A stretch of DNA of 64,000 bases from Natronolimnohabitans sp. A-GB9 (GTDB lineage: Archaea; Halobacteriota; Halobacteria; Halobacteriales; Natrialbaceae), in NCBI RefSeq assembly GCF_030848565.1, contig NZ_JAVDDV010000006.1:62001-126000 (forward strand), in the 5' to 3' direction. Shown here piece after piece: positions 1-64,000 of this stretch. The position numbers were made by a program, and so were the translations under genes. Numbering within the stretch: the first letter of the stretch is position 1; every line of letters starts with the position of its first letter. The notes under the pieces were generated by a model, which worked only from the letters and a program-made list of their open reading frames with translations, did no database searches and had not been told where the DNA came from.

Positions 1-12
1 GGTGGAACGGGA

Positions 13-468
13 CTAGCGAGCCAGGTTCTGCTTTTCGCGTCGGATCTCGTCGTACTTCTCGTCGGCACCCTCGACACGTGCAAGTCCTTCAGCAGCCTCG
101 AGCGTCCGGACCGCGTCGTCGAGAAACGAGAGGATATCGCCAGGGTAGGCATAGACCATGTAGTCGTCGGTCATCACGTCGACGATCGCGTCCGGGCCGA
201 GACCCTGTGCCCGGAGCTCGAGCAGATACTGGATGAACTTCCGCTCGGGACAGCCACAGTAGGGGTTGTTATCACAGTCACAGTCGAGAAAGTCCTCCGT
301 GAAATCGAGGACGCGATCGCGGGTGGCGTCGTCGAGCTTCTCCAAGCCCTCTCCCTGGAAGAGCATATCGAGCGTCGCCCCTTTGAACGCGCCCTTCGGG
401 ATGTTCGTCTCGAGCTGAGAGCTCAACTGTCGGTGGTTCTTGACGTAGATTTTGTCGGTGATGGCCAC
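13..468 (-). CDS. DUF5814-like haloarchaeal protein, 151 aa
   Basis: The acidic 151-residue protein carries a cysteine cluster near residues 63-73 (CDCDNNPYCGC) that could bind metal or form disulfides. I recognise it as the haloarchaeal DUF5814 type, which in my recollection often lies beside, or is joined to, a superfamily II helicase. No helicase is visible because the neighbouring sequence lies outside the window. The ATG at 468 gives a full-length product, and the stop lies 13 bases from the window edge. The cellular role is unknown. A part in helicase function is inference from remembered gene neighbourhoods only. Confidence 0.75.
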   Translation of the reverse strand: MAITDKIYVKNHRQLSSQLETNIPKGAFKGATLDMLFQGEGLEKLDDATRDRVLDFTEDFLDCDCDNNPYCGCPERKFIQYLLELRAQGLGPDAIVDVMTDDYMVYAYPGDILSFLDDAVRTLEAAEGLARVEGADEKYDEIRREKQNLAR

Positions 469-644
469 GCGTTGGCGGTACTACCGGCGCTGTGCCGAAA
501 AACGTCTCGGTCGTGGATCGAAGGCAGCCACCGACGGACCGAGATGGTACGCCGGTAAATCCCGCGGTACTGTCTCGCATAGACGCGTACTCGAGTCGTA
601 ACGTATTTCAGTCCGACCGCCCCTACCAAATGGTGTAAGCGCGT

Positions 645-717
645 GTCCGGGTTGGGGTAGTGGTTATCCTTCAGCCTTGTGGAGGCTGAGACGCGGGTTC
701 GATTCTCGCACCCGGAC
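645..717 (+). tRNA. tRNA-His (GTG)
   Basis: Cloverleaf with acceptor TCCGGGT/ACCCGGA, anticodon stem CAGCC/GGCTG, loop TTGTGGA (anticodon GTG) and T arm GCGGG-TTCGATT-CTCGC. The G at 645 and the C at 717 form the G-1:C73 pair that identifies tRNA-His; here G-1 is genome-encoded. CCA is not encoded. The 3' end is duplicated 112 bp downstream. Confidence 0.95.
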
Positions 718-832
718 TTTCTAACGACGACTTCACGGAGGAGTCGAAAGTCCGACCGAGATCGAACGAGACGAGACACGCGCAGCGAAGCGAGCACGTC
801 TCGGCGTTGTTCGATTCTCGCACCCGGACTTT
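697..832 (+). repeat. tRNA-His 3'-end duplication unit
   Basis: The T-arm and acceptor 3' half of tRNA-His (GTTCGATTCTCGCACCCGGA and on through CTTT) occurs at 697-720 and again at 809-832. The spacer contains GCGCAGCGAAGCGAGCACGTCT (about 780-801). The second copy is followed by ACGACGAACAAATCCGTGAGCC (about 836-857). The same two motifs recur at the tRNA-Val unit and the second at tRNA-Phe. Probably a footprint of integration at the tRNA 3' end. Confidence 0.85.
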
Positions 833-904
833 TTCACGACGAACAAATCCGTGAGCCGAAGGAGTCGTCGGCGAATCGAACATCAGTCTGACCAACGAGT
901 CGCG

Positions 905-1456
905 CTACTCGAGGCGATCGATGATCGTATCGGTCGTCGTGACGTCTGAGAAGATCGTGTCGTGGACGGCAGCGATGGTGTCGGTGATTTCGGCAGGATC
1001 GTTGTCACCGATGGGGAACGTACTCGTCGCGTCCGTAACGTAGTGGGAGTTGTAGCCGCGGGCGTCGGCCTCGCGAGCGGTAGTGTCGACACAGATTGCC
1101 GACAGGAGGCCGATGCTGACCACGTTTTCGATGCCGTTTCGGACGAGGATGTCGGCGAGACGAGTGTCCTGGAAACAGCTCGGTTTCGTCTTCGTCACGA
1201 GGTACTCGTCGTCTCGAACGTCGACGTCGTCGACGATTTCGGTGTATTCCGAACCCAACGCGAACACGGGAGCGTCTCGGTTGGGCTGGACGTGACGGGC
1301 GTGAACGACGGTCGCACCGCTTTGACGGGCAGTGTCGAGGAGTCGCTGGCAGTTCTCGAGGACGCGCTCGCCGTCGGGAACGTACCACGGCCGATCTTCG
1401 GTGAAATACTCTTTCTGGAGATCGATAACGACGACGGCGGTATTTTCTGCGATCAT
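905..1456 (-). CDS. Isochorismatase-like cysteine hydrolase
   Basis: A 183-residue alpha/beta hydrolase of the isochorismatase/nicotinamidase superfamily. The expected triad is visible: Asp12 (VVVIDLQ), Lys89 (VTKTKPSCF) and the nucleophile Cys122 (SAICVDTTAREA). Members hydrolyse small amides or enol ethers such as isochorismate, nicotinamide or ureidoacrylate. The substrate cannot be told here. Length is typical. It stands alone with no pathway neighbours; the next genes are unrelated. The ATG at 1456 directly precedes the conserved first strand, so the start is secure. Confidence 0.88.
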   Translation of the reverse strand: MIAENTAVVVIDLQKEYFTEDRPWYVPDGERVLENCQRLLDTARQSGATVVHARHVQPNRDAPVFALGSEYTEIVDDVDVRDDEYLVTKTKPSCFQDTRLADILVRNGIENVVSIGLLSAICVDTTAREADARGYNSHYVTDATSTFPIGDNDPAEITDTIAAVHDTIFSDVTTTDTIIDRLE

Positions 1457-1608
1457 ATATCAGTAATGCATCTAGTCCGTGTTGAATGTTGGCTCCCGTC
1501 TGGATAGCGGGAAACACGCCGACGACCGGGCCGAACTGACGCCGCTTACGACCATAGACGACTGAACCGATCGCACAACCGCCGTGCCATCGGGTGGGCA
1601 TCGGCTCT

Positions 1609-1703
1609 CAGTGGCTACTATAGTAACAACTGCAACGGTTTACACACTGATCGCCGATCCGTCTGGCGATCAGGTGTGCAATGACTTGCAGTGGCTACTA
1701 TAG
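1609..1703. repeat. Family B palindromic element flanked by 15-bp direct repeats
   Basis: CAGTGGCTACTATAG occurs at 1609-1623 and 1689-1703. Between them lies an inverted repeat (CTGCAACGGTTTACACAC...GTGTGCAATGACTTGCAG) with a GATCGCC/GGCGATC centre. The arms resemble other family B copies in the window. The direct repeats could be a target duplication or part of the element. Confidence 0.7.
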
Positions 1704-1737
1704 AGACTGAATACCGACGACACCCTCACTCGAATCG

Positions 1738-1905
1738 ATGACAGCGCGTGACGATACAATGACGTGTGCGACCTGCGGAACCGACGTCGACCTCGAGGAC
1801 GCCCGGCGGACGAAGACGATGGGCGGACTGGATCCGACCAAGTGGCAGACGCTTTGCTGTCCCCACTGTGGCTCGCGGCTGAAGACGGTCTACGTCGGCG
1901 AGTGA
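1738..1905 (+). CDS. Zinc-ribbon microprotein, 55 aa
   Basis: A short ORF starting ATG at 1738 and ending TGA at 1905. Two cysteine pairs are present: CATC near residues 10-13 and CCPHC near residues 43-47, a treble-clef or zinc-ribbon arrangement separated by an acidic and basic linker. Small CxxC...CxxC proteins of this size are very common in haloarchaea and some affect stress or biofilm traits, but I cannot assign a role here. The stop codon overlaps the first bases of a family B repeat. Codon use is normal for the host. Confidence 0.72.
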   Translation: MTARDDTMTCATCGTDVDLEDARRTKTMGGLDPTKWQTLCCPHCGSRLKTVYVGE

Positions 1906-1982
1906 TACGGTTGCTGTACCGATCTCCCGCCGATCACAGACTCCGTTGGCGATCGGCGGAACGTGACGACAACAGACCGTGT
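1905..1982. repeat. Family B palindromic repeat
   Basis: Imperfect inverted repeat beginning ATACGGTTGCTGTACCGATC and ending GACAACAGACCGTGT, with a CCGCCGATC/GATCGGCGG core. It begins inside the stop codon region of the zinc-ribbon gene and precedes the convergent aldo/keto reductase stop. A terminator-like position. Confidence 0.75.
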
Positions 1983-1991
1983 GACACATCG

Positions 1992-2852
1992 TTACCGGGC
2001 CGTGTCGGTCAGCCGCTGGATCTCGTCGTCGGACAGCGACAGCCGCGAGGCCGCAACGTTCGCCTCGAGATGTGCGGGATCGGACGTCCCCGGGATCGGA
2101 CAGGTGACGGGCGAGCGCTCGAGGAGCCACGCCAATGCGACCTGTCGCCGCGTCACGTCGTAGTTGGCCGCAATCGTGTCGATGAGGCCACCGTGGGCCG
2201 CGAGGTCGTCGGCGTCGATGGGTGCCCACGGGATGAAGCCGATCCCGTGGTCCTCGCAGGCCTCGAGAACGGCCGCGTTCGATCGGTCACCGACGTTGTA
2301 CCGGTTCTGGACAGTGGCGACGTCGACGTGTTCGCGGGCCGTCTCGAGTTGATCGACGGAGACGTTACTGAGACCGATCGCGTCGACGAGGCCGTCGTCC
2401 TGGAGTTCGGCGAACGTCGCCACGGAGTCCTCGAAGGGGACGTCGGGATCGGGTCGGTGAATCTGATAGAGGTCGATCGTCTCGGTTCGAAGCCGGTCGA
2501 GGGAGACGAGTACCTGATTGCGGATGTACTCGGGTTTGCCGTGGGCGATCCAGTCACCCTCGCGGTTGCGCAGGAGGCCGGCCTTGGTCGCGACGAGAAC
2601 GTCGTCGCGGTCGCCGATCGTCTCGCCGATGAGCCGTTCGCTGACACCGGGGCCATAGGAGTCGGCCGTGTCGACGAAATCGATACCCAGTTCGACCGCT
2701 CGCTCGAGTACCTTGCGGGCGTGTTCCTCGTCGTCGGGTGGACCGATGATGGCCCCACCACAGAGGCGCATCGCACCGAACCCCAGTCGGTGGACGGACG
2801 TCCCGCCGATCTCGAACGTATCGCTCTCGTTTGTCAGTGTGTCGTCGCTCAT
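1992..2852 (-). CDS. Aldo/keto reductase family protein
   Basis: A 286-residue NAD(P)H-dependent TIM-barrel oxidoreductase. The catalytic tetrad is present: Asp61 and Tyr66 (DTADSYG), Lys90 (VATKAG) and His132 (YQIHRPDP). The sequence most resembles the bacterial/archaeal YajO/general-stress-69-like subgroup, reducing carbonyl compounds, but the substrate is unknown. C-terminal cofactor-binding region (CPIPGTSDPAHLEANV) is intact. It is a single-gene unit, convergent with the zinc-ribbon gene and separated from it by a family B repeat. Confidence 0.9.
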   Translation of the reverse strand: MSDDTLTNESDTFEIGGTSVHRLGFGAMRLCGGAIIGPPDDEEHARKVLERAVELGIDFVDTADSYGPGVSERLIGETIGDRDDVLVATKAGLLRNREGDWIAHGKPEYIRNQVLVSLDRLRTETIDLYQIHRPDPDVPFEDSVATFAELQDDGLVDAIGLSNVSVDQLETAREHVDVATVQNRYNVGDRSNAAVLEACEDHGIGFIPWAPIDADDLAAHGGLIDTIAANYDVTRRQVALAWLLERSPVTCPIPGTSDPAHLEANVAASRLSLSDDEIQRLTDTAR

Positions 2853-2957
2853 AGGCGACGTACTCGAACCGAGCGGATAATCGTTCGCCGTTCAGTGTCT
2901 TGTCAGTATAGTAGCCCCCGACGTCGAAAGCGGTTCGGTCGGACGCAGGCTACTAGT

Positions 2958-3068
2958 TATACTGTTGAACAGTACGATTCGACGATCGGTCGCACGACTG
3001 CGGCCGTCCCGACGGTGACGGCCGCGAGTTCGCGACCGACGTCTCACTGACTGCTTTCCGACAGTATT
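2958..3068. repeat. Family A palindromic repeat, copy A1
   Basis: About 110 bp with ends TATACTGTTGAACAG and CTTTCCGACAGTATTA, and an internal GACGGTGACGGCCGCGAGTT block shared with copies at 7033, 45328 and 54349. The right end supplies the TAA stop codon of the ABC permease gene at 3067. Confidence 0.85.
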
Positions 3069-3822
3069 AGGCCGGCTGTTCCGTGGCCCAGTCGACCTGC
3101 CAGTGACCGATCATCCGCACCAGCATCGAGGAGGCCGCACCGAGGATCCCGATGGTGATGATGCCGACGATGATCGTCGGATACGAACCGCTCGTGTACG
3201 CCGACCACGTCAGGAATCCGAGCCCGGTCCCACCGGCGACCATCTCGGCGGCGATGAGGTTAACCCACGCAAGCCCCATACCGACGATCATTCCGGCGTG
3301 GATCGCCGGCAACGCGCTCGGGTAGATGACGTGACGGAACGTCTGGTAGGAGTCGGCACCGAGGGATTGTGCGGCCCGCGAGTACTCGACCTCCACGCCG
3401 CGTGCACCCTGAATCGTGTTGAGTAGGATCGGGAAGAAGGCGCCGAGGAAGGTGATGAACATGATCGAGAGCTCTGCGGCGGGCAACACGAGGATCGTAA
3501 ACGGGATCCACGCGATTGGCGGAATCGGCCGGAGCATCTCGAGTGCGGGAAAGGTCAGGTCAGCAAAGACCGTATACCGGCCGATCAACAGCCCCAGCGG
3601 GATCGCGATCACTGCTGCGATGACGAACGAGGCGAGCACGCGAATCGTACTCCGTATCGTCGAGATCCAGAAGTCATCGCGGTAGAGTTCGGCGACGTAC
3701 GTGTCGACCACTTCGACGGGTGCCGGTAGACCGGCGAGGAGACCGAACCGGCTGGCGACGAACCAGAGGATCGGCACCGAGAGGATCGATCCCACACGGA
3801 CGAGTCGGCGTCGCGAGTCCAT
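3067..3822 (-). CDS. ABC transporter permease, NitT/TauT (SsuC/TauC) type
   Basis: A 251-residue integral membrane permease of the BPD_transp_1 family with about six hydrophobic segments. The EAA-like loop (EYSRAAQSLGADSYQTFRHVIYPSALP) contacts the ATPase. It is the last gene of a four-gene importer operon; its start overlaps the ATPase stop by one base. Substrates of this family include nitrate, taurine, alkanesulfonates and thiamine precursors, and cannot be chosen here. The stop codon lies in the end of a family A repeat, so the repeat has set or lies exactly at the C-terminus. Confidence 0.92.
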   Translation of the reverse strand: MDSRRRLVRVGSILSVPILWFVASRFGLLAGLPAPVEVVDTYVAELYRDDFWISTIRSTIRVLASFVIAAVIAIPLGLLIGRYTVFADLTFPALEMLRPIPPIAWIPFTILVLPAAELSIMFITFLGAFFPILLNTIQGARGVEVEYSRAAQSLGADSYQTFRHVIYPSALPAIHAGMIVGMGLAWVNLIAAEMVAGGTGLGFLTWSAYTSGSYPTIIVGIITIGILGAASSMLVRMIGHWQVDWATEQPA

Positions 3823-4670
3823 CAGGCACCGTCCTCCTGCTCGAGTGCGCGCTCGGCTTCCTCGCGAATAACCGAGAGCGCGCGTTCCCGCAACTCGGTG
3901 AACCGGTCGGTCGTGACGACCTCGGGGTCACGCGGCCGTTCGATATCGACGTCGATGACGTCTTTGACCTGGCCGGGACGGGCGGTCATGACGACTACCC
4001 GGTCGGCCAGCAGGATCGCCTCCTCGACGTCGTGGGTGATGAACAACACCGTCCGGTTGTCCCGTTCCCACACCTCGAGGAGCTTCTTCTGCATGATCTC
4101 CTTGGTGAGTGCGTCGAGCGCGCTGAAGGGCTCGTCCATCAACATGATGTCGGGATCGTTTGCAAGCAGTCGGGCGAGTTCCGCACGCTGTTGCATCCCG
4201 CCGGAGAGTCCCGACGGATAGGCCTCCTCGAAGCCGTCGAGTCCCATCTCGTCGAGGATCGACTCCGCACGACCTTCCTCGATGCTGTCGTGCATGCGCG
4301 GACCGAACTCGACGTTCTCTTTGATCGTCTTCCAGGGGAACAAGCGGTTCTCCTGGAAGACCACGCCGCGTTTCGGATCGGGTTTGGAGACCCGGTTGCC
4401 ATCGACCAAGACTTCACCGTCGGTCGGATCCAGATAGCCGGCGATACACTCGAGGACGGTACTCTTCCCACACCCCGAGGGACCGAGCAACGCGACGAAC
4501 TCCTCGGCGCCGACGGAAAGGTCCATATCCTGGACCGCGACGACGTGTTCGCCTTCGGGGTCGTAGATCTTGGTCAGGTCGTTGATGTCTATCGCGCCGG
4601 TCTTGCCGGTCGTTTCGGGAGTCGGTCCTGCGGTCGTCGAATCGTCAGTCGTCGAGTCGTGTTTGCTCAT
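3822..4670 (-). CDS. ABC transporter ATP-binding protein, NitT/TauT (SsuB/TauB) type
   Basis: A 282-residue cytoplasmic ATPase. All catalytic motifs are visible: Walker A (LLGPSGCGKST), Q-loop (VVFQENRLFPWK), signature (LSGGMQQRAELARLL), Walker B (IMLMDEPFSALD) and H-loop (LFITHDVEEA). The first 20-25 residues are a Thr/Ser/Asp-rich leader before the ABC domain starts. It sits between the two permeases in one operon, so the transporter is probably a heterodimeric permease driven by this ATPase. Substrate unknown. Confidence 0.93.
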   Translation of the reverse strand: MSKHDSTTDDSTTAGPTPETTGKTGAIDINDLTKIYDPEGEHVVAVQDMDLSVGAEEFVALLGPSGCGKSTVLECIAGYLDPTDGEVLVDGNRVSKPDPKRGVVFQENRLFPWKTIKENVEFGPRMHDSIEEGRAESILDEMGLDGFEEAYPSGLSGGMQQRAELARLLANDPDIMLMDEPFSALDALTKEIMQKKLLEVWERDNRTVLFITHDVEEAILLADRVVVMTARPGQVKDVIDVDIERPRDPEVVTTDRFTELRERALSVIREEAERALEQEDGA

Positions 4671-4700
4671 GGTCGTATAGTAGCTCGGTGGCTGTCGGTG

Positions 4701-5531
4701 CTATTCGGTCTCCTCCCAGCGAGTGAGGTAGTGGCCGGTTCGGTGGACTGCCGCGGCCGAGGCGTAGCCGAGGACGCCAATCGCGATCATGCCAACCGCG
4801 ACGACCTCAGTCTGGAGCAGTCGGTAGGCCTGGAAGATGATGTAGCCGATACCGACGCCGCCGGCGATCATCTCGGCAGCGACAACCGTAATCCACGCCA
4901 GTCCGACGCCAAGCGAGACGCCGGTAATGATCGACGGCAGTGTCGCGGGGATAATCACGTGGCGAAAGATATCGCGCGATTCGGCACCGAGGCTCGCGGC
5001 CGCCTGGACGTACTCCTCTTCGACCGTCTTGACGCCCTCGATGGTGTTGACGAGGATCGGGAAGAACGCCCCGATGAACACCACGAATATCACGCCGCTT
5101 CGGAACGTCGGCATCAACAGGAGGGCGATCGGCACCCAGGCGACCGGTGGCACGGGACGAAACACCTCGAGTGCCGGGAACAGTGCGTCCTCCCAGCGAC
5201 GGCTCGTTCCGATCGTCAGTCCAAGCGGGATGGCGATTCCCATCGCGATCAACACCGCGACGACGACCCGGTACGCGGAGAAGGCAGCGTGTTCGTAGAG
5301 CGTCTCCCCGCCCTCAGTCATCGGCGCGCCTGCGAGTGACTCCACCAGCGCAACGAGCGTCGTCTCCGGGCCGACGAACTTATCGAAACCGAGGATTCCG
5401 AACCGAACTAACGCCGCCCAGAGAACGAAGAACAACACGATCGACAGCACCTGTCGGACACGCTTTCCCGGCAGCGGGACGGTGTCGCCCTCGAAACGTC
5501 GCTGAATCTGGTCGATCGTACTGGCACTCAT
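4701..5531 (-). CDS. ABC transporter permease, NitT/TauT type (second permease)
   Basis: A 276-residue permease paralogous to the one at 3067, with the same EAA-loop pattern (EYVQAAASLGAESRDIFRHVIIPATLP) and similar hydrophobic segments. Its start overlaps the stop of the substrate-binding protein gene by four bases, and it is 30 bases from the ATPase gene. Two different permease genes in one operon suggest a heterodimeric channel, whereas many SsuC/TauC systems have one. Confidence 0.92.
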   Translation of the reverse strand: MSASTIDQIQRRFEGDTVPLPGKRVRQVLSIVLFFVLWAALVRFGILGFDKFVGPETTLVALVESLAGAPMTEGGETLYEHAAFSAYRVVVAVLIAMGIAIPLGLTIGTSRRWEDALFPALEVFRPVPPVAWVPIALLLMPTFRSGVIFVVFIGAFFPILVNTIEGVKTVEEEYVQAAASLGAESRDIFRHVIIPATLPSIITGVSLGVGLAWITVVAAEMIAGGVGIGYIIFQAYRLLQTEVVAVGMIAIGVLGYASAAAVHRTGHYLTRWEETE

Positions 5532-6685
5532 CGTTCGGCCTCCCGAAGCGGCTCCCAGTCGGCTTCGTTCTCGAGTTCGTCGATCGCTTCCTGCAACGGT
5601 TCGGTCCGATACCGTTCCTCGGGCGGAACGTGGGAGATGACCCCCTGGTTCTCGTAGAGGAACTCCGGCGCTTCCGCTTTCATCAGTCGCTCTGCTTCCT
5701 CGATCGCCTCGTAGTCGGTGTAAAACAGCATCCGCTCGACGTCGTCGGGGCTTGCGTCAGGACTCTCGTACAGCGTCGCACGCAGCGTTTCGCGTTCGTA
5801 ATCCCGGAGTTGCCCCTCCTCCTGAATCAGATCGAGCGTCCGCTCGGGCTCGTTGGCCATGATGTGTTTGGCCTCGAGTTCGGCCTTCATCCATCCCTTC
5901 GCGGCCTCGGGATGGTTCTCGACCAGCGAGTCGAGCATCAACAGCCCGGCAGCGTCGTACATTCCGTAGTCGGCGCCCGTAAAGAGGAACTCTGCCGCAT
6001 CCGCCTGGACGACCGACCGCGACACTGTCGGCTCGAAGCCGGCACCGGCGGCGAGGTTCCCTTCGCGGATGTTCGTCGCGATCGTCTCCATGCCCATGTC
6101 GGAGATCTCGATCTCGATTCCCTCCTCCTGGACCGCCTCGAGGAGAAATCGGTGCGTACAGGTACCGGTCGTGACACCGACCTCGCGCCCGTCTAGATCT
6201 TGTGCATCCTCGATGTCGCTGTCGTTGGCGACGAAGCCGAGATTACACTGCTGGCCCGCCGAGAAGCCGGCGATACCGACCATGTCGATCGGAGTCTCCT
6301 CGTTGGCGATCGCAGTGATCGTCGGCATATCGCCGGTGTAGCCGATGTCGTTCTGTTCGGAGATCATCTTGTTCCCGATCACCGCACCCTGCAGGGCGAC
6401 CTCCCAGCTCGCTACCGAGTACTCATCGGGGAGGTGTTTCTCCGCGAGGTCAGCGTGTCGGATCACGAGTGCCGACCACGACTCGGTGTAAAACGGCTGA
6501 TAGCCGACAATAAACGCCTGATCGTCGAATCCGGCGAGCGCACCCCCAAGGATTTCACTTTCGGTACAGCCGGCGAGTGCGCTCGCACCGAGCGCACTCG
6601 AGGCCTGAAGCAATCGTCGCCTGCTCACCCCCGTTCGATCGTTCGATACCGTCCGTTGTCGTTCGTTCCGTATGTTCGAATCCAT
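5528..6685 (-). CDS. Tat-exported substrate-binding lipoprotein, NMT1/SsuA-like
   Basis: A 385-residue solute-binding protein, first gene of the importer operon. The N-terminus has a twin-arginine signal (SRRRLLQASSALG) followed by a lipobox with cysteine (SALAGC, about residue 40), so it is probably exported folded by Tat and anchored by lipid outside the membrane. The mature domain matches the NMT1/SsuA fold of nitrate/sulfonate/taurine/thiamine-precursor binding proteins. The start gives a 20-residue leader before the twin arginines; a later start is possible. Ligand unknown. Confidence 0.9.
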   Translation of the reverse strand: MDSNIRNERQRTVSNDRTGVSRRRLLQASSALGASALAGCTESEILGGALAGFDDQAFIVGYQPFYTESWSALVIRHADLAEKHLPDEYSVASWEVALQGAVIGNKMISEQNDIGYTGDMPTITAIANEETPIDMVGIAGFSAGQQCNLGFVANDSDIEDAQDLDGREVGVTTGTCTHRFLLEAVQEEGIEIEISDMGMETIATNIREGNLAAGAGFEPTVSRSVVQADAAEFLFTGADYGMYDAAGLLMLDSLVENHPEAAKGWMKAELEAKHIMANEPERTLDLIQEEGQLRDYERETLRATLYESPDASPDDVERMLFYTDYEAIEEAERLMKAEAPEFLYENQGVISHVPPEERYRTEPLQEAIDELENEADWEPLREAER

Positions 6686-7188
6686 GGATCACTCCGTCTC
6701 GAGAGCCGGTCGAGGTGTGATTCCAGTCGGTAGGTATCGTCACCTAGTCGAATGGTAACAGTAGGCAACAAATTGTTCTCCACAGATGGGCAGAAAAAGT
6801 TGCCTTGCAGACGCAGCCTCTTGATACGCTCGACGCGCGCCGTAGCCGTTTCACGGAGCGGGAAGACGCCGACGTCGAACTCGACACAGGCCGGGAGACG
6901 ACGAAGAGCCCAGCCAGACTGTCCGAATCGGCCCTCGTGGAGGTTGAGGGGAAGTACGTTCGCCTGCATCCGTCCGTTTCGGGGTGACACGGACAAAACG
7001 GCGACGCCGCAGGGGTCGACCTCGAGGCGAGTTATACTGTCGGACAGCACGATACACCGGTCGGCCACACGACTACGGCCGTTGCCGACGGTGACGGCCG
7101 CGAATTCGCGACCGACGGCACACTGCCTGCTGTCCGGCAGTATTACCGTCCCAAAATACAGGTACCGACTGGACGAAACACTCCTGTA
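6686..7188. other. Intergenic region with family A copy and a possible gene remnant
   Basis: About 500 bases between divergent transcription units. The left part presumably holds the importer promoter. About 6800-6987 has an acidic open frame ending in a stop at 6985-6987 (reading ...VEGKYVRLHPSVSG) without a convincing start; it may be a decayed gene. The right part is family A copy A2. Confidence 0.5.
7033..7144. repeat. Family A palindromic repeat, copy A2
   Basis: Ends TATACTGTCGGACAGCA and TGCTGTCCGGCAGTATTA are near-perfect inverted repeats. The middle (GACGGTGACGGCCGCGAATT CGCGACCGAC) matches copies A1 and A4. Unlike most copies it lies upstream of a gene (start 7189). Confidence 0.88.
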
Positions 7189-7821
7189 GTGACAGTGATC
7201 GACCAGTACGAGACCTACCGAAAGATCGGGACGCAACTGAACAGCGACATCCTCGAGGCGTACTCCGATCGTGATCTCATCGTCGAGACCGCGAGGGAAC
7301 TGGGGATCGAGTTCGACGGACTGAATCTGGCCTACGAGTTCGAGTCCCAGATGGCGATCCACTTCGAGTACGCGCTGTATGAGTACCGCCGTGACGAGAC
7401 CACCGCCGCGGAGCGATACCTCGAGGAGGGACGCTGTGAGAACGACGCCGAACGGGAAATTCTCGAGGCCACCGTCGACGCCGAGCCCTCGCTGTTCGAG
7501 ATTGAATCCGTCGGCGAGTCGGGGCCGCAACTGACGGTGATCGACCTGCTCTCCGACCGCGACGAACACACGCTGTTGGACGTCAACCTCAGCAAAACCG
7601 CGGAGTCGGGAGTCGTACTGTTTTGCAGACCCGTCCGCTACGGCGAGTTGACGACGACCTCCGGGGTCTCGCTGCCGTTCCCCGGCGAGGAGAAAGACCA
7701 CCTGCTCGCGGAGCACGACCGTCGGATCTCATCGGACGAGCAACGGGCGCTGTCTCGACAGCGATTCGTCGCGTTTCACGACCTGTATCGCGACCACGGC
7801 ATCCACATCCAGTACCGGTGA
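7189..7821 (+). CDS. Haloarchaeal protein of unknown function, 210 aa
   Basis: I do not recognise this 210-residue acidic soluble protein. It has no signal peptide or membrane segment. Its first half is helical (DQYETYRKIGTQLNSDILEAY) and the second half looks like alternating strands. The start is GTG at 7189, soon after a family A repeat. Its stop overlaps the GTG start of the next gene by four bases (GTGA), so the two are translationally coupled. Context links it to a pRiA4b-ORF3-like protein and a CcbP-like protein. Confidence 0.7.
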   Translation: MTVIDQYETYRKIGTQLNSDILEAYSDRDLIVETARELGIEFDGLNLAYEFESQMAIHFEYALYEYRRDETTAAERYLEEGRCENDAEREILEATVDAEPSLFEIESVGESGPQLTVIDLLSDRDEHTLLDVNLSKTAESGVVLFCRPVRYGELTTTSGVSLPFPGEEKDHLLAEHDRRISSDEQRALSRQRFVAFHDLYRDHGIHIQYR

Positions 7822-8606
7822 GCCACATAACAGATCCGACAGACCGATTCGTACTCGAGATCGGACACGGAACAGTCGCACACGTCATCGATACGGCGGC
7901 CGATGCCGACCAGACGGAGTCGAACGCCCGCCTGTCGCTCGGATCGACTGCGCCGGGTAAAAAGATGTGTACGCGGGGAAATCGCAGTTTCCGAGCCCAG
8001 CAGGTCTCTTTTTCGACGTTCGTCGACCAGCACGACCTCGAGAAAACGGGATTCGAAGGCGACGCACCGGACGAGATCTGCTCGTATTGCTGGTCGAACA
8101 CCCGAGACGCGCTCGAGCGTGACTCGGCCGACGAAGAGACGGCCGACCGAATCGGCACCGTCGGCTATCGCCTCCGGTGGAAGCAGAAGGGGCGTGCACG
8201 CGAGGAGTGGTACGACGTCGTCGTCAGGCCGGAGACGACGATGGCAGAACTGGATCGTCTCGTCTGTCAGTTCACGACGCTCGATGACCTCCACCTCCGG
8301 CTGTACGGTCTCGAGGACGAGTACCTGGATTCCAGCCTGAACGTCCTCCCCGACCACCAGTACGCACAAGCGGGTCACCGGTCGTACACGAAAGCGAGCG
8401 AGGTAACGATTGCAGACGTCGCCGAACGGGCCGGCCTCCGGAGGGGAGACAGACTTAGCTTGGTCTACGACTTTGGCACGCCGTCTCGCTACTACTGCAT
8501 CGTCAAAGAGATCTATGATCCGGATGAGATCGACGAGTTACTCGCCGACAGCGACGTGATCGTGTCGACCGACACGGCGGCGATCGTCAGGGTGAAGCGA
8601 CCATGA
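7818..8606 (+). CDS. pRiA4b ORF-3-like protein, 262 aa
   Basis: The GTG at 7818 is chosen because it overlaps the upstream stop (GTGA); an upstream TTG would run far into the previous gene. The C-terminal half (about residues 110-262) resembles the plasmid pRiA4b ORF-3/IS1096 TnpR-passenger family: YRLRWKQKG near its start and the LSLVYDFGTPSRYYCIV strand near its end match the family's YDFG signature. The N-terminal part with a CSYC pair near residue 92 is unrecognised. Function of the family is unknown. The stop overlaps the next start (ATGA). Confidence 0.68.
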   Translation: MSHITDPTDRFVLEIGHGTVAHVIDTAADADQTESNARLSLGSTAPGKKMCTRGNRSFRAQQVSFSTFVDQHDLEKTGFEGDAPDEICSYCWSNTRDALERDSADEETADRIGTVGYRLRWKQKGRAREEWYDVVVRPETTMAELDRLVCQFTTLDDLHLRLYGLEDEYLDSSLNVLPDHQYAQAGHRSYTKASEVTIADVAERAGLRRGDRLSLVYDFGTPSRYYCIVKEIYDPDEIDELLADSDVIVSTDTAAIVRVKRP

Positions 8607-8971
8607 CTCGAGAATCAGACGAAAAGCGAGACGAACGGATTCGTAGCGAGATTCTCCCCGATGCAGATACCGCGGACGAGCAGGCGATTAGCTGGTGTTA
8701 CTATCTCGAACGCAAGATGACCGTTCCGTTTCGGGCGCGGTGTCTCGAGGAGCGAACGATCTCACCGCTACGGGCGGACGAGGAGGTCCGTGTCGTTGGA
8801 ATGACCGACGAAGTCGTCAGTAGCAGGGAGATGTTCGTCGTAGTCGAGTGGAGAGACAGGGAGTTCGGCGTGCCACTATCGCAACTCGAGGTACTCGACG
8901 GAGACGACGAGACTTGCGAAGCGGTCGACGACTGGCACTACTGGAACGGTGACGGCGGTCGACTGGGCTGA
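8603..8971 (+). CDS. CcbP-like calcium-binding protein
   Basis: A 122-residue acidic protein matching the family of the cyanobacterial calcium-binding protein CcbP: the ISWCYYLERKMTVPFRARC segment, the ISPLRADEEVRVVGM strand, the MFVVVEWRDREFGVPLSQL strand pair and the DDWHYW ending are all family hallmarks. In Anabaena the protein buffers calcium during heterocyst differentiation; the haloarchaeal role is unknown. It is the third gene of the coupled operon and overlaps the preceding gene by four bases. Confidence 0.78.
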   Translation: MTRESDEKRDERIRSEILPDADTADEQAISWCYYLERKMTVPFRARCLEERTISPLRADEEVRVVGMTDEVVSSREMFVVVEWRDREFGVPLSQLEVLDGDDETCEAVDDWHYWNGDGGRLG

Positions 8972-8989
8972 TACCGTCGGACAGCAGTG
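8970..8989. repeat. Solo family A end
   Basis: GATACCGTCGGACAGCAGTG directly at the TGA of the CcbP-like gene resembles the family A terminal repeat. No second end is seen within 150 bp. Confidence 0.55.
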
Positions 8990-9010
8990 GCGTCGTTGCA
9001 GTACCCACTC

Positions 9011-9092
9011 ATACGGATTGCTGTAACGATGTACCGTCGCAACCGCCGCCCGGGTCGCGGTTGCGCCGGCAATGACGTACAGTAAACCGTAT
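9011..9092. repeat. Family B palindromic repeat
   Basis: ATACGGATTGCTGTAACGATGTACC at the left, GTACAGTAAACCGTAT at the right, and a GCAACCGCCGCCCGGGTCGCGGTTGC hairpin core. Near identical to copies at 61667 and 63517. Confidence 0.9.
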
Positions 9093-9221
9093 CAAACAAT
9101 CAATTGGTATCCCTTCGGCAGTGTACGTGGTACGGTCGTCTAATTCGGTACCGGTGACAGCGTAGACGATACAGCGATCGCCAGTAACACGTTACGACGC
9201 TCCGTCTATGAGGGTAGTCCC

Positions 9222-9686
9222 ATGCCAGACCCACACAGGTCAGCAGAGACGACGCCAGTCGTGACACTTGACTCGTTGCCTGACGGCGGTTTCAGCACGT
9301 CACAAATCGATTCTCTCAACGATTCGGAGCCGATAGAACTCGCAGCGCCACTCGTCATCGATCTGACCATGTCCCGTATCAGCCACGTCGACCTCGTGTT
9401 CGACGATACGCACCACTTCCTGGGGTGGAGCACCACGAAACAACAGTGGGAACGACTGCTCGTCGTGAAGGATACGGACGACGAACTCGTCGTCGAGTCT
9501 GCAGTGGCGGTCTCCGACGACGAATCCGGCGAGGCCGTGGTCGAACTCGAGCCGCACGGAGATATCCAGACCGAAAACCTCGTCGACTTCGTCTGGGAGT
9601 ACGTCGACTGCACATACTCAAACACCGATCACCTGTACAACGCGATGGACGATGCGCTCGAAGAATTGTCCAGGGACGATCAGTGA
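9222..9686 (+). CDS. Haloarchaeal protein of unknown function, 154 aa
   Basis: I do not recognise this acidic 154-residue protein. It has a short polar N-terminal leader, then a core (residues about 40-110) of predicted strands including HVDLVFDDTHHFLGW, and an acidic helical C-terminus. No cysteines suggest metal binding, and there is no signal peptide or membrane segment. It is a monocistronic gene 130 bases after a family B repeat. The ATG at 9222 follows a typical haloarchaeal spacing from the preceding AT-richer stretch. Confidence 0.62.
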   Translation: MPDPHRSAETTPVVTLDSLPDGGFSTSQIDSLNDSEPIELAAPLVIDLTMSRISHVDLVFDDTHHFLGWSTTKQQWERLLVVKDTDDELVVESAVAVSDDESGEAVVELEPHGDIQTENLVDFVWEYVDCTYSNTDHLYNAMDDALEELSRDDQ

Positions 9687-10035
9687 TTCGCCATGACGGT
9701 ATCGGCTCTCTTGGCTTCGACTCATCGGGTGAGCCGTACCAACTCGGTCGAGTCGGATGCGGTCTGTTGGCTGGGAGCCAACCCCGACGTCACACGTAGC
9801 AGGCCGCGACGGAGGGCAGCGCGATCAGTGTGCCAGAACGTGTTCACGCGACTCGAGCGAACTCTCGCAGAAACGTCCAGTTGCTCGTGTCTCGAACGAC
9901 CGGGACGACGCCCTCGATAACCGATGGCACACACCTGCGAGCACTGCGGCGAGACGTTGGGACCCTGTTTCCACGCCTAACGGACAGTGTATCCGCAACG
10001 AACGTTTATCTGTGATCCCGGACCCAACTGCTTCG
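9687..10035. other. Gene-poor stretch with an 18-codon zinc-finger fragment
   Basis: No credible full gene is visible. At 9924-9980 an ATG-to-TAA frame encodes 18 residues with CEHC followed by C and H. It looks like the first half of a CxxC zinc-finger microprotein cut short by a stop codon. The rest of the stretch shows only basic, low-quality open frames. Confidence 0.45.
9924..9980 (+). pseudogene. Possible truncated zinc-finger microprotein
   Basis: The 18-codon frame reads MAHTCEHCGETLGPCFHA and stops. The CxxCGE start is typical of haloarchaeal zinc-finger microproteins, but no second metal-binding knuckle of the usual form follows, so this is more likely a remnant than a working gene. 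It lies about 55 bases before the ERCC4-type nuclease gene. Confidence 0.35.
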
Positions 10036-10554
10036 ATGGCAGGGACAAACGAGCCGACCGCAGTTCCAACGACGATCCTGCGAGACACGCGCGAACAACG
10101 TCCGTGGACCTTCGAGGAGTATCCGGTCGAGACACGCGACGTAACGCTTTCGACCGGAGACTACGCCGTGCCAGCACACTGTACTCACGATCCGGAAACG
10201 GACACGTATTACCCACAGTTCGCCATCGAGCGCAAGTCCGGACCTGACTTTCTCACGGCACTCACCTGGGAACGAGAGCGATTCAAACGTGAACTACAGC
10301 GGGCGGCGAAGTGGACGCGGCCCCTCCCGGTCGTTGTGGAGATGTCGTGGGAGACGTTGCTTCGGAATCGCGGATGTATGGCGCGACGAGACGTTCATCC
10401 AAATCAAATCGTCGGGACCGTCACGACGTGGGCCGACCACTACAACGTGGCGTTCCATTTTACCGACACTCGTCGACGAGCACAACTGTGTGCGTTTCTC
10501 CTCCAGGTTCGTCACAGTCTGCTCCAACGGCTTGACGAGCTCACTCAACGATAG
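10036..10554 (+). CDS. ERCC4-domain nuclease (XPF/MUS81 type), stand-alone
   Basis: A 172-residue protein consisting almost only of an ERCC4 nuclease domain. The signature is clear: TILRDTREQRPW, then STGDYAVPA, then FAIERKSGPDFLTAL, giving the catalytic Asp and the ERK triad. Full-length Hef/XPF proteins add a helicase or tandem HhH domain; neither is present here. It may process branched DNA or act as a resolvase in a mobile-element setting. It sits just outside the tRNA-Phe-integrated element. The ATG at 10036 is preferred because upstream in-frame sequence is basic and not conserved in character. Confidence 0.85.
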   Translation: MAGTNEPTAVPTTILRDTREQRPWTFEEYPVETRDVTLSTGDYAVPAHCTHDPETDTYYPQFAIERKSGPDFLTALTWERERFKRELQRAAKWTRPLPVVVEMSWETLLRNRGCMARRDVHPNQIVGTVTTWADHYNVAFHFTDTRRRAQLCAFLLQVRHSLLQRLDELTQR

Positions 10555-10591
10555 TATCCGCCCCGCTCGGCGGATTGTCTCGGAAAACGTA

Positions 10592-10744
10592 TGCCGCCTC
10601 CCGGATTGTGAACTACGCCCGGGAACCTGCTCGCATCGCTCCCAGAACCTCGGTCTAGTTCAAATCCGCACGGATAGATTTCGCTCGCTCACGGATTGTT
10701 CGCGAGAGAAATGCCGCCTCCCGGATTTGAACCGGGGACAGCTC
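10592..10744 (-). repeat. tRNA-Phe 3'-end duplication unit
   Basis: Two copies of the tRNA-Phe 3' end lie here: a degenerate one near 10592-10613 (GCCGCCTCCCGGATTGTGAAC) and an exact one at 10711-10744. Between them at 10678-10712 is the hairpin ATTTCGCTCGC...GCGAGAGAAAT with GGATTGTT in the loop. The same hairpin follows tRNA-Val. Confidence 0.85.
10711..10744. repeat. Left attachment site of the integrated element
   Basis: A 34-bp exact copy of the tRNA-Phe 3' part (starts ATGCCGCCTCCCGGATTTGA, ends GGGGACAGCTC). The other copy is 19440-19473 inside the intact tRNA-Phe gene. The recombinase gene begins 60 bases to the right. Confidence 0.92.
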
Positions 10745-10804
10745 ATAGAAATAAATGGGCTGAGCCACTCACTCCGTCGCTCATGGGCGCTTCGGAGAAC
10801 GCCA

Positions 10805-11833
10805 ATGACGAAGAACGAACTCGAACCCATCTCGCCTATTGAGGCGAAGGAGATGTACCTCGACGCGAGGAAGCAAGAAGTATCGCAAAGCACTCTCGAC
10901 GGCTATCACTATCGGCTCAAGCACTTCATCCGCTGGTGCAAGGAAGTCGAGGGAATCGAGAACATGAATACCCTCTCCGGTCGGGACCTGCAGAGATACA
11001 AGACGTGGCGGAGGGACGACGGCGATCTGAAGCCAATCAGCCTTGAGGGACAACTCGACGCCCTACGGATCTTCATCCGCTGGTGCGGGTCCATCGACGC
11101 AGTCGAGCAGGACCTTCACGAGAAGTTCGAGGCGCTAATGCCGAAACTCAGCAAGAACGACGAGCAGAGCGAAGCGATCCTCGACGGCGAAGAGGCGGAA
11201 ACTCTACTCGAATATCAACGTCGCTTCGAGTACGCCTGTCGCGCTCACGTCATCACGGAGATTCTATGGCATACTGGCGTCCGACTCGGGGCACTGCACT
11301 CGCTGGACGTTGAGGACTTCGACGAGGAGCATGAACGACTCGAATTTACTCACCGACCTGACGAGGAGACTCCCCTCAAGAACGGACAAGAGGGAGAGCG
11401 TATGATCGCCCTCAGCGCCGAGGTTTGCCGAGTCATCGAGGACTGGCGGGACCATCATCGCCATGACGTAGAGGACGAGTATGGCCGTGAGCCACTTCTC
11501 ACGAGTCGGAACGGGCGCATGAATCGGGCGAGCATTCGAGACGCGATCTATCGGGTCACTCGTCCCTGCTACTACGCCGATGAATGCCCGAAGGGACGCG
11601 ATCCTGACGAGTGCGAAGCTGGACGATACCCGCACTACTCGAAGTGCCCGGAGAACGTCTCGCCTCACGCCATCCGTCGAGGGTCGATCACTCACTTCCT
11701 GACCGAAGACGTGCCTGAGAAGGTCGTCTCGGATCGCATGAACGTTGGTCAGGACGTACTCGATAAGCACTACGACAAGAGAGACGAATCGGTGAAGGTT
11801 GAGCAAAGGCGCGACTACATCAACGGAATCTAA
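10805..11833 (+). CDS. Tyrosine recombinase/integrase
   Basis: A 342-residue site-specific recombinase. The N-terminal SAM-like core-binding domain (about residues 10-95) is followed by the catalytic domain with Arg160 (GVRLGALHSL), His288-x-x-Arg291 (SPHAIRRGS) and the nucleophile Tyr323 (DKHYDK). Four cysteines (255, 261, 270, 281) between the Arg and His boxes may bind zinc, as in many haloarchaeal integrases. It probably integrates the element at the tRNA-Phe 3' end, since the attachment repeat lies 60 bases upstream. The ATG at 10805 is preferred; the open frame extends upstream through the tRNA duplication and is not coding there. Confidence 0.92.
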   Translation: MTKNELEPISPIEAKEMYLDARKQEVSQSTLDGYHYRLKHFIRWCKEVEGIENMNTLSGRDLQRYKTWRRDDGDLKPISLEGQLDALRIFIRWCGSIDAVEQDLHEKFEALMPKLSKNDEQSEAILDGEEAETLLEYQRRFEYACRAHVITEILWHTGVRLGALHSLDVEDFDEEHERLEFTHRPDEETPLKNGQEGERMIALSAEVCRVIEDWRDHHRHDVEDEYGREPLLTSRNGRMNRASIRDAIYRVTRPCYYADECPKGRDPDECEAGRYPHYSKCPENVSPHAIRRGSITHFLTEDVPEKVVSDRMNVGQDVLDKHYDKRDESVKVEQRRDYINGI

Positions 11834-11906
11834 TCCAACTTCTCGGCATTTCTACTTTCACTTCGGCGGCGTGACCCTTTTAATGGCATAAGGTCAACAC
11901 ACCGTC

Positions 11907-12815
11907 ATGGAGAATATCATTTATCTCGATGAAGACGCCGTCAACGAGGAACTCATCACACGTCACGGCGGCCAGCTCGAAGAGACAATCGAGCGAGTCA
12001 ACCGAGATGTGAGCCTTGGCGGTGAAGCCGAGGGGCAGGCAGGCGAACCGACCGGACTATTTGCTCGTCTCAAGGGTGCAATCTCTGCAAATTATGAGAG
12101 AGGGAAGGAAGAGGAGTTTGTCTATGACCTGACTGACGAAGTAGCGAAGTTTGCGCTTCTGCTGGAGGTCCTCGACGCATCTGGTGCGACAACGATCGAC
12201 AATCAGTTTACCACAGAAGATCGAAGCGGGCTTGCGTCCGATTCACCGATCATGATTACTGCCCCACTGACTCGCATTCCTATTGGCGAAATTAAAGATA
12301 GAGTTGATATTGGTGATGAGGTAGAACTCATGAGTGATGCTCTTGATGATTTCGCGAAGGCTGGTATCGGTGATACAACTGAAATAGAGGAGGCGAAAGA
12401 CAGTATCGAAGATCTGAGTTATGCTACCAGTGGAATGCGAAAAATGTTCAAATCACTCTCTGATGATGACGACATCTATCGGACCAATACAACTTCGGAA
12501 ATAGACTTTGTTATGGGATTGACTGATGGGAATTTCAGAAACCCTCCGAGAGATTTCCCGAGCAGAACCAAGCAGTACGCTCTCATAGGCAAAATAATGA
12601 CAAAGGTTGAACAAGGCGATGATGTTCCATTGATCAACTTCGCAGAACTCGCAGAAATGAACGCAGATAATCCAAGAAATCAGAAGACTGCGGAGATGAA
12701 GATGAAAGGGAAAGTAGCGGACATGGCAAACGATATTCTCAAAAGGGACGTTAACATCTCTGAATTTGAATTATCATATCCTGATGTCCAGATACGCCCT
12801 CTGGCCATCTATTGA
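11907..12815 (+). CDS. Element-encoded protein, weakly DUF6414-like, 302 aa
   Basis: A 302-residue acidic protein beginning MENIIYLDEDAVNEELI, which resembles the start of DUF6414 proteins of bacteria and archaea. The rest contains a Gly-rich stretch near residues 35-60 and a central region with MITAPLTRIPIGEIKD. Its base composition is clearly richer in A and T than that of host genes, indicating recent acquisition. DUF6414 proteins have no known biochemical function, to my knowledge, and the family assignment is tentative. It lies 70 bases after the recombinase gene in the same direction. Confidence 0.7.
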   Translation: MENIIYLDEDAVNEELITRHGGQLEETIERVNRDVSLGGEAEGQAGEPTGLFARLKGAISANYERGKEEEFVYDLTDEVAKFALLLEVLDASGATTIDNQFTTEDRSGLASDSPIMITAPLTRIPIGEIKDRVDIGDEVELMSDALDDFAKAGIGDTTEIEEAKDSIEDLSYATSGMRKMFKSLSDDDDIYRTNTTSEIDFVMGLTDGNFRNPPRDFPSRTKQYALIGKIMTKVEQGDDVPLINFAELAEMNADNPRNQKTAEMKMKGKVADMANDILKRDVNISEFELSYPDVQIRPLAIY

Positions 12816-13111
12816 TCGCTATTTCTTCTTTTTCTCACGGCTCTCTACCTTGCTCTCAGCGAGCTCACCGATTAGCAAGCGATTCCTATTGATCGACTCA
12901 CAGACTGGCATGAGCGGCATTCTACTGAGTCTCACTGCGAAAGAGACGATTCGAGCAGACTCAGTGCTCTAACTCGACGCCCTCAGCCGATTCTACACCC
13001 CTTAGTCGTCTCCGGTCAGGTGGCCGTCGAAGAGACTTACCGCCGAAACTCGACTGAAAACCACAAGACGGGACCGCTCCCTGTTCATGTCCCATTGACG
13101 TGAGGCGGTCG
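12816..13111. other. Convergent intergenic region inside the element
   Basis: Nothing recognisable. Open frames here lack good starts and acidic composition. The stretch TTTCTTCTTTTTCTC just after the 12815 stop is pyrimidine-rich and could end transcription. Confidence 0.4.
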
Positions 13112-13768
13112 CTATTGGCCGCCTTCGATGAACCCACGCCATTGTTCGAGCGCGTCGGCCTTCTGCGACTCAGGATCGTCGAGGACGCCGAGCCGCTGGA
13201 GGTCCTGCATGATGGACTTGTCGTACTGACGTATTTCGCTCAGGAGAGCCGCCTTCTCCTCATAGGACGAGTGTTCGGTCGAGATCGTCTGGACCAGCCC
13301 GGAGACGTTCTCGACGTAGGAAGACGCCTTCGAGACGATATGCAGTTTGATGGCGACTCGACGGGCCATCACTCGATCCATGTAGTCGACCTTGCCGGAC
13401 CTCGCTCGAATCCGGTCTTCAATCGTCGCCGAGACATCCTGAACGAACTCCTTCCCTCCCTCATCGAGTGACTGATGATAGTGGTACGGGTCGGCGTTCA
13501 GGGCGTGCTTCTGTGCGTTCTGGTTATGCTCGGGAGCGCCAGCGCCCTCAATCGACCCACCGTGAAGCCGACAGCGGCCCTCCCCGACGTGGTCGGTTCC
13601 CCAACCTGCTCGGAGCGAGCAGTAGCCGCTGAACACGGACTCGCCGTCCTCGTTTCTCTCGGTGGATCTCGAGTTGCAGTACTGGTCGGGGTCGATCTTC
13701 GGGACCTCTTCGAGCGTTTCTCCGATGAGCTGTTCCTCTTCGACTGGACGGTTCTCGTTACGACTCAT
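13112..13768 (-). CDS. Small-terminase-like Cys/His protein
   Basis: A 218-residue protein. After an acidic leader it has a cysteine/histidine segment (residues about 32-70: C, C, then GRCRLHGG) followed by GAPEHNQNAQKHALNADPYHY. This HGG...GAP.xN.NA.KH pattern is typical of haloviral and proviral proteins annotated as small terminase-like or HTH/zinc phage proteins. The C-terminal half is helical. It is last in a leftward block of element genes. If it is a packaging protein, a large terminase is missing, so a DNA-binding role in the element is equally possible. Confidence 0.65.
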   Translation of the reverse strand: MSRNENRPVEEEQLIGETLEEVPKIDPDQYCNSRSTERNEDGESVFSGYCSLRAGWGTDHVGEGRCRLHGGSIEGAGAPEHNQNAQKHALNADPYHYHQSLDEGGKEFVQDVSATIEDRIRARSGKVDYMDRVMARRVAIKLHIVSKASSYVENVSGLVQTISTEHSSYEEKAALLSEIRQYDKSIMQDLQRLGVLDDPESQKADALEQWRGFIEGGQ

Positions 13769-13866
13769 GGGTATTGATTTCTATATCGACGGTGGGGCGC
13801 ACAGACTGGCAGGTTCGCCGGGGAAACTGCGACTGATTGACTGGGCATATTCGACTCTCTCATGGA

Positions 13867-14364
13867 CTAACGAACGACCATCTTCACGAACCCGTAGAGT
13901 ATCGCTCCTGCTCCTGCGATCATTAGCCCGATACCGAGGGGGATGGTGACGAGCAGAAACGAAAGGACCGTAGCGAGGAACAGACCAACGCCGAACAGGA
14001 CTGCACCAAGCACCGGGGCGCTCATCCCTTTCAGGAACGGCTCCGACTTGCCTTCCTCGACGATGGCGTCCAAGTCCTCGACTCGTTTCCACTGATGGGG
14101 GTGCATCGAGACTCCGACCGCTCGCTCATCACCCTCGACGCACTCGAAGGGCTGAGTGAGAAGGCCGTTCGTCTGCTCCCATCGAGCACCACACTTCTCG
14201 CAGTCGATCTCGATACTCGTCAGGACTGGCTTCACTCGCCAGAAGTTATCGACGCTCAGACTCTCCTCCTCGCAAATCGGGCAACCGCCGAACTGCTGAT
14301 TGGCGTCGTACATGTCAAGGACTCTAAGGTCAGGAACTTGTACCTTGTGCGTTGTTACCACCAA
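13867..14364 (-). CDS. Zinc-ribbon membrane protein of the element
   Basis: A 165-residue protein with two cysteine pairs (CPIC near residue 28, CEKC near residue 55) forming a probable zinc ribbon, and two C-terminal hydrophobic segments (about residues 112-135 and 139-161) forming a hairpin in the membrane. No enzyme motif is seen. Its start overlaps the end of the winged-helix gene by ten bases, so they are probably translated together. A membrane sensor or virion membrane protein are both conceivable; I cannot choose. Confidence 0.65.
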   Translation of the reverse strand: MVVTTHKVQVPDLRVLDMYDANQQFGGCPICEEESLSVDNFWRVKPVLTSIEIDCEKCGARWEQTNGLLTQPFECVEGDERAVGVSMHPHQWKRVEDLDAIVEEGKSEPFLKGMSAPVLGAVLFGVGLFLATVLSFLLVTIPLGIGLMIAGAGAILYGFVKMVVR

Positions 14365-14579
14365 ACGCGAGTATCGCCGACGGACTTCCCATTGACGAAC
14401 TGCGAGGCGTTGAGGCGTTCGACTACTTCCTTCTCGTCGAGGTCGAACTCCTCTGCGACTTCAGCAGTCGAGACGACGGGATTCCCCCAGTTTCCCGTCT
14501 CGCGGGTGACGAACTCCTCGACTTCATCGCCGTACTCTTTCGCTCGCAGGTACGCGAGACGGCGGTTGTTTTCGATCAT
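14355..14579 (-). CDS. Winged-helix-like microprotein, 74 aa
   Basis: A 74-residue protein. Residues about 37-60 (STAEVAEEFDLDEKEVVERLN) read as a helix-turn-helix with a following wing (VNGKSVGDTRVWW). It is probably a DNA-binding regulator of the element. It begins three bases after the coiled-coil gene stop and overlaps the Zn-ribbon membrane gene, so the block 15104-13112 is likely one transcript. Confidence 0.65.
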   Translation of the reverse strand: MIENNRRLAYLRAKEYGDEVEEFVTRETGNWGNPVVSTAEVAEEFDLDEKEVVERLNASQFVNGKSVGDTRVWW

Positions 14580-14582
14580 CCG

Positions 14583-15104
14583 TCAGTCCTCGCGGTTCCG
14601 GCGTCCAGCGACGGGAATCTCGGACTCGTCTACGCCGCCGTCATCCGTGTTCATGTACTCGTAGTTCGGGATAGCGCCACTCATCTGGTTCTCTCGACGC
14701 TGATTCGCCCGTTCCTGCCGACGACGACTGTCCTCACTCCGCATCTGATTGATTTTCTCGTTGAACGCCATCTGGTCCTCGACTGACGGGCCGTGGTTTG
14801 CTCGCTCGACGGTGATTGTATCAGGGTTTTCGACATCACCGCCTTCGACGGGGACTTCCTCGGTGTACGTATCGGGCTTCTTGCGGCGAATCTCAACTGT
14901 CTCGTCCCCGTTGGTTCGAGAACGGCCAGCGGAAGGGATCTCGACGTTGACCGTCTCTTCGCCCTCCTCGCCATCGGACTCGACTGAACCACCGTGCGCC
15001 TCGACGTATGCCTCGGCCAGCTCGATGATCTGCTGGTCGAGTTCCTTCATCTTCGCTCTCATCTCGGCCCGCAACTCGGCGACCTCTTGATTGCTTGCTC
15101 CCAT
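14583..15104 (-). CDS. Coiled-coil, charged element protein
   Basis: With the ATG at 15104 (MGASNQEVAELRAEM) the product is 173 residues; an upstream start would add 17 hydrophobic residues and looks less likely. Residues about 5-35 form an amphipathic coiled coil. The remainder is charged and low in hydrophobic residues, with many Arg/Gln/Asn near the C-terminus, suggesting a disordered tail. No family is recognised. It is the first gene of the leftward block. Confidence 0.6.
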   Translation of the reverse strand: MGASNQEVAELRAEMRAKMKELDQQIIELAEAYVEAHGGSVESDGEEGEETVNVEIPSAGRSRTNGDETVEIRRKKPDTYTEEVPVEGGDVENPDTITVERANHGPSVEDQMAFNEKINQMRSEDSRRRQERANQRRENQMSGAIPNYEYMNTDDGGVDESEIPVAGRRNRED

Positions 15105-15185
15105 GTCAACAAGGAAGAGGGTCAGGTCTATCAGGTTACCGGGAAAATGGCCCAATTCGGGACCAACAGACTCTCTTGCGTTGGT

Positions 15186-15359
15186 TCAGGGCATTATCTC
15201 GGTACTCATCTCTAATATCGAACTCGTAACCTCGCTCTTCGGAAGCCTACGGCCATGCTTCTGCGAGTAGTGCTTCCTCATCCCGCTTGATTCGAGGAAT
15301 ACTCTGCCGCACTCTGGACACTCGAAGACGGCTGGCCGCCCTTTCGACGCCGAACTCAT
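15186..15359 (-). CDS. C2H2 zinc-finger microprotein, 57 aa
   Basis: A short ORF (ATG at 15359, TGA at 15186). It contains one classical C2H2 finger: Cys14, Cys17, His30 and His35 (CPEC...HYSQKH, spacing Cx2Cx12Hx4H), followed by a basic then hydrophobic tail. Single-finger C2H2 proteins are common in haloarchaeal viruses and plasmids and presumably bind DNA. It faces the rightward RHH gene across a 260-base gap, so it may be part of the element's control region. Confidence 0.72.
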   Translation of the reverse strand: MSSASKGRPAVFECPECGRVFLESSGMRKHYSQKHGRRLPKSEVTSSILEMSTEIMP

Positions 15360-15619
15360 GCCTTCTCGCTTCGACCTCTCGACCCATAAGGAGCGGCGTG
15401 ATCGACTGAGCGGCCATAGACGCGGCTCTCAGCGAGTTCTTGCCTTCTCCGATGATTCCTATTGCTCGACTTGTCAGTCTTCTCTCACTCGCGTCTCGCA
15501 GACCTCACTGGCAAAGAGGGGAGATAGGGAATCGAGAGCGATCAAATCGAGTGTTATAGCGTCTCACACTCAAAAAATGTCCAAACAAACCCTATGTAGT
15601 CGGAATGCTAAATCATAGC
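15360..15619. promoter_or_regulatory. Divergent control region of the element
   Basis: Lies between the leftward C2H2 gene and the rightward RHH gene. The right half is AT-rich (CACTCAAAAAATGTCC, TGCTAAATCATAGCATG). GCTAAATCATAGC just before the RHH start is a small inverted repeat and may be an operator. A replication origin could also lie here, but no iteron array is obvious. Confidence 0.4.
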
Positions 15620-15766
15620 ATGGGGAATCTCAAGTCCCGGTACACCACCATCAACGTGTACCCCGAAGACCGAGACATCGCTCAGGAAGCAAAGGCCGAC
15701 GGAGAATCGTGGTCTGATTTCATCCGCCGCGCTGGAGAAGAACTCGAACCCGAGACTGACGACTAA
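15620..15766 (+). CDS. Ribbon-helix-helix-like microprotein, 48 aa
   Basis: The ATG at 15620 to TAA at 15766 encodes 48 residues: a strand (YTTINVYPEDRDIAQEA) followed by two helices (ESWSDFIRRAGEEL), a pattern typical of RHH/Arc-MetJ regulators. It is the first rightward gene after the control region, three bases before the next ORF, and probably regulates element genes or copy number. Confidence 0.68.
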   Translation: MGNLKSRYTTINVYPEDRDIAQEAKADGESWSDFIRRAGEELEPETDD

Positions 15767-15769
15767 CGA

Positions 15770-15952
15770 ATGAATCATCGAACAAAGAACGGGGGCCGGT
15801 CCCAACCTGAACCCCCGAACGACCAAGCAATCATGGATTCTACGGTCCAGACGCTCGAAGGATTACCCCTCGAACATGGGCTTCGATCAAGGCCTGAGGA
15901 TCGTGCCTCAGACGCAGATGGGAACCCGGAGGATTCCAAGTTCCATGAGTAA
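15770..15952 (+). CDS. Polar microprotein of unknown function, 60 aa
   Basis: A 60-residue hydrophilic, probably disordered protein without recognisable motif. It starts three bases after the RHH gene stop and its end overlaps the ATPase gene start (ATGAGTAA), which is the main reason to believe it is translated. Confidence 0.5.
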   Translation: MNHRTKNGGRSQPEPPNDQAIMDSTVQTLEGLPLEHGLRSRPEDRASDADGNPEDSKFHE

Positions 15953-17747
15953 ATTAGCAAGTCAACCCAATAACGCTACCGGGATTTCAGGCAGTCTCGA
16001 CGCTGTTTACGAGCGAACAGAGGATTGTCTGGAGCGGGCGATAAAGTCATTCGACTCGAAGATCGTTGAAGGCCCACCTGGTGGCGGAAAGACAACCACT
16101 GCGTTCAAAATCGCCAGCAGATCGAGTGAGGCGTTCGTATATCTCACTAAACGGGAGGACCTGTATGAACAGGGCGAGAGATTGAGTGACGAGTTCGATC
16201 TCTCGCACGAGATCATCCCGAGTCCGCATCGAGACTGCCCTTCCTTCGATGAGGATAGTCCACAGTTCGACCCTGAGGCAAAGTCTCTCTACGATTTTGG
16301 GGTCAACGCCGCTCGTATCCATGCTGAACTCGACCTCGACTGCTCTCCGAACTGCGAGTATATGCAGAAGTGGGAGACGTTCGACGACGATCCCGCCGAT
16401 ATCATCATCGGTCACTACAAACATGCATACCTCTCGTCGCTGATTGAGGACCGAATCGTCATTATCGATGAGTTCCCCGGCGGAGCCTTCGAGCGAGAGT
16501 TCAATAACGCGGATGCAATGATCTCACGCTTCCTGCGAAGCGTAGACCGAATCCCTTTCGATGATTTTCTGGATCTGATCGAGAACCGTGATGACCTTGA
16601 TCGAGTCAAGGCGGTCTATGCGTGGTTCCGTCGCAACGGAGTTGGGACCGACGACAGGACGATCATTGAAGCCAACGAGAACGACCGATACCATACACTC
16701 GCACCCTTCCTAACGTACACCGTCTTGAATACGATCAAGAACGGCAACGGATTCGAGGTTCCTTGGTTCAACCTGACCGGAATCGAAGCAGGGTTCGAGG
16801 AGTCATCGCCGTTTTCTGGGCTCGAAACAGAACGGCTGGCGGCTGTGGATCGGGAACAGCAATCAATTCACGTTTTGACCCCGCCAGATCTGAGCGGTGC
16901 TCGCGGTGTTGTCGGACTCGATGGAACGCCTACTCCGATGATGTGGGAGTTGGCTACCGGCGAGGACTTCGACCACTTGAGTGTGCTGGACCGAGAGAAA
17001 GAGATGAGCGCCTACGTTCGTGATTTTCTCGGCGTTACAGTCAAGCAGACGAACGAACACCTGAAACCATATCACGGCGGGCATATCACCGAGAACCGCG
17101 ATGAGGCGATTCTGTACGGTGTCGAAGTCAAGGAAGGACAGAAACCTGCGCTAATTGCACCTGAGAAGGCCCTCGAAGCATACAGAGAGGCGGGTATTCT
17201 CGATCGAACGGGATTGTCGATGAACTACGCTCAAGTCCTCAGTTCAAATGACTTCAAAGGAGAACCAGTAGGGGTTATACACGGTGCTCCTCATCCCGGC
17301 AACCAGCCCGTCAAGAAATGGGCTGCCTACTTTGGCATACCTGTCGATGGGGAAGGAGAGGGGATGAACAAGACCTACGGAGAGTTCGGGGATGAGATCT
17401 ACCGTCACTTCGTTCATAATCAGGTGCTTCAGGCGATTCTTCGATTCGGCCGAGGAGAGTCCGATGCTACGGTCTACGTGAATACGGCGGCGATCCCTGA
17501 CGATTCCATCGAAGTCGATTCGATGGCAAATCCAGAACTGTTTAACAGCCCGAATAAGCGCAAAATCGCGGACCACCTTCGAGACGCTGGTGCTGACGGC
17601 GCGACCAAGAAGGATCTCAAGAAGACTGCTGAAATCGAGTCGATGACGACAGTGGAGAACATCCTCTACGACTTCCGTGACAAGGGACTTGTTGAGGATG
17701 AAGTTGTCCCCGGACCATATCCGACGGTCTACAGGTGGTCACGATGA
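15945..17747 (+). CDS. P-loop ATPase/helicase-like protein with C-terminal winged helix
   Basis: A 600-residue protein, likely the element's main replication or maintenance ATPase. Walker A is GPPGGGKTT (residues 43-51). A DEAD-box-like motif II appears as RIVIIDEFPGG (about residue 170). Later motifs include VGLDGTPTP and QAILRFGRGESDATVYVNT, which look like helicase motifs III and VI. The last 60 residues (RKIADHLRDAG...VENILYDFRDKGLV) form a winged helix. The ATG at 15945 is preferred because it overlaps the previous stop; an earlier ATG at 15876 is possible. Confidence 0.75.
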   Translation: MSKLASQPNNATGISGSLDAVYERTEDCLERAIKSFDSKIVEGPPGGGKTTTAFKIASRSSEAFVYLTKREDLYEQGERLSDEFDLSHEIIPSPHRDCPSFDEDSPQFDPEAKSLYDFGVNAARIHAELDLDCSPNCEYMQKWETFDDDPADIIIGHYKHAYLSSLIEDRIVIIDEFPGGAFEREFNNADAMISRFLRSVDRIPFDDFLDLIENRDDLDRVKAVYAWFRRNGVGTDDRTIIEANENDRYHTLAPFLTYTVLNTIKNGNGFEVPWFNLTGIEAGFEESSPFSGLETERLAAVDREQQSIHVLTPPDLSGARGVVGLDGTPTPMMWELATGEDFDHLSVLDREKEMSAYVRDFLGVTVKQTNEHLKPYHGGHITENRDEAILYGVEVKEGQKPALIAPEKALEAYREAGILDRTGLSMNYAQVLSSNDFKGEPVGVIHGAPHPGNQPVKKWAAYFGIPVDGEGEGMNKTYGEFGDEIYRHFVHNQVLQAILRFGRGESDATVYVNTAAIPDDSIEVDSMANPELFNSPNKRKIADHLRDAGADGATKKDLKKTAEIESMTTVENILYDFRDKGLVEDEVVPGPYPTVYRWSR

Positions 17748-17835
17748 GAGAAAAGGGACCCAGAATCCCCATTAAGACCTATATGGGGAAATTGGGTGGC
17801 TTTCGTGAGGGGTCCTGTCATGGAGGGGCGACATC

Positions 17836-18654
17836 ATGAGTTCGACCGAGAGCCGCGACAAACTCGAACGGATTAGGAGTGCGAAGAGCGGTGAAGAGGA
17901 TACAGGTGACGGCCCTGAGATATTCACCTGTCCAGTCGAGGAATGCAGTCGAGTCGTAATCGACAATCCGGGGAATCTTCGGAACCATGTGAGGCAGGAA
18001 GTCGATGACGCTCATCGCGGGCTCAAACTCACTTCCTCCCTCGAACTCGTTGAGCGGTACAAGATCGAGAGTGATCTTCGGGAGCAGTACGTCGAGAAAG
18101 AGAAGAGTCAGCAGGAGATCGCCGACGAGTGGGGGTGTAGTCGGAGTACGATTCAGCGATGGATGAATCGACACGAGATTTCCCGTCGGAGCGGCATGGG
18201 AGGCGGCGCTAATCGGGTCGAGTATGCGTCCTTCTACACGGAAACGCACGAGAACGGCGGATATGAGAAGGTCGGAGCCTACGATCCCGAGAAGGACGGC
18301 ATGGTCTTCACGACGGTTCACCAGTTAGTTGCCATCGCTCAGGGGGAAGATCCCGAGAAGGTCTTCTCAGACGGGGAGTATCAGTCCCATCACCGTACTG
18401 GGATACCGTGGGATAACCGTCCGGAGAATGTGGAACTGCTGACGCGCGAGGAACATCAGCGTGCGCACCGGCTCAACGAGTGGACCGAGGAGGATGGTTT
18501 CCCGGTGCTGGTGACTCAGCGGGTACAGTCCGACGCCGAGTATCATGCTCAGTGGGGTCCGGGGATTCGAGAACCTGATTCAGATGAGCGCGAATCTGTC
18601 TATGAACTGGGCGATAGTTGGGGGCCAGGTGCGCCGATCAGTGAAGTCTCGTGA
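17836..18654 (+). CDS. HNH endonuclease with zinc-finger and HTH domains
   Basis: A 272-residue protein with three parts. An N-terminal Cys/His finger (C32, C37, H51, H60); a helix-turn-helix (SQQEIADEWGCSRSTIQRWMNRH, residues about 91-113); and an HNH nuclease core (HHRTGIPWDNRPENVELLTREEHQRAHR, about 185-212) of the HNH_3 type seen in homing endonucleases. It may act as a free-standing homing endonuclease or cut rival DNA. It is 88 bases after the ATPase gene, with the same orientation. Confidence 0.82.
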   Translation: MSSTESRDKLERIRSAKSGEEDTGDGPEIFTCPVEECSRVVIDNPGNLRNHVRQEVDDAHRGLKLTSSLELVERYKIESDLREQYVEKEKSQQEIADEWGCSRSTIQRWMNRHEISRRSGMGGGANRVEYASFYTETHENGGYEKVGAYDPEKDGMVFTTVHQLVAIAQGEDPEKVFSDGEYQSHHRTGIPWDNRPENVELLTREEHQRAHRLNEWTEEDGFPVLVTQRVQSDAEYHAQWGPGIREPDSDERESVYELGDSWGPGAPISEVS

Positions 18655-18785
18655 TTGCATCGCAGCACTCGATATTTGGCACCTGACTTAGCGAGGTAGT
18701 ATGAACTTCTCTTGAGTTTGTTTTCGCTATCGGCCGTTAGCGGAAACAGGTTCTTAATGCTGGTATGCCACGTGTCCTGTTATGC

Positions 18786-19106
18786 ATGGCAACCCATTGC
18801 AACTGGTGCGGCAAGGAAACCGAAGAGATCACACTCGAACTTTCAAACCTTGATGACCGTTGGGTTCGGATGGACCCTAAGGCATCAAGTGAAGGATGGC
18901 AAACTAACATCTGTTCGAATTGCAATAAGCGACTCTCTGGCAAGATGGCAGAGGTTCGACGCGCATTCGGTCTGAGTGAGCAGGGGACTGAGGAGGAACT
19001 CACACGACAGATGATCACCTTGATTGACATAGTAAACTCAGAGCCACCGGAACGCAACTGGGAAGAAACCTTCCCACGAAACCTCCCTCTTCATAGAACG
19101 GGCTGA
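18786..19106 (+). CDS. Zinc-binding protein of unknown function, 106 aa
   Basis: A 106-residue protein with CNWC near residue 5 and CSNC near residue 43, a probable zinc ribbon, followed by a charged helix (KMAEVRRAFGLSEQ) and a polar C-terminus. The ATG at 18786 (MATHCNWCG) is preferred to one seven codons upstream. No family is recognised. It is the last rightward gene of the element before the tRNA. Confidence 0.62.
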   Translation: MATHCNWCGKETEEITLELSNLDDRWVRMDPKASSEGWQTNICSNCNKRLSGKMAEVRRAFGLSEQGTEEELTRQMITLIDIVNSEPPERNWEETFPRNLPLHRTG

Positions 19107-19440
19107 GAGGCTCATTGAGGCGATTGGTTGGAAAGCAGACCTATCCCGCTACTCGCGAGACAGAAATTGCTCTCACGGCATTCTCGCGCGCCTCACGAGA
19201 TTCTGACCTTTGATCGAGGACGAAATCTCACTCGAACAGCGAATATGGCCGACTCAGGGTATCGAGTACGTCGAGAACGGGAGACGAGTAGTTACATATG
19301 GTCAGGGGGTCAAATGTGAGCGAAGCGCCTGAAGGCGTCGGGGCGCGAGTGGAACCATGGTCAAATCTAATCGGGAGATCAGCGGGAAAATCGCCGTAAG
19401 GCGTTGCCTGCGTGCGAATGAGAACCGAGTAGAATCGGGA
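19107..19440. other. Gene-free right end of the element
   Basis: About 330 bases with no credible gene. It contains several CTCACG/CGTGAG fragments but no clear repeat. Ends at the tRNA-Phe attachment core. Confidence 0.4.
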
Positions 19441-19473
19441 TGCCGCCTCCCGGATTTGAACCGGGGACAGCTC
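19440..19473. repeat. Right attachment site (within tRNA-Phe)
   Basis: Exact 34-bp match to 10711-10744, covering the T arm and acceptor 3' strand of tRNA-Phe. Confidence 0.92.
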
Positions 19474-19514
19474 GATCTTCAGTCGAGTGCTCTCCCAGTC
19501 TGAGCTAAGGCGGC
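19441..19514 (-). tRNA. tRNA-Phe (GAA)
   Basis: Acceptor GCCGCCT/AGGCGGC, D arm with AGCTCAGACTGGGAGAGC, anticodon stem CTCGA/TCGAG with loop CTGAAGA (anticodon GAA), and T loop TTCAAAT. The discriminator is A and CCA is not encoded. It is intact because the element restored the 3' half on integration. Confidence 0.95.
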
Positions 19515-19536
19515 GCATCTCTTACTCTGTCGATGG

Positions 19537-19549
19537 GATAAAAAAGGAT
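19537..19549 (-). promoter_or_regulatory. Candidate TATA box of tRNA-Phe
   Basis: On the minus strand AATCCTTTTTTATC lies about 25-35 bases upstream of the tRNA 5' end, the expected archaeal TATA/BRE distance. Confidence 0.5.
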
Positions 19550-19737
19550 TTCGAATTGAAACCAGTATGATGATCGACGATGATCAACACCTGTTTGTCG
19601 CACCATTACGGCGTTAGGAACACACATCTAGTAGTAAAGCGGCATGTACGATCGACTTTATCGTTCATTGACGGACGTCTGTTGGATATTCAGATATTCA
19701 AGACACCCTTTTCCGGGCTGGCGAGTAACATCGTGTT

Positions 19738-20184
19738 ATGGATGGACTTACCTCGAGTCAGGAGAATCAACAACTCTCTGCGGACACCATCCTCGAGTTG
19801 CTCGCGAACCGGCGTCGACGGTACCTCCTCTATGCACTCCGGGGCCACGAGGATCCGATCGAACTCTCGACGCTGGCCGAACAGGTTGCCGGCTGGGAAC
19901 ACGACGTCCCACCCGACGAGGTCGCTAAAAACGAGTACAAGAGCGTCTACGTCTCCTCGGTCCAGTGTCACGTCCCGAAACTGGCCGACGCAGGCGTCGT
20001 CGACCACGACGAGGACAATCACACCGTCGTCCTTGGGGACAACTTCGACCAGCTCGAGCCCTATCTCCAGGTCGTCGTCAAGGACGAACCGGAGAACTCG
20101 ATGCTCCATGCCGCCCTCGAAGAAGAATCCGGCGAGGGTCTGCTGGGCCGTGTCCGCGAAAACGTCGCTCGACTCAAACACTGA
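19738..20184 (+). CDS. DUF7344 winged-helix regulator
   Basis: A 148-residue haloarchaeal protein of the DUF7344 type. The start of the domain reads ILELLANRRRRYLLYALRG, followed by LSTLAEQVA, the VAKNEYKSVYVSSVQCHVPKLADAGVVDHD winged helix and the LGDNFDQLEPYL end. These are predicted ArsR-like DNA-binding proteins, often linked to glycosylation or surface genes. Here it lies just right of tRNA-Phe and upstream of a glycan-type ABC exporter. The target is unknown. Confidence 0.82.
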   Translation: MDGLTSSQENQQLSADTILELLANRRRRYLLYALRGHEDPIELSTLAEQVAGWEHDVPPDEVAKNEYKSVYVSSVQCHVPKLADAGVVDHDEDNHTVVLGDNFDQLEPYLQVVVKDEPENSMLHAALEEESGEGLLGRVRENVARLKH

Positions 20185-20795
20185 CGGGACGAGCCGTCAC
20201 CGACGCCGCCAGCAGAAACGCTCGACTCGAGGTCGACGATCGGCGGGACACGACGACAGGAGGCCGTCTGCCGGCCGAGACGACGATCGATCCCAGAATC
20301 GCGAGAGCGATTCCAGCACACCGAAACCAGTAGCTATCGACGTAGCCTCGCCTTACCCGCCCGATAGGGACCACCTGAGGGAAGTAACGGGCATCTTTTG
20401 ACCTCGAACGCCGGCATTCGGATCGAATGGGGTGAGGTGTGGTCGCGGCATACTCTACACTCGAATCGCGTCGAGAGGACAGTCCGATTCCCGTTCGGCC
20501 GTCCATAACTATCCAGGGGATTCTCGACGGGCTAGGTGAACGATGCTCGAGTCTCGAGACGAGGTCGTGTTTCGGCCACAACCCGTCCGGGAAGAGTGGG
20601 ATTCCCAGTCGATGGCAGGGGTTGTCGGCGTCCGGATCGCAGCCGCCGCGGACGACGAACCAACGTCGGAGTGGATCTGGTCCTCGCAGTGGCTGGATCT
20701 CGTCGCCAAGCGGTAGTCCCGCCGCCGATGGAGTTGATCGAGCGGCGTACGATTCGTACGTCGCGGTCGGACACGCAAGCGGCCGGCGTGGACGA
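20185..20795. other. Long intergenic stretch with possible decayed gene
   Basis: About 610 bases. A leftward open frame runs through it, and near 20225-20345 it reads a hydrophobic segment (CAGIALAILGSIVVSAGR) that could be one membrane helix. The rest of that frame is Arg/Ser/Pro-rich and unlike a haloarchaeal protein. I interpret it as a decayed small membrane-protein gene, with no working gene certain. Confidence 0.4.
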
Positions 20796-21596
20796 TCAGT
20801 CGGCGGTCGTGGCAAGGTCTCTGAGATCCGGATGGCCGGTGACCGTCTCTGTTCGAGCACAGCGCTCGCGGTGAGTCATCCACGACCGATGTCGGACGAG
20901 GACGCCGACTGGAATCGACTCGAGGCCGAGCAGTTTTGCGATCGCCAGTCGATGACGGCCGTTGACGAACAGCAGTTCACCGTCGCGGCCGATGTCGACG
21001 AGCACTTCATCGGTGACGCCGAGCAGCGAATCGTAACCGAGTTCTCGCTGCGTCAGATAGCCGTCTCGTTTGATTCGTTCGTAGAGGGAATCGATCTTCG
21101 CACACCGGTCCAGAATGGCGTCACGAGTCGTCAGACTCCGCCAGGACGGGACACCGTCGTCGGCCAACTCCAGACAGCGCTCGACGAACGGCGTCTCGGT
21201 CCAGTCGACGCCGTCGGCGAAGTGCGCTCGCATCGATTCGAAAAAGACGCTTTCGGAGAACCGTTCCGCTCGGTAGAGATCGTATCGCTCCCGATAGTCG
21301 TCGGCGGCGATCTCTACGTCGTCGGTTCGGTCCCAGTCGCCGCCGCGAACGGAACCGAGTTGCGCCGCCTTCTCGTGATAGGGGGGATAGGGTCGGCCAG
21401 TAAACGACTGAACGGCGCTCGGATCGACCGTCAGCGTCGCGAACGGATCCGGCGGATGATCGAACGGGCCGAAGTCGTCGCTGATCGTTCGTCGGATGTA
21501 CGCGTTTTTTATCGGCGAGGGCACGTCCACGGGAAGATCGACGTAGAGCCGCTCGAGAGTCCGAAACGGCAGTGACGACCGATCGGCTAGTGCCAT
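20796..21596 (-). CDS. ParB-like-domain haloarchaeal protein, 266 aa
   Basis: A 266-residue protein (ATG at 21596, MALADRSSL). The N-terminal two thirds contain a basic helix (IKNAYIRRTI) and several aromatic segments. The C-terminal part (DIGRDGELLFVNGRHRLAIAKLLGLESIPVGVLVRHRSW) matches the ParB/sulfiredoxin-like fold, with the GRHR motif. Such proteins often lie in haloarchaeal surface-glycan clusters, and the adjacent divergent gene is an ABC exporter of that kind. Function is unknown; a nucleotide-dependent or regulatory role is inference. Confidence 0.7.
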   Translation of the reverse strand: MALADRSSLPFRTLERLYVDLPVDVPSPIKNAYIRRTISDDFGPFDHPPDPFATLTVDPSAVQSFTGRPYPPYHEKAAQLGSVRGGDWDRTDDVEIAADDYRERYDLYRAERFSESVFFESMRAHFADGVDWTETPFVERCLELADDGVPSWRSLTTRDAILDRCAKIDSLYERIKRDGYLTQRELGYDSLLGVTDEVLVDIGRDGELLFVNGRHRLAIAKLLGLESIPVGVLVRHRSWMTHRERCARTETVTGHPDLRDLATTAD

Positions 21597-21740
21597 ACTT
21601 CGAGACAATCTGAACCGACACAAAAGGTGACAGAATCGTTCACGATCACTAGCCGAGAACTACCATCAGAACCGAACACTCTCGATTCGGATAGCGTTCC
21701 CATAACAATACCGTCTGGGATACTCACACGACACGAATTC

Positions 21741-23528
21741 ATGTCTACCGAAGACCTTACGCGTCGCGAGAAACTCCGGGGATTGTACCTGGTTGCGACC
21801 TATCGGCCAATATTGACGGTCTTCCTCGTCCTCTTCAGCGGTCTCGTCGCGGTGCTCGAGGGGATCGGGGTGAGTTTCATCATTCCGATCATCGAGATGG
21901 CACAGGGATCGGGCGAGGCTGCAGCGGACGACGAACTCGTCGGTATCTTCCTGACCGCGTTCGAGACTGCGGGCGTTCCGTTCACGCTCGGATACGTCGT
22001 GTTAGCCGTCAGCGCAGTGATCACGGTCCGGTACATCTCGTCGTTTCTCGTCAGCTGGATGCGCGTCTGGCTCCGGACGAACTACGTCCGTGATCTTCAG
22101 TCACGCGCGTTCGAGAGCGCACTCGACGCCCGAATCGCGTACTTCGACAAGGAAGGATCCGACGACGTGCTCAACGCCATCGTCACCCAGGCAGAGTACG
22201 CCGGCAAGGTGATCAGAGACTTCGTTCGCTTTTTCGAGCAGATACTGCTGATCGGCATGTATCTCGCGATCGCGTTCTACATCTCTCCGCTCATGACGGT
22301 CGTCGCCGGAGTGGCGATCGCCGTGCTGACGTTCGTTATTCGTCACGTCCTCGAGGGCGGCTACGACGTCGGTGACCAGGTAGCCGACGCGAACGAAGGC
22401 ATCCAGCAAAACGTCCAGACGGGAACCCAGGGGATTCGAGACGTGAAACTCACGGGGATGAGCGACGACTTGTACGATAAGTTCTCGACGCATATCGATC
22501 GATTCACCGACTCCTCGGTCAAACTCGGACGCAACGAAGCCGCGATCGGGAGTGCCTACAACCTCTCGATCGCGATCCTGGTCTTCGGTCTGATCTACGT
22601 CTCGATCTCCTTTGCAGACATGTCCCTCGGTGCGCTGGCCGCGTTCCTGTTTATCATGTTCCAGCTCGGGCCGCGTGTTAGCAGCGCAAACGAGTACTTC
22701 TACAAAGTCGAAGGCCGCCTCCCACACTTGGTCCGGACACAGCAGTTCATCGAAGAACTCGAGGCGAACCAGGACTTCCAGGGTGGCGATCGGCCGATCC
22801 CCGAACCGCCGACGCCGATCGCGTTCGAAGACGTCTCCTTCTCCTACCAAGAAGGCGATCAGGTGCTCGAGGATATCTCGTTTCGCGTCGAAGACGGCGA
22901 GTTCGTCGCGTTCGTTGGCCAGTCTGGCGAAGGGAAATCGACGATTGCAGCACTGCTCGCCCGCCTGTACGAGCCCGACGACGGCGAGATCACCGCTGAC
23001 GGCATCCCGATCGACGAGTTCGACACCGAGGAGTGGCGGTCGCGGATCGCGTTCGTCCGACAGGACCCGTACATCTTCAACAAGACGCTCTTCGAGAACG
23101 TCACCGCCGGCAACGGCGACGCCACCCGTGACGAGGTCGAAGAAGCCTGTGAGATCGCCCAGGTCACCGAGTTCCTCGACGAGCTGCCCGACGGCTACGA
23201 CACGAAACTCGGCGACAACGGCGTTCGCCTTTCCGGCGGCCAACGCCAGCGCGTCGCCCTTGCTCGCGCCCTCCTCGAGGATGCGGACGTGCTGGTACTC
23301 GACGAAGCGACGAGTGACCTCGATGCGACTATCGAACGGCGCGTCCAGGACGGCATCGAGTCGATGTCCCAGGAGTACACGATCGTCGCGATCGCTCACC
23401 GCCTCTCGACTGTCCGTGACGCCGACCGCATCTATACGCTCGAGGACGGGACCATCGCCGAACGCGGCGAACACGGCCAGTTGCTCGAGTTGGACGGCGC
23501 GTACGCGGACCTGTACACGGCACAGTGA
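21741..23528 (+). CDS. ABC exporter (fused permease-ATPase)
   Basis: A 595-residue half-transporter of the MsbA/lipid-glycan exporter type. About six membrane segments fill residues 25-320. The C-terminal ATPase has Walker A (VGQSGEGKST), Q-loop (FVRQDPYIF), signature (LSGGQRQRVALARAL), Walker B (VLVLDEATSDLD) and H-loop (IAHRLSTV). The ATG at 21741 (MSTEDLTRREKLRG) is preferred over an upstream TTG/GTG frame with no membrane logic. Such proteins usually flip lipid-linked oligosaccharides or lipids; a link to surface glycans is inferred from the neighbouring ParB-like gene. Confidence 0.9.
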   Translation: MSTEDLTRREKLRGLYLVATYRPILTVFLVLFSGLVAVLEGIGVSFIIPIIEMAQGSGEAAADDELVGIFLTAFETAGVPFTLGYVVLAVSAVITVRYISSFLVSWMRVWLRTNYVRDLQSRAFESALDARIAYFDKEGSDDVLNAIVTQAEYAGKVIRDFVRFFEQILLIGMYLAIAFYISPLMTVVAGVAIAVLTFVIRHVLEGGYDVGDQVADANEGIQQNVQTGTQGIRDVKLTGMSDDLYDKFSTHIDRFTDSSVKLGRNEAAIGSAYNLSIAILVFGLIYVSISFADMSLGALAAFLFIMFQLGPRVSSANEYFYKVEGRLPHLVRTQQFIEELEANQDFQGGDRPIPEPPTPIAFEDVSFSYQEGDQVLEDISFRVEDGEFVAFVGQSGEGKSTIAALLARLYEPDDGEITADGIPIDEFDTEEWRSRIAFVRQDPYIFNKTLFENVTAGNGDATRDEVEEACEIAQVTEFLDELPDGYDTKLGDNGVRLSGGQRQRVALARALLEDADVLVLDEATSDLDATIERRVQDGIESMSQEYTIVAIAHRLSTVRDADRIYTLEDGTIAERGEHGQLLELDGAYADLYTAQ

Positions 23529-23559
23529 ACATTGCTGTAACCCACTTTCGTTCGTTCCA

Positions 23560-23702
23560 GAAATGGGCTCGGGCGGGTTCGAACCGAAATCAGACGTGCT
23601 CGCTTTCGCTGCGCGCGACTGATAGGGTTCGAACCGCCCTCGATACATTTCTCTGGCTCACGGATTGTTCGCCAGAGAAATGGGCTCGGGCGGGTTCGAA
23701 CC
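23560..23702 (-). repeat. tRNA-Val 3'-end duplication unit
   Basis: GAAATGGGCTCGGGCGGGTT and six further bases occur at 23560-23585 and 23677-23702 (26 bp, the second is the real tRNA end). Between them: hairpin ATTTCTCTGGC/GCCAGAGAAAT (23647-23681) with loop TCACGGATTGTTC, an extra T-arm palindrome GGTTCGAACC near 23626, and AGACGTGCTCGCTTTCGCTG CGCGC, which matches the spacer at tRNA-His on the opposite strand. Confidence 0.88.
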
Positions 23703-23754
23703 ACCGACCTCGGCCTTGTAAAGGCCGCGTCATGACCAGCTAGACCACGAGCCC
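23681..23754 (-). tRNA. tRNA-Val (TAC)
   Basis: Acceptor GGGCTCG/CGAGCCC with A discriminator, D arm TGGTCTAGCTGGTCATGA, anticodon stem CGGCC/GGCCG with loop TTTACAA (anticodon TAC), T loop TTCGAAC. CCA is not encoded. Confidence 0.95.
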
Positions 23755-23815
23755 GCATCCGGACCAAAGCCCCCCGTCGGAATAACCTTTACTTTCTCGA
23801 GTCACAGTCACCAGT

Positions 23816-24310
23816 ATGGTTCGTGACCGTCTCTGGACGTTCCTGTTGGCTCTCGTCGGCGTCGGCGTGATCGTGCTGTTGGCACTCCAGATCGGTCTCA
23901 TTACGCCACCGTGGGCCGAGGACAGCGCCGATGTTCGCGTCGTCGACGGCGACACCGGCGACGAGCTCGCGGTCGTCGACGTCGAAGTCGCGGACACGCC
24001 AAGCGAGCGGTACACCGGACTGAGTGACCACGAGGACCTCCCCGAAGGAGACGGAATGCTGTTCGTCCACTCCAACGAGGACGAGCGAACGTACGTCATG
24101 CGCGAGATGGACTTCGACATCGATATCATCTTCATCGACAGCGATCGCGAGATCACGACGATCGAACACGCCCGCGCGCCAGAACCCGGCGAAGACGGCG
24201 AGGACCTCGAGTACACCGGCCAGGCTCAGTACGTCCTCGAGGTGCCGCGGGGCTACGCCAACGAGACTGGGATGGACGTCGGCGACGAGGTCGAAATCGA
24301 GTACGAGTAG
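23816..24310 (+). CDS. DUF192 protein with N-terminal membrane anchor
   Basis: A 164-residue protein. Residues about 5-27 (LWTFLLALVGVGVIVLLALQIG) form a membrane anchor or uncleaved signal. The remainder is a DUF192 domain: VEVADTPSERYTGLSDHEDLPEGDGMLFV, YVMREMDFDIDIIFID and AQYVLEVPRGYANETGMDVGDEV are the family's conserved blocks. DUF192 proteins form a small beta-barrel of unknown function facing outside the cell. It is 57 bases before an ABC exporter gene in the same direction, and co-transcription is possible. Confidence 0.88.
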   Translation: MVRDRLWTFLLALVGVGVIVLLALQIGLITPPWAEDSADVRVVDGDTGDELAVVDVEVADTPSERYTGLSDHEDLPEGDGMLFVHSNEDERTYVMREMDFDIDIIFIDSDREITTIEHARAPEPGEDGEDLEYTGQAQYVLEVPRGYANETGMDVGDEVEIEYE

Positions 24311-24367
24311 CCGGCACGGGCGTCAGCGTCGCAAACGCTTATCACCGACGACCCCGGAGCCAGGACA

Positions 24368-26347
24368 ATGGCGGACGTCGACTGGGAAGACGACGATCCC
24401 TTCGAAGACCAGCGCGAACACGTCGAGAGTCCGATGCGCCGACTGCTCTTCGAGTACGGTCGGCCGTACTGGTTGCAGGTGTCCGTCGGCCTCGTCTCGA
24501 GCGTGTTCGCACGGGCACTCGACCTGTTGCCCGCGCTGTTGCTCGCGGTCGCAATCGACGCCATCTTCGGGGACGCGGCCTTCGCGGAACAGGTGCCGTT
24601 AGTGGTCCTGCCGGAGGCCTGGCTGCCGACGACGACCGAGGGACAGTTCTGGTTCATTTCCGTCGCCATCGCTGGGTCGTTCGTCCTCGGAGCGCTGTTC
24701 CACTGGCTGCGAAACTGGGGGTTCAACGCCTTCTCCCAGGAGATCCAACACGACGTCCGTACCGCGACCTACGACAAGATGCAGCGCCTGGATATGGAAT
24801 TTTTCGCGTCGAAACAGACCGGCGAGATGATGTCGGTCCTCTCGAACGACGTCAACCAGCTCGAGCGCTTTCTCAACGAGGGGATGAACTCCGCGACGCG
24901 GTTGATCGTGATGGTCGTTGGCATCTCGTTTCTGCTGTTCTGGCTCAACCCACAACTGGCGCTGGTCTCGCTGGCGCCAGTGCCACTGATCGCGGCCTTT
25001 ACCTACGTCTTCGTCAAGAAGATCCAGCCGAAGTACGCCGCTGTCCGCTCGTCGGTCGGCAACGTGAACTCGCGACTCGAGAACAACCTCGGCGGGATCG
25101 GCGTCATCAAGTCCTCGAACACCGAGGAGTACGAGTCCGAACGCGTCGAGGACGTCTCCCGGAACTACTACGACACGAACTGGGAGGCCATCTGGCTTCG
25201 GATCCGGTTTTTCCCCAGCCTCCAGCTCATCTCGGGGATCGGCTTCGTGCTGACGTTCGCCGTCGGCGGCTACTGGGTGTTCACCGGGAGCGGACCAGGG
25301 CCGTTTACGGGGACGCTTCAGACCGGGACCTTCGTCGCCTTTATCCTCTATACCCAACAGCTGGTCTGGCCGATGGCCCAGTTCGGACAGGTCATCAACA
25401 TGTACCAGCGCGCGGCCGCCTCGAGCGAGCGGATCTTCGGTCTGATGGACGAGGAAGGACGGATCGAACGCGACGAAGACGCCACCGAACTCGAGGTCAC
25501 GGAGGGGCGCGTCGAGTACGAGAACGTGAGTTTCGGGTACGAACAGCACGAGACGTCACGCGAGGACGGACACGATTCGCGAGAAGACGACCGGATCATC
25601 GACGACGTCTCCTTCGCGGTCGAGGGCGGTGAGACGGTCGCGCTCGTCGGACCGACGGGTGCCGGCAAGTCGACCGTTCTCAAACTCTTGCTCCGGCTGT
25701 ACGACGTCGACGACGGCGCGATCCGAATCGACGACCAGGACGTCCGCGAGGTGTCGCTGCCGAGCCTCCGCCGCTCGATGGGATACGTCGGCCAGGAGTC
25801 GTTTCTCTTCTATGGCACCGTCCAAGAGAACATCGCCTACGGTTCCTTCGACGCCGACCGCGAGGAGATCGTCGCGGCCGCCAAGGCCGCGGAGGCCCAC
25901 GAGTTCATCGAGAACCTGCCCGACGGGTACGACACGATGGTCGGCGAACGTGGCGTCAAGCTCTCGGGCGGCCAACGACAGCGCGTCGCGATCGCCCGCG
26001 CGGTGCTCAAAGATCCCGATATCCTCGTGTTAGACGAGGCGACCAGCGACGTCGACACCGAGACGGAGATGCTCATCCAGCGGTCGATCGACGATCTGAC
26101 CGAGGATCGAACGACCTTCGCCATCGCACACCGCCTTTCGACGATCAAAGACGCTGATCAGATCCTGGTCCTCGAGGACGGAACGATCGCCGAGCGAGGA
26201 ACACACGACGAACTACTCGAGACCGACGGTCTCTACGCTCACCTCTGGGGAGTCCAGGCCGGGGAGATCGACGAACTCCCCCAGGAGTTTATCGAACGCG
26301 CCCAGCGACGACAGGCGCGGACGGAAGTCGGTGACGACGACGATTGA
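24368..26347 (+). CDS. ABC exporter (fused permease-ATPase), second copy
   Basis: A 659-residue half-transporter of the MsbA/multidrug type. Membrane segments lie at about residues 35-330, and the acidic start (DVDWEDDDPFEDQREH) is cytoplasmic. ATPase motifs: Walker A (LVGPTGAGKST), Q-loop (YVGQESFLF), signature (LSGGQRQRVAIARAV), Walker B (ILVLDEATSDVD), H-loop (IAHRLSTI). A charged insertion (HETSREDGHDSREDD) precedes Walker A. It is only distantly similar to the exporter at 21741. The cargo may be lipid or drug. Confidence 0.92.
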   Translation: MADVDWEDDDPFEDQREHVESPMRRLLFEYGRPYWLQVSVGLVSSVFARALDLLPALLLAVAIDAIFGDAAFAEQVPLVVLPEAWLPTTTEGQFWFISVAIAGSFVLGALFHWLRNWGFNAFSQEIQHDVRTATYDKMQRLDMEFFASKQTGEMMSVLSNDVNQLERFLNEGMNSATRLIVMVVGISFLLFWLNPQLALVSLAPVPLIAAFTYVFVKKIQPKYAAVRSSVGNVNSRLENNLGGIGVIKSSNTEEYESERVEDVSRNYYDTNWEAIWLRIRFFPSLQLISGIGFVLTFAVGGYWVFTGSGPGPFTGTLQTGTFVAFILYTQQLVWPMAQFGQVINMYQRAAASSERIFGLMDEEGRIERDEDATELEVTEGRVEYENVSFGYEQHETSREDGHDSREDDRIIDDVSFAVEGGETVALVGPTGAGKSTVLKLLLRLYDVDDGAIRIDDQDVREVSLPSLRRSMGYVGQESFLFYGTVQENIAYGSFDADREEIVAAAKAAEAHEFIENLPDGYDTMVGERGVKLSGGQRQRVAIARAVLKDPDILVLDEATSDVDTETEMLIQRSIDDLTEDRTTFAIAHRLSTIKDADQILVLEDGTIAERGTHDELLETDGLYAHLWGVQAGEIDELPQEFIERAQRRQARTEVGDDDD

Positions 26348-26348
26348 G

Positions 26349-26425
26349 ACGGTCTCCTGTCGTCACTGGCCGCCGATCGCCGCTCCCGTGTGGCGATCGA
26401 CGGGGACTCGGGACAGCAGTCCGTA
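26349..26425. repeat. Family B palindromic repeat
   Basis: Begins ACGGTCTCCTGTCGTCACTG directly after the ABC exporter stop and ends GGACAGCAGTCCGTA, with GCCGATCGCC/GGCGATCG inside. Lies between convergent genes. Confidence 0.85.
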
Positions 26426-26455
26426 CGAGTCGGCCTGTCGAATCGACTCGAGTTG

Positions 26456-26800
26456 TCAGAACGATTCCTGTCCCTGCTGGTCGTCCTGATCGGGCGCGCC
26501 CTCTTCTTGGCGCTGTTCGCCCGCCGCAGGCGGCGTCCGGTCGCTGTAGTTTTTTCGACCGATCGCTTCGTCACTGACCATGTTCATGATCGCCGCTTCG
26601 ATCTCGCCGTAGTCTCTGTACTCCTCCTCGTTCAGCGGACCGATGAGTTCCTCGAGGGTCGACTCGTCGCCGCTGACTTCGATCGTCACGTCGCCGTAGC
26701 GCTCGAACAGTTCGTCCTCGCTCAGCGGATACTCTGCGGACTCGAGTTCGTCGCCCAGTTCGCCGAGTTCGACGCCGAGTTCGCGACTGTCGTCGGTCAT
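26456..26800 (-). CDS. DUF5789 family protein (copy 1)
   Basis: A 114-residue acidic haloarchaeal protein. The start MTDDSRELGVELGELGDELE is followed by the family core YPLSEDELFERYGDVTIEV, the DYGEIEAAIMNMVSDEAIGRKNYSDRTPP block and a Gln/Asp-rich tail. The AIGRK.YSDR motif is diagnostic. Function is unknown. Two further family members occur in this window (42785 and 59913). It converges on the ABC exporter and is head-on to nothing upstream but the PAP2 gene end. Confidence 0.85.
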   Translation of the reverse strand: MTDDSRELGVELGELGDELESAEYPLSEDELFERYGDVTIEVSGDESTLEELIGPLNEEEYRDYGEIEAAIMNMVSDEAIGRKNYSDRTPPAAGEQRQEEGAPDQDDQQGQESF

Positions 26801-26861
26801 AGTCGCGTTTCGCCGAGATGTCGGAAACCGGTTGGCCCTGCGTTCGCCACTCCGGTTGCAG

Positions 26862-27794
26862 TCACGGCGAGCGGTTCGAAACGACCGCAGGCACGACGGC
26901 GAGTCCACCGAGGACGGCAGCCGACGCGACCGAGAGCAAGCCGCCATCGAGAACGACGAGCACGACGAGCAAACCGAGTATCGCTGTCGCCGATTCGGCG
27001 TGGTACGTCGCCCCCGGCGACGATGAACGCAGTTCCGGACGGCCGATCGTCCAGACGGCGAGTCCGCCGGCTGCAAGCGCAGCGTACGTAACAGAACGAC
27101 CACCGGCGCCGCTGACGGCGATCGCGACGACGGCGAGTCCAAGCGCCAGACCGAAGGCGGTCGTCGTTCGATCGATCGGCGACCGCTCGAGGAGCCACTG
27201 GACTGCCACGAGATAGCCGACGCCGATGGCGATCCCAGCGACGATATCACCAGGGTAGTGGACGGAAAGGACGACCCGCGAGAGGCTCACCGAGAGAGCA
27301 ACGACGCCGGCGACCGCGAGTCGTATCCGGCGGGTTCCGACGGGAAGTGTAAGCGCCAGAATCCCGTAGGCGACAGTCGCCCCGAGGGCGTGACCACTCG
27401 GAAAACCGTACCCACCGAGCGTGACCGACGAGACGTAGGCCGATTCGAGGACCGACGGCAGAACCGCCGGGGTCGCGGCGACCTGGTCCGGTCGCGGCAA
27501 CGTAAAGAGATACTTCAGCGCTGTCATCGCGGCGAGACCGCCGACGACGATGCCGACAGGCCAGACGGGATTCCGTTCTGCAGCCCCTCTGGAAGGGGCT
27601 GCGACACCACCGCCTCCACCGCGGTCGGTTCGGTGCCACGTAAGGAGCCACGACGCCGCGATCGTGGCACCGATCACGACCCAGACGTCGCCGAGTCGTG
27701 TCACGAGTGCGGCCAGCAAAAGCAGCCACTCTGGGATCGAACCGTGGAGAGCCTCGAGGAGGTCGCCGCCGCGATACATGCTCGCTGGTTCCAC
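26862..27794 (-). CDS. PAP2-superfamily membrane phosphatase
   Basis: A 310-residue integral membrane protein. The three phosphatase motifs are present: KYLFTLPRP, FPSGHA and SRVVLSVHYPGD, giving the catalytic histidines and arginine. About eight hydrophobic segments are seen; a Gly-rich insert interrupts the region near residue 60. Probable substrates are lipid phosphates or polyprenyl phosphates. The C-terminal third beyond the PAP2 core adds two or three membrane segments. The start at 27794 (MEPASMYRGG) or five codons later are both plausible. Confidence 0.88.
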   Translation of the reverse strand: MEPASMYRGGDLLEALHGSIPEWLLLLAALVTRLGDVWVVIGATIAASWLLTWHRTDRGGGGGVAAPSRGAAERNPVWPVGIVVGGLAAMTALKYLFTLPRPDQVAATPAVLPSVLESAYVSSVTLGGYGFPSGHALGATVAYGILALTLPVGTRRIRLAVAGVVALSVSLSRVVLSVHYPGDIVAGIAIGVGYLVAVQWLLERSPIDRTTTAFGLALGLAVVAIAVSGAGGRSVTYAALAAGGLAVWTIGRPELRSSSPGATYHAESATAILGLLVVLVVLDGGLLSVASAAVLGGLAVVPAVVSNRSP

Positions 27795-27989
27795 GCTCTT
27801 TCCGATAGCGACCGAACTGGCAGGTGAAAGGCGTTGATACGGCCTAGTCGAGCTCGCTCACCGAATGTTCGTGCTCGTGCCGTGAGATCGTCAGCGAGCC
27901 GTATGAGATCTGCGACGCGGCCGAGGACCGACGTGCTCGGGGAGTGAGTTCGATCCGTGAGATCGATGTTTCCCGATCGGTGATCTCCG

Positions 27990-28169
27990 TTACTGGTCGT
28001 CGGCCTCGAGTCGGTCGTGGCGGTCGTCGATCTCATCGAGAATGTCGAGGTTCTTCCGAATCGAGGCGCGGATCGCGTCACTTCGGTTGACGAACTTGCC
28101 GTCGTCGCCCACGTGATCGTCTAAATCGTCGAGCAGTTCCTGGGGGATTTCGACGCTGATCTTTGGCAT
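27990..28169 (-). CDS. Ribbon-helix-helix (CopG-like) regulator, 59 aa
   Basis: A short gene from ATG at 28169 to TAA at 27990. The strand MPKISVEIPQELLDDLDDHV is followed by two helices with NRSDAIRASIRKNL, the classical RHH/CopG layout that binds DNA as a dimer. The C-terminus is acidic. It lies alone between the PAP2 gene and a Tat translocase gene. No partner toxin is seen, so it is probably a stand-alone regulator. Confidence 0.82.
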   Translation of the reverse strand: MPKISVEIPQELLDDLDDHVGDDGKFVNRSDAIRASIRKNLDILDEIDDRHDRLEADDQ

Positions 28170-28201
28170 CAGTCTACGTGGTCGTTTGCAGGCGCCTCCC
28201 T

Positions 28202-28224
28202 TATACTACCGGACAGCAGTCAGT
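28202..28224. repeat. Solo family A end
   Basis: ATACTACCGGACAGCAGTCAGTGA matches the family A terminal repeat. It lies 25 bases downstream of the TatCt stop codon. Confidence 0.7.
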
Positions 28225-28248
28225 GACCCGTCGGGGAATCGCCGTCGT

Positions 28249-30561
28249 CTACTCGGCGGCAGCCTCTGGTTCGGGATCCGTCCGACCACCACCGCCGCCG
28301 CCGAACAGCCGACCGCCGCCGGTGAGCACGTAGAGGACGGCCAGTCCGAGTACGTAGGTTAGCGCGATCGGCGTCGCCAGTAGCAACATCGTCAGGATAC
28401 CCTTCGGGCTGGCGAAGGCAGCGACGGTGAAGATTCCGACGACGACCGGCCGCCAGCGCTCGAGCATCGACCGGTAGCTGACGATGCCGCCGAGGTGGAA
28501 CAGCGCCATCGTCACGACGATGTTAAAGAGGAATCCGACGCCTAAGGTCGTGTAGATCACGAGCCACGAGAAGCTGTTGATCCGGTAGGTGACCGCCATC
28601 CCGTTCTGGACGGCGTCGGTGATGAGATACGAGATGACCGCGGGCGCGATCCAGTAGAACCCGAGGAACAGGCCGAGTCCGAAGCCGACGAACAACGCGC
28701 CACCCCAGACGAGGAACACGCGCGGGTCGCCCCGAACCAGTCCCCGCTCGCGGGCTGCCGGCCACGCCCAGTAACCGATCAGTGGCAGGACGGCGATGAA
28801 CGCGAGGATCGTACTCACCTTCACCATGAAGATCAGTACCTCGACGGGGTGTAAGGCGATGACGAGCCCGAGTTCGCCGATCAGTTCCGTCGTCACCTCC
28901 TCGGTCTGGGCACCCTCTTCGGTGACCTCGTCTAGGACCTCCGGCGGGACGCGGTCGACGAACTGTGCGAGGATGACGCCGAACCCACCCTGGTACAGCG
29001 CCAGGAACGAGCCACCGAGGACGGCCATGAAGACGCCGACGATGTAGATCGTCTTCGAGGTGAGGCTGTCGACGATAAAGGCGAGGTCGTAGGCGTAGCC
29101 ACCGATGTCGTCCTCGGTCGTCTCGTCTTCGGTGAACGGATCGAGCATGCCGGCGGCGGTGCTCGTAAAGACGCTCTCGTCTTCGTCGTCGGCAGCCGCC
29201 GCGGTGCCCGAGCCGCCAGTACTGGCCGACCCGCCGTCGCCGTCCTCCTCGGCTTGCTCCTGGAGCGTGTCGAATCGGTCGAGGATCGCTTCGGCCTTCT
29301 CCCGATCGTCGTCGTACATCGCCTGCCGGGAGTACTCGAGGGCGTCGTCTTCCTCCATCGCGAGGAAGACCTGGGCGGGCACCTCGGAGATATCCTCGGC
29401 CGCCAGCGTGTCGAAATCGACGTCGTCGGGGTCCTCGGCGCTCCGGATATCGCCCTCACGCGGGTAGACCGGCGCCTGAAGCACTCTGATCGTGTAGACG
29501 ACGAGGACGAGGAAGCCGACGGTGAGACCGACGATGACGCCGACAGCGGCGTCACCCAGCAGGCCGTATTCGGCCGCGATCGACTCGAGGCCGAAGGTCC
29601 CGTCGGGTCGGTAGCCGCTGGGAAGCAGCGGATAGACCGCCTCGTCTAAGGTATCGAAGCCGTCCTGGCTGACGAAGGCGGCCGTCAGGAGGGCGACGGC
29701 AGCCAGTCCGCCGGTAAACTGGAGAAGCCGTCGTTTCATGAGCCCGGTCCCCGTGTCGAGTTCGGCCGCGCCGCGCCGACGGATGTTGGCGACGACCTTC
29801 GCGAGACCGAGACTGAACACGTAGAGAGCCACGAGCGGCAGCGCCCACATGATCAAGGTAAACGGGTCCGGTGGCGAGAACATCGCTCCGAACACCGTGA
29901 TCGCGACGATCGCGTGGCGCCACTTGTCCCGGAACGTCTCGTAGGAGACGATCTCGGTGTAGGAGAGGACGCTCATGAAAAGCGGCAGTTGTGCGGCGAG
30001 ACCGAACGAGATCGTCAGTAAGGCGATGAACTCGGTGAACTCGGTGATACCCCAACTCGGGTTGACACCGGCGTCGTGTGCGACGGCCCCGAGGAAGTCG
30101 AAGGCGTAGGGGAAGAAGATCCCGTAGGCGTAGAAGACGCCGATCCAAAACAGCGTGATCGAGACGGCCACGAATCCGGCCAGATACCTCCTCGAGACTG
30201 GAACCGCCGACTGGACGCCGCGTCGGCGCAACGCGTCCCGCGAGAAGTACAACAACGCCGGAATCGCGACGATGATCCCGACGAACATCCCGATCTTCGC
30301 CTGCAAGAGGATGACCTCGAACGGCGTCCGGGTAATGATATCGGTCGCCTGGGCGACCTCCTGGCTCATCTCGGCTTTCGCCGTCGCCTCGAGGAAGTCC
30401 CAGATCCAGACTCGAAGGGCGTAAAACGACCCGATGAAGCCGATAACGAAGACGATAAACACCTTCTGAAGATGCGTCTGCACACTCGAGAGCATCGCCC
30501 CGATCGTCTCACGACCGGTATTGATGGCTTTGGCCGTATCCTCGTCGACGGCAGAACTCAT
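28249..30561 (-). CDS. tatC2: Twin-arginine translocase subunit TatCt (fused double TatC)
   Basis: A 770-residue integral membrane protein made of two TatC domains (about residues 15-290 and 480-755) joined by an acidic cytoplasmic linker. This fused form, TatCt, is a haloarchaeal feature and in Haloferax works with TatCo. TatC recognises twin-arginine signal peptides and recruits TatA to export folded proteins. The first half contains the WGITEFTEF and FRDKWRHAIV segments typical of TatC. It is divergent from tatC1 with a 142-base gap. Both copies look complete. Confidence 0.93.
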   Translation of the reverse strand: MSSAVDEDTAKAINTGRETIGAMLSSVQTHLQKVFIVFVIGFIGSFYALRVWIWDFLEATAKAEMSQEVAQATDIITRTPFEVILLQAKIGMFVGIIVAIPALLYFSRDALRRRGVQSAVPVSRRYLAGFVAVSITLFWIGVFYAYGIFFPYAFDFLGAVAHDAGVNPSWGITEFTEFIALLTISFGLAAQLPLFMSVLSYTEIVSYETFRDKWRHAIVAITVFGAMFSPPDPFTLIMWALPLVALYVFSLGLAKVVANIRRRGAAELDTGTGLMKRRLLQFTGGLAAVALLTAAFVSQDGFDTLDEAVYPLLPSGYRPDGTFGLESIAAEYGLLGDAAVGVIVGLTVGFLVLVVYTIRVLQAPVYPREGDIRSAEDPDDVDFDTLAAEDISEVPAQVFLAMEEDDALEYSRQAMYDDDREKAEAILDRFDTLQEQAEEDGDGGSASTGGSGTAAAADDEDESVFTSTAAGMLDPFTEDETTEDDIGGYAYDLAFIVDSLTSKTIYIVGVFMAVLGGSFLALYQGGFGVILAQFVDRVPPEVLDEVTEEGAQTEEVTTELIGELGLVIALHPVEVLIFMVKVSTILAFIAVLPLIGYWAWPAARERGLVRGDPRVFLVWGGALFVGFGLGLFLGFYWIAPAVISYLITDAVQNGMAVTYRINSFSWLVIYTTLGVGFLFNIVVTMALFHLGGIVSYRSMLERWRPVVVGIFTVAAFASPKGILTMLLLATPIALTYVLGLAVLYVLTGGGRLFGGGGGGRTDPEPEAAAE

Positions 30562-30665
30562 TTACTGTCTGTGGCTAACTGACATCCAGTTATCAACCTT
30601 TCGAGTGCTGCAACGGAAACGGCCCCTTTCCCGACCTTGTCCCTTTCGAACAGTGCGCGTAAGAA

Positions 30666-30689
30666 AAAGGCCTATAACCGGGGGCCTTT
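30666..30689. promoter_or_regulatory. Inverted repeat in the divergent tat promoter region
   Basis: AAAGGCC-N10-GGCCTTT with CTATAACC in its centre, ending 14 bases before the tatC1 start. The CTATAA could be a TATA box and the arms an operator. Confidence 0.5.
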
Positions 30690-30703
30690 CTATAACTCCA
30701 TAG

Positions 30704-31696
30704 ATGTCGGACGAGCCGGTGGACCGTGGGGACGCCGAGGATTCCATCGAGAACGTTGGCAACCCACAGGAGCCAGCCGAGGGACGATCGTCGCCCGACG
30801 ACGGCAGGAGTGACATCGACGCCGAATCGCCGGTCGCGACCGACGGCGGGCGTGACGACGAGGAGCCGCCGGTCGAGACCGACGGCGAAGGCGTCGTCGG
30901 GGACCACACCGACCACGGCGGTGACCCCGCCTATCCCGATCCGGACGACGATGTCGGCGGGATCTCGACGCCGCCGGACGACGAGGAGATGCCGCTTGCC
31001 GATCACATCGAGGAGATGGTCCTCCGGTTCGCGATCGTCCTTCTCTTTGGCGCGACCGGGACGGCGATCGGCTTGCTGTGGGCCTCGCAGGCGATCGATC
31101 TCATCTGGCACGATGTCTTCCCCTACACGGTCGACGAGGTCCCGCCGCCACACGTCTATCACCCACTCGAGCTGTGGCTGACCCGGATCAAGCTCTCGGC
31201 GCTGCTGGGGATCATGGTCGCCTTGCCGATGTTCGTCTACCAGTGTTACCGGTTCATGAAACCCGGGCTCTACCCCCACGAGCGCAAGTACTACCTCGCG
31301 GCGGTGCCGACGAGCGTCGTCCTCGCCGCGCTCGGGATGTTGTTCTCCTACGCGCTCGTGTTGCCGGTGTTGTTCCAGTACTTCACGTTCTACGCGGAGG
31401 GGAGTGCAGACATCGCGTACGCCCTCGGTGAGACGTTCGACCTGATCATCACGCTGACCGGCTTCCTCGCGATCGTCTTCCAGATTCCGCTGTTTATCAT
31501 GCTCGCGATCATGATGGGTGTGACGACCCGCCGCTGGCTGGCCCAGAAACGGCTGTACTTCTGGGCGGCCTTCGCGGGGCTCTCCTTTATGTTCACGATG
31601 GACCCGACCATGATGGCGCCCATCCTCGTCGCGATCACGATGATCCTGCTGTTCGAGGGGACACTGGCCGTCCTGAAGTGGGTCGGACGGGAGTGA
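30704..31696 (+). CDS. tatC1: Twin-arginine translocase subunit TatCo
   Basis: A 330-residue TatC with a long acidic cytoplasmic N-terminal extension (about 100 residues rich in Asp, Glu and Gly) before the first membrane segment. The core (MPLADHIEEMVLRFAIVLL, then YQCYRFMKPGLYPHERKYY) has six membrane segments and the FxKPGL motif of TatC. In haloarchaea the Tat pathway carries much of the secretome, and the window encodes Tat lipoproteins at 5528 and 31942. The leaderless ATG is typical. Confidence 0.93.
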   Translation: MSDEPVDRGDAEDSIENVGNPQEPAEGRSSPDDGRSDIDAESPVATDGGRDDEEPPVETDGEGVVGDHTDHGGDPAYPDPDDDVGGISTPPDDEEMPLADHIEEMVLRFAIVLLFGATGTAIGLLWASQAIDLIWHDVFPYTVDEVPPPHVYHPLELWLTRIKLSALLGIMVALPMFVYQCYRFMKPGLYPHERKYYLAAVPTSVVLAALGMLFSYALVLPVLFQYFTFYAEGSADIAYALGETFDLIITLTGFLAIVFQIPLFIMLAIMMGVTTRRWLAQKRLYFWAAFAGLSFMFTMDPTMMAPILVAITMILLFEGTLAVLKWVGRE

Positions 31697-31756
31697 GACG
31701 CTGATCATCCCGGATCCGATTTCAGCCCCGCGAACCCTATCGCTGGTGAGTCAGTA

Positions 31757-31779
31757 ATACTACCGGACAGCAGTCAGTT
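31757..31779. repeat. Solo family A end
   Basis: ATACTACCGGACAGCAGTCAGT matches the solo end at 28202. It lies 60 bases after the TatCo stop. Confidence 0.7.
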
Positions 31780-31941
31780 TTCGATCGACTCGGGGAGTTC
31801 GTCCCGAACAGGTTCGGTCGATAACCACAGCCGTTTTCCGTCTCCTGATATAAATTGGCCGTTGTTGTTATTAAACGGCACACTCGACCGATCCGGTCGT
31901 GTTAGTTGACCAACTTCCCAAGACGAGTTACGACAGTATAC

Positions 31942-33207
31942 GTGATTCGTGTAACCGACGACAACAACGATAGCGACGGCACTGTTCGACGATCGACCGA
32001 CTCCGACGGGACGCAGCGGAGCCCGACGCGGCGAGCATACCTTGGCTCGATTGGCACACTCACAGCCACTGGAACGAGTGCTGGCTGCATCGCGCTGACG
32101 ACTGGCGACGAAAGCGGCGACACCACCGAGTTCACCGCTGGAACGTTCGCCAACGTCGGCGGCCATTGTCTCGACTGCGTCTCGCCCTCGCCCGGCTGGG
32201 CGATCAGCGAGGAACTCGAGGCACGATCCGGCGGCGAGATTCAGATGCAACTGCTCGGCGAGGATCAGATCTGTAACAGTACCACCTGCGGCGGGAAAGC
32301 CGGGCGGCAAATAATCGAGGCCGGATACGGCTCGATCGGCAACGGAACGAACTTCTGGCCGGAGAACAACATCTGGCTGCTTCCCTACACGTTCCCGAGC
32401 CGAGCGTCCCTGGCGTATACCCTGTTCGACGAGCGAATCTGGGACCAGTACTGGGTCCCGTTTGCACGGCAGTACGGAATCGTCCCGTTTTACGCGTGGA
32501 CGCCGGAACTCCGAAACCTTCTGCTCTCGTCGGATGCGACCGAGATCGCCGGCGGTCGCGTTCGCACGCCCGACGACCTCGAGGAGATCCGGATCCGCCG
32601 CACCGCCTCGCGACCACCGAAAGTCGCCCTCGAGGAGTGGGGGGCGACGCCGCCCGAACTCTCCTGGGGGGACACCGTCCAGGGAATGGACACGGGCGTC
32701 GTCCACGGCCTCGAGACGTGGTCCGGCGTCGGTATCGCCGGCGGCATGGACGCCGTGATGGATCAGGTCACGCTCGTCGAGTTCATGTCCGGACAGGGAG
32801 TGATGTGGGCCAACACCGACTGGCTGCGGAGCCTCCCTGATGGCCACCGCGAACTGATCGCCGACGTCACCCGCGAACTGACCGAGGAGGCGATCCAACA
32901 GGCCGACGAGGTGATCGACGACCGAATCGGACACACGGATCCGCCGGAAGGCACCGCCTACGCGGCGGCCGACATCACCGTCAACGTCCTCGACGACGAC
33001 GAACTCGAGGCCTGGCGCGAACGCGTCGATCCGATGGAGAACCCCGACCTCTACGAGACCGAACGCAGCCGCGTCGAGGCGATGGACCTGCCGGTCGACG
33101 ACTTCTACGAGTACGTTCACGGAATCGCCCGTGAACCAGCCGTTCCGGATTCGGCTGCGGACGTGACCGTCGACGCCTGGTGGGGTGAGTACCTTGACCG
33201 AATCTAA
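31942..33207 (+). CDS. TRAP transporter substrate-binding lipoprotein (DctP-like)
   Basis: A 421-residue solute-binding protein of the TRAP-DctP type. It has a twin-arginine signal (TRRAYLGSIGTLTA) and a lipobox ending in Cys (GTSAGC), so it is probably Tat-exported and lipid-anchored. The GTG at 31942 is preferred; a TTG 36 bases upstream is less likely. The mature part has a disulfide-possible Cys pair near CNSTTC. Its stop overlaps the start of the small permease by 23 bases, so it is translated with the permease genes. The ligand, probably an organic acid, is not predictable. Confidence 0.88.
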   Translation: MIRVTDDNNDSDGTVRRSTDSDGTQRSPTRRAYLGSIGTLTATGTSAGCIALTTGDESGDTTEFTAGTFANVGGHCLDCVSPSPGWAISEELEARSGGEIQMQLLGEDQICNSTTCGGKAGRQIIEAGYGSIGNGTNFWPENNIWLLPYTFPSRASLAYTLFDERIWDQYWVPFARQYGIVPFYAWTPELRNLLLSSDATEIAGGRVRTPDDLEEIRIRRTASRPPKVALEEWGATPPELSWGDTVQGMDTGVVHGLETWSGVGIAGGMDAVMDQVTLVEFMSGQGVMWANTDWLRSLPDGHRELIADVTRELTEEAIQQADEVIDDRIGHTDPPEGTAYAAADITVNVLDDDELEAWRERVDPMENPDLYETERSRVEAMDLPVDDFYEYVHGIAREPAVPDSAADVTVDAWWGEYLDRI

Positions 33208-33853
33208 CGCATCCGTCGTCGAGCGGTTCCTGACACGAGCCCGCGAGGACGACCTGGGGACCAGTCTCGAGCGCTACTTCGAGGGCTACATCGCGCTCGT
33301 CTTGCTCGCGATCGTTACCGTTCTCGTCTTCGTCGACGTTCTAAACCGGACTCTCCGGGGAACCCAGTTCGTCTGGGGACTCGAAGTCATCGAGGGGCTG
33401 TTCATCTGGATCACCTGGCTGAGCGCGGCCTTTGCGGTCCGTCACTCTTCGCACCTGCGATTTACGCTGCTTCGGGAGCGATGGTCGGCCCGGCGTAACT
33501 ACGTCATGTACTGGGTCGAGTGGCTGCTGTGGTTCGTCGTCGTCGGAACGATCTTCCGGTACTCGCTGCCCGAACTCGAACGCTCCGCCGAGGCCGGTCG
33601 CATCGTCGTCGGGACGTCGATCCCCGACACGCTGTTCTATCTCGCCGTCCCCGTCGGAACGGCGCTGATCCTCCTGCGCGTGCTCCAGGAGATCGTTCAC
33701 GTGACCCGTCGGTACCGCGGCGGCGAGTCGATCTCGCCGGATGCTTCGATCGACCTCGAGGAACGGTCGTTTACCGCTGACACTGACGGCTCCGATGCCG
33801 CCGCCGACGCTACCAGCGCGCCCGCCGCCGATACGGGAGGTGAGAGCCGATGA
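33185..33853 (+). CDS. TRAP transporter small permease (DctQ-like)
   Basis: A 222-residue protein with four membrane segments and the DctQ pattern (LVLLAIVTVLVFVDVLNRT, WLSAAFAVRHSSHLR). The C-terminal 40 residues are acidic and Ala-rich, exposed to the cytoplasm. GTG start at 33185 overlaps the substrate-binding gene. Its stop overlaps the DctM start (ATGA). Together with the flanking genes it forms a complete TRAP transporter driven by an ion gradient. Confidence 0.9.
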   Translation: MSTLTESNASVVERFLTRAREDDLGTSLERYFEGYIALVLLAIVTVLVFVDVLNRTLRGTQFVWGLEVIEGLFIWITWLSAAFAVRHSSHLRFTLLRERWSARRNYVMYWVEWLLWFVVVGTIFRYSLPELERSAEAGRIVVGTSIPDTLFYLAVPVGTALILLRVLQEIVHVTRRYRGGESISPDASIDLEERSFTADTDGSDAAADATSAPAADTGGESR

Positions 33854-35139
33854 TCGCGGTGAGCATGGAACTGGCGCTGATCGCGTTGACGGTCCTTTGT
33901 CTCCTGTTGTTTCTCGGCGGCGTGCAGATCTTTCTGGTCTTCGGCCTGTGGGCGATCGGTTTCCACACGATCGTCCCGGGGTTCCCGGCGAGCAACGTCA
34001 GCGTCCTCGCGTTCAGCGAACTCGAGAGTTTCACGTACGTCGCGATTCCGCTGTTCGTGCTCGTCGGCGACCTGATCAATCGGGCACGAATTTCAGAGGA
34101 GATCATCGAGTTCTCGCGGGCCTGTATCGGCTGGCTCCCGGGCAGCACCGGGAACACTTCGATCGGCTGCTCGGCGGTCTTCTCGGCGATTACGGGCTCG
34201 AACGCGGCGACGACCGCCTCGGTCGGAAAGGCGCTTCATCCCATCATGGACGAGGAGGGATACGACGACGACTACGCCGCAGCGACGATCGCTTCCGGTG
34301 GTATCGTCGGAACGGTGCTCCCGCCGAGTGTCCTGTTGATCGTCTACGGCGTGATGTACGGTCTCTCGGTCCCCGACCTGTTCATCGCCGGGATCGTTCC
34401 GGGCATCGCGATCCTCATCGGCCTGGTCGTCGTCAACACCGCACTCTCTCGGCGCCACGAGTACGGGATGGATAGCTCGAACTTCCAGTTTCAGCCCCGG
34501 CGCGTCCTCGAGACGGCCTGGCAGGCGAAGGTCGGTCTCGGAACGATCGTCATCCTGTTGGGCGGGATCTACATCGGTCTCTTCACTCCCTCGGAAGCCG
34601 CGGCCGTCGCCGTCTTCTACATCTTGGTGCTCTCGGTCGCGCTTGGGAAGATTACTCGCCTCGAGCAGGTCGTTAGCGCCTGTTTCACGTCGCTGTTGCT
34701 GATCGGCGTCATCCTCCCGATCATCGTCGTCGCGGTCGCGATTCAACAGAACCTCTCGTTTCTCGGGATTCAGGAGGCCGTCAGCGAGGCCATCCTCTCG
34801 CTTGGATCGCCGTGGCTCGTCGTCCTCGCGATGATGCTCATCATGCTGGCGACCGGATCAGTGCTAGCGTCGGTTCCGAACATCGCACTGACAGTCCCGT
34901 TGCTGACGCCAGCAGCGATGGAACTCGGCCTCGATCCGATCACGTGGGCTATCATCTTCATCATCAGCGACGCCATCGGCTTCATCACGCCACCGTACGG
35001 ACTCAACCTCTACATCATCAGTGGTATCACCGACATCGACTACATGGAGGTAACCTACGAGGCGTTGCCGTATCTCGCGATGCTGATTGGGGTCTGGACG
35101 CTGTTTTTCGTCTTCCCTGAACTGAACGTCCTGGCTTGA
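33850..35139 (+). CDS. TRAP transporter large permease (DctM-like)
   Basis: A 429-residue membrane protein with about 12 segments. DctM hallmarks are visible: AVFSAITGSNAATTASVGK near residue 110, ASGGIVGTVLPPS near 155 and the ITPPYGLNLYI segment near 377. It forms the transport channel with the DctQ subunit and takes cargo from the lipoprotein encoded two genes upstream. The start ATG overlaps the DctQ stop. It is the last gene of the operon; a family B repeat begins 22 bases after the stop. Confidence 0.93.
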   Translation: MIAVSMELALIALTVLCLLLFLGGVQIFLVFGLWAIGFHTIVPGFPASNVSVLAFSELESFTYVAIPLFVLVGDLINRARISEEIIEFSRACIGWLPGSTGNTSIGCSAVFSAITGSNAATTASVGKALHPIMDEEGYDDDYAAATIASGGIVGTVLPPSVLLIVYGVMYGLSVPDLFIAGIVPGIAILIGLVVVNTALSRRHEYGMDSSNFQFQPRRVLETAWQAKVGLGTIVILLGGIYIGLFTPSEAAAVAVFYILVLSVALGKITRLEQVVSACFTSLLLIGVILPIIVVAVAIQQNLSFLGIQEAVSEAILSLGSPWLVVLAMMLIMLATGSVLASVPNIALTVPLLTPAAMELGLDPITWAIIFIISDAIGFITPPYGLNLYIISGITDIDYMEVTYEALPYLAMLIGVWTLFFVFPELNVLA

Positions 35140-35160
35140 GGGATGCTCTCCCTGCTTTCA

Positions 35161-35238
35161 TACGGTCTCCTGTAGTCAATTACCGCCGATCGCCAGCACG
35201 GGTCGGCAATCGGCGGGGCAGCGGGACAGCAGTCCGTA
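35161..35238. repeat. Family B palindromic repeat
   Basis: TACGGTCTCCTGTAGTCAATTACC on the left, GCGGGACAGCAGTCCGTA on the right, with CCGCCGATCGCC/GGCAATCGGCGG core. Lies 22 bases after the DctM stop. Confidence 0.85.
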
Positions 35239-35344
35239 CAAAGCGTCGACGGGGCCGGTCTTACAGATCTTCGACCGAACCGATTATTCCCAACAATTGA
35301 ATATTCACGTTACGAGTTCATGTATAACGAACCGATGAGTACGT

Positions 35345-35491
35345 ATGCACGGCTCTGAGACTCCCCACCGGCTGGAAGCGACGGAACGGGACGTCTCGCT
35401 CCTCGAGGGGGCTGACGAAACGGAACGTCTCGATACACACCGCGCCCTGGCCGCAAACGCCCGGCTGACGGACCGCCAGAGGGCCGAGTAA
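35345..35491 (+). CDS. Uncertain 48-aa ORF
   Basis: ATG at 35345 to TAA at 35491 encodes 48 acidic residues ending LAANARLTDRQRAE. The ending resembles the first helix of the Bat/HTH-10 family (LTDRQREVL), so it may be a broken regulator gene. It ends six bases before the histidine kinase start, which might instead mean a coupled small gene. Low certainty. Confidence 0.35.
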   Translation: MHGSETPHRLEATERDVSLLEGADETERLDTHRALAANARLTDRQRAE

Positions 35492-35497
35492 CCAGCC

Positions 35498-37111
35498 GTG
35501 TCCGGCACCGAGTATTCCTCGATACCCGTGACGTGGCTTCGAACGTATTTGTCGTCGACGCGTCGGGTAGCCGGGGTGTTAGCCAGCATCGGACTCCTGC
35601 TGGCGACCGTCCACGGCGTCCATATCGTCGTTCACGACAAGCCACTGCTCGCGACCGTCGTGGGTGCCGTCGTGCCCCTGGTGCTCTCGTTGCTGATCGT
35701 CTACGCGGGCTACTGGACGGTCCAGCGTGACGTTTCGACAGAGTATGCGCCCCGTCTGGTACAGTGGGCGCTCCTCGGTGGTGTCGGTATGGGCGTCCTC
35801 ATCGGCACGATCGGCGTCCACCAGTATCTCGCCGGCCACCTCCCGGACGACGCCCTCTTTCAGCTGGCCACGGCTATGACCGGCGGCGTCCTCGGTGGCA
35901 TTCTCGTCGGCCTGTACGACGTCCGGATCCAGCGACGAACCGATCGCATCGAATCGCTACAGCGAGCGACGGCCGAGTTCGTCGACGCCACGGACAGAGA
36001 CGACGTCTGTGAGCTGACCGTTCGACTCGCCGCGTCCGAACTCGACATGCCGTTTGCCGGTGCCTGGCTGTACGACGACACCGAAGACGTCCTCGAGCCG
36101 ATTGCAGTCAGCGATGCCGGAAAGGGGCTGTTCGAGGAGCCACCGACCTACGAACCGGGACAGAGCCTCTCCTGGAAAGTGTTTACCGAGGGCGAACCAC
36201 GGATCTACGCCGATCTGCACGATCATCCCGACCGATACAACCCGAAGACGATCGTTCGGAGCGAGCTGATCCTTCCGCTTGGCTCACACGGCGTCCTCAA
36301 CATCGGTTCGACCGAGCCCAACGCGTTCGACGAAACCGACGTCTCGGCTGCCCGGTTGCTCGCGACTGCCTCGAGTGCGGTGCTCGACCGAGCCGAACGC
36401 GAACAGCAGCTGCGAGCCAAGCGACAGGAGCTCGAGGCCCAGAACGAACGCCTCGACGAGTTCGCGAGTATCGTCTCTCACGATCTTCGGAATCCACTGA
36501 CGATCGCACAGGGCTATCTCGAGCAGGCGAGAGCCGACAGCGAGGGCGACGACCGATCGCTCGCTGAAATCGAGGACGCGCTCGAGCGAATGGAGACGTT
36601 GATCACCGATATTCTGGCACTCGCCAGGGCCGGCCAGACGATCGAGGAGACCGAGCAGGTGACTCTTCGGGCCGTCGTCACCGACGCGTGGCGGATGATC
36701 GACGGCGAATCGGCGACGATCGACATCGACGTCGACGACGTCACCCTCTCGGCCGACCGGAGCCGGCTTCGGCAACTTCTCGAGAACCTCTTCCGTAATG
36801 CGGTCGAACACGCCTCGACGGATCGTATCGAGTCCGATGGGACGAACGCGATCGCCGATGGCGATGCCACCGTCTCGATCCGGGTCGGCGCCCTCGAGGA
36901 TGCTGACGGGTTCTACGTCGAAGACGACGGGCCTGGAATTCCGCCCGCGGATCGCGACCGCGTGCTCTCGGTCGGATACACGACGACCGAAGACGGGACC
37001 GGCCTCGGGCTCGCGACGGTACAGCGAATCGCGGCCGGTCACGGCTGGTCGGTCTCCGTCACCGAAAGCAGACGTGGCGGGGCGCGGTTCGAAATCCGCA
37101 CGGATCCGTGA
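35498..37111 (+). CDS. Membrane sensor histidine kinase with GAF domain
   Basis: A 537-residue kinase. Four membrane segments lie at residues about 23-45, 51-73, 90-110 and 122-140, followed by a GAF domain (about 155-295), HisKA with phospho-acceptor His328 (FASIVSHDLRNPL), and a HATPase domain (NLFRNAVEH, VEDDGPGIP, GTGLGLATVQRI). GTG start at 35498. No response regulator is adjacent, which is common for haloarchaeal kinases. The ligand of the GAF domain is unknown. Confidence 0.92.
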   Translation: MSGTEYSSIPVTWLRTYLSSTRRVAGVLASIGLLLATVHGVHIVVHDKPLLATVVGAVVPLVLSLLIVYAGYWTVQRDVSTEYAPRLVQWALLGGVGMGVLIGTIGVHQYLAGHLPDDALFQLATAMTGGVLGGILVGLYDVRIQRRTDRIESLQRATAEFVDATDRDDVCELTVRLAASELDMPFAGAWLYDDTEDVLEPIAVSDAGKGLFEEPPTYEPGQSLSWKVFTEGEPRIYADLHDHPDRYNPKTIVRSELILPLGSHGVLNIGSTEPNAFDETDVSAARLLATASSAVLDRAEREQQLRAKRQELEAQNERLDEFASIVSHDLRNPLTIAQGYLEQARADSEGDDRSLAEIEDALERMETLITDILALARAGQTIEETEQVTLRAVVTDAWRMIDGESATIDIDVDDVTLSADRSRLRQLLENLFRNAVEHASTDRIESDGTNAIADGDATVSIRVGALEDADGFYVEDDGPGIPPADRDRVLSVGYTTTEDGTGLGLATVQRIAAGHGWSVSVTESRRGGARFEIRTDP

Positions 37112-37125
37112 CCACGTCGCGGCAG

Positions 37126-37482
37126 CTATCGGAACTCCCGGGTCCGCTGGTGGGCGTAGTCGAGTGCGTCCTCGAGCGAGCCGGGGCCGTCGTAGCTGGC
37201 CGAAAAGAGGTCCATGAACTGGCGGGCGATGCGATCACAGCGTTCGAACGTGAGTACGGTCCTGACCTGGACCGTCTCCGAGAGCTCGAGGCCGGGATAG
37301 GTCGTCGCGGTCAGCGCGTAACCGGGATGGTCCTCGCCGTCGAGCGACGCCGGAGCGACTTTCAGCCGTAGGTCGCCCGACTCGTGGCGGTACGTCCGAT
37401 ACTGCATCTCCCGATCGGTGTGTGCTGGTGTGTAGGTCCGACTCTCTGCTGTGTTCCACGCTGACGGCACGTCGGCGTCCAT
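37126..37482 (-). CDS. Haloarchaeal protein of unknown function, 118 aa
   Basis: I do not recognise the family. The 118-residue soluble protein is predicted alpha/beta: strands (REMQYRTYRHESGDLRLKVAP, GYALTATTYPGLELSETVQVRTVL) followed by a helix (FERCDRIARQFMDLF) and an acidic helix near the end. No cysteine pair, signal or membrane segment. It converges on the histidine kinase with 14 bases between stops. Confidence 0.68.
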   Translation of the reverse strand: MDADVPSAWNTAESRTYTPAHTDREMQYRTYRHESGDLRLKVAPASLDGEDHPGYALTATTYPGLELSETVQVRTVLTFERCDRIARQFMDLFSASYDGPGSLEDALDYAHQRTREFR

Positions 37483-37529
37483 TATCCACCCATACCGAGG
37501 CTATTGCTACGTGCGTATCGAATTGTGCA

Positions 37530-37549
37530 ATATTACCGGACACTAGTCG
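37530..37549. repeat. Solo family A end
   Basis: ATATTACCGGACACTAGTCG is a diverged family A end. Only one end is seen. Confidence 0.5.
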
Positions 37550-37732
37550 AAAAATCCTCCATCAGTGAATTCGATCTCCGCGAGAAGGAGCTGATTTGTA
37601 TGAGCGTTGGAATAACTGAGAAATAACAACCCTATGTCAACCTGGCAGCGGACTGACCGTCGAAATCGGCCACGAATACGCTCGAGCTGTTGTTCGATCC
37701 CGAACGTGATCTCGCATGGACCGCTGTCCGTC

Positions 37733-38608
37733 TCAGCCGTCGATCGACTCTCCAGTGAAGACGTCCTCGACGAGCGGTTCACCGGCTGTGTCGGCTTCGT
37801 CACTCTCGGGACTGACGCTGCCGGTTCGGTAGCCATGGAGGTCGAGCGTGACGTGGTCGAATCCCAGCTGAGAGAACGCTTCGCGAACGGTCTCGGCGAA
37901 CTCGAGTTCGAGTGCACGCTCGAGTTCGTGACTGGCGACCTCGATGCGCGCGAGGCCGTCGTGGTCGCGGACGCGAAACTGATCGAACCCCCACTGGCGG
38001 AGCAACGCTTCGGCTCGCTCGATGCGTGTCAAGCGTTCGTCGGTGACCTCGAGGCCGGTCGGAATGCGCGAGGAGAGACAGGCCATCGAGGGCTTGTCCG
38101 CGACCGAGAGATCGTAGCGGTCGGCGATCTCACGAACCTCGGCTTTCGTAATGTCGTGGGCCAGAAGTGGTGAATGGATCTCGAGTTCCTCGACGGCCTG
38201 CAATCCGGGGCGGTGGCCCGCGCCAGGATCGTCGGCGTTGGTGCCGTCACAGACCGTCTCGATCCCGAACTCGCGGGCCGTCTCGAGCATCTCGCCGAGT
38301 CGCATCGTCCGGCAATGGTAGCAACGGTCGTCGTCGTTCTCGACGAAGTCGTCGCTCTCGAGTTCGGAAAACGAGACGATCTCGTGGCGGATACCGATCT
38401 CGTCGGCGACCCGTCTGGCGTCCTCGAGTTCGGCCGCGGGGAGGGTCTCGCTCTTTGCGGTACAGGCAACCGCGTCCTCGCCGACGGCGTCGGAGGCGAG
38501 TGCGGCGACGACGCTCGAGTCGACTCCGCCGGAGAAGGCGACGAGTACGCCGTCGCGGTTCGCGAGGTCCTCGCGGGCCGCCTCGAGTTTCGCCTCGACC
38601 GTTGTCAT
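37733..38608 (-). CDS. larE: ATP-dependent sacrificial sulfur transferase LarE
   Basis: A 291-residue PP-loop enzyme. The P-loop is SGGVDSS (residues 26-32), the conserved LarE blocks CYHCRTMRLG, CDGTNADDPGAGHRPGLQAV and KPSMACLSSRIPTG follow. LarE adenylates pyridinium-dicarboxylate precursor and transfers sulfur from its own cysteine, here the Cys in ACLSSR, to make the nickel-pincer cofactor of lactate racemase-type enzymes. LarB, LarC and LarA are not in the window. The ATG at 38608 is preferred; a start 46 codons upstream would add a basic tail. A His-rich transporter-like gene lies 0.8 kb away. Confidence 0.9.
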   Translation of the reverse strand: MTTVEAKLEAAREDLANRDGVLVAFSGGVDSSVVAALASDAVGEDAVACTAKSETLPAAELEDARRVADEIGIRHEIVSFSELESDDFVENDDDRCYHCRTMRLGEMLETAREFGIETVCDGTNADDPGAGHRPGLQAVEELEIHSPLLAHDITKAEVREIADRYDLSVADKPSMACLSSRIPTGLEVTDERLTRIERAEALLRQWGFDQFRVRDHDGLARIEVASHELERALELEFAETVREAFSQLGFDHVTLDLHGYRTGSVSPESDEADTAGEPLVEDVFTGESIDG

Positions 38609-38753
38609 GGCCCGTCGTTCGCGTCCGACGGGCAAAAACGCGTTGTCGGCGGGACTCGAATGCTGGCCTCTCGCCTCCCGCGTGTGGCTTCGCGACCCGT
38701 CCACTGCACGCCGGGCCGTTAAGTTTCCGTTCGTGGTAGCTATCACGAAACCG

Positions 38754-39323
38754 ATGTCTGTCTCCGACCGACTCCAACAGCTGCGTTCGACGAGCGACGC
38801 CCGGGAAGGTCCCGAATCGATGGCCGAACAGTCACGAGGGGAACACGCGTTTTACGCCGCCGTCCGCGGCCTGCAGGCAGGGTTCGTCGCGACAATTATT
38901 ATGACGGCGTTCCGGCTCCCGATCTTGCGGTCGCTGCCGCCGTCGGCGAACTTCTACTCGCAGTACGTCTCCGGCGGCGACCCCGAGGACCATCCGATCG
39001 CCGGGCTCGTTTTGCACTTCGTCTACGGGATTCAGGCCGGAGCGATCTTCGGTGCCCTCTTTGCGTTACAAGACGCCGAGCGGTCGATCGAACCCGAGCA
39101 ACGCGGGCTCGTCTGGGGGTCGGTCTACGGAATGGCGCTCTCGGCGTTTGGCTCCCAGATCATGCTGAAGGAACTGCTCGATATCCGCCTCGAGGCCGAC
39201 GAACTCGCGCTGTTCCACGCCGGACACCTCGTTTACGGCCTCTCGCTCGGCGCGTGGGTCGGCTCTCGAACCGAGGGTGTCGAGGACCCCGAAACGGAGT
39301 ACGAGTACGACGACGGAAACTGA
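38754..39323 (+). CDS. Haloarchaeal membrane protein, 189 aa
   Basis: A 189-residue protein with a polar leader and about four membrane segments (GLQAGFVATIIMTAFRLPI, VLHFVYGIQAGAIFGALFAL, VWGSVYGMALSAFGSQIM, GHLVYGLSLGAWVG). The pattern resembles haloarchaeal membrane proteins annotated as DUF6789-like, but I am unsure. The ATG at 38754 is preferred because the upstream frame lies within the divergent larE region. It lies between larE and the Ni/Co-type transporter, and may be co-transcribed with the latter. Confidence 0.7.
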   Translation: MSVSDRLQQLRSTSDAREGPESMAEQSRGEHAFYAAVRGLQAGFVATIIMTAFRLPILRSLPPSANFYSQYVSGGDPEDHPIAGLVLHFVYGIQAGAIFGALFALQDAERSIEPEQRGLVWGSVYGMALSAFGSQIMLKELLDIRLEADELALFHAGHLVYGLSLGAWVGSRTEGVEDPETEYEYDDGN

Positions 39324-39441
39324 GGACGCGGTCGAGTTAGTATTTTTCTCGAAGGGGTTATCAATCGTTAGCAGCCGTATTACAGTTACCCGAGTCCGGT
39401 CATAACAACCTGTATACCCCGCGAGAGCCTGATATTCTGAT

Positions 39442-40308
39442 ATGGAACTCGGCGTCGTTCTCGGCGTCGTTGCGATCGGATTTATCCACGGCGTCCTCCC
39501 AGATCACGGCTGGCCGATCGCGGCGACGTACGCGCTCAACAAGCAGCGGCGGTGGCTCTACGGTTTCCTCGCAGCGCTAATCCTCGGCGTCGGCCACCTC
39601 GTCAGCAGCGTCGCACTCGTGCTGGCGTACTTCTGGTTCAGCGCGTTCGCCGACTTCGCCGAGGGGCCGTGGCTCGGCTACGTCGCCGGAACGCTGTTGA
39701 TCCTGCTGGGGATCCACGAGTACCGCAACGGCGGCCACGGACACGGGTTAGAGGACCACGACCACGGACACGAACAGACGTCCGACTCCGAACGCGGACA
39801 GGACGGGTCACACGCCCACCACACTGACGGTGGTTCGAACACGGACCACGATCACAGCCATAGCCACGGCCACGATCACGATCATGATCATGGCCACAGT
39901 CACGATCACGATCATGGCCACGACCACGACCACGATCACGACGGTGGTGTCCTCGGACGCATCCGCCGCGCGCTTCCCTTCGGGGGCGGCCATCAGCACC
40001 TACGCGAAGAACACGCCGAGCGCGGACTGGCCGCACTCGGGACGACGGCCCTGCTGCTTGGGTTCGCCCACGAGGAACCCGTACAGATCCTGGCGATCTG
40101 TACCGGTGCCGGGACGGGGCTCTGTCTCGAGTTGATGTTGATATACTCGCTTGCGGTCATCGTCGCGATCGTTCTCCCGACGCTGCTGTTGATCGCGGGT
40201 TACGAACACCACCGCGAACGGATCGAACGGTTCACGCCCTACCTGCCGGCGATCACGGGCGTCGTACTGATCGGGATGGGAGTTGCCTTCATCGTCGGCT
40301 TCGTCTGA
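39442..40308 (+). CDS. Ni/Co transporter-like (NicO-type) membrane protein with His-rich loop
   Basis: A 288-residue membrane protein. The N-terminal GVLPDHGWPIAATYAL and the repeat GFAHEEPVQILAIC match NicO/RcnA-like sequences with His/Asp metal sites. Between the third and fourth membrane segments lies a loop of about 70 residues with more than 20 histidines alternating with Asp and Gly (about residues 97-167), well suited to bind Ni2+, Co2+ or Zn2+. About six membrane segments in all. With larE next door, nickel is the first candidate. Uptake or efflux cannot be told. Confidence 0.8.
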   Translation: MELGVVLGVVAIGFIHGVLPDHGWPIAATYALNKQRRWLYGFLAALILGVGHLVSSVALVLAYFWFSAFADFAEGPWLGYVAGTLLILLGIHEYRNGGHGHGLEDHDHGHEQTSDSERGQDGSHAHHTDGGSNTDHDHSHSHGHDHDHDHGHSHDHDHGHDHDHDHDGGVLGRIRRALPFGGGHQHLREEHAERGLAALGTTALLLGFAHEEPVQILAICTGAGTGLCLELMLIYSLAVIVAIVLPTLLLIAGYEHHRERIERFTPYLPAITGVVLIGMGVAFIVGFV

Positions 40309-40316
40309 CGTCCGTA

Positions 40317-41402
40317 TCAGTCGCTCAGTTCGTCGACGTCCTCCTCGAGACGGCTCGCATACTCGAGTCGGAGGTCCCGCGCGTCGGCTTTCGTCACGTA
40401 CTGGCGACCGTCGATTCGCGTCGCGATGGGGTGGTAGTCCTCGACGGAAAAGCCCATCCGGTCGAGATATCGGACGAGGTCGCCGTCCTCGAGGCCGTCG
40501 TGCATCGCTGTCTCGGCGAACTCACAGGCCGTCTCGAACGCCGGGAGTCTGACGCCGTCGCCCGTTACGTGGCCAGCGTCGCTGGGATCGCTGTCGCGTT
40601 CGATCTCGACGTTGGTGTGGTGGACGCCTTCCATCACCGTCTCGAGTTCGGCCGTCAGCCGGAGCAGTTGGCTCGGCAGGGCCGCGTCGGGCGACCGCCA
40701 CTCGACGGTCGGCATCGCCTCGCGCAGTCGAATCGGCGTCCAGACGACGTCGTCGGGCGAGAACTGCGCTTCGACCGCGTCCTCGTCGATCCCTGCCTCG
40801 AGGGCGGCCGTCTTGAACTCGTCGTAACGGTTCTCGAGACGGCGACGCCACTCGCCGACGGTGTCGACGTAGCGCCAGAGCTGTCCGTGTTTCGGGAACT
40901 CTTCGTAGCCCTTCTTCCGATAACAGTACGCTCGGGCGCTGTTGGCGAGTCGCTCGCCGTCGAGGTACGGCGAAGAGTTGACCAGTGCAAGCGCCGAGTC
41001 GAGGGCAATCAGCGTGTTGAGTTGGTCGACGACGTTTCGCTTCTCGATGTGGATGTGGGTGCCGGCACAGTACTTCGTGTAGTCGAAGTTCTCGCCGACG
41101 ACCGCCTTCTGGATACGGCCGCGCTCGCCGGGCCGACGATCGATCGACTCGCAGTTGATCGGTGTCCCGAGCGGAACGAGTCGCCTGTCCGTGTCGGCTG
41201 CCGTCGAGAGGACGTCCGCCAGCTGTTCGACGAACGTCGTTCGGAGTTCGTCGATCGTCTCACACGGCGGCGTTTTCAACTCGAACAGCGGTTCGACGAA
41301 CTCGCGTTCGGTTCGGTCGGAGACGTCCGCCAACGGACCCGGCTCCGTCAACTCGCCGTCGGTATCGATCACCCAGTACTCGACTTCGATGCTCGTTTTC
41401 AT
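40317..41402 (-). CDS. gshA: Glutamate-cysteine ligase, haloarchaeal type
   Basis: A 361-residue GCS2-family ATP-grasp-like ligase making gamma-glutamylcysteine, the main low-molecular-weight thiol of haloarchaea. The family start (TSIEVEYWVID), LVPLGTPINCES, the CAGTHIHIEK metal-binding segment and the final VDYHPIATRIDGRQ-like region (VEDYHPIATRIDGRQY) are visible. Length fits the characterised Halobacterium enzyme family. It converges on the His-rich transporter with eight bases between stops. Confidence 0.88.
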   Translation of the reverse strand: MKTSIEVEYWVIDTDGELTEPGPLADVSDRTEREFVEPLFELKTPPCETIDELRTTFVEQLADVLSTAADTDRRLVPLGTPINCESIDRRPGERGRIQKAVVGENFDYTKYCAGTHIHIEKRNVVDQLNTLIALDSALALVNSSPYLDGERLANSARAYCYRKKGYEEFPKHGQLWRYVDTVGEWRRRLENRYDEFKTAALEAGIDEDAVEAQFSPDDVVWTPIRLREAMPTVEWRSPDAALPSQLLRLTAELETVMEGVHHTNVEIERDSDPSDAGHVTGDGVRLPAFETACEFAETAMHDGLEDGDLVRYLDRMGFSVEDYHPIATRIDGRQYVTKADARDLRLEYASRLEEDVDELSD

Positions 41403-41641
41403 ACTCGAGAGAGAGCGCTGCGCGCTGTGCTATCGATGAGATGATTCGACGACGACGCGTCCGTCGACCGAGCGGAATCGCTCGCCTCGGACGTCGCCGT
41501 CGCGGCCCGATACGTATCGTTAGACGGGTTTCGTTGAAGTGACAGTGCCTGCAGCCGCTTGCCGCGGTTCGACCGGTGTTCGGTCCGATTCGGAGTCAGG
41601 CGGCACAGACCGGGTCGCGCTCGTATCGGCGGCGCTGCCGA

Positions 41642-42142
41642 TCACCGCTCGTCGACTGCGATTGTCTCGAGGACCGACAGTTCCGTCTCGAGCGCTTCGA
41701 GATCGTCGAGCGTGTCCCGTTCCTCGGCGAGTGTCGTCTCGAGCGGTTCGACGACGTCGTCGGCGTAGGCGAGACGACCGGCAAGAGTCAACAACGATTC
41801 GTAGGTCCTGATCTCGAGTCGCTCCGCCATGAGCGCGATCTCGAGGGCGCCGGGGACGGCCGGCTCGTCCGTCGCCTGGGTGTGTTGGCGCCACGACTCG
41901 ATCAGTCCGTCGACCGCTCGGCTCCGGCTCGCTCGCGGACGCCGCTCGAGCGCCTCGAAGACGTCCTCGAGACGGTCGATCTGCTGGTCGGTCTCCTCGC
42001 GGTGGGCAGCGAGTCGGTCCCGAAGCTCGGCGGTCGGCGCGTCCGATGCCATCTCCGAGAGGAGTTTGCCGTGGGTGCGTTCGGCGTAGTAGGCATGCTG
42101 GAGTCGATCGCCGAACAGGTCTTCGAGAGTTTCGACGTTCAT
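41642..42142 (-). CDS. DUF892 (YciE/YciF-like) ferritin-fold protein (first of two)
   Basis: A 166-residue helical protein. The start LEDLFGDRLQHAYYAERT is the DUF892 signature, and three further helices (EETDQQIDRLEDVFEAL, ALEIALMAERLEIRTYESL, EERDTLDDLEALETEL) give a ferritin-like four-helix bundle. The first glutamates match family iron-site positions only in part. Bacterial YciF is stress-linked. It overlaps the preceding gene by four bases, so the two DUF892 paralogues are co-translated and may pair. Confidence 0.85.
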   Translation of the reverse strand: MNVETLEDLFGDRLQHAYYAERTHGKLLSEMASDAPTAELRDRLAAHREETDQQIDRLEDVFEALERRPRASRSRAVDGLIESWRQHTQATDEPAVPGALEIALMAERLEIRTYESLLTLAGRLAYADDVVEPLETTLAEERDTLDDLEALETELSVLETIAVDER

Positions 42143-42771
42143 GGCTCGAGATCCTCACGCCAGGCCCGATCGAGCGACTCCCGCGAGGCGTCGTCGACCG
42201 GACTCGAGGCCAGCAGCGTCTCGATGGCGTCGCTTTCGGTCAACTCCTCGAGATCCGTCCGGACCTGTCGCTCGTCGTCGTAGTTGTCCCTGAGCGCATC
42301 GAGGACCGTTTTTCCGGTGTCGGAAGCGACGGCTGTAGTGTCGTCGTCTGCGAGCCGTTCCGCGATGGCAATCGTCCGCTCGTAGACGGTACACTCGATC
42401 GCCTCGAGTTGCAGGACAGTCTCCATGTAGTACAACGGGCGGAGCGCGTCGTCCAGAACGACGTTGTTGAATCGCTCCTTGTCGTCGATCAGTCCGTCGA
42501 GGACGGGGACGCGGCGACCGTCGGGAGCCTCGCCGAGAGCGTCGAACGCGCGCTCGATCCGCTCGAGGTGGGTCTCGGTCTCCTCACGGTGAGTATCGAT
42601 CGTGTACTGGAGCTGTTCGCGACACTCCAGCGTGCGGACGTCGTCTAACGTTTCGATCTCGACGTCGGTCGAGAGGGTCTCGAGTGCCGACTGGAGCGTT
42701 CGCTCGATGTAGTACAATCGCTCTAACTGGGCCACGAGCGCGTCGCGTACGGTGGTCGTTGTGGTGCTCAT
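42139..42771 (-). CDS. DUF892 (YciE/YciF-like) ferritin-fold protein (second, larger)
   Basis: With ATG at 42771 (MSTTTTTVRDALVAQLERLYYIERTL) the product is 210 residues. It shares the DUF892 layout but has a longer C-terminal helix segment. The start is chosen because the upstream part of the frame overlaps the DUF5789 gene. It lies 13 bases after that gene and overlaps the next DUF892 gene by four bases (ATGA). Three genes thus form one operon, probably stress-related. Confidence 0.85.
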   Translation of the reverse strand: MSTTTTTVRDALVAQLERLYYIERTLQSALETLSTDVEIETLDDVRTLECREQLQYTIDTHREETETHLERIERAFDALGEAPDGRRVPVLDGLIDDKERFNNVVLDDALRPLYYMETVLQLEAIECTVYERTIAIAERLADDDTTAVASDTGKTVLDALRDNYDDERQVRTDLEELTESDAIETLLASSPVDDASRESLDRAWREDLEP

Positions 42772-42784
42772 ATACGACTGCCAC

Positions 42785-43114
42785 TTAGAACGATTGTTGC
42801 ATCCGCGTGTGCTCGTCGGTTTCGTGGGGGCTGTCCCCGCGGTCGCTGTACCGCGGTCGTCCGACGGCGTCTCGGCGGACACCGTTCAAGATCGCCAGCT
42901 CGAGTTCGTCCTGGGTCTCGTAGGTCTCGTGGCCGGACGTCTCGAGAACCGCCCGTAACGGCTCCGATCGACGCGGATAGCTGATCTCGACGTCGGCGAA
43001 CTCCGAGAGCACCTCCGCGGTCGTCATCGGGAACGTCGTCTCGTCGAACAGTTGGCTGACGGCCCCGACCTCGAGTGATCTGACCTCGTCGGCGGTGTCG
43101 TCGATGTGACTCAT
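42785..43114 (-). CDS. DUF5789 family protein (copy 2)
   Basis: A 109-residue protein. It keeps the family features in a diverged form: FPMTTAEVLSEFADVEISYP, ETYETQDELELAILNGV and the AVGRPRYSDRGDSP ending motif. The N-terminal part is not like copies 1 and 3. It is the first gene of an operon with two DUF892 genes, which suggests a link of DUF5789 proteins to stress or envelope functions. Function unknown. Confidence 0.78.
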   Translation of the reverse strand: MSHIDDTADEVRSLEVGAVSQLFDETTFPMTTAEVLSEFADVEISYPRRSEPLRAVLETSGHETYETQDELELAILNGVRRDAVGRPRYSDRGDSPHETDEHTRMQQSF

Positions 43115-43226
43115 CGCGGGTCTCTACCGCCAGCGGGTGAAAAGAGCTACAGCCTGCACTCGACGACCCGTCGGTTCGGATACGCGTTCCAGTTCGTGCG
43201 ATCGGACATCGCACACCTGCTCGTGG

Positions 43227-43901
43227 TCACGGCGTTCCGACCGCCTTGTGTCTGCGGGCGAGATAGTAGCCCGCGACGATCGGCTGCAGCGGCGGTATCG
43301 AGAGGCTCAAGAACGCGATCCCGAGGTAGACGCCGGGATTCGGTCGCCACGAATTACCGTACGTACAGACGTAGGCCGCGTCCTGGTGGATCGCGATCGG
43401 AAACGCACCGAATGCGATCGCGCCGGCGAGACCGACGCCGGCCACGAGCAGCCCTGGAATCGTCAAGACGAGCCCGATCACCGCGATTGCGCCACCGAAC
43501 AGCGTCGTCGCAAGTGAGACCGCGATCACGAGCCACCAGTCCGACCAGCCCGGCGGCGTCCCGAAGCGTCTGTGTCGTCGCGCGAGGTAGACGACACCGG
43601 CAAGCGGGGCGGACACGAGCGTGACAGCCGCATTGAGCCAGGGGTTGGGGTCCCAGTTTCCGCTCGCTTTCGGACGCCGGCGGACCCGTCGCGCGTCGAA
43701 GAAGATCGCCACGAGCAACCCCAGTGTCAGGGCCGTGTACCCGAAGGCACCGATGAGAAAGAGGCCGAGTCCCAACCCGGGGATTCCCGGCTCGGTGTCC
43801 TGTAACACGCCGACGAATCCGACGCCGACCACCGGCGGAACCAGATACAGCAGCCGCTCGACGAGCCGCGCCCAGTCGATCTCGTCGCCCTGTGTCGTCA
43901 T
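43227..43901 (-). CDS. Haloarchaeal integral membrane protein, 224 aa
   Basis: I do not recognise the family. The 224-residue protein has about six hydrophobic segments (such as LLYLVPPVVGVGFVGVL, LGLFLIGAFGYTALTLGLLVAIFF, ATTLFGGAIAVIGLVLTIPG) separated by short loops. The motif VYLARRHRRFGTP occurs in the middle and a near copy YYLARRHKAVGTP at the very end, so the protein may be an internal duplication. It lies alone between the stress operon and hemL. Confidence 0.75.
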   Translation of the reverse strand: MTTQGDEIDWARLVERLLYLVPPVVGVGFVGVLQDTEPGIPGLGLGLFLIGAFGYTALTLGLLVAIFFDARRVRRRPKASGNWDPNPWLNAAVTLVSAPLAGVVYLARRHRRFGTPPGWSDWWLVIAVSLATTLFGGAIAVIGLVLTIPGLLVAGVGLAGAIAFGAFPIAIHQDAAYVCTYGNSWRPNPGVYLGIAFLSLSIPPLQPIVAGYYLARRHKAVGTP

Positions 43902-43947
43902 CTCGAGAGCGGGTCACTACCGCGGGCGGTCGCCGTCGCAACGACGG

Positions 43948-45222
43948 TCACAGCGCGTGTTTGTACGCTTCGAGGGTCTCTTCGACGTCGTCTTCGGTGT
44001 GGCCGTAGCTGACGAACTGACACTCGAACTGGTTCTGTGAAAGGAACACGCCTTGCTCTTTCATCTGGCCCCAGAAGATCCGCCGCCAGCGGTCAGTCTC
44101 GGCGTTTTTCACGTCGGCGCTGTTTCTCGGTGCCTCGCCGTCGCGGGTGAAGATCACCTTGAACATGCTGTCGGTGCCGGCGACGGTGTACTGCGGGGCC
44201 TGGTCGGCGACGATATCGGAGAGGCCGTCCCGGAGCTGCTCGCCCAGTCCGTTGACGTGGTCGTAGACGTCGTTTTCCGCGGCGAATTTCAGGGTCTCGA
44301 GGCCGGCGGCCATCGTGACGGGGTGGCCGGAGAAGGTGCCGGCCTGGAAGACGGGACCGGAGGGGGCGAACCCCTCGATGATTTCGGCACGACCGCCGAT
44401 GGCGCCGACGGGGAAGCCGCCGCCGATGATCTTGCCGAACGTCGTCAGATCGGGTGTGACGCCGAACTCGCTTTGGGCACAGCCCAGTCCGCCGACGCGG
44501 AAGCCGGTGATCACTTCGTCGAAGATCAGCAGTGAGCCGTGTTCCTCGGTGATCTCCCGCAGGAACTCGTGGTAGCCGTCGTCGGGATGGACGATGCCGT
44601 AGTTACCCAGGATGGGTTCGGTGAGGACGGCCGCGATGTCGTCACCGTGTTCCTCGAACACCTCGCGAACGGCATCCTCGTCGTTGAACGGGACCGGAAG
44701 CGTATGTTCGGAAAACGACTGTGGAATACCCGCCGAGGAAGGTGCGGGATTCTCGGCGTCGCCCTCGACCAGCGTCGACTCCTGGGCGCCGTGGTAGCCG
44801 CCCTGCATCACGACGACCTTGTTCCGGCCGGTGTAGCCGCGAGCCAGTCGAACCGCCGAGGTCGTGGCTTCGGTCCCAGAGTTGACGAAGCGGATCTTCT
44901 CGACGCTCGGGACGTGACGGACGACGAACTCCGCGAGGTCGACCTCGATCTCGGTCGGGGTGCCGTACATCGGCCCCTCGCTTGCGTTTTGCTGGATGCC
45001 GGCCTGGACGCGTTCGGGAAGATCGTGACCCAACAGGAGGGGGCCAAGTCCCATCACCCAGTCGATGTAGCGGTTGCCGTCGGCGTCGACGACGTGTCCG
45101 GCGTCGCCGTTCTGGACGAAGAAGGGATAGGGTTCGATCGCCGCACGCACCGCCGAGTTGACCCCGCCGGGCATCACCGAGAGTGCACGGTCGTACAGAT
45201 CGCGTGAGTTGTCGTGGTTCAT
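43948..45222 (-). CDS. hemL: Glutamate-1-semialdehyde 2,1-aminomutase
   Basis: A 424-residue PLP enzyme converting glutamate-1-semialdehyde to 5-aminolevulinate in the C5 route to haem, cobamide and bacterioruberin-unrelated tetrapyrroles. Lys264 ([10 protein letters not shown]) binds PLP, with FDEVITGFR before it and the GTFSGHP segment after it. The N-terminal [13 protein letters not shown] is diagnostic for HemL. hemB lies 9 kb away in the same window, so the genes are near but not in one operon. Confidence 0.95.
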
Positions 45223-45327
45223 ACCCAGCGATTGGGAACGGGACGGGAAAGTAGTACCGAGGTTCGGTCGGATGGAAACGACGTCAACGTGGTCGTCCAG
45301 CTCGGCACCACCTCGCCCGCGGTCGAG

Positions 45328-45415
45328 ACGGTCGGTCGCGCTACTGTGGACGTTCCCGCAGGTGAGGGCCGCGACGTCGCGACCGACGGCTCACTGCCTG
45401 CTGTCCGACAGTATA
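45328..45415. repeat. Family A repeat, truncated copy A3
   Basis: The right two thirds of family A (from GGTCGGTCGC to CTGCTGTCCGACAGTATA). The left end is not seen. The end supplies the last codons and the stop of the PGF-CTERM gene. Confidence 0.75.
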
Positions 45416-46161
45416 TCAGCCGTCCCCACTCGGAACACCACAGCGACTGCAGCGAAAGCGACGAGCGCACTGACAGCTGTGAAGCCGGGCATCCCGTCGT
45501 CACTGTCGTCCGTTCGGTCCGTACTCGAGTCAGCACTCGTCTTCCGGTCGCTGGCTCCGTCGGACGAATCGGTGGCGTTTTCCAGTTCGTCGGCTCCGTC
45601 GGACGGATCGGTGGCGTTTTCCAGTTCACCGGCTCCGTCGGACGGATCGGTGGTGTTCCTCGACTCACTGGCACCGTCTGGCGAACCGATAGAGCTAGAT
45701 CCGCCTGGCGAGTCGATGGGGCTCGCCGTCTCATCGGTAGCCGACGGGTCGCCGACAGAGAGATCGAGTTCTCTATCGACGCCGGGTTCCCAGACGATCG
45801 TTTGGTCGGCCCGGTCACCGTTGACGAGGAACGAAACCGTCTCTCCCTCGGTACTGGAATCGCCGTCGACGACGAGTTTGTCGGCGGCTATAGCTGGGCC
45901 GCCGTAGCTGCCGTTCGTCTCGGTGACGATCGTGGCGCGCTCGTCGCCGTCGACCAAGGCGACGATTTCCGTTCCGGCCGGCGCAGGCTCGGAATCGATC
46001 TCGACCTCCCCGTGGAGGGAAAGCGGGGCCGGCGGTGGCCCGTCGGCTGCCGTGACGGCGACCCCACTGCTGCCGAGAGCCACCACTGTAGCGGCAATCG
46101 TGAGCGCGACGACTGCGCGTCGGATGTGGCTCGAGTTCATCAGTGATATCGATCCAGTCAT
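45391..46161 (-). CDS. PGF-CTERM surface protein with Ig/CNA-B-like N-terminal part
   Basis: A 256-residue secreted protein. Signal peptide (residues about 13-38), a beta domain (LSLHGEVEIDSEPAPAGTEIVALVDG... to about 130), a Ser/Asp/Asn-rich stalk with a 13-residue repeat (NATDPSDGADELE), and a C-terminal MPGFTAVSALVAFAAVAVVFR PGF-CTERM segment for archaeosortase processing and lipid anchoring. After this helix the tail reads VGTADILSDSRQ instead of a short basic end; these residues come from a family A repeat. The gene follows the giant protease gene by four bases. Confidence 0.85.
   Translation of the reverse strand: MTGSISLMNSSHIRRAVVALTIAATVVALGSSGVAVTAADGPPPAPLSLHGEVEIDSEPAPAGTEIVALVDGDERATIVTETNGSYGGPAIAADKLVVDGDSSTEGETVSFLVNGDRADQTIVWEPGVDRELDLSVGDPSATDETASPIDSPGGSSSIGSPDGASESRNTTDPSDGAGELENATDPSDGADELENATDSSDGASDRKTSADSSTDRTDDSDDGMPGFTAVSALVAFAAVAVVFRVGTADILSDSRQ
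45556..45672 (-). repeat. 39-bp tandem repeat in the PGF-CTERM stalk
   Basis: Three copies with 39-bp period (start about 45556, 45595, 45634), encoding 13 residues each. Copies differ by few bases. Confidence 0.8.
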
Positions 46162-46165
46162 CGTT

Positions 46166-49100
46166 CTATCCGGTCGCGTGAGTGTTCGGCGTGGATGAAC
46201 TGCTGTTGTCCGTCATCGTCTCCTCGCGGTTATCGTAGTGGGCGACGTTCCAGCCGAACTCGACGCTGATGACCGTCTCTACCGCTGTTTCGGCTGCCTT
46301 CGAAACCTCATCGCGATGCTCGTCGGGAGCGTTGGCAGCCAGGTCATCCGCCGATGTTTGGACTGCTGTGAGTTGCTCGACGGGCGTCACGCTTTCGTCG
46401 GTGCTATCCAGTTCATCGTGAAGTTCGCTGGTAATGACCTCGACCAGCGCGGCACGCGTTTGTTCGTCGTCCAGATCCGACTCGAGGACGTCTTCGACAG
46501 TCGTCGCCTCGGTCTCGGCATCGGCATCGGCATCGGCATCGAACCAGTCCGGCGCTTCGAGACCGAGCGTCTCGTAGAGCGCTTTCGCGTCCGGGTCGGA
46601 CGCCAGGCGAGTCGGTTGCGTGCCGTCCGCTTCGACGAAGACGAAGTAGCTCTCGAACGGACTGAGACGTGGGCTGTCGTCCTGGTCGAAGGTGGCTAGC
46701 CCGTCGACGGTCTCCGAATCGTCGAGTTGGCCGTCGGGACTGGCAAACGGCGACTGGAGCAGCGTGGGTTCGAACGTTCCGTCCTCGAAAGCCGACGTCG
46801 CCTCGCCGTACTTCGGCGGCGTAACGAGGTTCCACCCCTCTTCGAGTTCGGCCTGACCGGGACTTGCCGGGGTGTCAGGGCTCCGGAACTCGATGCTGAG
46901 GTGGACGTCACTCTCGGCGACGACAACGAGTCCGTCGAGTGGGTCGACGGCGTCGTCCGGGCCGCGTTGTTCCCACGTCTGGGTCTCGGTGTCAAAGCCG
47001 TAGATAACACCCTCGGCTTCGTCGTCGACGATCTCCGAGACGGTCTGGTCGGTCGGTCCGGGTATTCCGACGGCGTAGGTCTCGCCGGCCTCGAGGGAGA
47101 GATCGAGACCGATCTGGGGCGTCTCCCAGCCGCTTACGTTCGCTGGCGTGTCAGTCAGGTACGGCTCGTAGGCGACGCCGTCGGTGACGATGGACTCGTT
47201 GGTTGTTTGCTCACCGACGTAGTTCAACTGCGCATCGATCTGTTGGGACGAATCGATGACCTGGTCGGATCCCGAAAAGTCGTTGAGATGGTATCCGGGT
47301 GGTCCCGCCCATCCCGAGTCGTAGACACCGGTTCGGGCCTCAATGTCGTTGCCCGTTACTGTCGGAGGCATGTTCACCGACGCATCACGAATTCCGGTCT
47401 CCGCGTTCCTGACCACGTTGTCGTCGAGCGACGCGACGCTACCCGACGTGGAGAGCCAGAGACCCCTGCTGACGTTTTCGGCGACGTTACCGTCGGTGTG
47501 TCCACCACCGCCGTCTATCAGGTAGCCAGTCGTGGCGTTTCGCACCTCGTTGTCGAGCACGTCGACATCGGAGATCACGTGATCCGTTTCGATCCCTGTC
47601 TCGACGGCCGAGATGTCGTTGCCTTCGATGTGATTGTGATCCGACGACCAGTGGGCGAAGACCCCGCTATCGCTGTCGGTAATCGTGTTGTTTTCGATCG
47701 TAGTGTGTTCCGCGACGAACTCCGACCAGATCGCCGTCGAGGCGTTCGTCACGTGCAGGTCGGAAAACGTCGTGTTGGCTGCCTGTGTGGCGATAACGCC
47801 GGCTTCATCGCCGGCATCAATTTCGAAGCCGGAGATCGTCACGTCGTCAGTGCGACGGACGTAGACGACCGGCTCTTGATCGTCGACCTGGATGTTGTAA
47901 ATCCACTGTTCGACGGTCTCGTCGGGCAAGACGAGCGTCGGTGAGGCGTTCGCCGCCGCACGAACCGTGAGGCCGTCCATTCCGCCATCACGAACCGTGA
48001 GCTGCTCTTCATAGACGCCGTCGTCGACGACGACCTCGTCGTCACCCACTGCGAGGTCGATTCCTCCCTGAATCGTCTCGACGTCGTGGGGGACTTCAAG
48101 CGGCGGCTCGTAGATCGCGGTTGGGCCGGTGTTCCCCGACTGGCGCTCGCCGTCGGCGGCGACGAGATCGTGCTCGAGTGCGATCGTGCCGTGGACCGGT
48201 TCGTCGGGCACAACTTCGACGGTGACAGTTCCCGTCTCTGGTTCGCTGTAGCCACGGTACGTGCCGAACGCGTTGACCGTGTCGTCGATGTACAGCGTCA
48301 GGTTCTCGGCGTCGACCGTCGTATGCTCTTCGTTGACGTCGACGGCGATTTTATCGAGGTCGGCCACGTCGAATTCGACGGAGATCGATTCTCCCGGTGA
48401 GACGCGATCAGGCTGTCCCTGTGCGATCGACATCGGTGCGTCCCCGGAAACGTGCTTGATGCTGTTTGCCAGGATTCGGTCGGAGTCATCGCTGTAACCG
48501 TATATGTCGCCGAACATCAGGGTTCGACCCATCGAGGCGGCATAAACGTCGTTTCGGAGGTCGTCGACGGCAAGCCCCTGACCGTGGGGCTCGTGGCCTT
48601 CCCAGCCGACGTCTGCGAGCACTTCCCCGTTGAACTCCTCGAACCAGGCGTGCTCACCCGTCCCGACAGCGCTGTACAGTTCGACGGTATCTCCCTCCTC
48701 GGCGACGCCATCGAAGATCGGATGATCGTTACGGACGTGATAGACGCCCATACTAGAGTCCCATTCGTCCGTAGCGAGGCTCCACCGCTCGTCGACTCGA
48801 GTGGGCGTCCCGGTCGCCTGAGACAGTTCGTGGAGGCTATCGGCCCACTCGGCTCCCTCGTCGAGTTGGTCGAGATAGACGACGCCGGTGCTCGGATCGG
48901 CAGTTGCCTCGAAAAACTCGGCAGCGAGTTCGTAGTCGTGACCCTCGCCGAACTTCTGGACGACGAACGTATCGTAGTCGTCGATGCTGTCCATCACCTC
49001 GTCGGTCGGGACAAACGAGACGTCGTATCTGATCGGCAGGAGGTCGTCGAGTTCCGCTGCGAGCGCGTACCCGTACTCGTTGTCGGGTGTGTCTACGACC

Positions 49101-51103
49101 CCGACGTTGTACGTGTCTTCGAATATTTCGAGATCGGACACCTCGTATGTGGCCGTCTCACCGAGACCGTCGGCTTCGAACTCGAGCGAGAAGCTACCGG
49201 CTTCGTCGGCAGCAATCCACAGGTCTACGACGACGTTCCCGTCGGGATCGTCCATCTCGTAGGGTTCACCGACGTCGATCTCGTCGCCATCGACGTACAG
49301 ATCGACCGCACTATCGTCGAGATCGCCCTCGACGTCGGCGGTAAGCGTCTCTGCGTGGGCAGTCTCGATCTCGAACGTCGTATTGCCGCCCACGATCGCA
49401 CCGTGTGGGGCCTCGATCGGCCTCACGTCGACGTGTTCGTCGAGCGTAACGTTGTGGGTAACGTACTCGCCAGTGACGTTTACCGACGCCGACTCGCTCG
49501 AGTAGCCAAAGCGGTCAACAGTAATGGCCATCACGTCTTCGGTGCCAGCAACCACGTACTCGCCACGTTCGTCGGTTGTCGTCTCAAAGCCACTCTCGAG
49601 CGAAACGGTCGCACCCTCGATCGGATCACCAGTGGCGTCGGTCACGGTTCCGGTGACGCCCTGTTGTGCTGCAACGCGATCGGTTGCAGCTTTCGCGTCG
49701 ACGACCCCGTGACCGTACCGGATATCCGGTTCATCGGGTTCGTCTGCCGGCTTCCAGGCCGTCGACTCGAGTGCGGAACGGACGTCTTCGGGCGGCGGCG
49801 TCTCGTCGGCGGCGGCGGTCATCAGCGCGGTCGTGCCGGCGACGTGTGGTGCTGCCATCGAAGTGCCAGATTTTACCTCGTACTCGCCGTCCGGTGTGGC
49901 ACTTTTGACGTCGACACCGGGTGCGACGAGGGTCGGAACGACGTACGTCTCCGGCCACTCTTCGGGAGTGTCCGCGCCCCACACGAGCGACGTCTCGATC
50001 TCCTCACCTCCCGAAAAGCTCGCGATCGCTGCGTCCTCGTTCGTAGCTCCGACAGTTATCTCGTCGTAACTGTTCCCGGGCGAACTCGACGTTCCGACAC
50101 CGTCGTTGCCGGTCGAGGCGACGACGGTCGTTCCCGCCGCGTTCGCGTTCTGGCCGGCCTCGATGAAGTCGGCGGCATACTCCTCGAGTCCGAGGCTCAT
50201 CGTCACGACGTCGGCGTCCTCCTCGACTGCCCACTCGATACCGGCGATCACCTGTGCCATACTCCCAGTACCGCCCGGGATCACGGCACCGTGCAGTAGC
50301 GTCGCGTTCGGTGCGACGCCGATGTACTCGCCCGAAGCATTGCCGCCAGTGACCGTCCCACTGACGTGTGTCCCGTGAGAGTGGTCGTCGTGTGGCTCGG
50401 AGTCAACGATGCTGCCGTCGTCGTCGAACTCCGCCCAGTTGTCGTCGCTGATCTCGATATCTGGATGCGTGGGGTCGACGCCCGAATCGAGAACCGCGAC
50501 CGTCGAACCGTCACCCATCGTCCCGTACGTCTCCCAGACGTCCGGTGCGCCGATCTGCTTCGGTCCGTAGATGGCCTCGGTACTGTCGCTCTCGACCGGT
50601 TTCGGTGTCTGAACCGCGTAGTTCTTTTCGATCCGTTCGACACCGTCCTGGGACGCGACCGCCTCGAGATCGACCGTCTCGAGATCGACCTCGAGTAGAA
50701 CGGTATTCGTGATCCAGAACTGGTTTTGGACCTCGAGTCCGTCGGTTTCCTCGGCGTATTCGACGAGCGGCTCTTGACTCGTTTCGGCGTGTGTCTTGAG
50801 ACTGTCGGCGACGTCCGTCGATTCACTCTGCAAAAGCGGGACGTCGACCGCTTCGACAGAGACGAGTACGTCTACGGTTCCCTGGGTTGTGGGTACATTC
50901 TCGTCGATCGTTACATCGGACGACGGTGCTGGGTCGGTCGTCGATGGGTCGTACTCGGCAGTGGCGAGAGTGGATTCATCCGTGTCGTACGGTGTCGGCT
51001 CACCGCCGGTCGCGTCGCTTGCAACGACTGGAGCACCCAACGACGTGACCAGTAACACTGCGAACAGTACTGCCAATCCCGTTGTCCAACTGTCTCGTCT
51101 CAT
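46166..51103 (-). CDS. Very large secreted S8 subtilase with beta-helix domain
   Basis: A 1645-residue extracellular serine protease. Signal peptide (residues 1-29), propeptide-like region (to about 170), S8 catalytic domain (about 175-475) with Asp206, His243, Asn333 and Ser415 (DSGVDPTHPD, HGTHVSG, GTSMAAPHVAG), a carboxypeptidase-regulatory-like domain (about 481-560), a second beta/Rossmann-like region, a right-handed beta-helix of NosD-like repeats (about 1095-1370), and an acidic C-terminus with an EWGN-like EEGWNLV domain. A twin Arg follows Met, but the motif is not a classic Tat one. The downstream PGF-CTERM gene is probably co-transcribed. Confidence 0.92.
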   Translation of the reverse strand: MRRDSWTTGLAVLFAVLLVTSLGAPVVASDATGGEPTPYDTDESTLATAEYDPSTTDPAPSSDVTIDENVPTTQGTVDVLVSVEAVDVPLLQSESTDVADSLKTHAETSQEPLVEYAEETDGLEVQNQFWITNTVLLEVDLETVDLEAVASQDGVERIEKNYAVQTPKPVESDSTEAIYGPKQIGAPDVWETYGTMGDGSTVAVLDSGVDPTHPDIEISDDNWAEFDDDGSIVDSEPHDDHSHGTHVSGTVTGGNASGEYIGVAPNATLLHGAVIPGGTGSMAQVIAGIEWAVEEDADVVTMSLGLEEYAADFIEAGQNANAAGTTVVASTGNDGVGTSSSPGNSYDEITVGATNEDAAIASFSGGEEIETSLVWGADTPEEWPETYVVPTLVAPGVDVKSATPDGEYEVKSGTSMAAPHVAGTTALMTAAADETPPPEDVRSALESTAWKPADEPDEPDIRYGHGVVDAKAATDRVAAQQGVTGTVTDATGDPIEGATVSLESGFETTTDERGEYVVAGTEDVMAITVDRFGYSSESASVNVTGEYVTHNVTLDEHVDVRPIEAPHGAIVGGNTTFEIETAHAETLTADVEGDLDDSAVDLYVDGDEIDVGEPYEMDDPDGNVVVDLWIAADEAGSFSLEFEADGLGETATYEVSDLEIFEDTYNVGVVDTPDNEYGYALAAELDDLLPIRYDVSFVPTDEVMDSIDDYDTFVVQKFGEGHDYELAAEFFEATADPSTGVVYLDQLDEGAEWADSLHELSQATGTPTRVDERWSLATDEWDSSMGVYHVRNDHPIFDGVAEEGDTVELYSAVGTGEHAWFEEFNGEVLADVGWEGHEPHGQGLAVDDLRNDVYAASMGRTLMFGDIYGYSDDSDRILANSIKHVSGDAPMSIAQGQPDRVSPGESISVEFDVADLDKIAVDVNEEHTTVDAENLTLYIDDTVNAFGTYRGYSEPETGTVTVEVVPDEPVHGTIALEHDLVAADGERQSGNTGPTAIYEPPLEVPHDVETIQGGIDLAVGDDEVVVDDGVYEEQLTVRDGGMDGLTVRAAANASPTLVLPDETVEQWIYNIQVDDQEPVVYVRRTDDVTISGFEIDAGDEAGVIATQAANTTFSDLHVTNASTAIWSEFVAEHTTIENNTITDSDSGVFAHWSSDHNHIEGNDISAVETGIETDHVISDVDVLDNEVRNATTGYLIDGGGGHTDGNVAENVSRGLWLSTSGSVASLDDNVVRNAETGIRDASVNMPPTVTGNDIEARTGVYDSGWAGPPGYHLNDFSGSDQVIDSSQQIDAQLNYVGEQTTNESIVTDGVAYEPYLTDTPANVSGWETPQIGLDLSLEAGETYAVGIPGPTDQTVSEIVDDEAEGVIYGFDTETQTWEQRGPDDAVDPLDGLVVVAESDVHLSIEFRSPDTPASPGQAELEEGWNLVTPPKYGEATSAFEDGTFEPTLLQSPFASPDGQLDDSETVDGLATFDQDDSPRLSPFESYFVFVEADGTQPTRLASDPDAKALYETLGLEAPDWFDADADADAETEATTVEDVLESDLDDEQTRAALVEVITSELHDELDSTDESVTPVEQLTAVQTSADDLAANAPDEHRDEVSKAAETAVETVISVEFGWNVAHYDNREETMTDNSSSSTPNTHATG

Positions 51104-51446
51104 GGTGAGACGAGTCGATGCGATTTTGCTGTCTTACTGTGATCTGAATAGACCATTCAGACAGAATTTCAGATATGATAATAAATTCTCTTCTGGTAGA
51201 GTATTCGAACATATTAGCCATTCGTACCAAATCCTTCTTTATTTTCTTCTAAGTACTATGAAGTTTGTAAATAGCAACAGTCTCGTAATCGATCATGAAT
51301 CGGACCAGTCACCACTCGTCGTAGCGAAGAGCCGGATTGCTGCTTTTTCGGATCGGGTGCAGCCGAAATACGGGCAGAAAAACCGATCAGAACTGACCGA
51401 CAGCAGCCCGCGGTTGACACGACTGGGCATCGTCGTCAGCCTGTGA
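51104..51446. promoter_or_regulatory. AT-rich upstream region of the giant protease gene
   Basis: About 340 bases with a markedly AT-rich part (about 51160-51300, for example GATATGATAATAAATTC). No gene is seen. Probably holds the protease promoter and regulatory sites. Confidence 0.5.
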
Positions 51447-51518
51447 GAGGTCTGCTGTCGTCACTGCCCGCCGATCGCCGACCCCCTCCTGGCGATCGGC
51501 GCGACAGCAGTCCGTATC
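51447..51518. repeat. Family B palindromic repeat
   Basis: AGGTCTGCTGTCGTCACTGC at the left and GCGACAGCAGTCCGTATC at the right, core GCCGATCGCC/GGCGATCGGC. Its right end touches the stop codon of the PH-domain gene. Confidence 0.85.
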
Positions 51519-52026
51519 AGTACTCGCCAGCCTTGCGCTCCGACTGACGCTGACGAATCGTCTCGGTCACGTGCTCGTAGTTCGGAACGCTCGAGAGTCG
51601 AAGCCCCGCCGTTCGGCTGAACCCACGCGGAATCACGCCGTGGGAGACCGTGATCGTACCGTACCCACGCCCGCGGCTGAAGGCGGTCGTGCTCGTCTGT
51701 AGCCCGCGGACGTCTTCCATCCACGTCTCGGTGGTCTTCCTGGCCGAGAACCCCGTCAGGACGACGATCCGCCGATCGGTAACGAAGTACCGAATTCGGT
51801 TCCGTCGATACCAGACGTATCCCGCGATCACGAGGCCGCCAACGAGTCCGAGGATCGCGGCCTCGCTACCGATCACGAGGCCAACCAGCACGACCAGCCC
51901 AGACCGATGGCGTGTGCGCTCCAGTTCCACCACGTCGGCCGTACGTCGACGAGCACGTCCTCGTCCTCGAGCAGCGGCAGCTCCCGCGGCAGCGTCGACG
52001 TCGACGTCGACGAATCCGATCGACAA
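51517..52026 (-). pseudogene. PH-domain membrane protein, frameshifted near 51900
   Basis: The C-terminal 110 residues are a bacterial-type PH domain with one or two membrane segments (LVVLVGLVIGSEAAILGLVGGLVIAG, then FVTDRRIVVLTGF and VRGLQTSTTAF). In the reading frame of the longest ORF the first 45 residues are Arg/Ala-rich and unnatural. In the +1 frame of the same strand the sequence reads LPRELPLLEDEDVLVDVRPT, then WWNWSAHAIGLG, the expected N-terminus, up to about 51900 where it should join LVVLVG. One base seems to be missing. Either a true frameshift or a sequencing error. Confidence 0.72.
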
Positions 52027-52104
52027 ACGAGAGAACAGACGTGAGATGTGTGTCGGCCGCTGCGTTACTGCTGACGGCCGACGCGATGCGGTCGAGTGTG
52101 CCGA

Positions 52105-53835
52105 TCAGACGGCGTCCTGTCCGGTCTTTCCGGTTCGGACCTGGTAGGCGTCCTCGACGGGGATCACGAAGATCTTCCCGTCACCTGGTTCGCCAGTGTT
52201 TGCCGCCTCACCGATCGCCTCGACGACCTCGTCGGCGGGGATGTCGGCGACGACGCACTCGATCTTGACTTTCTGGTGGAGGTCGACGGTGTACTCCTCA
52301 CCGCGCCACTGGCCTTTCTTGGCAGGTTGGGAGCCCCGCCCGGAGACGTTGGTGACAGTCAGCGACGGTGCGCCGATTTCAGCGAGAGCCTGTTTGACTG
52401 CGCCGAGGCGGTCGGGGCGGATGATGGCGGTCACCATCTCGATGTCGGTCGCGTTCCCCCCGTCAGTGCGCAGTTTCGCTTCTGAGACCCCGCCGTCGGT
52501 CGCCACGTCGGGCTTGCCGAACTCGGGGTAGGTGTCGACGCCGTGTTCGGCGACGTCGAGGCCGTCACGCTCGTGGTCGGGCGTGACTCGAGCCTGACCG
52601 AGCGCTTTCAGCCCGCCCCAGACGGCGGCGGTCGCGAGGACGGTCCAGACCGTGATGACGGCGACGCCGGCGATCTGGGGGGCGAACGCGCCCGCCTCGA
52701 TCGAGAAGATCCCGCCGGCGATCACGCTCTCACCGACTGTCGCCGCGCCGTCGGCGTTCGACCACAGCGGGTAGAGGATCAGCCCGAGCATTCCCGCGGA
52801 GCCGTGGACGGGGAAGACCGCACAGACGTCGTCGATCTGCAGGCGGTTCTCGACGAACCGGAAGACGATCGGCAGCTGAGCGCCGGCGATGAATCCGATC
52901 GCGAGTGCACCCATCGGCGTGAGCAGGTCAGTCGGACCCGTGACGCCGACGAGGCCGGCGAGCATGCCGTTGGCGACGTAGAGGGTGTCGACTTTCCCGT
53001 TTAGGTACAGCGAGACGGTCGCAGCCCCGATCGCGCCGAGTCCCATCCCGAGGGCGGTGACCATCGCGACGCTGCCGACGTAGTCGAAGTCGGCGAGTTC
53101 GAACGTACCCGTGTCGATCACCGTCGCGGCGGTGCCGACGTTGAAGCCGAACCAGCCGAAACAGAGAATCAGCGTCCCCAGCACGGCGAAGGTCATCGAG
53201 TGGCCGGGGATGACGTTTGGCGACCCGTCGTCGTTGTACTTGTCCATCCGCGCGCCGATGATCCACGCCGCGGTGAGGCCGGCGACGCCACCGACGCCGT
53301 GGACGACCATCCCGCCAGCGAAGTCGGCGAACCCTAGCTGGGCGAGGATCGGCTCGCCGCCGGGGCCCGCGTACCAGACCATCGCCGCGACGACCGGGTA
53401 GATCACGGCTGCCAGCAGGAACGTGTAGGTGACGTACGCGCGGAGTTTCGCACGGCCGGCGACCGCACCGGAGACGATCGTCGCGGCGGTCATCGCGAAC
53501 ACCGCGCTAAAGAGCCACATCACCCAGTCGAACGATCCCTCACCGAACATGGTCAGCGGGGTCGACTCGCCGCCTCCGAGGATCGCACCGACGTTGTTCG
53601 AGATCCCCATCCCGATGACGAAGAACACGCCGATGCCGACCGCCCAGGTCAGCATGTTCTTCGTTAGCTGGTTCGCGACGTTCTTCGAGCGGACCTGACC
53701 CGCCTCGAGCATCGCGAAGCCGGCGTGCATGAAGAAAATGAGGAAGGTGACGGTCAGCGCCCACATCAGGTTCATTCCCGTCGCCAGCGACTCTAAGTCA
53801 CCGGTCGTGACCTCGAGAATCGTCGGATCGATCAC
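52105..53835 (-). CDS. Ammonium transporter fused to a PII protein (Amt-GlnK)
   Basis: A 576-residue fusion. Residues about 15-415 are an ammonium channel with about 11 membrane segments ([55 protein letters not shown]). After a linker, residues 461-576 are a complete PII protein: T-loop tyrosine in [12 protein letters not shown] and the [19 protein letters not shown] signature. PII normally blocks Amt when nitrogen is ample, so tethering it gives built-in control. The GTG at 53835 ([11 protein letters not shown]) is preferred; a GTG at 53940 would add 35 polar residues. Confidence 0.93.
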
Positions 53836-53940
53836 GCGATCACCCCACGGAGTGTCGTCACGTTTTCGTGTGCTGATAGACGTTTGTCCATGAATTGGCC
53901 GGTTACGATCATGGTTGTCTTTTGGATCACGTCTATTCAC

Positions 53941-54286
53941 GATGAGCTAACCCAATATAAGGATTAGCGTTGGTGTTCGTCCAGTTATTGTGGAGTAATA
54001 GGCCCAACCAAACAAGTCTAAAGGTGATTTAATCGATATAAGGTAGTACGACTGTGTGGGTTTCCCGTATCTCGGTTTCGTTTCTGTCTTTGTAATTCGA
54101 GAAAAAGAGAGCGGAAAGACGGAGCACGGCAACGGACAGCTATATACCCCTGATCGGCGGCTGATCGGCCAGCCGCGCGGTAGCTGTTAGCACACTATCG
54201 GCCGGCGTCCGGGTCGAATGGACGTTTGTCCGAATAGCGAACACTGACGACCGTCTGTCGTCCCGCTTAGTGGCGGTCCACGCCCG
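53941..54286. promoter_or_regulatory. AT-rich amt promoter region
   Basis: AT-rich with candidate TATA motifs (CCCAATATAAGG near 53951; GATATAAGG near 54034). No gene is seen. Probably carries nitrogen-responsive control of the amt gene. Confidence 0.5.
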
Positions 54287-54478
54287 ATACGGACTGCTGT
54301 AACGATGTACACACCGATCGCACTCGAGACGCGATCGGGTGTGTATTGATACTGCCGGACAGCACTATTCGACGATCGGTCGCGCGACTGCGGCCGTCCC
54401 AACGGGTGACGGCCGCGAGTTCGCGACCGACGTGTTACTGACTGCTGTCCGGCAGTATGACTGGTGTCCGGTAGTATT
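54287..54478. repeat. Family B and family A repeats joined end to end
   Basis: Family B copy (54287 to about 54345, ATACGGACTGCTGTAACGAT...GATCGGGTGTGT) runs directly into family A copy A4 (54349-54458). A further solo A end (CTGGTGTCCGGTAGTATTA, 54460-54478) follows and gives the TAA stop of hemB. Confidence 0.85.
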
Positions 54479-55502
54479 ACGCTCGAGTCGGGAGTCGCTC
54501 CGCGACGTCCTCCGCGAAGTAGGTCAAGATCAGATCGGCCCCCGCCCGCTTGATCGACAGCAGCGACTCGAGTGCGACGGCCTCGAGGTCGAGCCACCCC
54601 TTCTCGGCGGCGGCGTGCAACATGGCGTACTCCCCGGAGACGTTGTAGGCGGCGACGGGGTGGTCGAACTCACGTCGAATGTCACGCACGATGTCGAGAT
54701 ACGGCAACGCTGGCTTGACCATCAACACGTCCGCGCCCTGCTCGACGTCGAGGCGGACTTCGCGCAGCGCTTCGCGTGCGTTCGCGGGATCCATCTGGTA
54801 GTGGCGGCGGTTCCCGAAGGCGGGGGCGCCGTCGGCGGCATCCCGGAACGGACCGTAGAAGGCACTCTCGTATTTGGCGGCGTAGCTCATGATCGGGACG
54901 TGGTCGAACCCCTCCCGGTCGAGTCCCTCGCGGATGGCGCCGACCATTCCGTCCATCATCCCGCTGGGTGCGACCATATCCGCCCCCGCCTCGGCGTGGG
55001 AGACGGCGATCCGATCGAGTGTCTCGAGGGTCGTGTCGTTGTCGACGGTCAGCGTCGGCTCGCAAGCGGGGTCGTCGCTGTCGGTGTCGGCGTCGCCGCG
55101 CAGTTCCTCCTCGAGTGACCCACAGTGGCCGTGGTCGGTGTACTCACAGAGACAGACGTCGGTGATGACGTAGGCGTCCGTCTCGTCGCTGATCCGTCGC
55201 GTCGCCTCCTGGACGACGCCGTCGTCGGCCCAGGCCCGGGTCCCCTCGGGGTCTTTCGACTCGGGAATTCCAAACAGCATCACGGCTTCGACGCCCGTCT
55301 CGAGGACTTCCTCGACGCGGGCGACGGCGTCGTCGATCGGGACCCGTTCGTGGCCGGGCATCGACTCGATCGGACGGCGAACGTCGGTCGTCGCGTCGAC
55401 GAAGACTGGGGCAATGAGATCCGTCGGCTCAAGGCTGGTCTCGCTGACGAGGTCACGGACCCGATCCTGCCGGAGTCGCCGGGGACGGTGGGTGAGATCC
55501 AT
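54477..55502 (-). CDS. hemB: Porphobilinogen synthase
   Basis: A 341-residue enzyme joining two 5-aminolevulinate molecules into porphobilinogen. Both active-site lysines are visible (Lys210 in [17 protein letters not shown]; Lys263 in [13 protein letters not shown]) and a zinc-type cysteine cluster (C117, C119, C127 in [13 protein letters not shown]). The ATG at 55502 ([13 protein letters not shown]) is the family start. An acidic insertion ([10 protein letters not shown]) in the middle is typical of haloarchaea. The stop codon is given by a family A repeat end. Confidence 0.95.
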
Positions 55503-55564
55503 AGTCCACCCTACAGACGGACGGCTCAAAAACGGCGCGCTCTCTCGAGTTCCGACGCCATCTC

Positions 55565-55630
55565 ATACGGCCACTGTACCGATCGTCGCCCCCGTGTGGC
55601 GATCGGTGAATCGTGCTGTCCGGCAGTATC
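55565..55630. repeat. Chimeric repeat: family B left end, family A right end
   Basis: Begins ATACGGCCACTGTACCGATC like family B and ends GTGCTGTCCGGCAGTATC like family A, with CGATCG/GCGATCGG between. The right end abuts the symporter stop codon. Confidence 0.7.
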
Positions 55631-57115
55631 TCAATCGTCGTCGGCGACGTCGGTAAACTCGCCGGCGTTCAGTCGATCCATATCCTGACTGGCGTGTTCG
55701 CGGACGTCGTCGTTGTCGAACGTCTCGCCGTCGTAGAGGACGCTAACGAGCCAGATCGTGACGATGGCCGCGATCGTCGCGGGAACGGCGGGTTCGACCT
55801 GTCCCTCGCCGAAGAACTCGGGTGAACCCAGCCCGAACTCCCAGACGACGAAGACGAGTCCGCCGACGACGAAGCCGGGGAGTCCCGCTTCGCGGACGGT
55901 CCCATCCCAGAGCATCATCACTAGCCCCGCAAACAGCACGGACATGATGCCCATCCCGAGCGTGTTGATGACGATGATCTCGATCCCGCTGAACGCGATC
56001 AGTGCCGCACCGACGCCGAACCCGACGATCGTTAGCCGCGTCACGAAAACGAGGTGGGCGTTGGACAGTCCCTCGCGGCCGCCCCGGAACGGGATGTAAA
56101 TATCGTTGATGAAACTCGTCGCGCCCGCGAGCAGGAACGAGTCGGCACCGGTGATGACCGACGAGACGGCAGCAGCTAACAGCAGACCTGCGAAGACGTC
56201 GGGGAGGGTGTTCGTGATCGTCCAGGCGAAGGCCATCTCCGATTCGATGTCGGCTCCCTGTGCGTTGGCGACCATCCCAGCCGCTGCAGTGAGGATTCCG
56301 TATCCGGTGATGATCGTCCCCGCAAGAAAGGTCCCGAACATCGCGACCTTTCGGCTCCGAGCGGACCACGTGCGCTGGAGCATCTGCTGTTGGGCGCCGG
56401 CGACGGTAATGTACATCAGATACCAGGTCCCGATCTGAATGATGCCGACGCCGACCCAGTTCATGTGACCCTGCGGGACGTCGCCGGTCACGGCTCCGAC
56501 ACCGCCGACGTTGGCCACCGCGAGCGGGATCGCGACGAGCATTCCGACGATGATGACGACGCCGTGAAGCGTGTCGGTGTAGGCGACCGTGCTCATCCCT
56601 CCGTAGGCGGTGAGCCCGACGAAGATGACGACGCTGATCCAGAAAGCAGTCGAGAGATCGATTCCGGTAGTAACAGCAAGCACGGACGCCATACCGATCG
56701 TCTGCCCGGCCGTGAGTGCGATCTGTCCGAGGATAGTAAACAGACCGGCGAAGTACTTCGTGTAGTCGCCGTACACTCGGCCGAGCAACTCGGGGACGCT
56801 TACGACCTCGAACGAGTAGATAAAGCCGATAAACAGCGTCATCGTCATCCAGGCCAGTCCCTGGGTCATCGCGTACCACTGCGCGCTGATCCCCTCGACG
56901 AACGCCTGCTGGGCGATCCCCATCGTGAGTCCACCGCCCGCAAACGTCGCGAAGTAGGTCATCAGGTAGACGGGCAGACTCAAATTGCGACCGGCCAGGG
57001 TGAACTCCACGTACCCCTCGCCAGCACCGCGACCGTACCAGATTCCGACCGCAATCGTCACCGCGAAGTAGCCGGCCATCGTCGCCACGATCGGGTCAGT
57101 GAGCGTTTCGATCAT
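55631..57115 (-). CDS. Sodium/solute symporter (SSS family)
   Basis: A 494-residue transporter of the SSS family with about 13 membrane segments. Typical blocks: YVEFTLAGRNLSLPVYLMTYFATFAGGG, MGIAQQAFVEGI, AFWISVVIFVGLTAYGGMSTVAYTD and LAAAVSSVITGADSFLLAGATSF, of which the last is the sodium-site region. It imports a solute with Na+; the solute, often an organic acid or osmolyte, cannot be named. It is divergent from the TrmB regulator gene with 380 bases between them. Confidence 0.9.
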   Translation of the reverse strand: MIETLTDPIVATMAGYFAVTIAVGIWYGRGAGEGYVEFTLAGRNLSLPVYLMTYFATFAGGGLTMGIAQQAFVEGISAQWYAMTQGLAWMTMTLFIGFIYSFEVVSVPELLGRVYGDYTKYFAGLFTILGQIALTAGQTIGMASVLAVTTGIDLSTAFWISVVIFVGLTAYGGMSTVAYTDTLHGVVIIVGMLVAIPLAVANVGGVGAVTGDVPQGHMNWVGVGIIQIGTWYLMYITVAGAQQQMLQRTWSARSRKVAMFGTFLAGTIITGYGILTAAAGMVANAQGADIESEMAFAWTITNTLPDVFAGLLLAAAVSSVITGADSFLLAGATSFINDIYIPFRGGREGLSNAHLVFVTRLTIVGFGVGAALIAFSGIEIIVINTLGMGIMSVLFAGLVMMLWDGTVREAGLPGFVVGGLVFVVWEFGLGSPEFFGEGQVEPAVPATIAAIVTIWLVSVLYDGETFDNDDVREHASQDMDRLNAGEFTDVADDD

Positions 57116-57495
57116 GGAATGTATCCCTCGAGTGCGTCGTTCGATCGTCTCACGTAGGTTACACGAACCAGACCATGCCGAATATGTTAGGGACTTGAAA
57201 TTGCTGGCCGTTCAAATGAAAGGCGTACTCGAGACGGGTTCCGGTATCGATACCGTCCCTCGCCGAAATCGGACGGGAGTGTTGTGATCGAAGTACCGGC
57301 GGTCGTGTTGCGGTCGTACTCGCGGTCTGGCTGTCGAACGACCGCGAGATCATCCCGATCGGGAGCGTCGAGGGCTGTCCCTGTGGGAGCACGTCGTTCC
57401 GGCGCCTGACGCCACCGTCCGGTTCGGCGTTCCGAGAGTGAGATCCGTGGCTGCGAAAGCCTCAGGCTTTCCGGTTCACGGGTAGTGGCCCTACT
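57116..57495. promoter_or_regulatory. Divergent control region of symporter and TrmB genes
   Basis: About 380 bases without a credible gene. A perfect hairpin GAAAGCC-TCA-GGCTTTC lies at 57455-57471, 25 bases upstream of the TrmB gene start. Confidence 0.5.
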
Positions 57496-58281
57496 GTGTC
57501 CACAGCCGAAGAAGCAGTGACGAGTCTCGAGACGCTGGGCATGACCGAGTACGAAGCCCGGTGTTTCGTCGCGCTGACACGGATCTCGGCGGGGACTGCA
57601 AAAGAGATCAGTCAGGTCGCCGACGTTCCCCGGTCGCGGGTGTACGACACCATCGAGCGTCTCGAGCGAAAAGGACTGGTAAACGTCCAGCAGTCAGAGC
57701 CACGCGAGTACATGGCGGTGTCCGTCGAGACGGCCTGCAGACGGCTCCGCGAGGACTACGACTCGCGGCTCAGCGCCGCCGAGAACGCACTCGAGCAAGT
57801 CGAGGAGCCGGAATCGGCGGTCGAAGAGGGGATGTGGGCGATCTCCCAGAGCGAGCACGTCACCGACCGCATCGTCGCCTTTCTCGAGGAGGCCACTGAC
57901 ACGGTCCACTATCTCGTTCCTGCCATCGACGTCTTCGAGGGACAGATCGCCGAGGCCTTGTCGTCGGCTGCCGGTCGGGGCGTCGAAGTATACATCGAAG
58001 TTCCGACCGACGACGCCCGTGACGACGTCCTCGAGATGACACCGGACGTCGAGGTCGTCGTCGCGTCGGATCTCCGGCAGACGAGTGAGGTCTACTCGGA
58101 ACGGCCCGGCCAGCTCCTGATGGTCGATGGGGAGGCGATCGTCGCCGCAGGTGTCGCGGAGAGTGACCTCCCAGGTGTCGTTGACCAGATGGCCGTCTGG
58201 ACGCACGGCCGTGACCACGGCTTCGCCGTCTGGATGCGCGAACTGCTGGACGATCGCCTCGAGAAAGACAGCAGAGAGTAA
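57496..58281 (+). CDS. TrmB-family sugar-responsive regulator
   Basis: A 261-residue regulator. The N-terminal winged helix (LGMTEYEARCFVALTRISAGTAKEISQVADVPRSRVYDTIERLERKGLV) is diagnostic of TrmB. The central PLD-like part (HVTDRIVAFLEEATDTVHYLVPA) and the C-terminal part would bind ligand, though the domain is short compared with sugar-binding TrmB proteins (about 340 residues), so it may sense another ligand. GTG start at 57496. Next to a symporter gene on the other strand, it may control uptake. Confidence 0.88.
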   Translation: MSTAEEAVTSLETLGMTEYEARCFVALTRISAGTAKEISQVADVPRSRVYDTIERLERKGLVNVQQSEPREYMAVSVETACRRLREDYDSRLSAAENALEQVEEPESAVEEGMWAISQSEHVTDRIVAFLEEATDTVHYLVPAIDVFEGQIAEALSSAAGRGVEVYIEVPTDDARDDVLEMTPDVEVVVASDLRQTSEVYSERPGQLLMVDGEAIVAAGVAESDLPGVVDQMAVWTHGRDHGFAVWMRELLDDRLEKDSRE

Positions 58282-58689
<408 letters not shown>

Positions 58690-58703
58690 CCGACGGTCGT
58701 CGC

Positions 58704-58868
58704 TTACTCGGCGCGATCGACGTCGACTTTCTCTTTTAGCGTCTCGAGGCCGTCGGCTTCGGCGAGTTCCTGTAACCGCTCGCGGAAGTGTTCTTCACAG
58801 AGACCGACTTTGAGCCCGTCCGATTCGGCAGCGAACGCGGCCTCGCGGTCACAGTAGTGACAGTTCAT
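58704..58868 (-). CDS. DUF6757-like zinc-binding microprotein, 54 aa
   Basis: A short gene from ATG at 58868 to TAA at 58704. It begins MNCHYCDREAAFAAES and has LCEEHFRERLQEL in the middle: cysteines at 3, 6 and 24 plus His27 could bind zinc. I recall this as the haloarchaeal DUF6757 type. Function unknown. It converges on the ferredoxin gene. Confidence 0.72.
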   Translation of the reverse strand: MNCHYCDREAAFAAESDGLKVGLCEEHFRERLQELAEADGLETLKEKVDVDRAE

Positions 58869-58929
58869 ACCCGTCCCTTGGAACCACGATGCATTGAACC
58901 CTCCGCTCTCGGCCAGGCTTGTATCAGTG

Positions 58930-59712
58930 TTAGGAAAGGTCTAACCGTTCGTACTCGCGTCGTGAGAGTCCAGCGACGCCGAGGTCGTGCTCGTGGGCGT
59001 CACTGCCGCCGGTCACCAGAAGGTCGTGGCGGTCTACCGCCCGTTCGACGGCGCTCCGGTCGACGTCAGGACGGTCGTAGGGGTAGTGCAGTTCGACGGC
59101 CTCGAGGTCGGGGTCGGCCGTCAGTCCGAGCGCTGCGTCGGTGTCGCGATAGCGGAGCGGGTGGGCAAGCGAAACGAGTCGACACGCCGCCGAAAGCGCC
59201 GCCAGTCCGCGCTCGAAGGCTGGGACCTCCCGTGCGACGAAACAGGGGTCGCCGTAGCCGATGAGCTGGTCGAACGCGTCCTCGTAGTCGTAGTCGACGC
59301 CGGGATGGGCGTCGATCGCCCGAGCGACGTGTGGTCGGCCGAAGCCGTCGTCGACGGTGACGCCGAGATCGATCCCGAGACGCGACTCGACGCAGTCGAC
59401 GATCGCCTGTCCGCGTTCGATACGATCACGCTGGATGCGTTCGACCAGTCCCTCGAGTTCCGCGGTCGGCTCGACGCCGTACCCGAGTAAGTCGACGCGC
59501 TCGCCGTTCGGTGTCTCGACGCGCAGTTCGACCCCGTTGACGATCGTCACGCCGTCGCGCTCGAGGACCGGCTCGTCGACCGGCTGTAACCGATCGTGAT
59601 CGGTCAGCGCGACGACGGCCACGTCGTTTTGCTGGGCCACGTTCGGCACCTCGTCGAACTCGAGGCTTCCGTCCGAGCGCGTCGTATGGACGTGCAGGTC
59701 GGCGTAGGGCAT
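58930..59712 (-). CDS. PHP-domain phosphoesterase
   Basis: A 260-residue PHP protein. The metal-binding motifs are YADLHVHTTRSDGSL (first), ALTDHD (second), and SLAHPLRY and TGGSDAHEHDLG (last). PHP proteins hydrolyse phosphate esters such as histidinol phosphate or nucleoside bisphosphates; this one is of the short TrpH/YciV-like kind. It stands alone between two small genes. The ATG at 59712 gives the usual start. Confidence 0.88.
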   Translation of the reverse strand: MPYADLHVHTTRSDGSLEFDEVPNVAQQNDVAVVALTDHDRLQPVDEPVLERDGVTIVNGVELRVETPNGERVDLLGYGVEPTAELEGLVERIQRDRIERGQAIVDCVESRLGIDLGVTVDDGFGRPHVARAIDAHPGVDYDYEDAFDQLIGYGDPCFVAREVPAFERGLAALSAACRLVSLAHPLRYRDTDAALGLTADPDLEAVELHYPYDRPDVDRSAVERAVDRHDLLVTGGSDAHEHDLGVAGLSRREYERLDLS

Positions 59713-59912
59713 CTACCCGATCCGATGGTCGGCGCTCCTAAAGTCGTTTCCTCGCCTCGCACCACCCGACGAGCATTCCCTACCGTCCCGCCGAACGATC
59801 ACGAAAACGCACTGTCTGTCCCTCATTCATTAAAGAATATTAGGTATACCCTGTGCCTAAGAAACGTATATGGACAATGTTTATAATTATCGATCACGGA
59901 AGATCAGGCGTA

Positions 59913-60200
59913 ATGCTGCCAAACGGCTCCGGCGACTTCGTCGACGACCACGACTACCCCGCCACTACCGAGGAATTGATCGAGGAGTACGGTAATCGAA
60001 CCCTCGAACTCCCCAACGGCTCCGAAACGGTCGGCGACGTACTCGCCCGACTCGAGTCCGAGACCTTCGAAACACCGGAGGACGCGCGACTCGCTCTCTC
60101 GTGTGCCGTCAGCAACAAGGCGATCGGCCGTATCGGTTACAGCGACCGCGATCCCGCGCCGCTGGGCAGTCCGTACGCGCCCGACGCCGTTTCGTTCTAA
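59913..60200 (+). CDS. DUF5789 family protein (copy 3)
   Basis: With ATG at 59913 the product is 95 residues and very typical of the family: YPATTEELIEEYGNRTLELPNGSE, then ETFETPEDARLALSCAVSNKAIGRIGYSDRDP. Further upstream codons (from 59853) read Lys/Ile-rich and are less likely. Third DUF5789 copy in the window. The gene is preceded by an AT-rich leader (about 59825-59900) that likely holds the promoter. Confidence 0.85.
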   Translation: MLPNGSGDFVDDHDYPATTEELIEEYGNRTLELPNGSETVGDVLARLESETFETPEDARLALSCAVSNKAIGRIGYSDRDPAPLGSPYAPDAVSF

Positions 60201-60374
60201 GCCGACGGCGTCCGACGGCGCCACCGCACTTCGTCGAACCCCGTGGGAAGACGTCGCTGTCGCTCGATGAGAACCGCGCTCGAAGCGACCGCTCACGACG
60301 CGTCCAGTGCCGATAGTAGTCGGAAAATATCTCCCGTCTTTTGCGTTCAGTCCAGAACGACCGTTCTCCCGAGT

Positions 60375-61382
60375 TCAATCCAGAAGCGTCATCGCGTCGC
60401 CGAGTTCGAGCGGGACCGAGCCCTTCCGATACCCTTCGACGTGGCCGTTCGGTCGGGCGCGGTAGACGACGGCTGGACGGTGGGGAACGTCGGGCTGTTC
60501 GGCCCGGACGGCGTTCCAGGTATCGTCACGGAAACTCGAGCAGTCGACGAAGAGAACGGCACCGCCACCGTGTTCGGCAAGTTGACCGTTGGTCTTGGTC
60601 TCGGCGGTCTCGCGGACGGCGGCGACTGGGCCGGCCGCCGATCGGTTCTTCGGCGGCTGAGGTCGGGTCACCTCGACGAGAACGTTGGTCTCGTCGTTTT
60701 CGGCCCGAAAGTCCAGCGAGTGGCCGGTCGTGACCTCGATCTCGGGCTCGACGTCGTAGCCGGCATCGGAGAGGATCTTCGCGGCGATGAACTCACCCAT
60801 CGCGGCGCTCATGCGAACGCGATCGACGTGGTCGCTGGTTCCGAGTTTCCCGGACATGACGTGTCGGTACTCGTCTAAGACACCGGTCTCGAGGAACGAC
60901 TCGAAAAACCGCGTCGTCTCTCGTCGACCAGCATCGGGGAAGCCGGCGGCGTGTTGTCTGAAAAACGCCCGCGTCGACTCGCGGCCGTCTTTGGACATGA
61001 ACACGGGGAGGAAAAACCACGAAATGTGGGGGTAGTCGGCCAGCCACGGGTCCTCTTCGTGAAGCGTCGCGAGCAGTTCTCGCTGGGTCCAGCGGGAGAC
61101 GTGATACGGGACCTCCCGCCAGCCGTATTTGTCGGTTTTCCACAGCGAGGAAGGTGTCTCGGTGTTGCCCATCCAGTAGGCTTCCCGGCCGTTTCGCGCA
61201 AAGAGCGCGACGTCGCCGTTTTGCATCTCGAAGCGATGTGTCTCCCAGTCGGCGCCGATATCGAACCGGGGCGTCACCGCGCGGGCCCCGATGTTCGAAC
61301 GCAGCGGCTGGAGGATTTCGTGTCGGACTTGCTGTTCGCTCCAGGAGGAAGGCGAGTATCGAAAGCGAAGCGGCCGTGCCAC
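60375..61382 (-). CDS. DUF5784-like haloarchaeal protein, 335 aa
   Basis: A 335-residue soluble protein. It has a WH-like or aromatic N-terminal part (WETHRFEMQNGDVALFARNG, YGWREVPYHVSRWTQREL) and a C-terminal domain that looks like a restriction-like nuclease fold (GEFIAAKILSDAGYDVEPEIEVTTGHSLDFRAENDETNVLVEVTRP, giving an E...D...ExT pattern). I recall this as DUF5784. A nuclease activity is inference from the D-x(n)-ExT pattern. Confidence 0.72.
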   Translation of the reverse strand: MARPLRFRYSPSSWSEQQVRHEILQPLRSNIGARAVTPRFDIGADWETHRFEMQNGDVALFARNGREAYWMGNTETPSSLWKTDKYGWREVPYHVSRWTQRELLATLHEEDPWLADYPHISWFFLPVFMSKDGRESTRAFFRQHAAGFPDAGRRETTRFFESFLETGVLDEYRHVMSGKLGTSDHVDRVRMSAAMGEFIAAKILSDAGYDVEPEIEVTTGHSLDFRAENDETNVLVEVTRPQPPKNRSAAGPVAAVRETAETKTNGQLAEHGGGAVLFVDCSSFRDDTWNAVRAEQPDVPHRPAVVYRARPNGHVEGYRKGSVPLELGDAMTLLD

Positions 61383-61483
61383 GGGCGGATTACGGGGTGT
61401 AGGGGCATACGTCTTACGCGTCAGACGGGAATGAACGACCGTTACATTGATGTGCGAGAATCGCCAACATGTGTATACTTACC

Positions 61484-61657
61484 ATGTCGATGGGTGCCTA
61501 TGACGAAGACGAACACGAGCGACGCGAGCAGCAGGCCTCGAGGGTCGACGCCGACTTCGACGACGAGCGGACGATCTACCACGGCGAGGTCGAGTACGAC
61601 GCCGGCGAGTCGGCCGAGGAGTTGCTGGATCAGTTCGAGCAGATCAAGTCGGACTAG
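61484..61657 (+). CDS. DUF5786 family microprotein, 57 aa
   Basis: A 57-residue acidic protein beginning MSMGAYDEDEHERREQQAS and ending ELLDQFEQIKSD. This is the recognised haloarchaeal DUF5786 pattern (DADFDDERTIYHGEVEYD in the middle). Start at 61484 is preferred over an ATG five codons earlier. Function unknown. A family B repeat follows ten bases after its stop. Confidence 0.88.
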   Translation: MSMGAYDEDEHERREQQASRVDADFDDERTIYHGEVEYDAGESAEELLDQFEQIKSD

Positions 61658-61666
61658 CGTCGATTG

Positions 61667-61748
61667 ATACGGATTGCTGTAACGATGTACCGGCGCAACC
61701 CCAGCCCGGGTCGCGGTTGCGCCGGTAACGACGTACAGTAGTCCGTAT
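61667..61748. repeat. Family B palindromic repeat
   Basis: ATACGGATTGCTGTAACGATGTACCGG at the left, GTACAGTAGTCCGTAT at the right, with GCAACCCCAGCCCGGGTCGCGGTTGC core. Nearly the same as copies at 9011 and 63517. Confidence 0.92.
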
Positions 61749-61774
61749 GACTGGTGGCTTCACCTTTTGCCGTG

Positions 61775-62461
61775 TCACTGAAGGATCGTCGAGAGTGACG
61801 TGACCGCGACGACTGCGACGACGTGGCCGCCCAGCGCAAACAGCAACAGCGGGTGGTCGACCACGAACGGAACGAACAGGAGCTGTACCGTCGCGAAGGC
61901 GACGTTCATCGCGTCGGCTCGGCGGTACCGCCGTGTCGACTGTGGATCGAACTCGTAGACAAGCGCGCGCCAGAGCCCGACGAGACTCGCCCACCAGCAG
62001 GTACCGATCCGGTAGACGACGTCCCACAGCACCAGCAGCGCGAGCCAGATCGCGACCGGCGGCGGATCGGCCCCGAATAGGTCAGCCACGAGCGGCTGCT
62101 CGCTCCACCCCGGATCGGCAACGAAGAGATAGGTGACCAGCGTGACGAACGCGAGCACGCCGAGGACGACGTCGATACTCGAGCCAAACAGCAGTCGCCG
62201 GTAGCCTGCCGGCGTCGGGAGTTCCCGAACGGCACGGCTGAACCGGACCATCAGCCAGCTACCGATCGTCGCGACAACGACGGCGACCGTTCCGGGAAGG
62301 ACGGCGCCCGGGAGATCGTAGACGATGGCGACAGCGAGGATCGCCGCTTCGAACCCCAGAAACTGGCCGACGACCGCCATTCGAGGCGACACGTCCACGC
62401 CAGGTATCGTCCCGACGAGGCTCTCGTACACCCAGGTCTCGCCGTACTCCGGCGACGTCAT
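61775..62461 (-). CDS. Haloarchaeal integral membrane protein, 228 aa
   Basis: I do not recognise the family. About six hydrophobic segments (MAVVGQFLGFEAAILAVAIVYDL, SIDVVLGVLAFVTLVTYLFV, VAIWLALLVLWDVVYRIGTCWW, VQLLFVPFVVDHPLLLFALGG). A charged loop (ALVYEFDPQSTRRYRRADAMN) lies before the last helices. It overlaps the upstream SDR-like gene by four bases, so the two are translated together. Confidence 0.75.
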   Translation of the reverse strand: MTSPEYGETWVYESLVGTIPGVDVSPRMAVVGQFLGFEAAILAVAIVYDLPGAVLPGTVAVVVATIGSWLMVRFSRAVRELPTPAGYRRLLFGSSIDVVLGVLAFVTLVTYLFVADPGWSEQPLVADLFGADPPPVAIWLALLVLWDVVYRIGTCWWASLVGLWRALVYEFDPQSTRRYRRADAMNVAFATVQLLFVPFVVDHPLLLFALGGHVVAVVAVTSLSTILQ

Positions 62462-63402
62462 TCGACGTTCCGCCCCGGCTGTGTCGGCGCTGCGGTTCGA
62501 TCACCGCGCTTTGACTCGGTATCGAGGGCCCGCCGAACGGCGGTCTCGAACGGCGTCAACTCGAGATCGACGAGCCGTGCCAATCGGTCGTCGGTGACGA
62601 CGACTGGGTTGCGAACGCCGCCGATCAACGGGTAGGCGAGTTCCTTCGGGACGTCCGTGACGAGCCCGACCCAGTACGCCGAGAGCCGCGGGCTCAACAC
62701 TGGAACCGGAACGATGAGCGGGCGCCGACCGTTCGCGATTTCGGCCGTTTTCGTCAGCATTTCCCGATACGTAAGCACGTCCGGACCGCCGATCTCGTAG
62801 GTTTCACCGGCCGTCTCCGGCCGCTCGAGGACGGCGAGACAGTACGCGACGACGTCGTCGATCGCGATCGGCTGACAGGGCGTGTGGATCCACTGTGGGG
62901 TCACCATCACCGGGAGCCGCGTCGCGAGCTGGTGGATCAGCCGAAAGCTCGCGCTACCGTCGCCGACGATGATCGCCGCCCTGAGCACTGTCACCGCGGC
63001 GGTTCCGTCGGCGAGTATCGCCTCGACTTCCCGTCGGGAGGCGAGATGGCTCGAGAGTTCGTCCGCGTCGCTGCCGAGGCCGCTGAGGTAGACGATTCGC
63101 TCGACGCCGGCGGCGGTCGCCGCCCGCTCGAAATTCCGTGCGGCCCGTCGATCCCGCGCGGCGAAATCCCCGCTCGCGTCCATCGCGTGGATCAGATAGA
63201 AGGCGACGTCGACGTCCTCGAGACCCGTCTCGAACCGACCCGGCTCGAGGACGTCACCCTCGACGACGGTGACGTCGCCGGGCGGTTCGTACGCGTCGGC
63301 GTCTCTGACGAGGACGGTCACGTCGTGGTCGGTCGACGCGAGTACGGCGTCGACGAGCCGCTTGCCCACGAACCCGGTTGCGCCCGTCACGAGTACGTCC
63401 AT
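62458..63402 (-). CDS. NAD(P)-binding NmrA/SDR-like protein
   Basis: A 314-residue protein with an N-terminal Rossmann fold (MDVLVTGATGFVGKRLVDAVL; later VVEGDVLEP and IVYLSGLG) and a C-terminal part like NmrA/atypical SDR enzymes with PVMVTPQWIHTPCQPIAIDDVV. Many act on sugars, flavonoids or quinones, or only sense NADP. The Tyr-Lys pair of classic SDRs is not in place, so it may not be a reductase. It overlaps the membrane protein gene by four bases. Confidence 0.85.
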   Translation of the reverse strand: MDVLVTGATGFVGKRLVDAVLASTDHDVTVLVRDADAYEPPGDVTVVEGDVLEPGRFETGLEDVDVAFYLIHAMDASGDFAARDRRAARNFERAATAAGVERIVYLSGLGSDADELSSHLASRREVEAILADGTAAVTVLRAAIIVGDGSASFRLIHQLATRLPVMVTPQWIHTPCQPIAIDDVVAYCLAVLERPETAGETYEIGGPDVLTYREMLTKTAEIANGRRPLIVPVPVLSPRLSAYWVGLVTDVPKELAYPLIGGVRNPVVVTDDRLARLVDLELTPFETAVRRALDTESKRGDRTAAPTQPGRNVE

Positions 63403-63444
63403 AGTCGTCTTACGGCTGGGACGGTCTTAACGCTCGCTCGAGTG

Positions 63445-63598
63445 ATACGGACTGCCGTAACTATTTGCCAGGACGGGGTCGGCGATCGGCGGGCAGTGAC
63501 GACAGGAGACCGTATGATACGGATTGCTGTAACGATTTACCGGCGCAACCGCGACCCGGGCTGCGGTTGCGCCGGTAACGACTTACAGGAGTCCGTAT
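63445..63598. repeat. Two family B repeats in tandem
   Basis: Copy at 63445-63515 (ATACGGACTGCCGTAACTAT...GACAGGAGACCGTAT) is followed after one base by a second copy (63517-63598, ATACGGATTGCTGTAACGAT...TTACAGGAGTCCGTAT). The second is nearly identical to copies at 9011 and 61667, and the first resembles those at 26349 and 35161. Confidence 0.9.
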
Positions 63599-63608
63599 GG
63601 GGCTTCGA

Positions 63609-64000
63609 TCAGCCGTCCCAGCCCGGCGTATCGGGTGCGCCGCGGTCGTCCTCGACCGCGCTCGCGACCGCCGGCGAAGGGGCCGTCTCACCCTCGTCCC
63701 CGGCGCGTCGGTACCACTCACGGATCGCGGGCCCGACCCACGACTCCGCGCGGTCGTCGCCGGAGCTGTCGGTGTCCGTCGTCTCGAGCGCCCGCGCTTT
63801 CCCCCACTCGTAGTGGTGCTCCGAGATGGCGAGCGTGCCGGGACTCGAGCCCGCCGCGATGGCGAGACACTCCGCGCGGTCGGCAGCCGTCAACTCCCCG
63901 GTCGCGGCGCGGCCGACGATTCCCTCGAGGTCGTCGGGGCGTGGATGGGCGAACAGCTTCGCGCCAAGGGCCTGTGAGCCGAGCAACAGCCCGTCGAGAT
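63609..64000 (-). CDS. Partial gene of unknown function running off the window
   Basis: The C-terminal 130 residues of a protein whose start lies beyond 64000. It reads LLGSQALGAKLFAHPRPDDLEGIVGRAATGELTAADRAECLAIAAG and ends with an acidic tail. An EHHYEWGKARALE segment is the only other distinctive part. No family is recognised from this part alone. The stop codon lies ten bases to the right of a family B repeat. Confidence 0.65.
   Translation of the reverse strand, partial: LDGLLLGSQALGAKLFAHPRPDDLEGIVGRAATGELTAADRAECLAIAAGSSPGTLAISEHHYEWGKARALETTDTDSSGDDRAESWVGPAIREWYRRAGDEGETAPSPAVASAVEDDRGAPDTPGWDG

Follow-up and report, generated by a model that had tools for sequence, protein, structure and literature searches.

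Integrated haloarchaeal elements with a terminase small subunit gene of their own as probable satellites of tailed viruses

An integrated element of 8.8 kb in the genome of Natronolimnohabitans sp. A-GB9 is probably an archaeal satellite of the type of the bacterial PICIs, which would excise, replicate itself and use its own terminase small subunit (TerS) to steer the large subunit (TerL) and the capsid of a helper virus onto its DNA. The element was analysed in a window of 64,000 nucleotides, the whole stretch of DNA under study, and is one member of a family newly recognised among integrated haloarchaeal elements, the terS elements. As far as sequence is concerned, the satellite model is based on the integration site, the module content, the absence of TerL, the conservation of the genes and the selection acting on them. 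A preliminary description had proposed either an undescribed integrative element or a satellite packaged by a helper virus; this is supported by the existence of the family, the identity of TerS and the absence of TerL, and we infer the packaging itself.

The element (8.76 kb) is bounded by exact 34-bp direct repeats at positions 10711-10744 and 19440-19473 of the window, where about 2e-13 such repeats would be expected by chance in 12 kb. The G+C content per kb was 47-59% inside the element versus about 58-67% outside. The perfect tRNA-Phe att repeats and the AT-richer genes claimed earlier were thus both found. A genome of the same genus (G098) has a single tRNA-Phe gene and a right flank 84% identical to that of the element, and lacks the second 34-bp copy, and is therefore taken as the empty site. 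Degenerate att-like copies were also seen beside tRNA-Phe in the window, where a third copy with 17 bp exact lies at 10591-10624 near the element, and in another locus (L146:13300-13696); these are perhaps scars of earlier integrations. A gene for an ERCC4-domain nuclease (9757-10554, Pfam 2e-13) lies just outside the left att site. The features of the element are as follows.

10711 to 10744, no strand: attL, a 34-bp copy of the 3' part of tRNA-Phe
10805 to 11833, plus strand: SNJ2-type tyrosine integrase, 342 aa (Pfam Phage_integrase, 3.4e-11)
11907 to 12815, plus strand: DUF6414/DolA-like protein, 302 aa, cargo (Pfam DUF6414, 6.7e-18; PADLOC DolA, 8e-5)
13112 to 13768, minus strand: TerS, 218 aa (phrog_9231, 4.5e-27; TerS of HGTV-1 and HATV-3; clade support 96/99)
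13867 to 14364, minus strand: zinc-ribbon membrane protein, 165 aa, variable gene (CxxC pairs; hydrophobic C-terminal segments)
14355 to 14579, minus strand: small winged-helix-like protein (wHTH), core gene (family alignment)
14583 to 15104, minus strand: core gene g173, encoding a charged protein specific to the elements, with repeated IPVxG/TEEV motifs (family alignment)
15186 to 15359, minus strand: microprotein with a C2H2 zinc finger, opening the terS operon (weak Pfam match; synteny)
15620 to 15766, plus strand: RHH-like microprotein, opening the divergent replication operon (weak Pfam match)
15945 to 17747, plus strand: replication protein, an XPD/DinG-like SF2 helicase ending in a winged helix (model, PDB matches, homologues in plasmids)
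17836 to 18654, plus strand: zinc finger, HTH and HNH endonuclease protein (phrog_7545, 1.5e-32)
18789 to 19106, plus strand: CxxC protein, also in the locus L072 (43% identity)
19440 to 19473, no strand: attR, inside the intact tRNA-Phe gene (19441-19514, minus strand), of which it is the 3' part

The gene calls of the preliminary description agreed well with these assignments. The Cys-rich tyrosine recombinase has a Pfam Phage_integrase match (3e-11), the HNH endonuclease its phrog_7545 match, and the zinc-ribbon membrane protein is borne out by CxxC pairs and hydropathy; the zinc finger of the C2H2 microprotein is visible and its profile match weak, and the RHH call was likewise shared, again with a weak Pfam match. 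The P-loop helicase-like protein with a winged helix, of 600 aa, gave a confident fold model (pLDDT 80.6), and its best solved relatives in the PDB were XPD/DinG helicases (1e-9 to 7e-6). Its start is probably the ATG at 15945 and not 15876, and that of g173 (the ORF at 14583) probably the ATG ending at 15104, judging from the family alignment. The same helicase domain occurs inside longer proteins of haloarchaeal plasmids of 8.9-10.8 kb, and no relatives were found in phage records.

The TerS protein matched its counterparts in the tailed viruses HGTV-1 and HATV-3; there, TerL and portal follow the terS gene one or a few positions downstream. The earlier reading of a small-terminase-like protein therefore stood as regards the profile and the homologues adjoining TerL in viruses, and the fold model, of modest quality (pLDDT 62), gave matches in the viral library to many proteins named as small terminases, but nothing significant was found in the PDB by sequence or by fold, with no match below 1e-3. 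The dN/dS values of terS (0.06-0.33) indicated purifying selection. In the control region between the divergent operons, no DNA motif or iterons shared by nine elements stood out above shuffled sequences, and promoter and terminator scans likewise gave no excess over shuffles.

Twelve of 392 Halobacteriales genomes, spread over nine genera in six families, had relatives of this TerS with 49-66% identity, one of them as a truncated remnant; the genome collection yielded Halosimplex aquaticum, Salinadaptatus halalkaliphilus and Natronococcus sp. A-GB7 as further carriers. Integration across the family is at tRNA-Phe or tRNA-Tyr. In eight elements both att sites could be defined, giving sizes of 8.76 (window), 10.5, 12.5, 10.1, 10.0, 8.5, 16.9 and 8.2 kb, and L065, a ninth element of 3.7 kb, appears to be truncated. 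The related elements keep the core operon in the order C2H2, g173, wHTH and terS, so that the conserved synteny whose absence would have spoken against the preliminary description was found; this operon diverges from one with RHH, the replication gene and HNH/zinc finger, the N-terminal part of the HNH protein being a core module conserved in sister elements, and the integrase is located at one end. The replication gene is exchanged within the family, being the helicase in the window element, L021 and L071, and Prim-Pol or primase-like in L066, L067 and L069. The g173 gene was found in 10 of the 392 genomes, all of them carriers of terS elements (hypergeometric p about 3e-18), and the wHTH protein, a candidate excisionase or regulator, has strong relatives only in terS elements and in one further genome, G178. 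There a close homologue (L184:9008-9361) adjoins a DUF2213 gene, and since TerS and g173 are absent this locus was not counted as a family member. The element of Natrialba aegyptia has an identical 34-bp att site and an integrase 88% identical to that in the window, and across three host families TerS is 96-97% identical, which indicates recent movement between families.

Outside the core, the elements carry variable and partly defence-like cargo. The DUF6414 protein of the window element, which sister elements lack, weakly matches DolA of the Dodola defence system and stands alone; it is possibly an antiviral gene. The element of G095 encodes a type IIG restriction-modification-like protein and a TATA-binding protein, of which the Natrialba element has near-identical copies; a TATA-binding protein gene adjoins a type IIG restriction-modification gene as cargo at L074:18178-18723 and in G042:C15 (L148:8308-8853). 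The Natrialba aegyptia element further carries, within the terS operon, a gene for a tape-measure protein of 913 aa (L068:11878-14619; phrog_28, 1.9e-58), with its nearest relative in the haloarchaeal siphovirus Hardycor1 (39% over part of it), which is a further sign of a tie to tailed viruses. A gene of 152 aa overlaps the tape-measure gene and may encode a tail-assembly chaperone.

The elements could also be regarded as integrative plasmids with the TerS operon as a defence module, in which TerS and g173 would disrupt packaging in tailed viruses that invade the host and the element itself would not be packaged. Such a plasmid would be consistent with the relatives of the helicase in small plasmids and with the defence-like genes, and also with a sibling without TerS (L026:6960-13227, 6.3 kb), which occupies the same tRNA-Phe, has an integrase of 69% identity and a homologous XPD-like helicase, and shows that the backbone of integrase and helicase is independent of TerS. 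In addition, the search of viral contigs yielded no particle-borne copies: no element DNA was found there and no relatives of the integrase or the wHTH protein, and for TerS only distant relatives of the virus type, most of them with TerL adjoining TerS. However, a vehicle is required for the recent transfer from one host family to another, terS is present in every intact sister with both its N-terminal and C-terminal regions conserved, and the tape-measure gene of one sister fits the use of particles better, so that we consider the plasmid explanation unlikely.

The integrase raises another alternative, an autonomous virus or vesicle-borne plasmid similar to pleolipoviruses, with a capsid or envelope protein that escaped recognition. 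The protein has the IntSNJ2 homology and the SAM-like and catalytic domains of the SNJ2-type family, for which a cut-off of 30% identity over 60% is used and which is restricted to Halobacteria (PMC8371274). It is 82-88% identical to the integrases of sister elements and 44-46% identical to those of the betapleolipoviruses SNJ2, HHPV4 and HRPV9, the size of the element is similar to that of pleolipoviruses, and it encodes one membrane protein. These viruses, on the other hand, encode spike and membrane proteins but lack TerS, which would have no role in them. The block of spike and ATPase genes of the Pleolipoviridae is absent from the element, where only the integrase is related, the 165-aa membrane protein is not kept by sister elements, and a capsid would require more and larger genes than those conserved, all of which makes this alternative very improbable.

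The preferred reading as a satellite draws on a TerS that stands without TerL. A TerL profile search across the 4.3-Mb host genome gave no match, and searching the complete genomes of G000, G018, G088, G191 and G198 with PHROG TerL detected none. In several other carriers (G148, G092 and G095) a separate TerL lies elsewhere in the genome, and these possibly hold resident helpers. With a profile from six haloarchaeal virus and provirus sequences, no TerL was found in the loci of the close TerS group, whereas in TerL-linked loci its reading frame adjoins TerS or is close by, and the more distant TerS relatives with an adjoining TerL belong to tailed viruses or proviruses. One virus-type TerS (L079:9635-10291, G413) has no TerL within about 10 kb and a TerL about 49 kb away. 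In the TerS tree the 14 TerL-less sequences are split from the 22 TerL-linked ones by one branch (support 96/99, present in 96% of bootstrap trees). The portals of HGTV-1 and HATV-3 are absent from the element, and profile searches of its genes gave no match to capsid families; of the marks of a tailed provirus (Caudoviricetes), namely TerL, portal and the HK97 major capsid protein, it has none. The absence of a pleolipovirus spike, a tailed-virus capsid and a large terminase, as originally claimed, was upheld by profile searches, and no unassigned gene matched capsid or spike families, a match that would have contradicted that claim. A decayed tailed provirus that retained terS by chance would explain why terS, HNH and the tape-measure gene of one member are tailed-virus genes, but it is hardly credible, since independent decay would scatter and mix TerL-less with TerL-linked TerS on the tree, whereas the TerL-less proteins group in a single old clade, share an operon and evolve under purifying selection, and none of the virus loci examined contains g173. 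Having TerS and no motor, capsid or tail, the elements most likely ride in the particles of other viruses.

By its sequence, the element integrates into the 3' end of tRNA-Phe by its SNJ2-type integrase, and its self-replication protein is transcribed away from the second operon (C2H2, g173, wHTH and terS). In the satellite model, infection by a tailed virus, or the induction of one, would lift the repression that the small regulators (zinc-finger, RHH and wHTH) exert, upon which, by analogy with PICIs, the element would excise, replicate to concatemers or circles and make its own TerS. This protein would recruit the TerL of the helper to a recognition site on the element, and the DNA would be loaded into helper capsids; the HNH protein may help in cutting the ends, and g173 may interfere with the helper or adapt it. 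The cargo (DolA-like, restriction enzymes) would defend the host from competing viruses. Neither a helper nor a pac or cos site was identified by sequence, and since a TerL provirus is absent from the host genome, the helper would come from outside.

In bacterial satellites, terS counts among the genes that redirect packaging (PMC10803314). As in a PICI-type element, the one in the window is integrated and att-bounded, falls within about 7-20 kb and has its own integrase, its own replication module, judged by homology, and its own terS without TerL or capsid. Like PICIs and SaPIs, the family comprises integrated islands of 8-17 kb with att sites, an integrase, divergent operons, their own replication gene (Prim-Pol in several haloarchaeal members), TerS without TerL and antiviral cargo. 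In contrast to them, it has an archaeal host, an SNJ2-type integrase, a TerS of tailed haloarchaeal viruses and g173, the replication gene may be an XPD/DinG-like helicase, and helper packaging is predicted from the genes. Profile searches of the element for regulators of the AlpA/Stl type, typical of PICIs, gave no match, and C2H2, RHH and wHTH proteins are present instead. The likeness to PICIs concerns the way of working, and descent from them is not claimed. The PICMI satellites of Vibrionaceae are also minimal islands of integrase, regulator and primase using tailed phages, but have no terS (PMC10803314). Among archaeal systems, the fusellovirus satellites pSSVx and pSSVi have plasmid-type replication proteins, but spindle-shaped helpers and no terminase (PMC4158269, PMC11389934), and NitKor-E1 of Thaumarchaeota is an integrated element with terminase genes and no capsid, but has TerS and TerL together and is a single case interpreted as a relic (PMC6563490). 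The haloarchaeal plasmids NZ_CP100453 and NZ_CP095486 (8.9-10.8 kb) have the homologous helicase domain, but as part of a protein of more than 1000 aa, and lack TerS.

In the biology of bacterial phages, satellites with packaging redirection play a major part. In the open-access literature no report of a tailed-virus satellite with packaging redirection was found for archaea, and the only archaeal satellites found there were those of fuselloviruses. According to a survey of integrated archaeal elements, no non-viral element had been seen to contain the terminase complex (PMC6563490). We cautiously favour the view that archaea evolved packaging piracy of the PICI type independently, as a haloarchaea-wide family made of archaeal parts, with an SNJ2-type integrase, replicons of plasmid or Prim-Pol type, a TerS captured once from a lineage of tailed haloarchaeal viruses, a g173 of its own and at least one member in which a tape-measure protein would remodel the tail of the helper. 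Independent assembly, and not descent from bacterial PICIs, is suggested because the parts are archaeal, the SNJ2-type integrases being confined to Halobacteria. If confirmed, packaging piracy would have arisen in both domains, the movement of small haloarchaeal elements between families would be explained, and Natrialba aegyptia, Halostella pelagica and Natronococcus jeotgali, among other culturable hosts, would offer a testable system.
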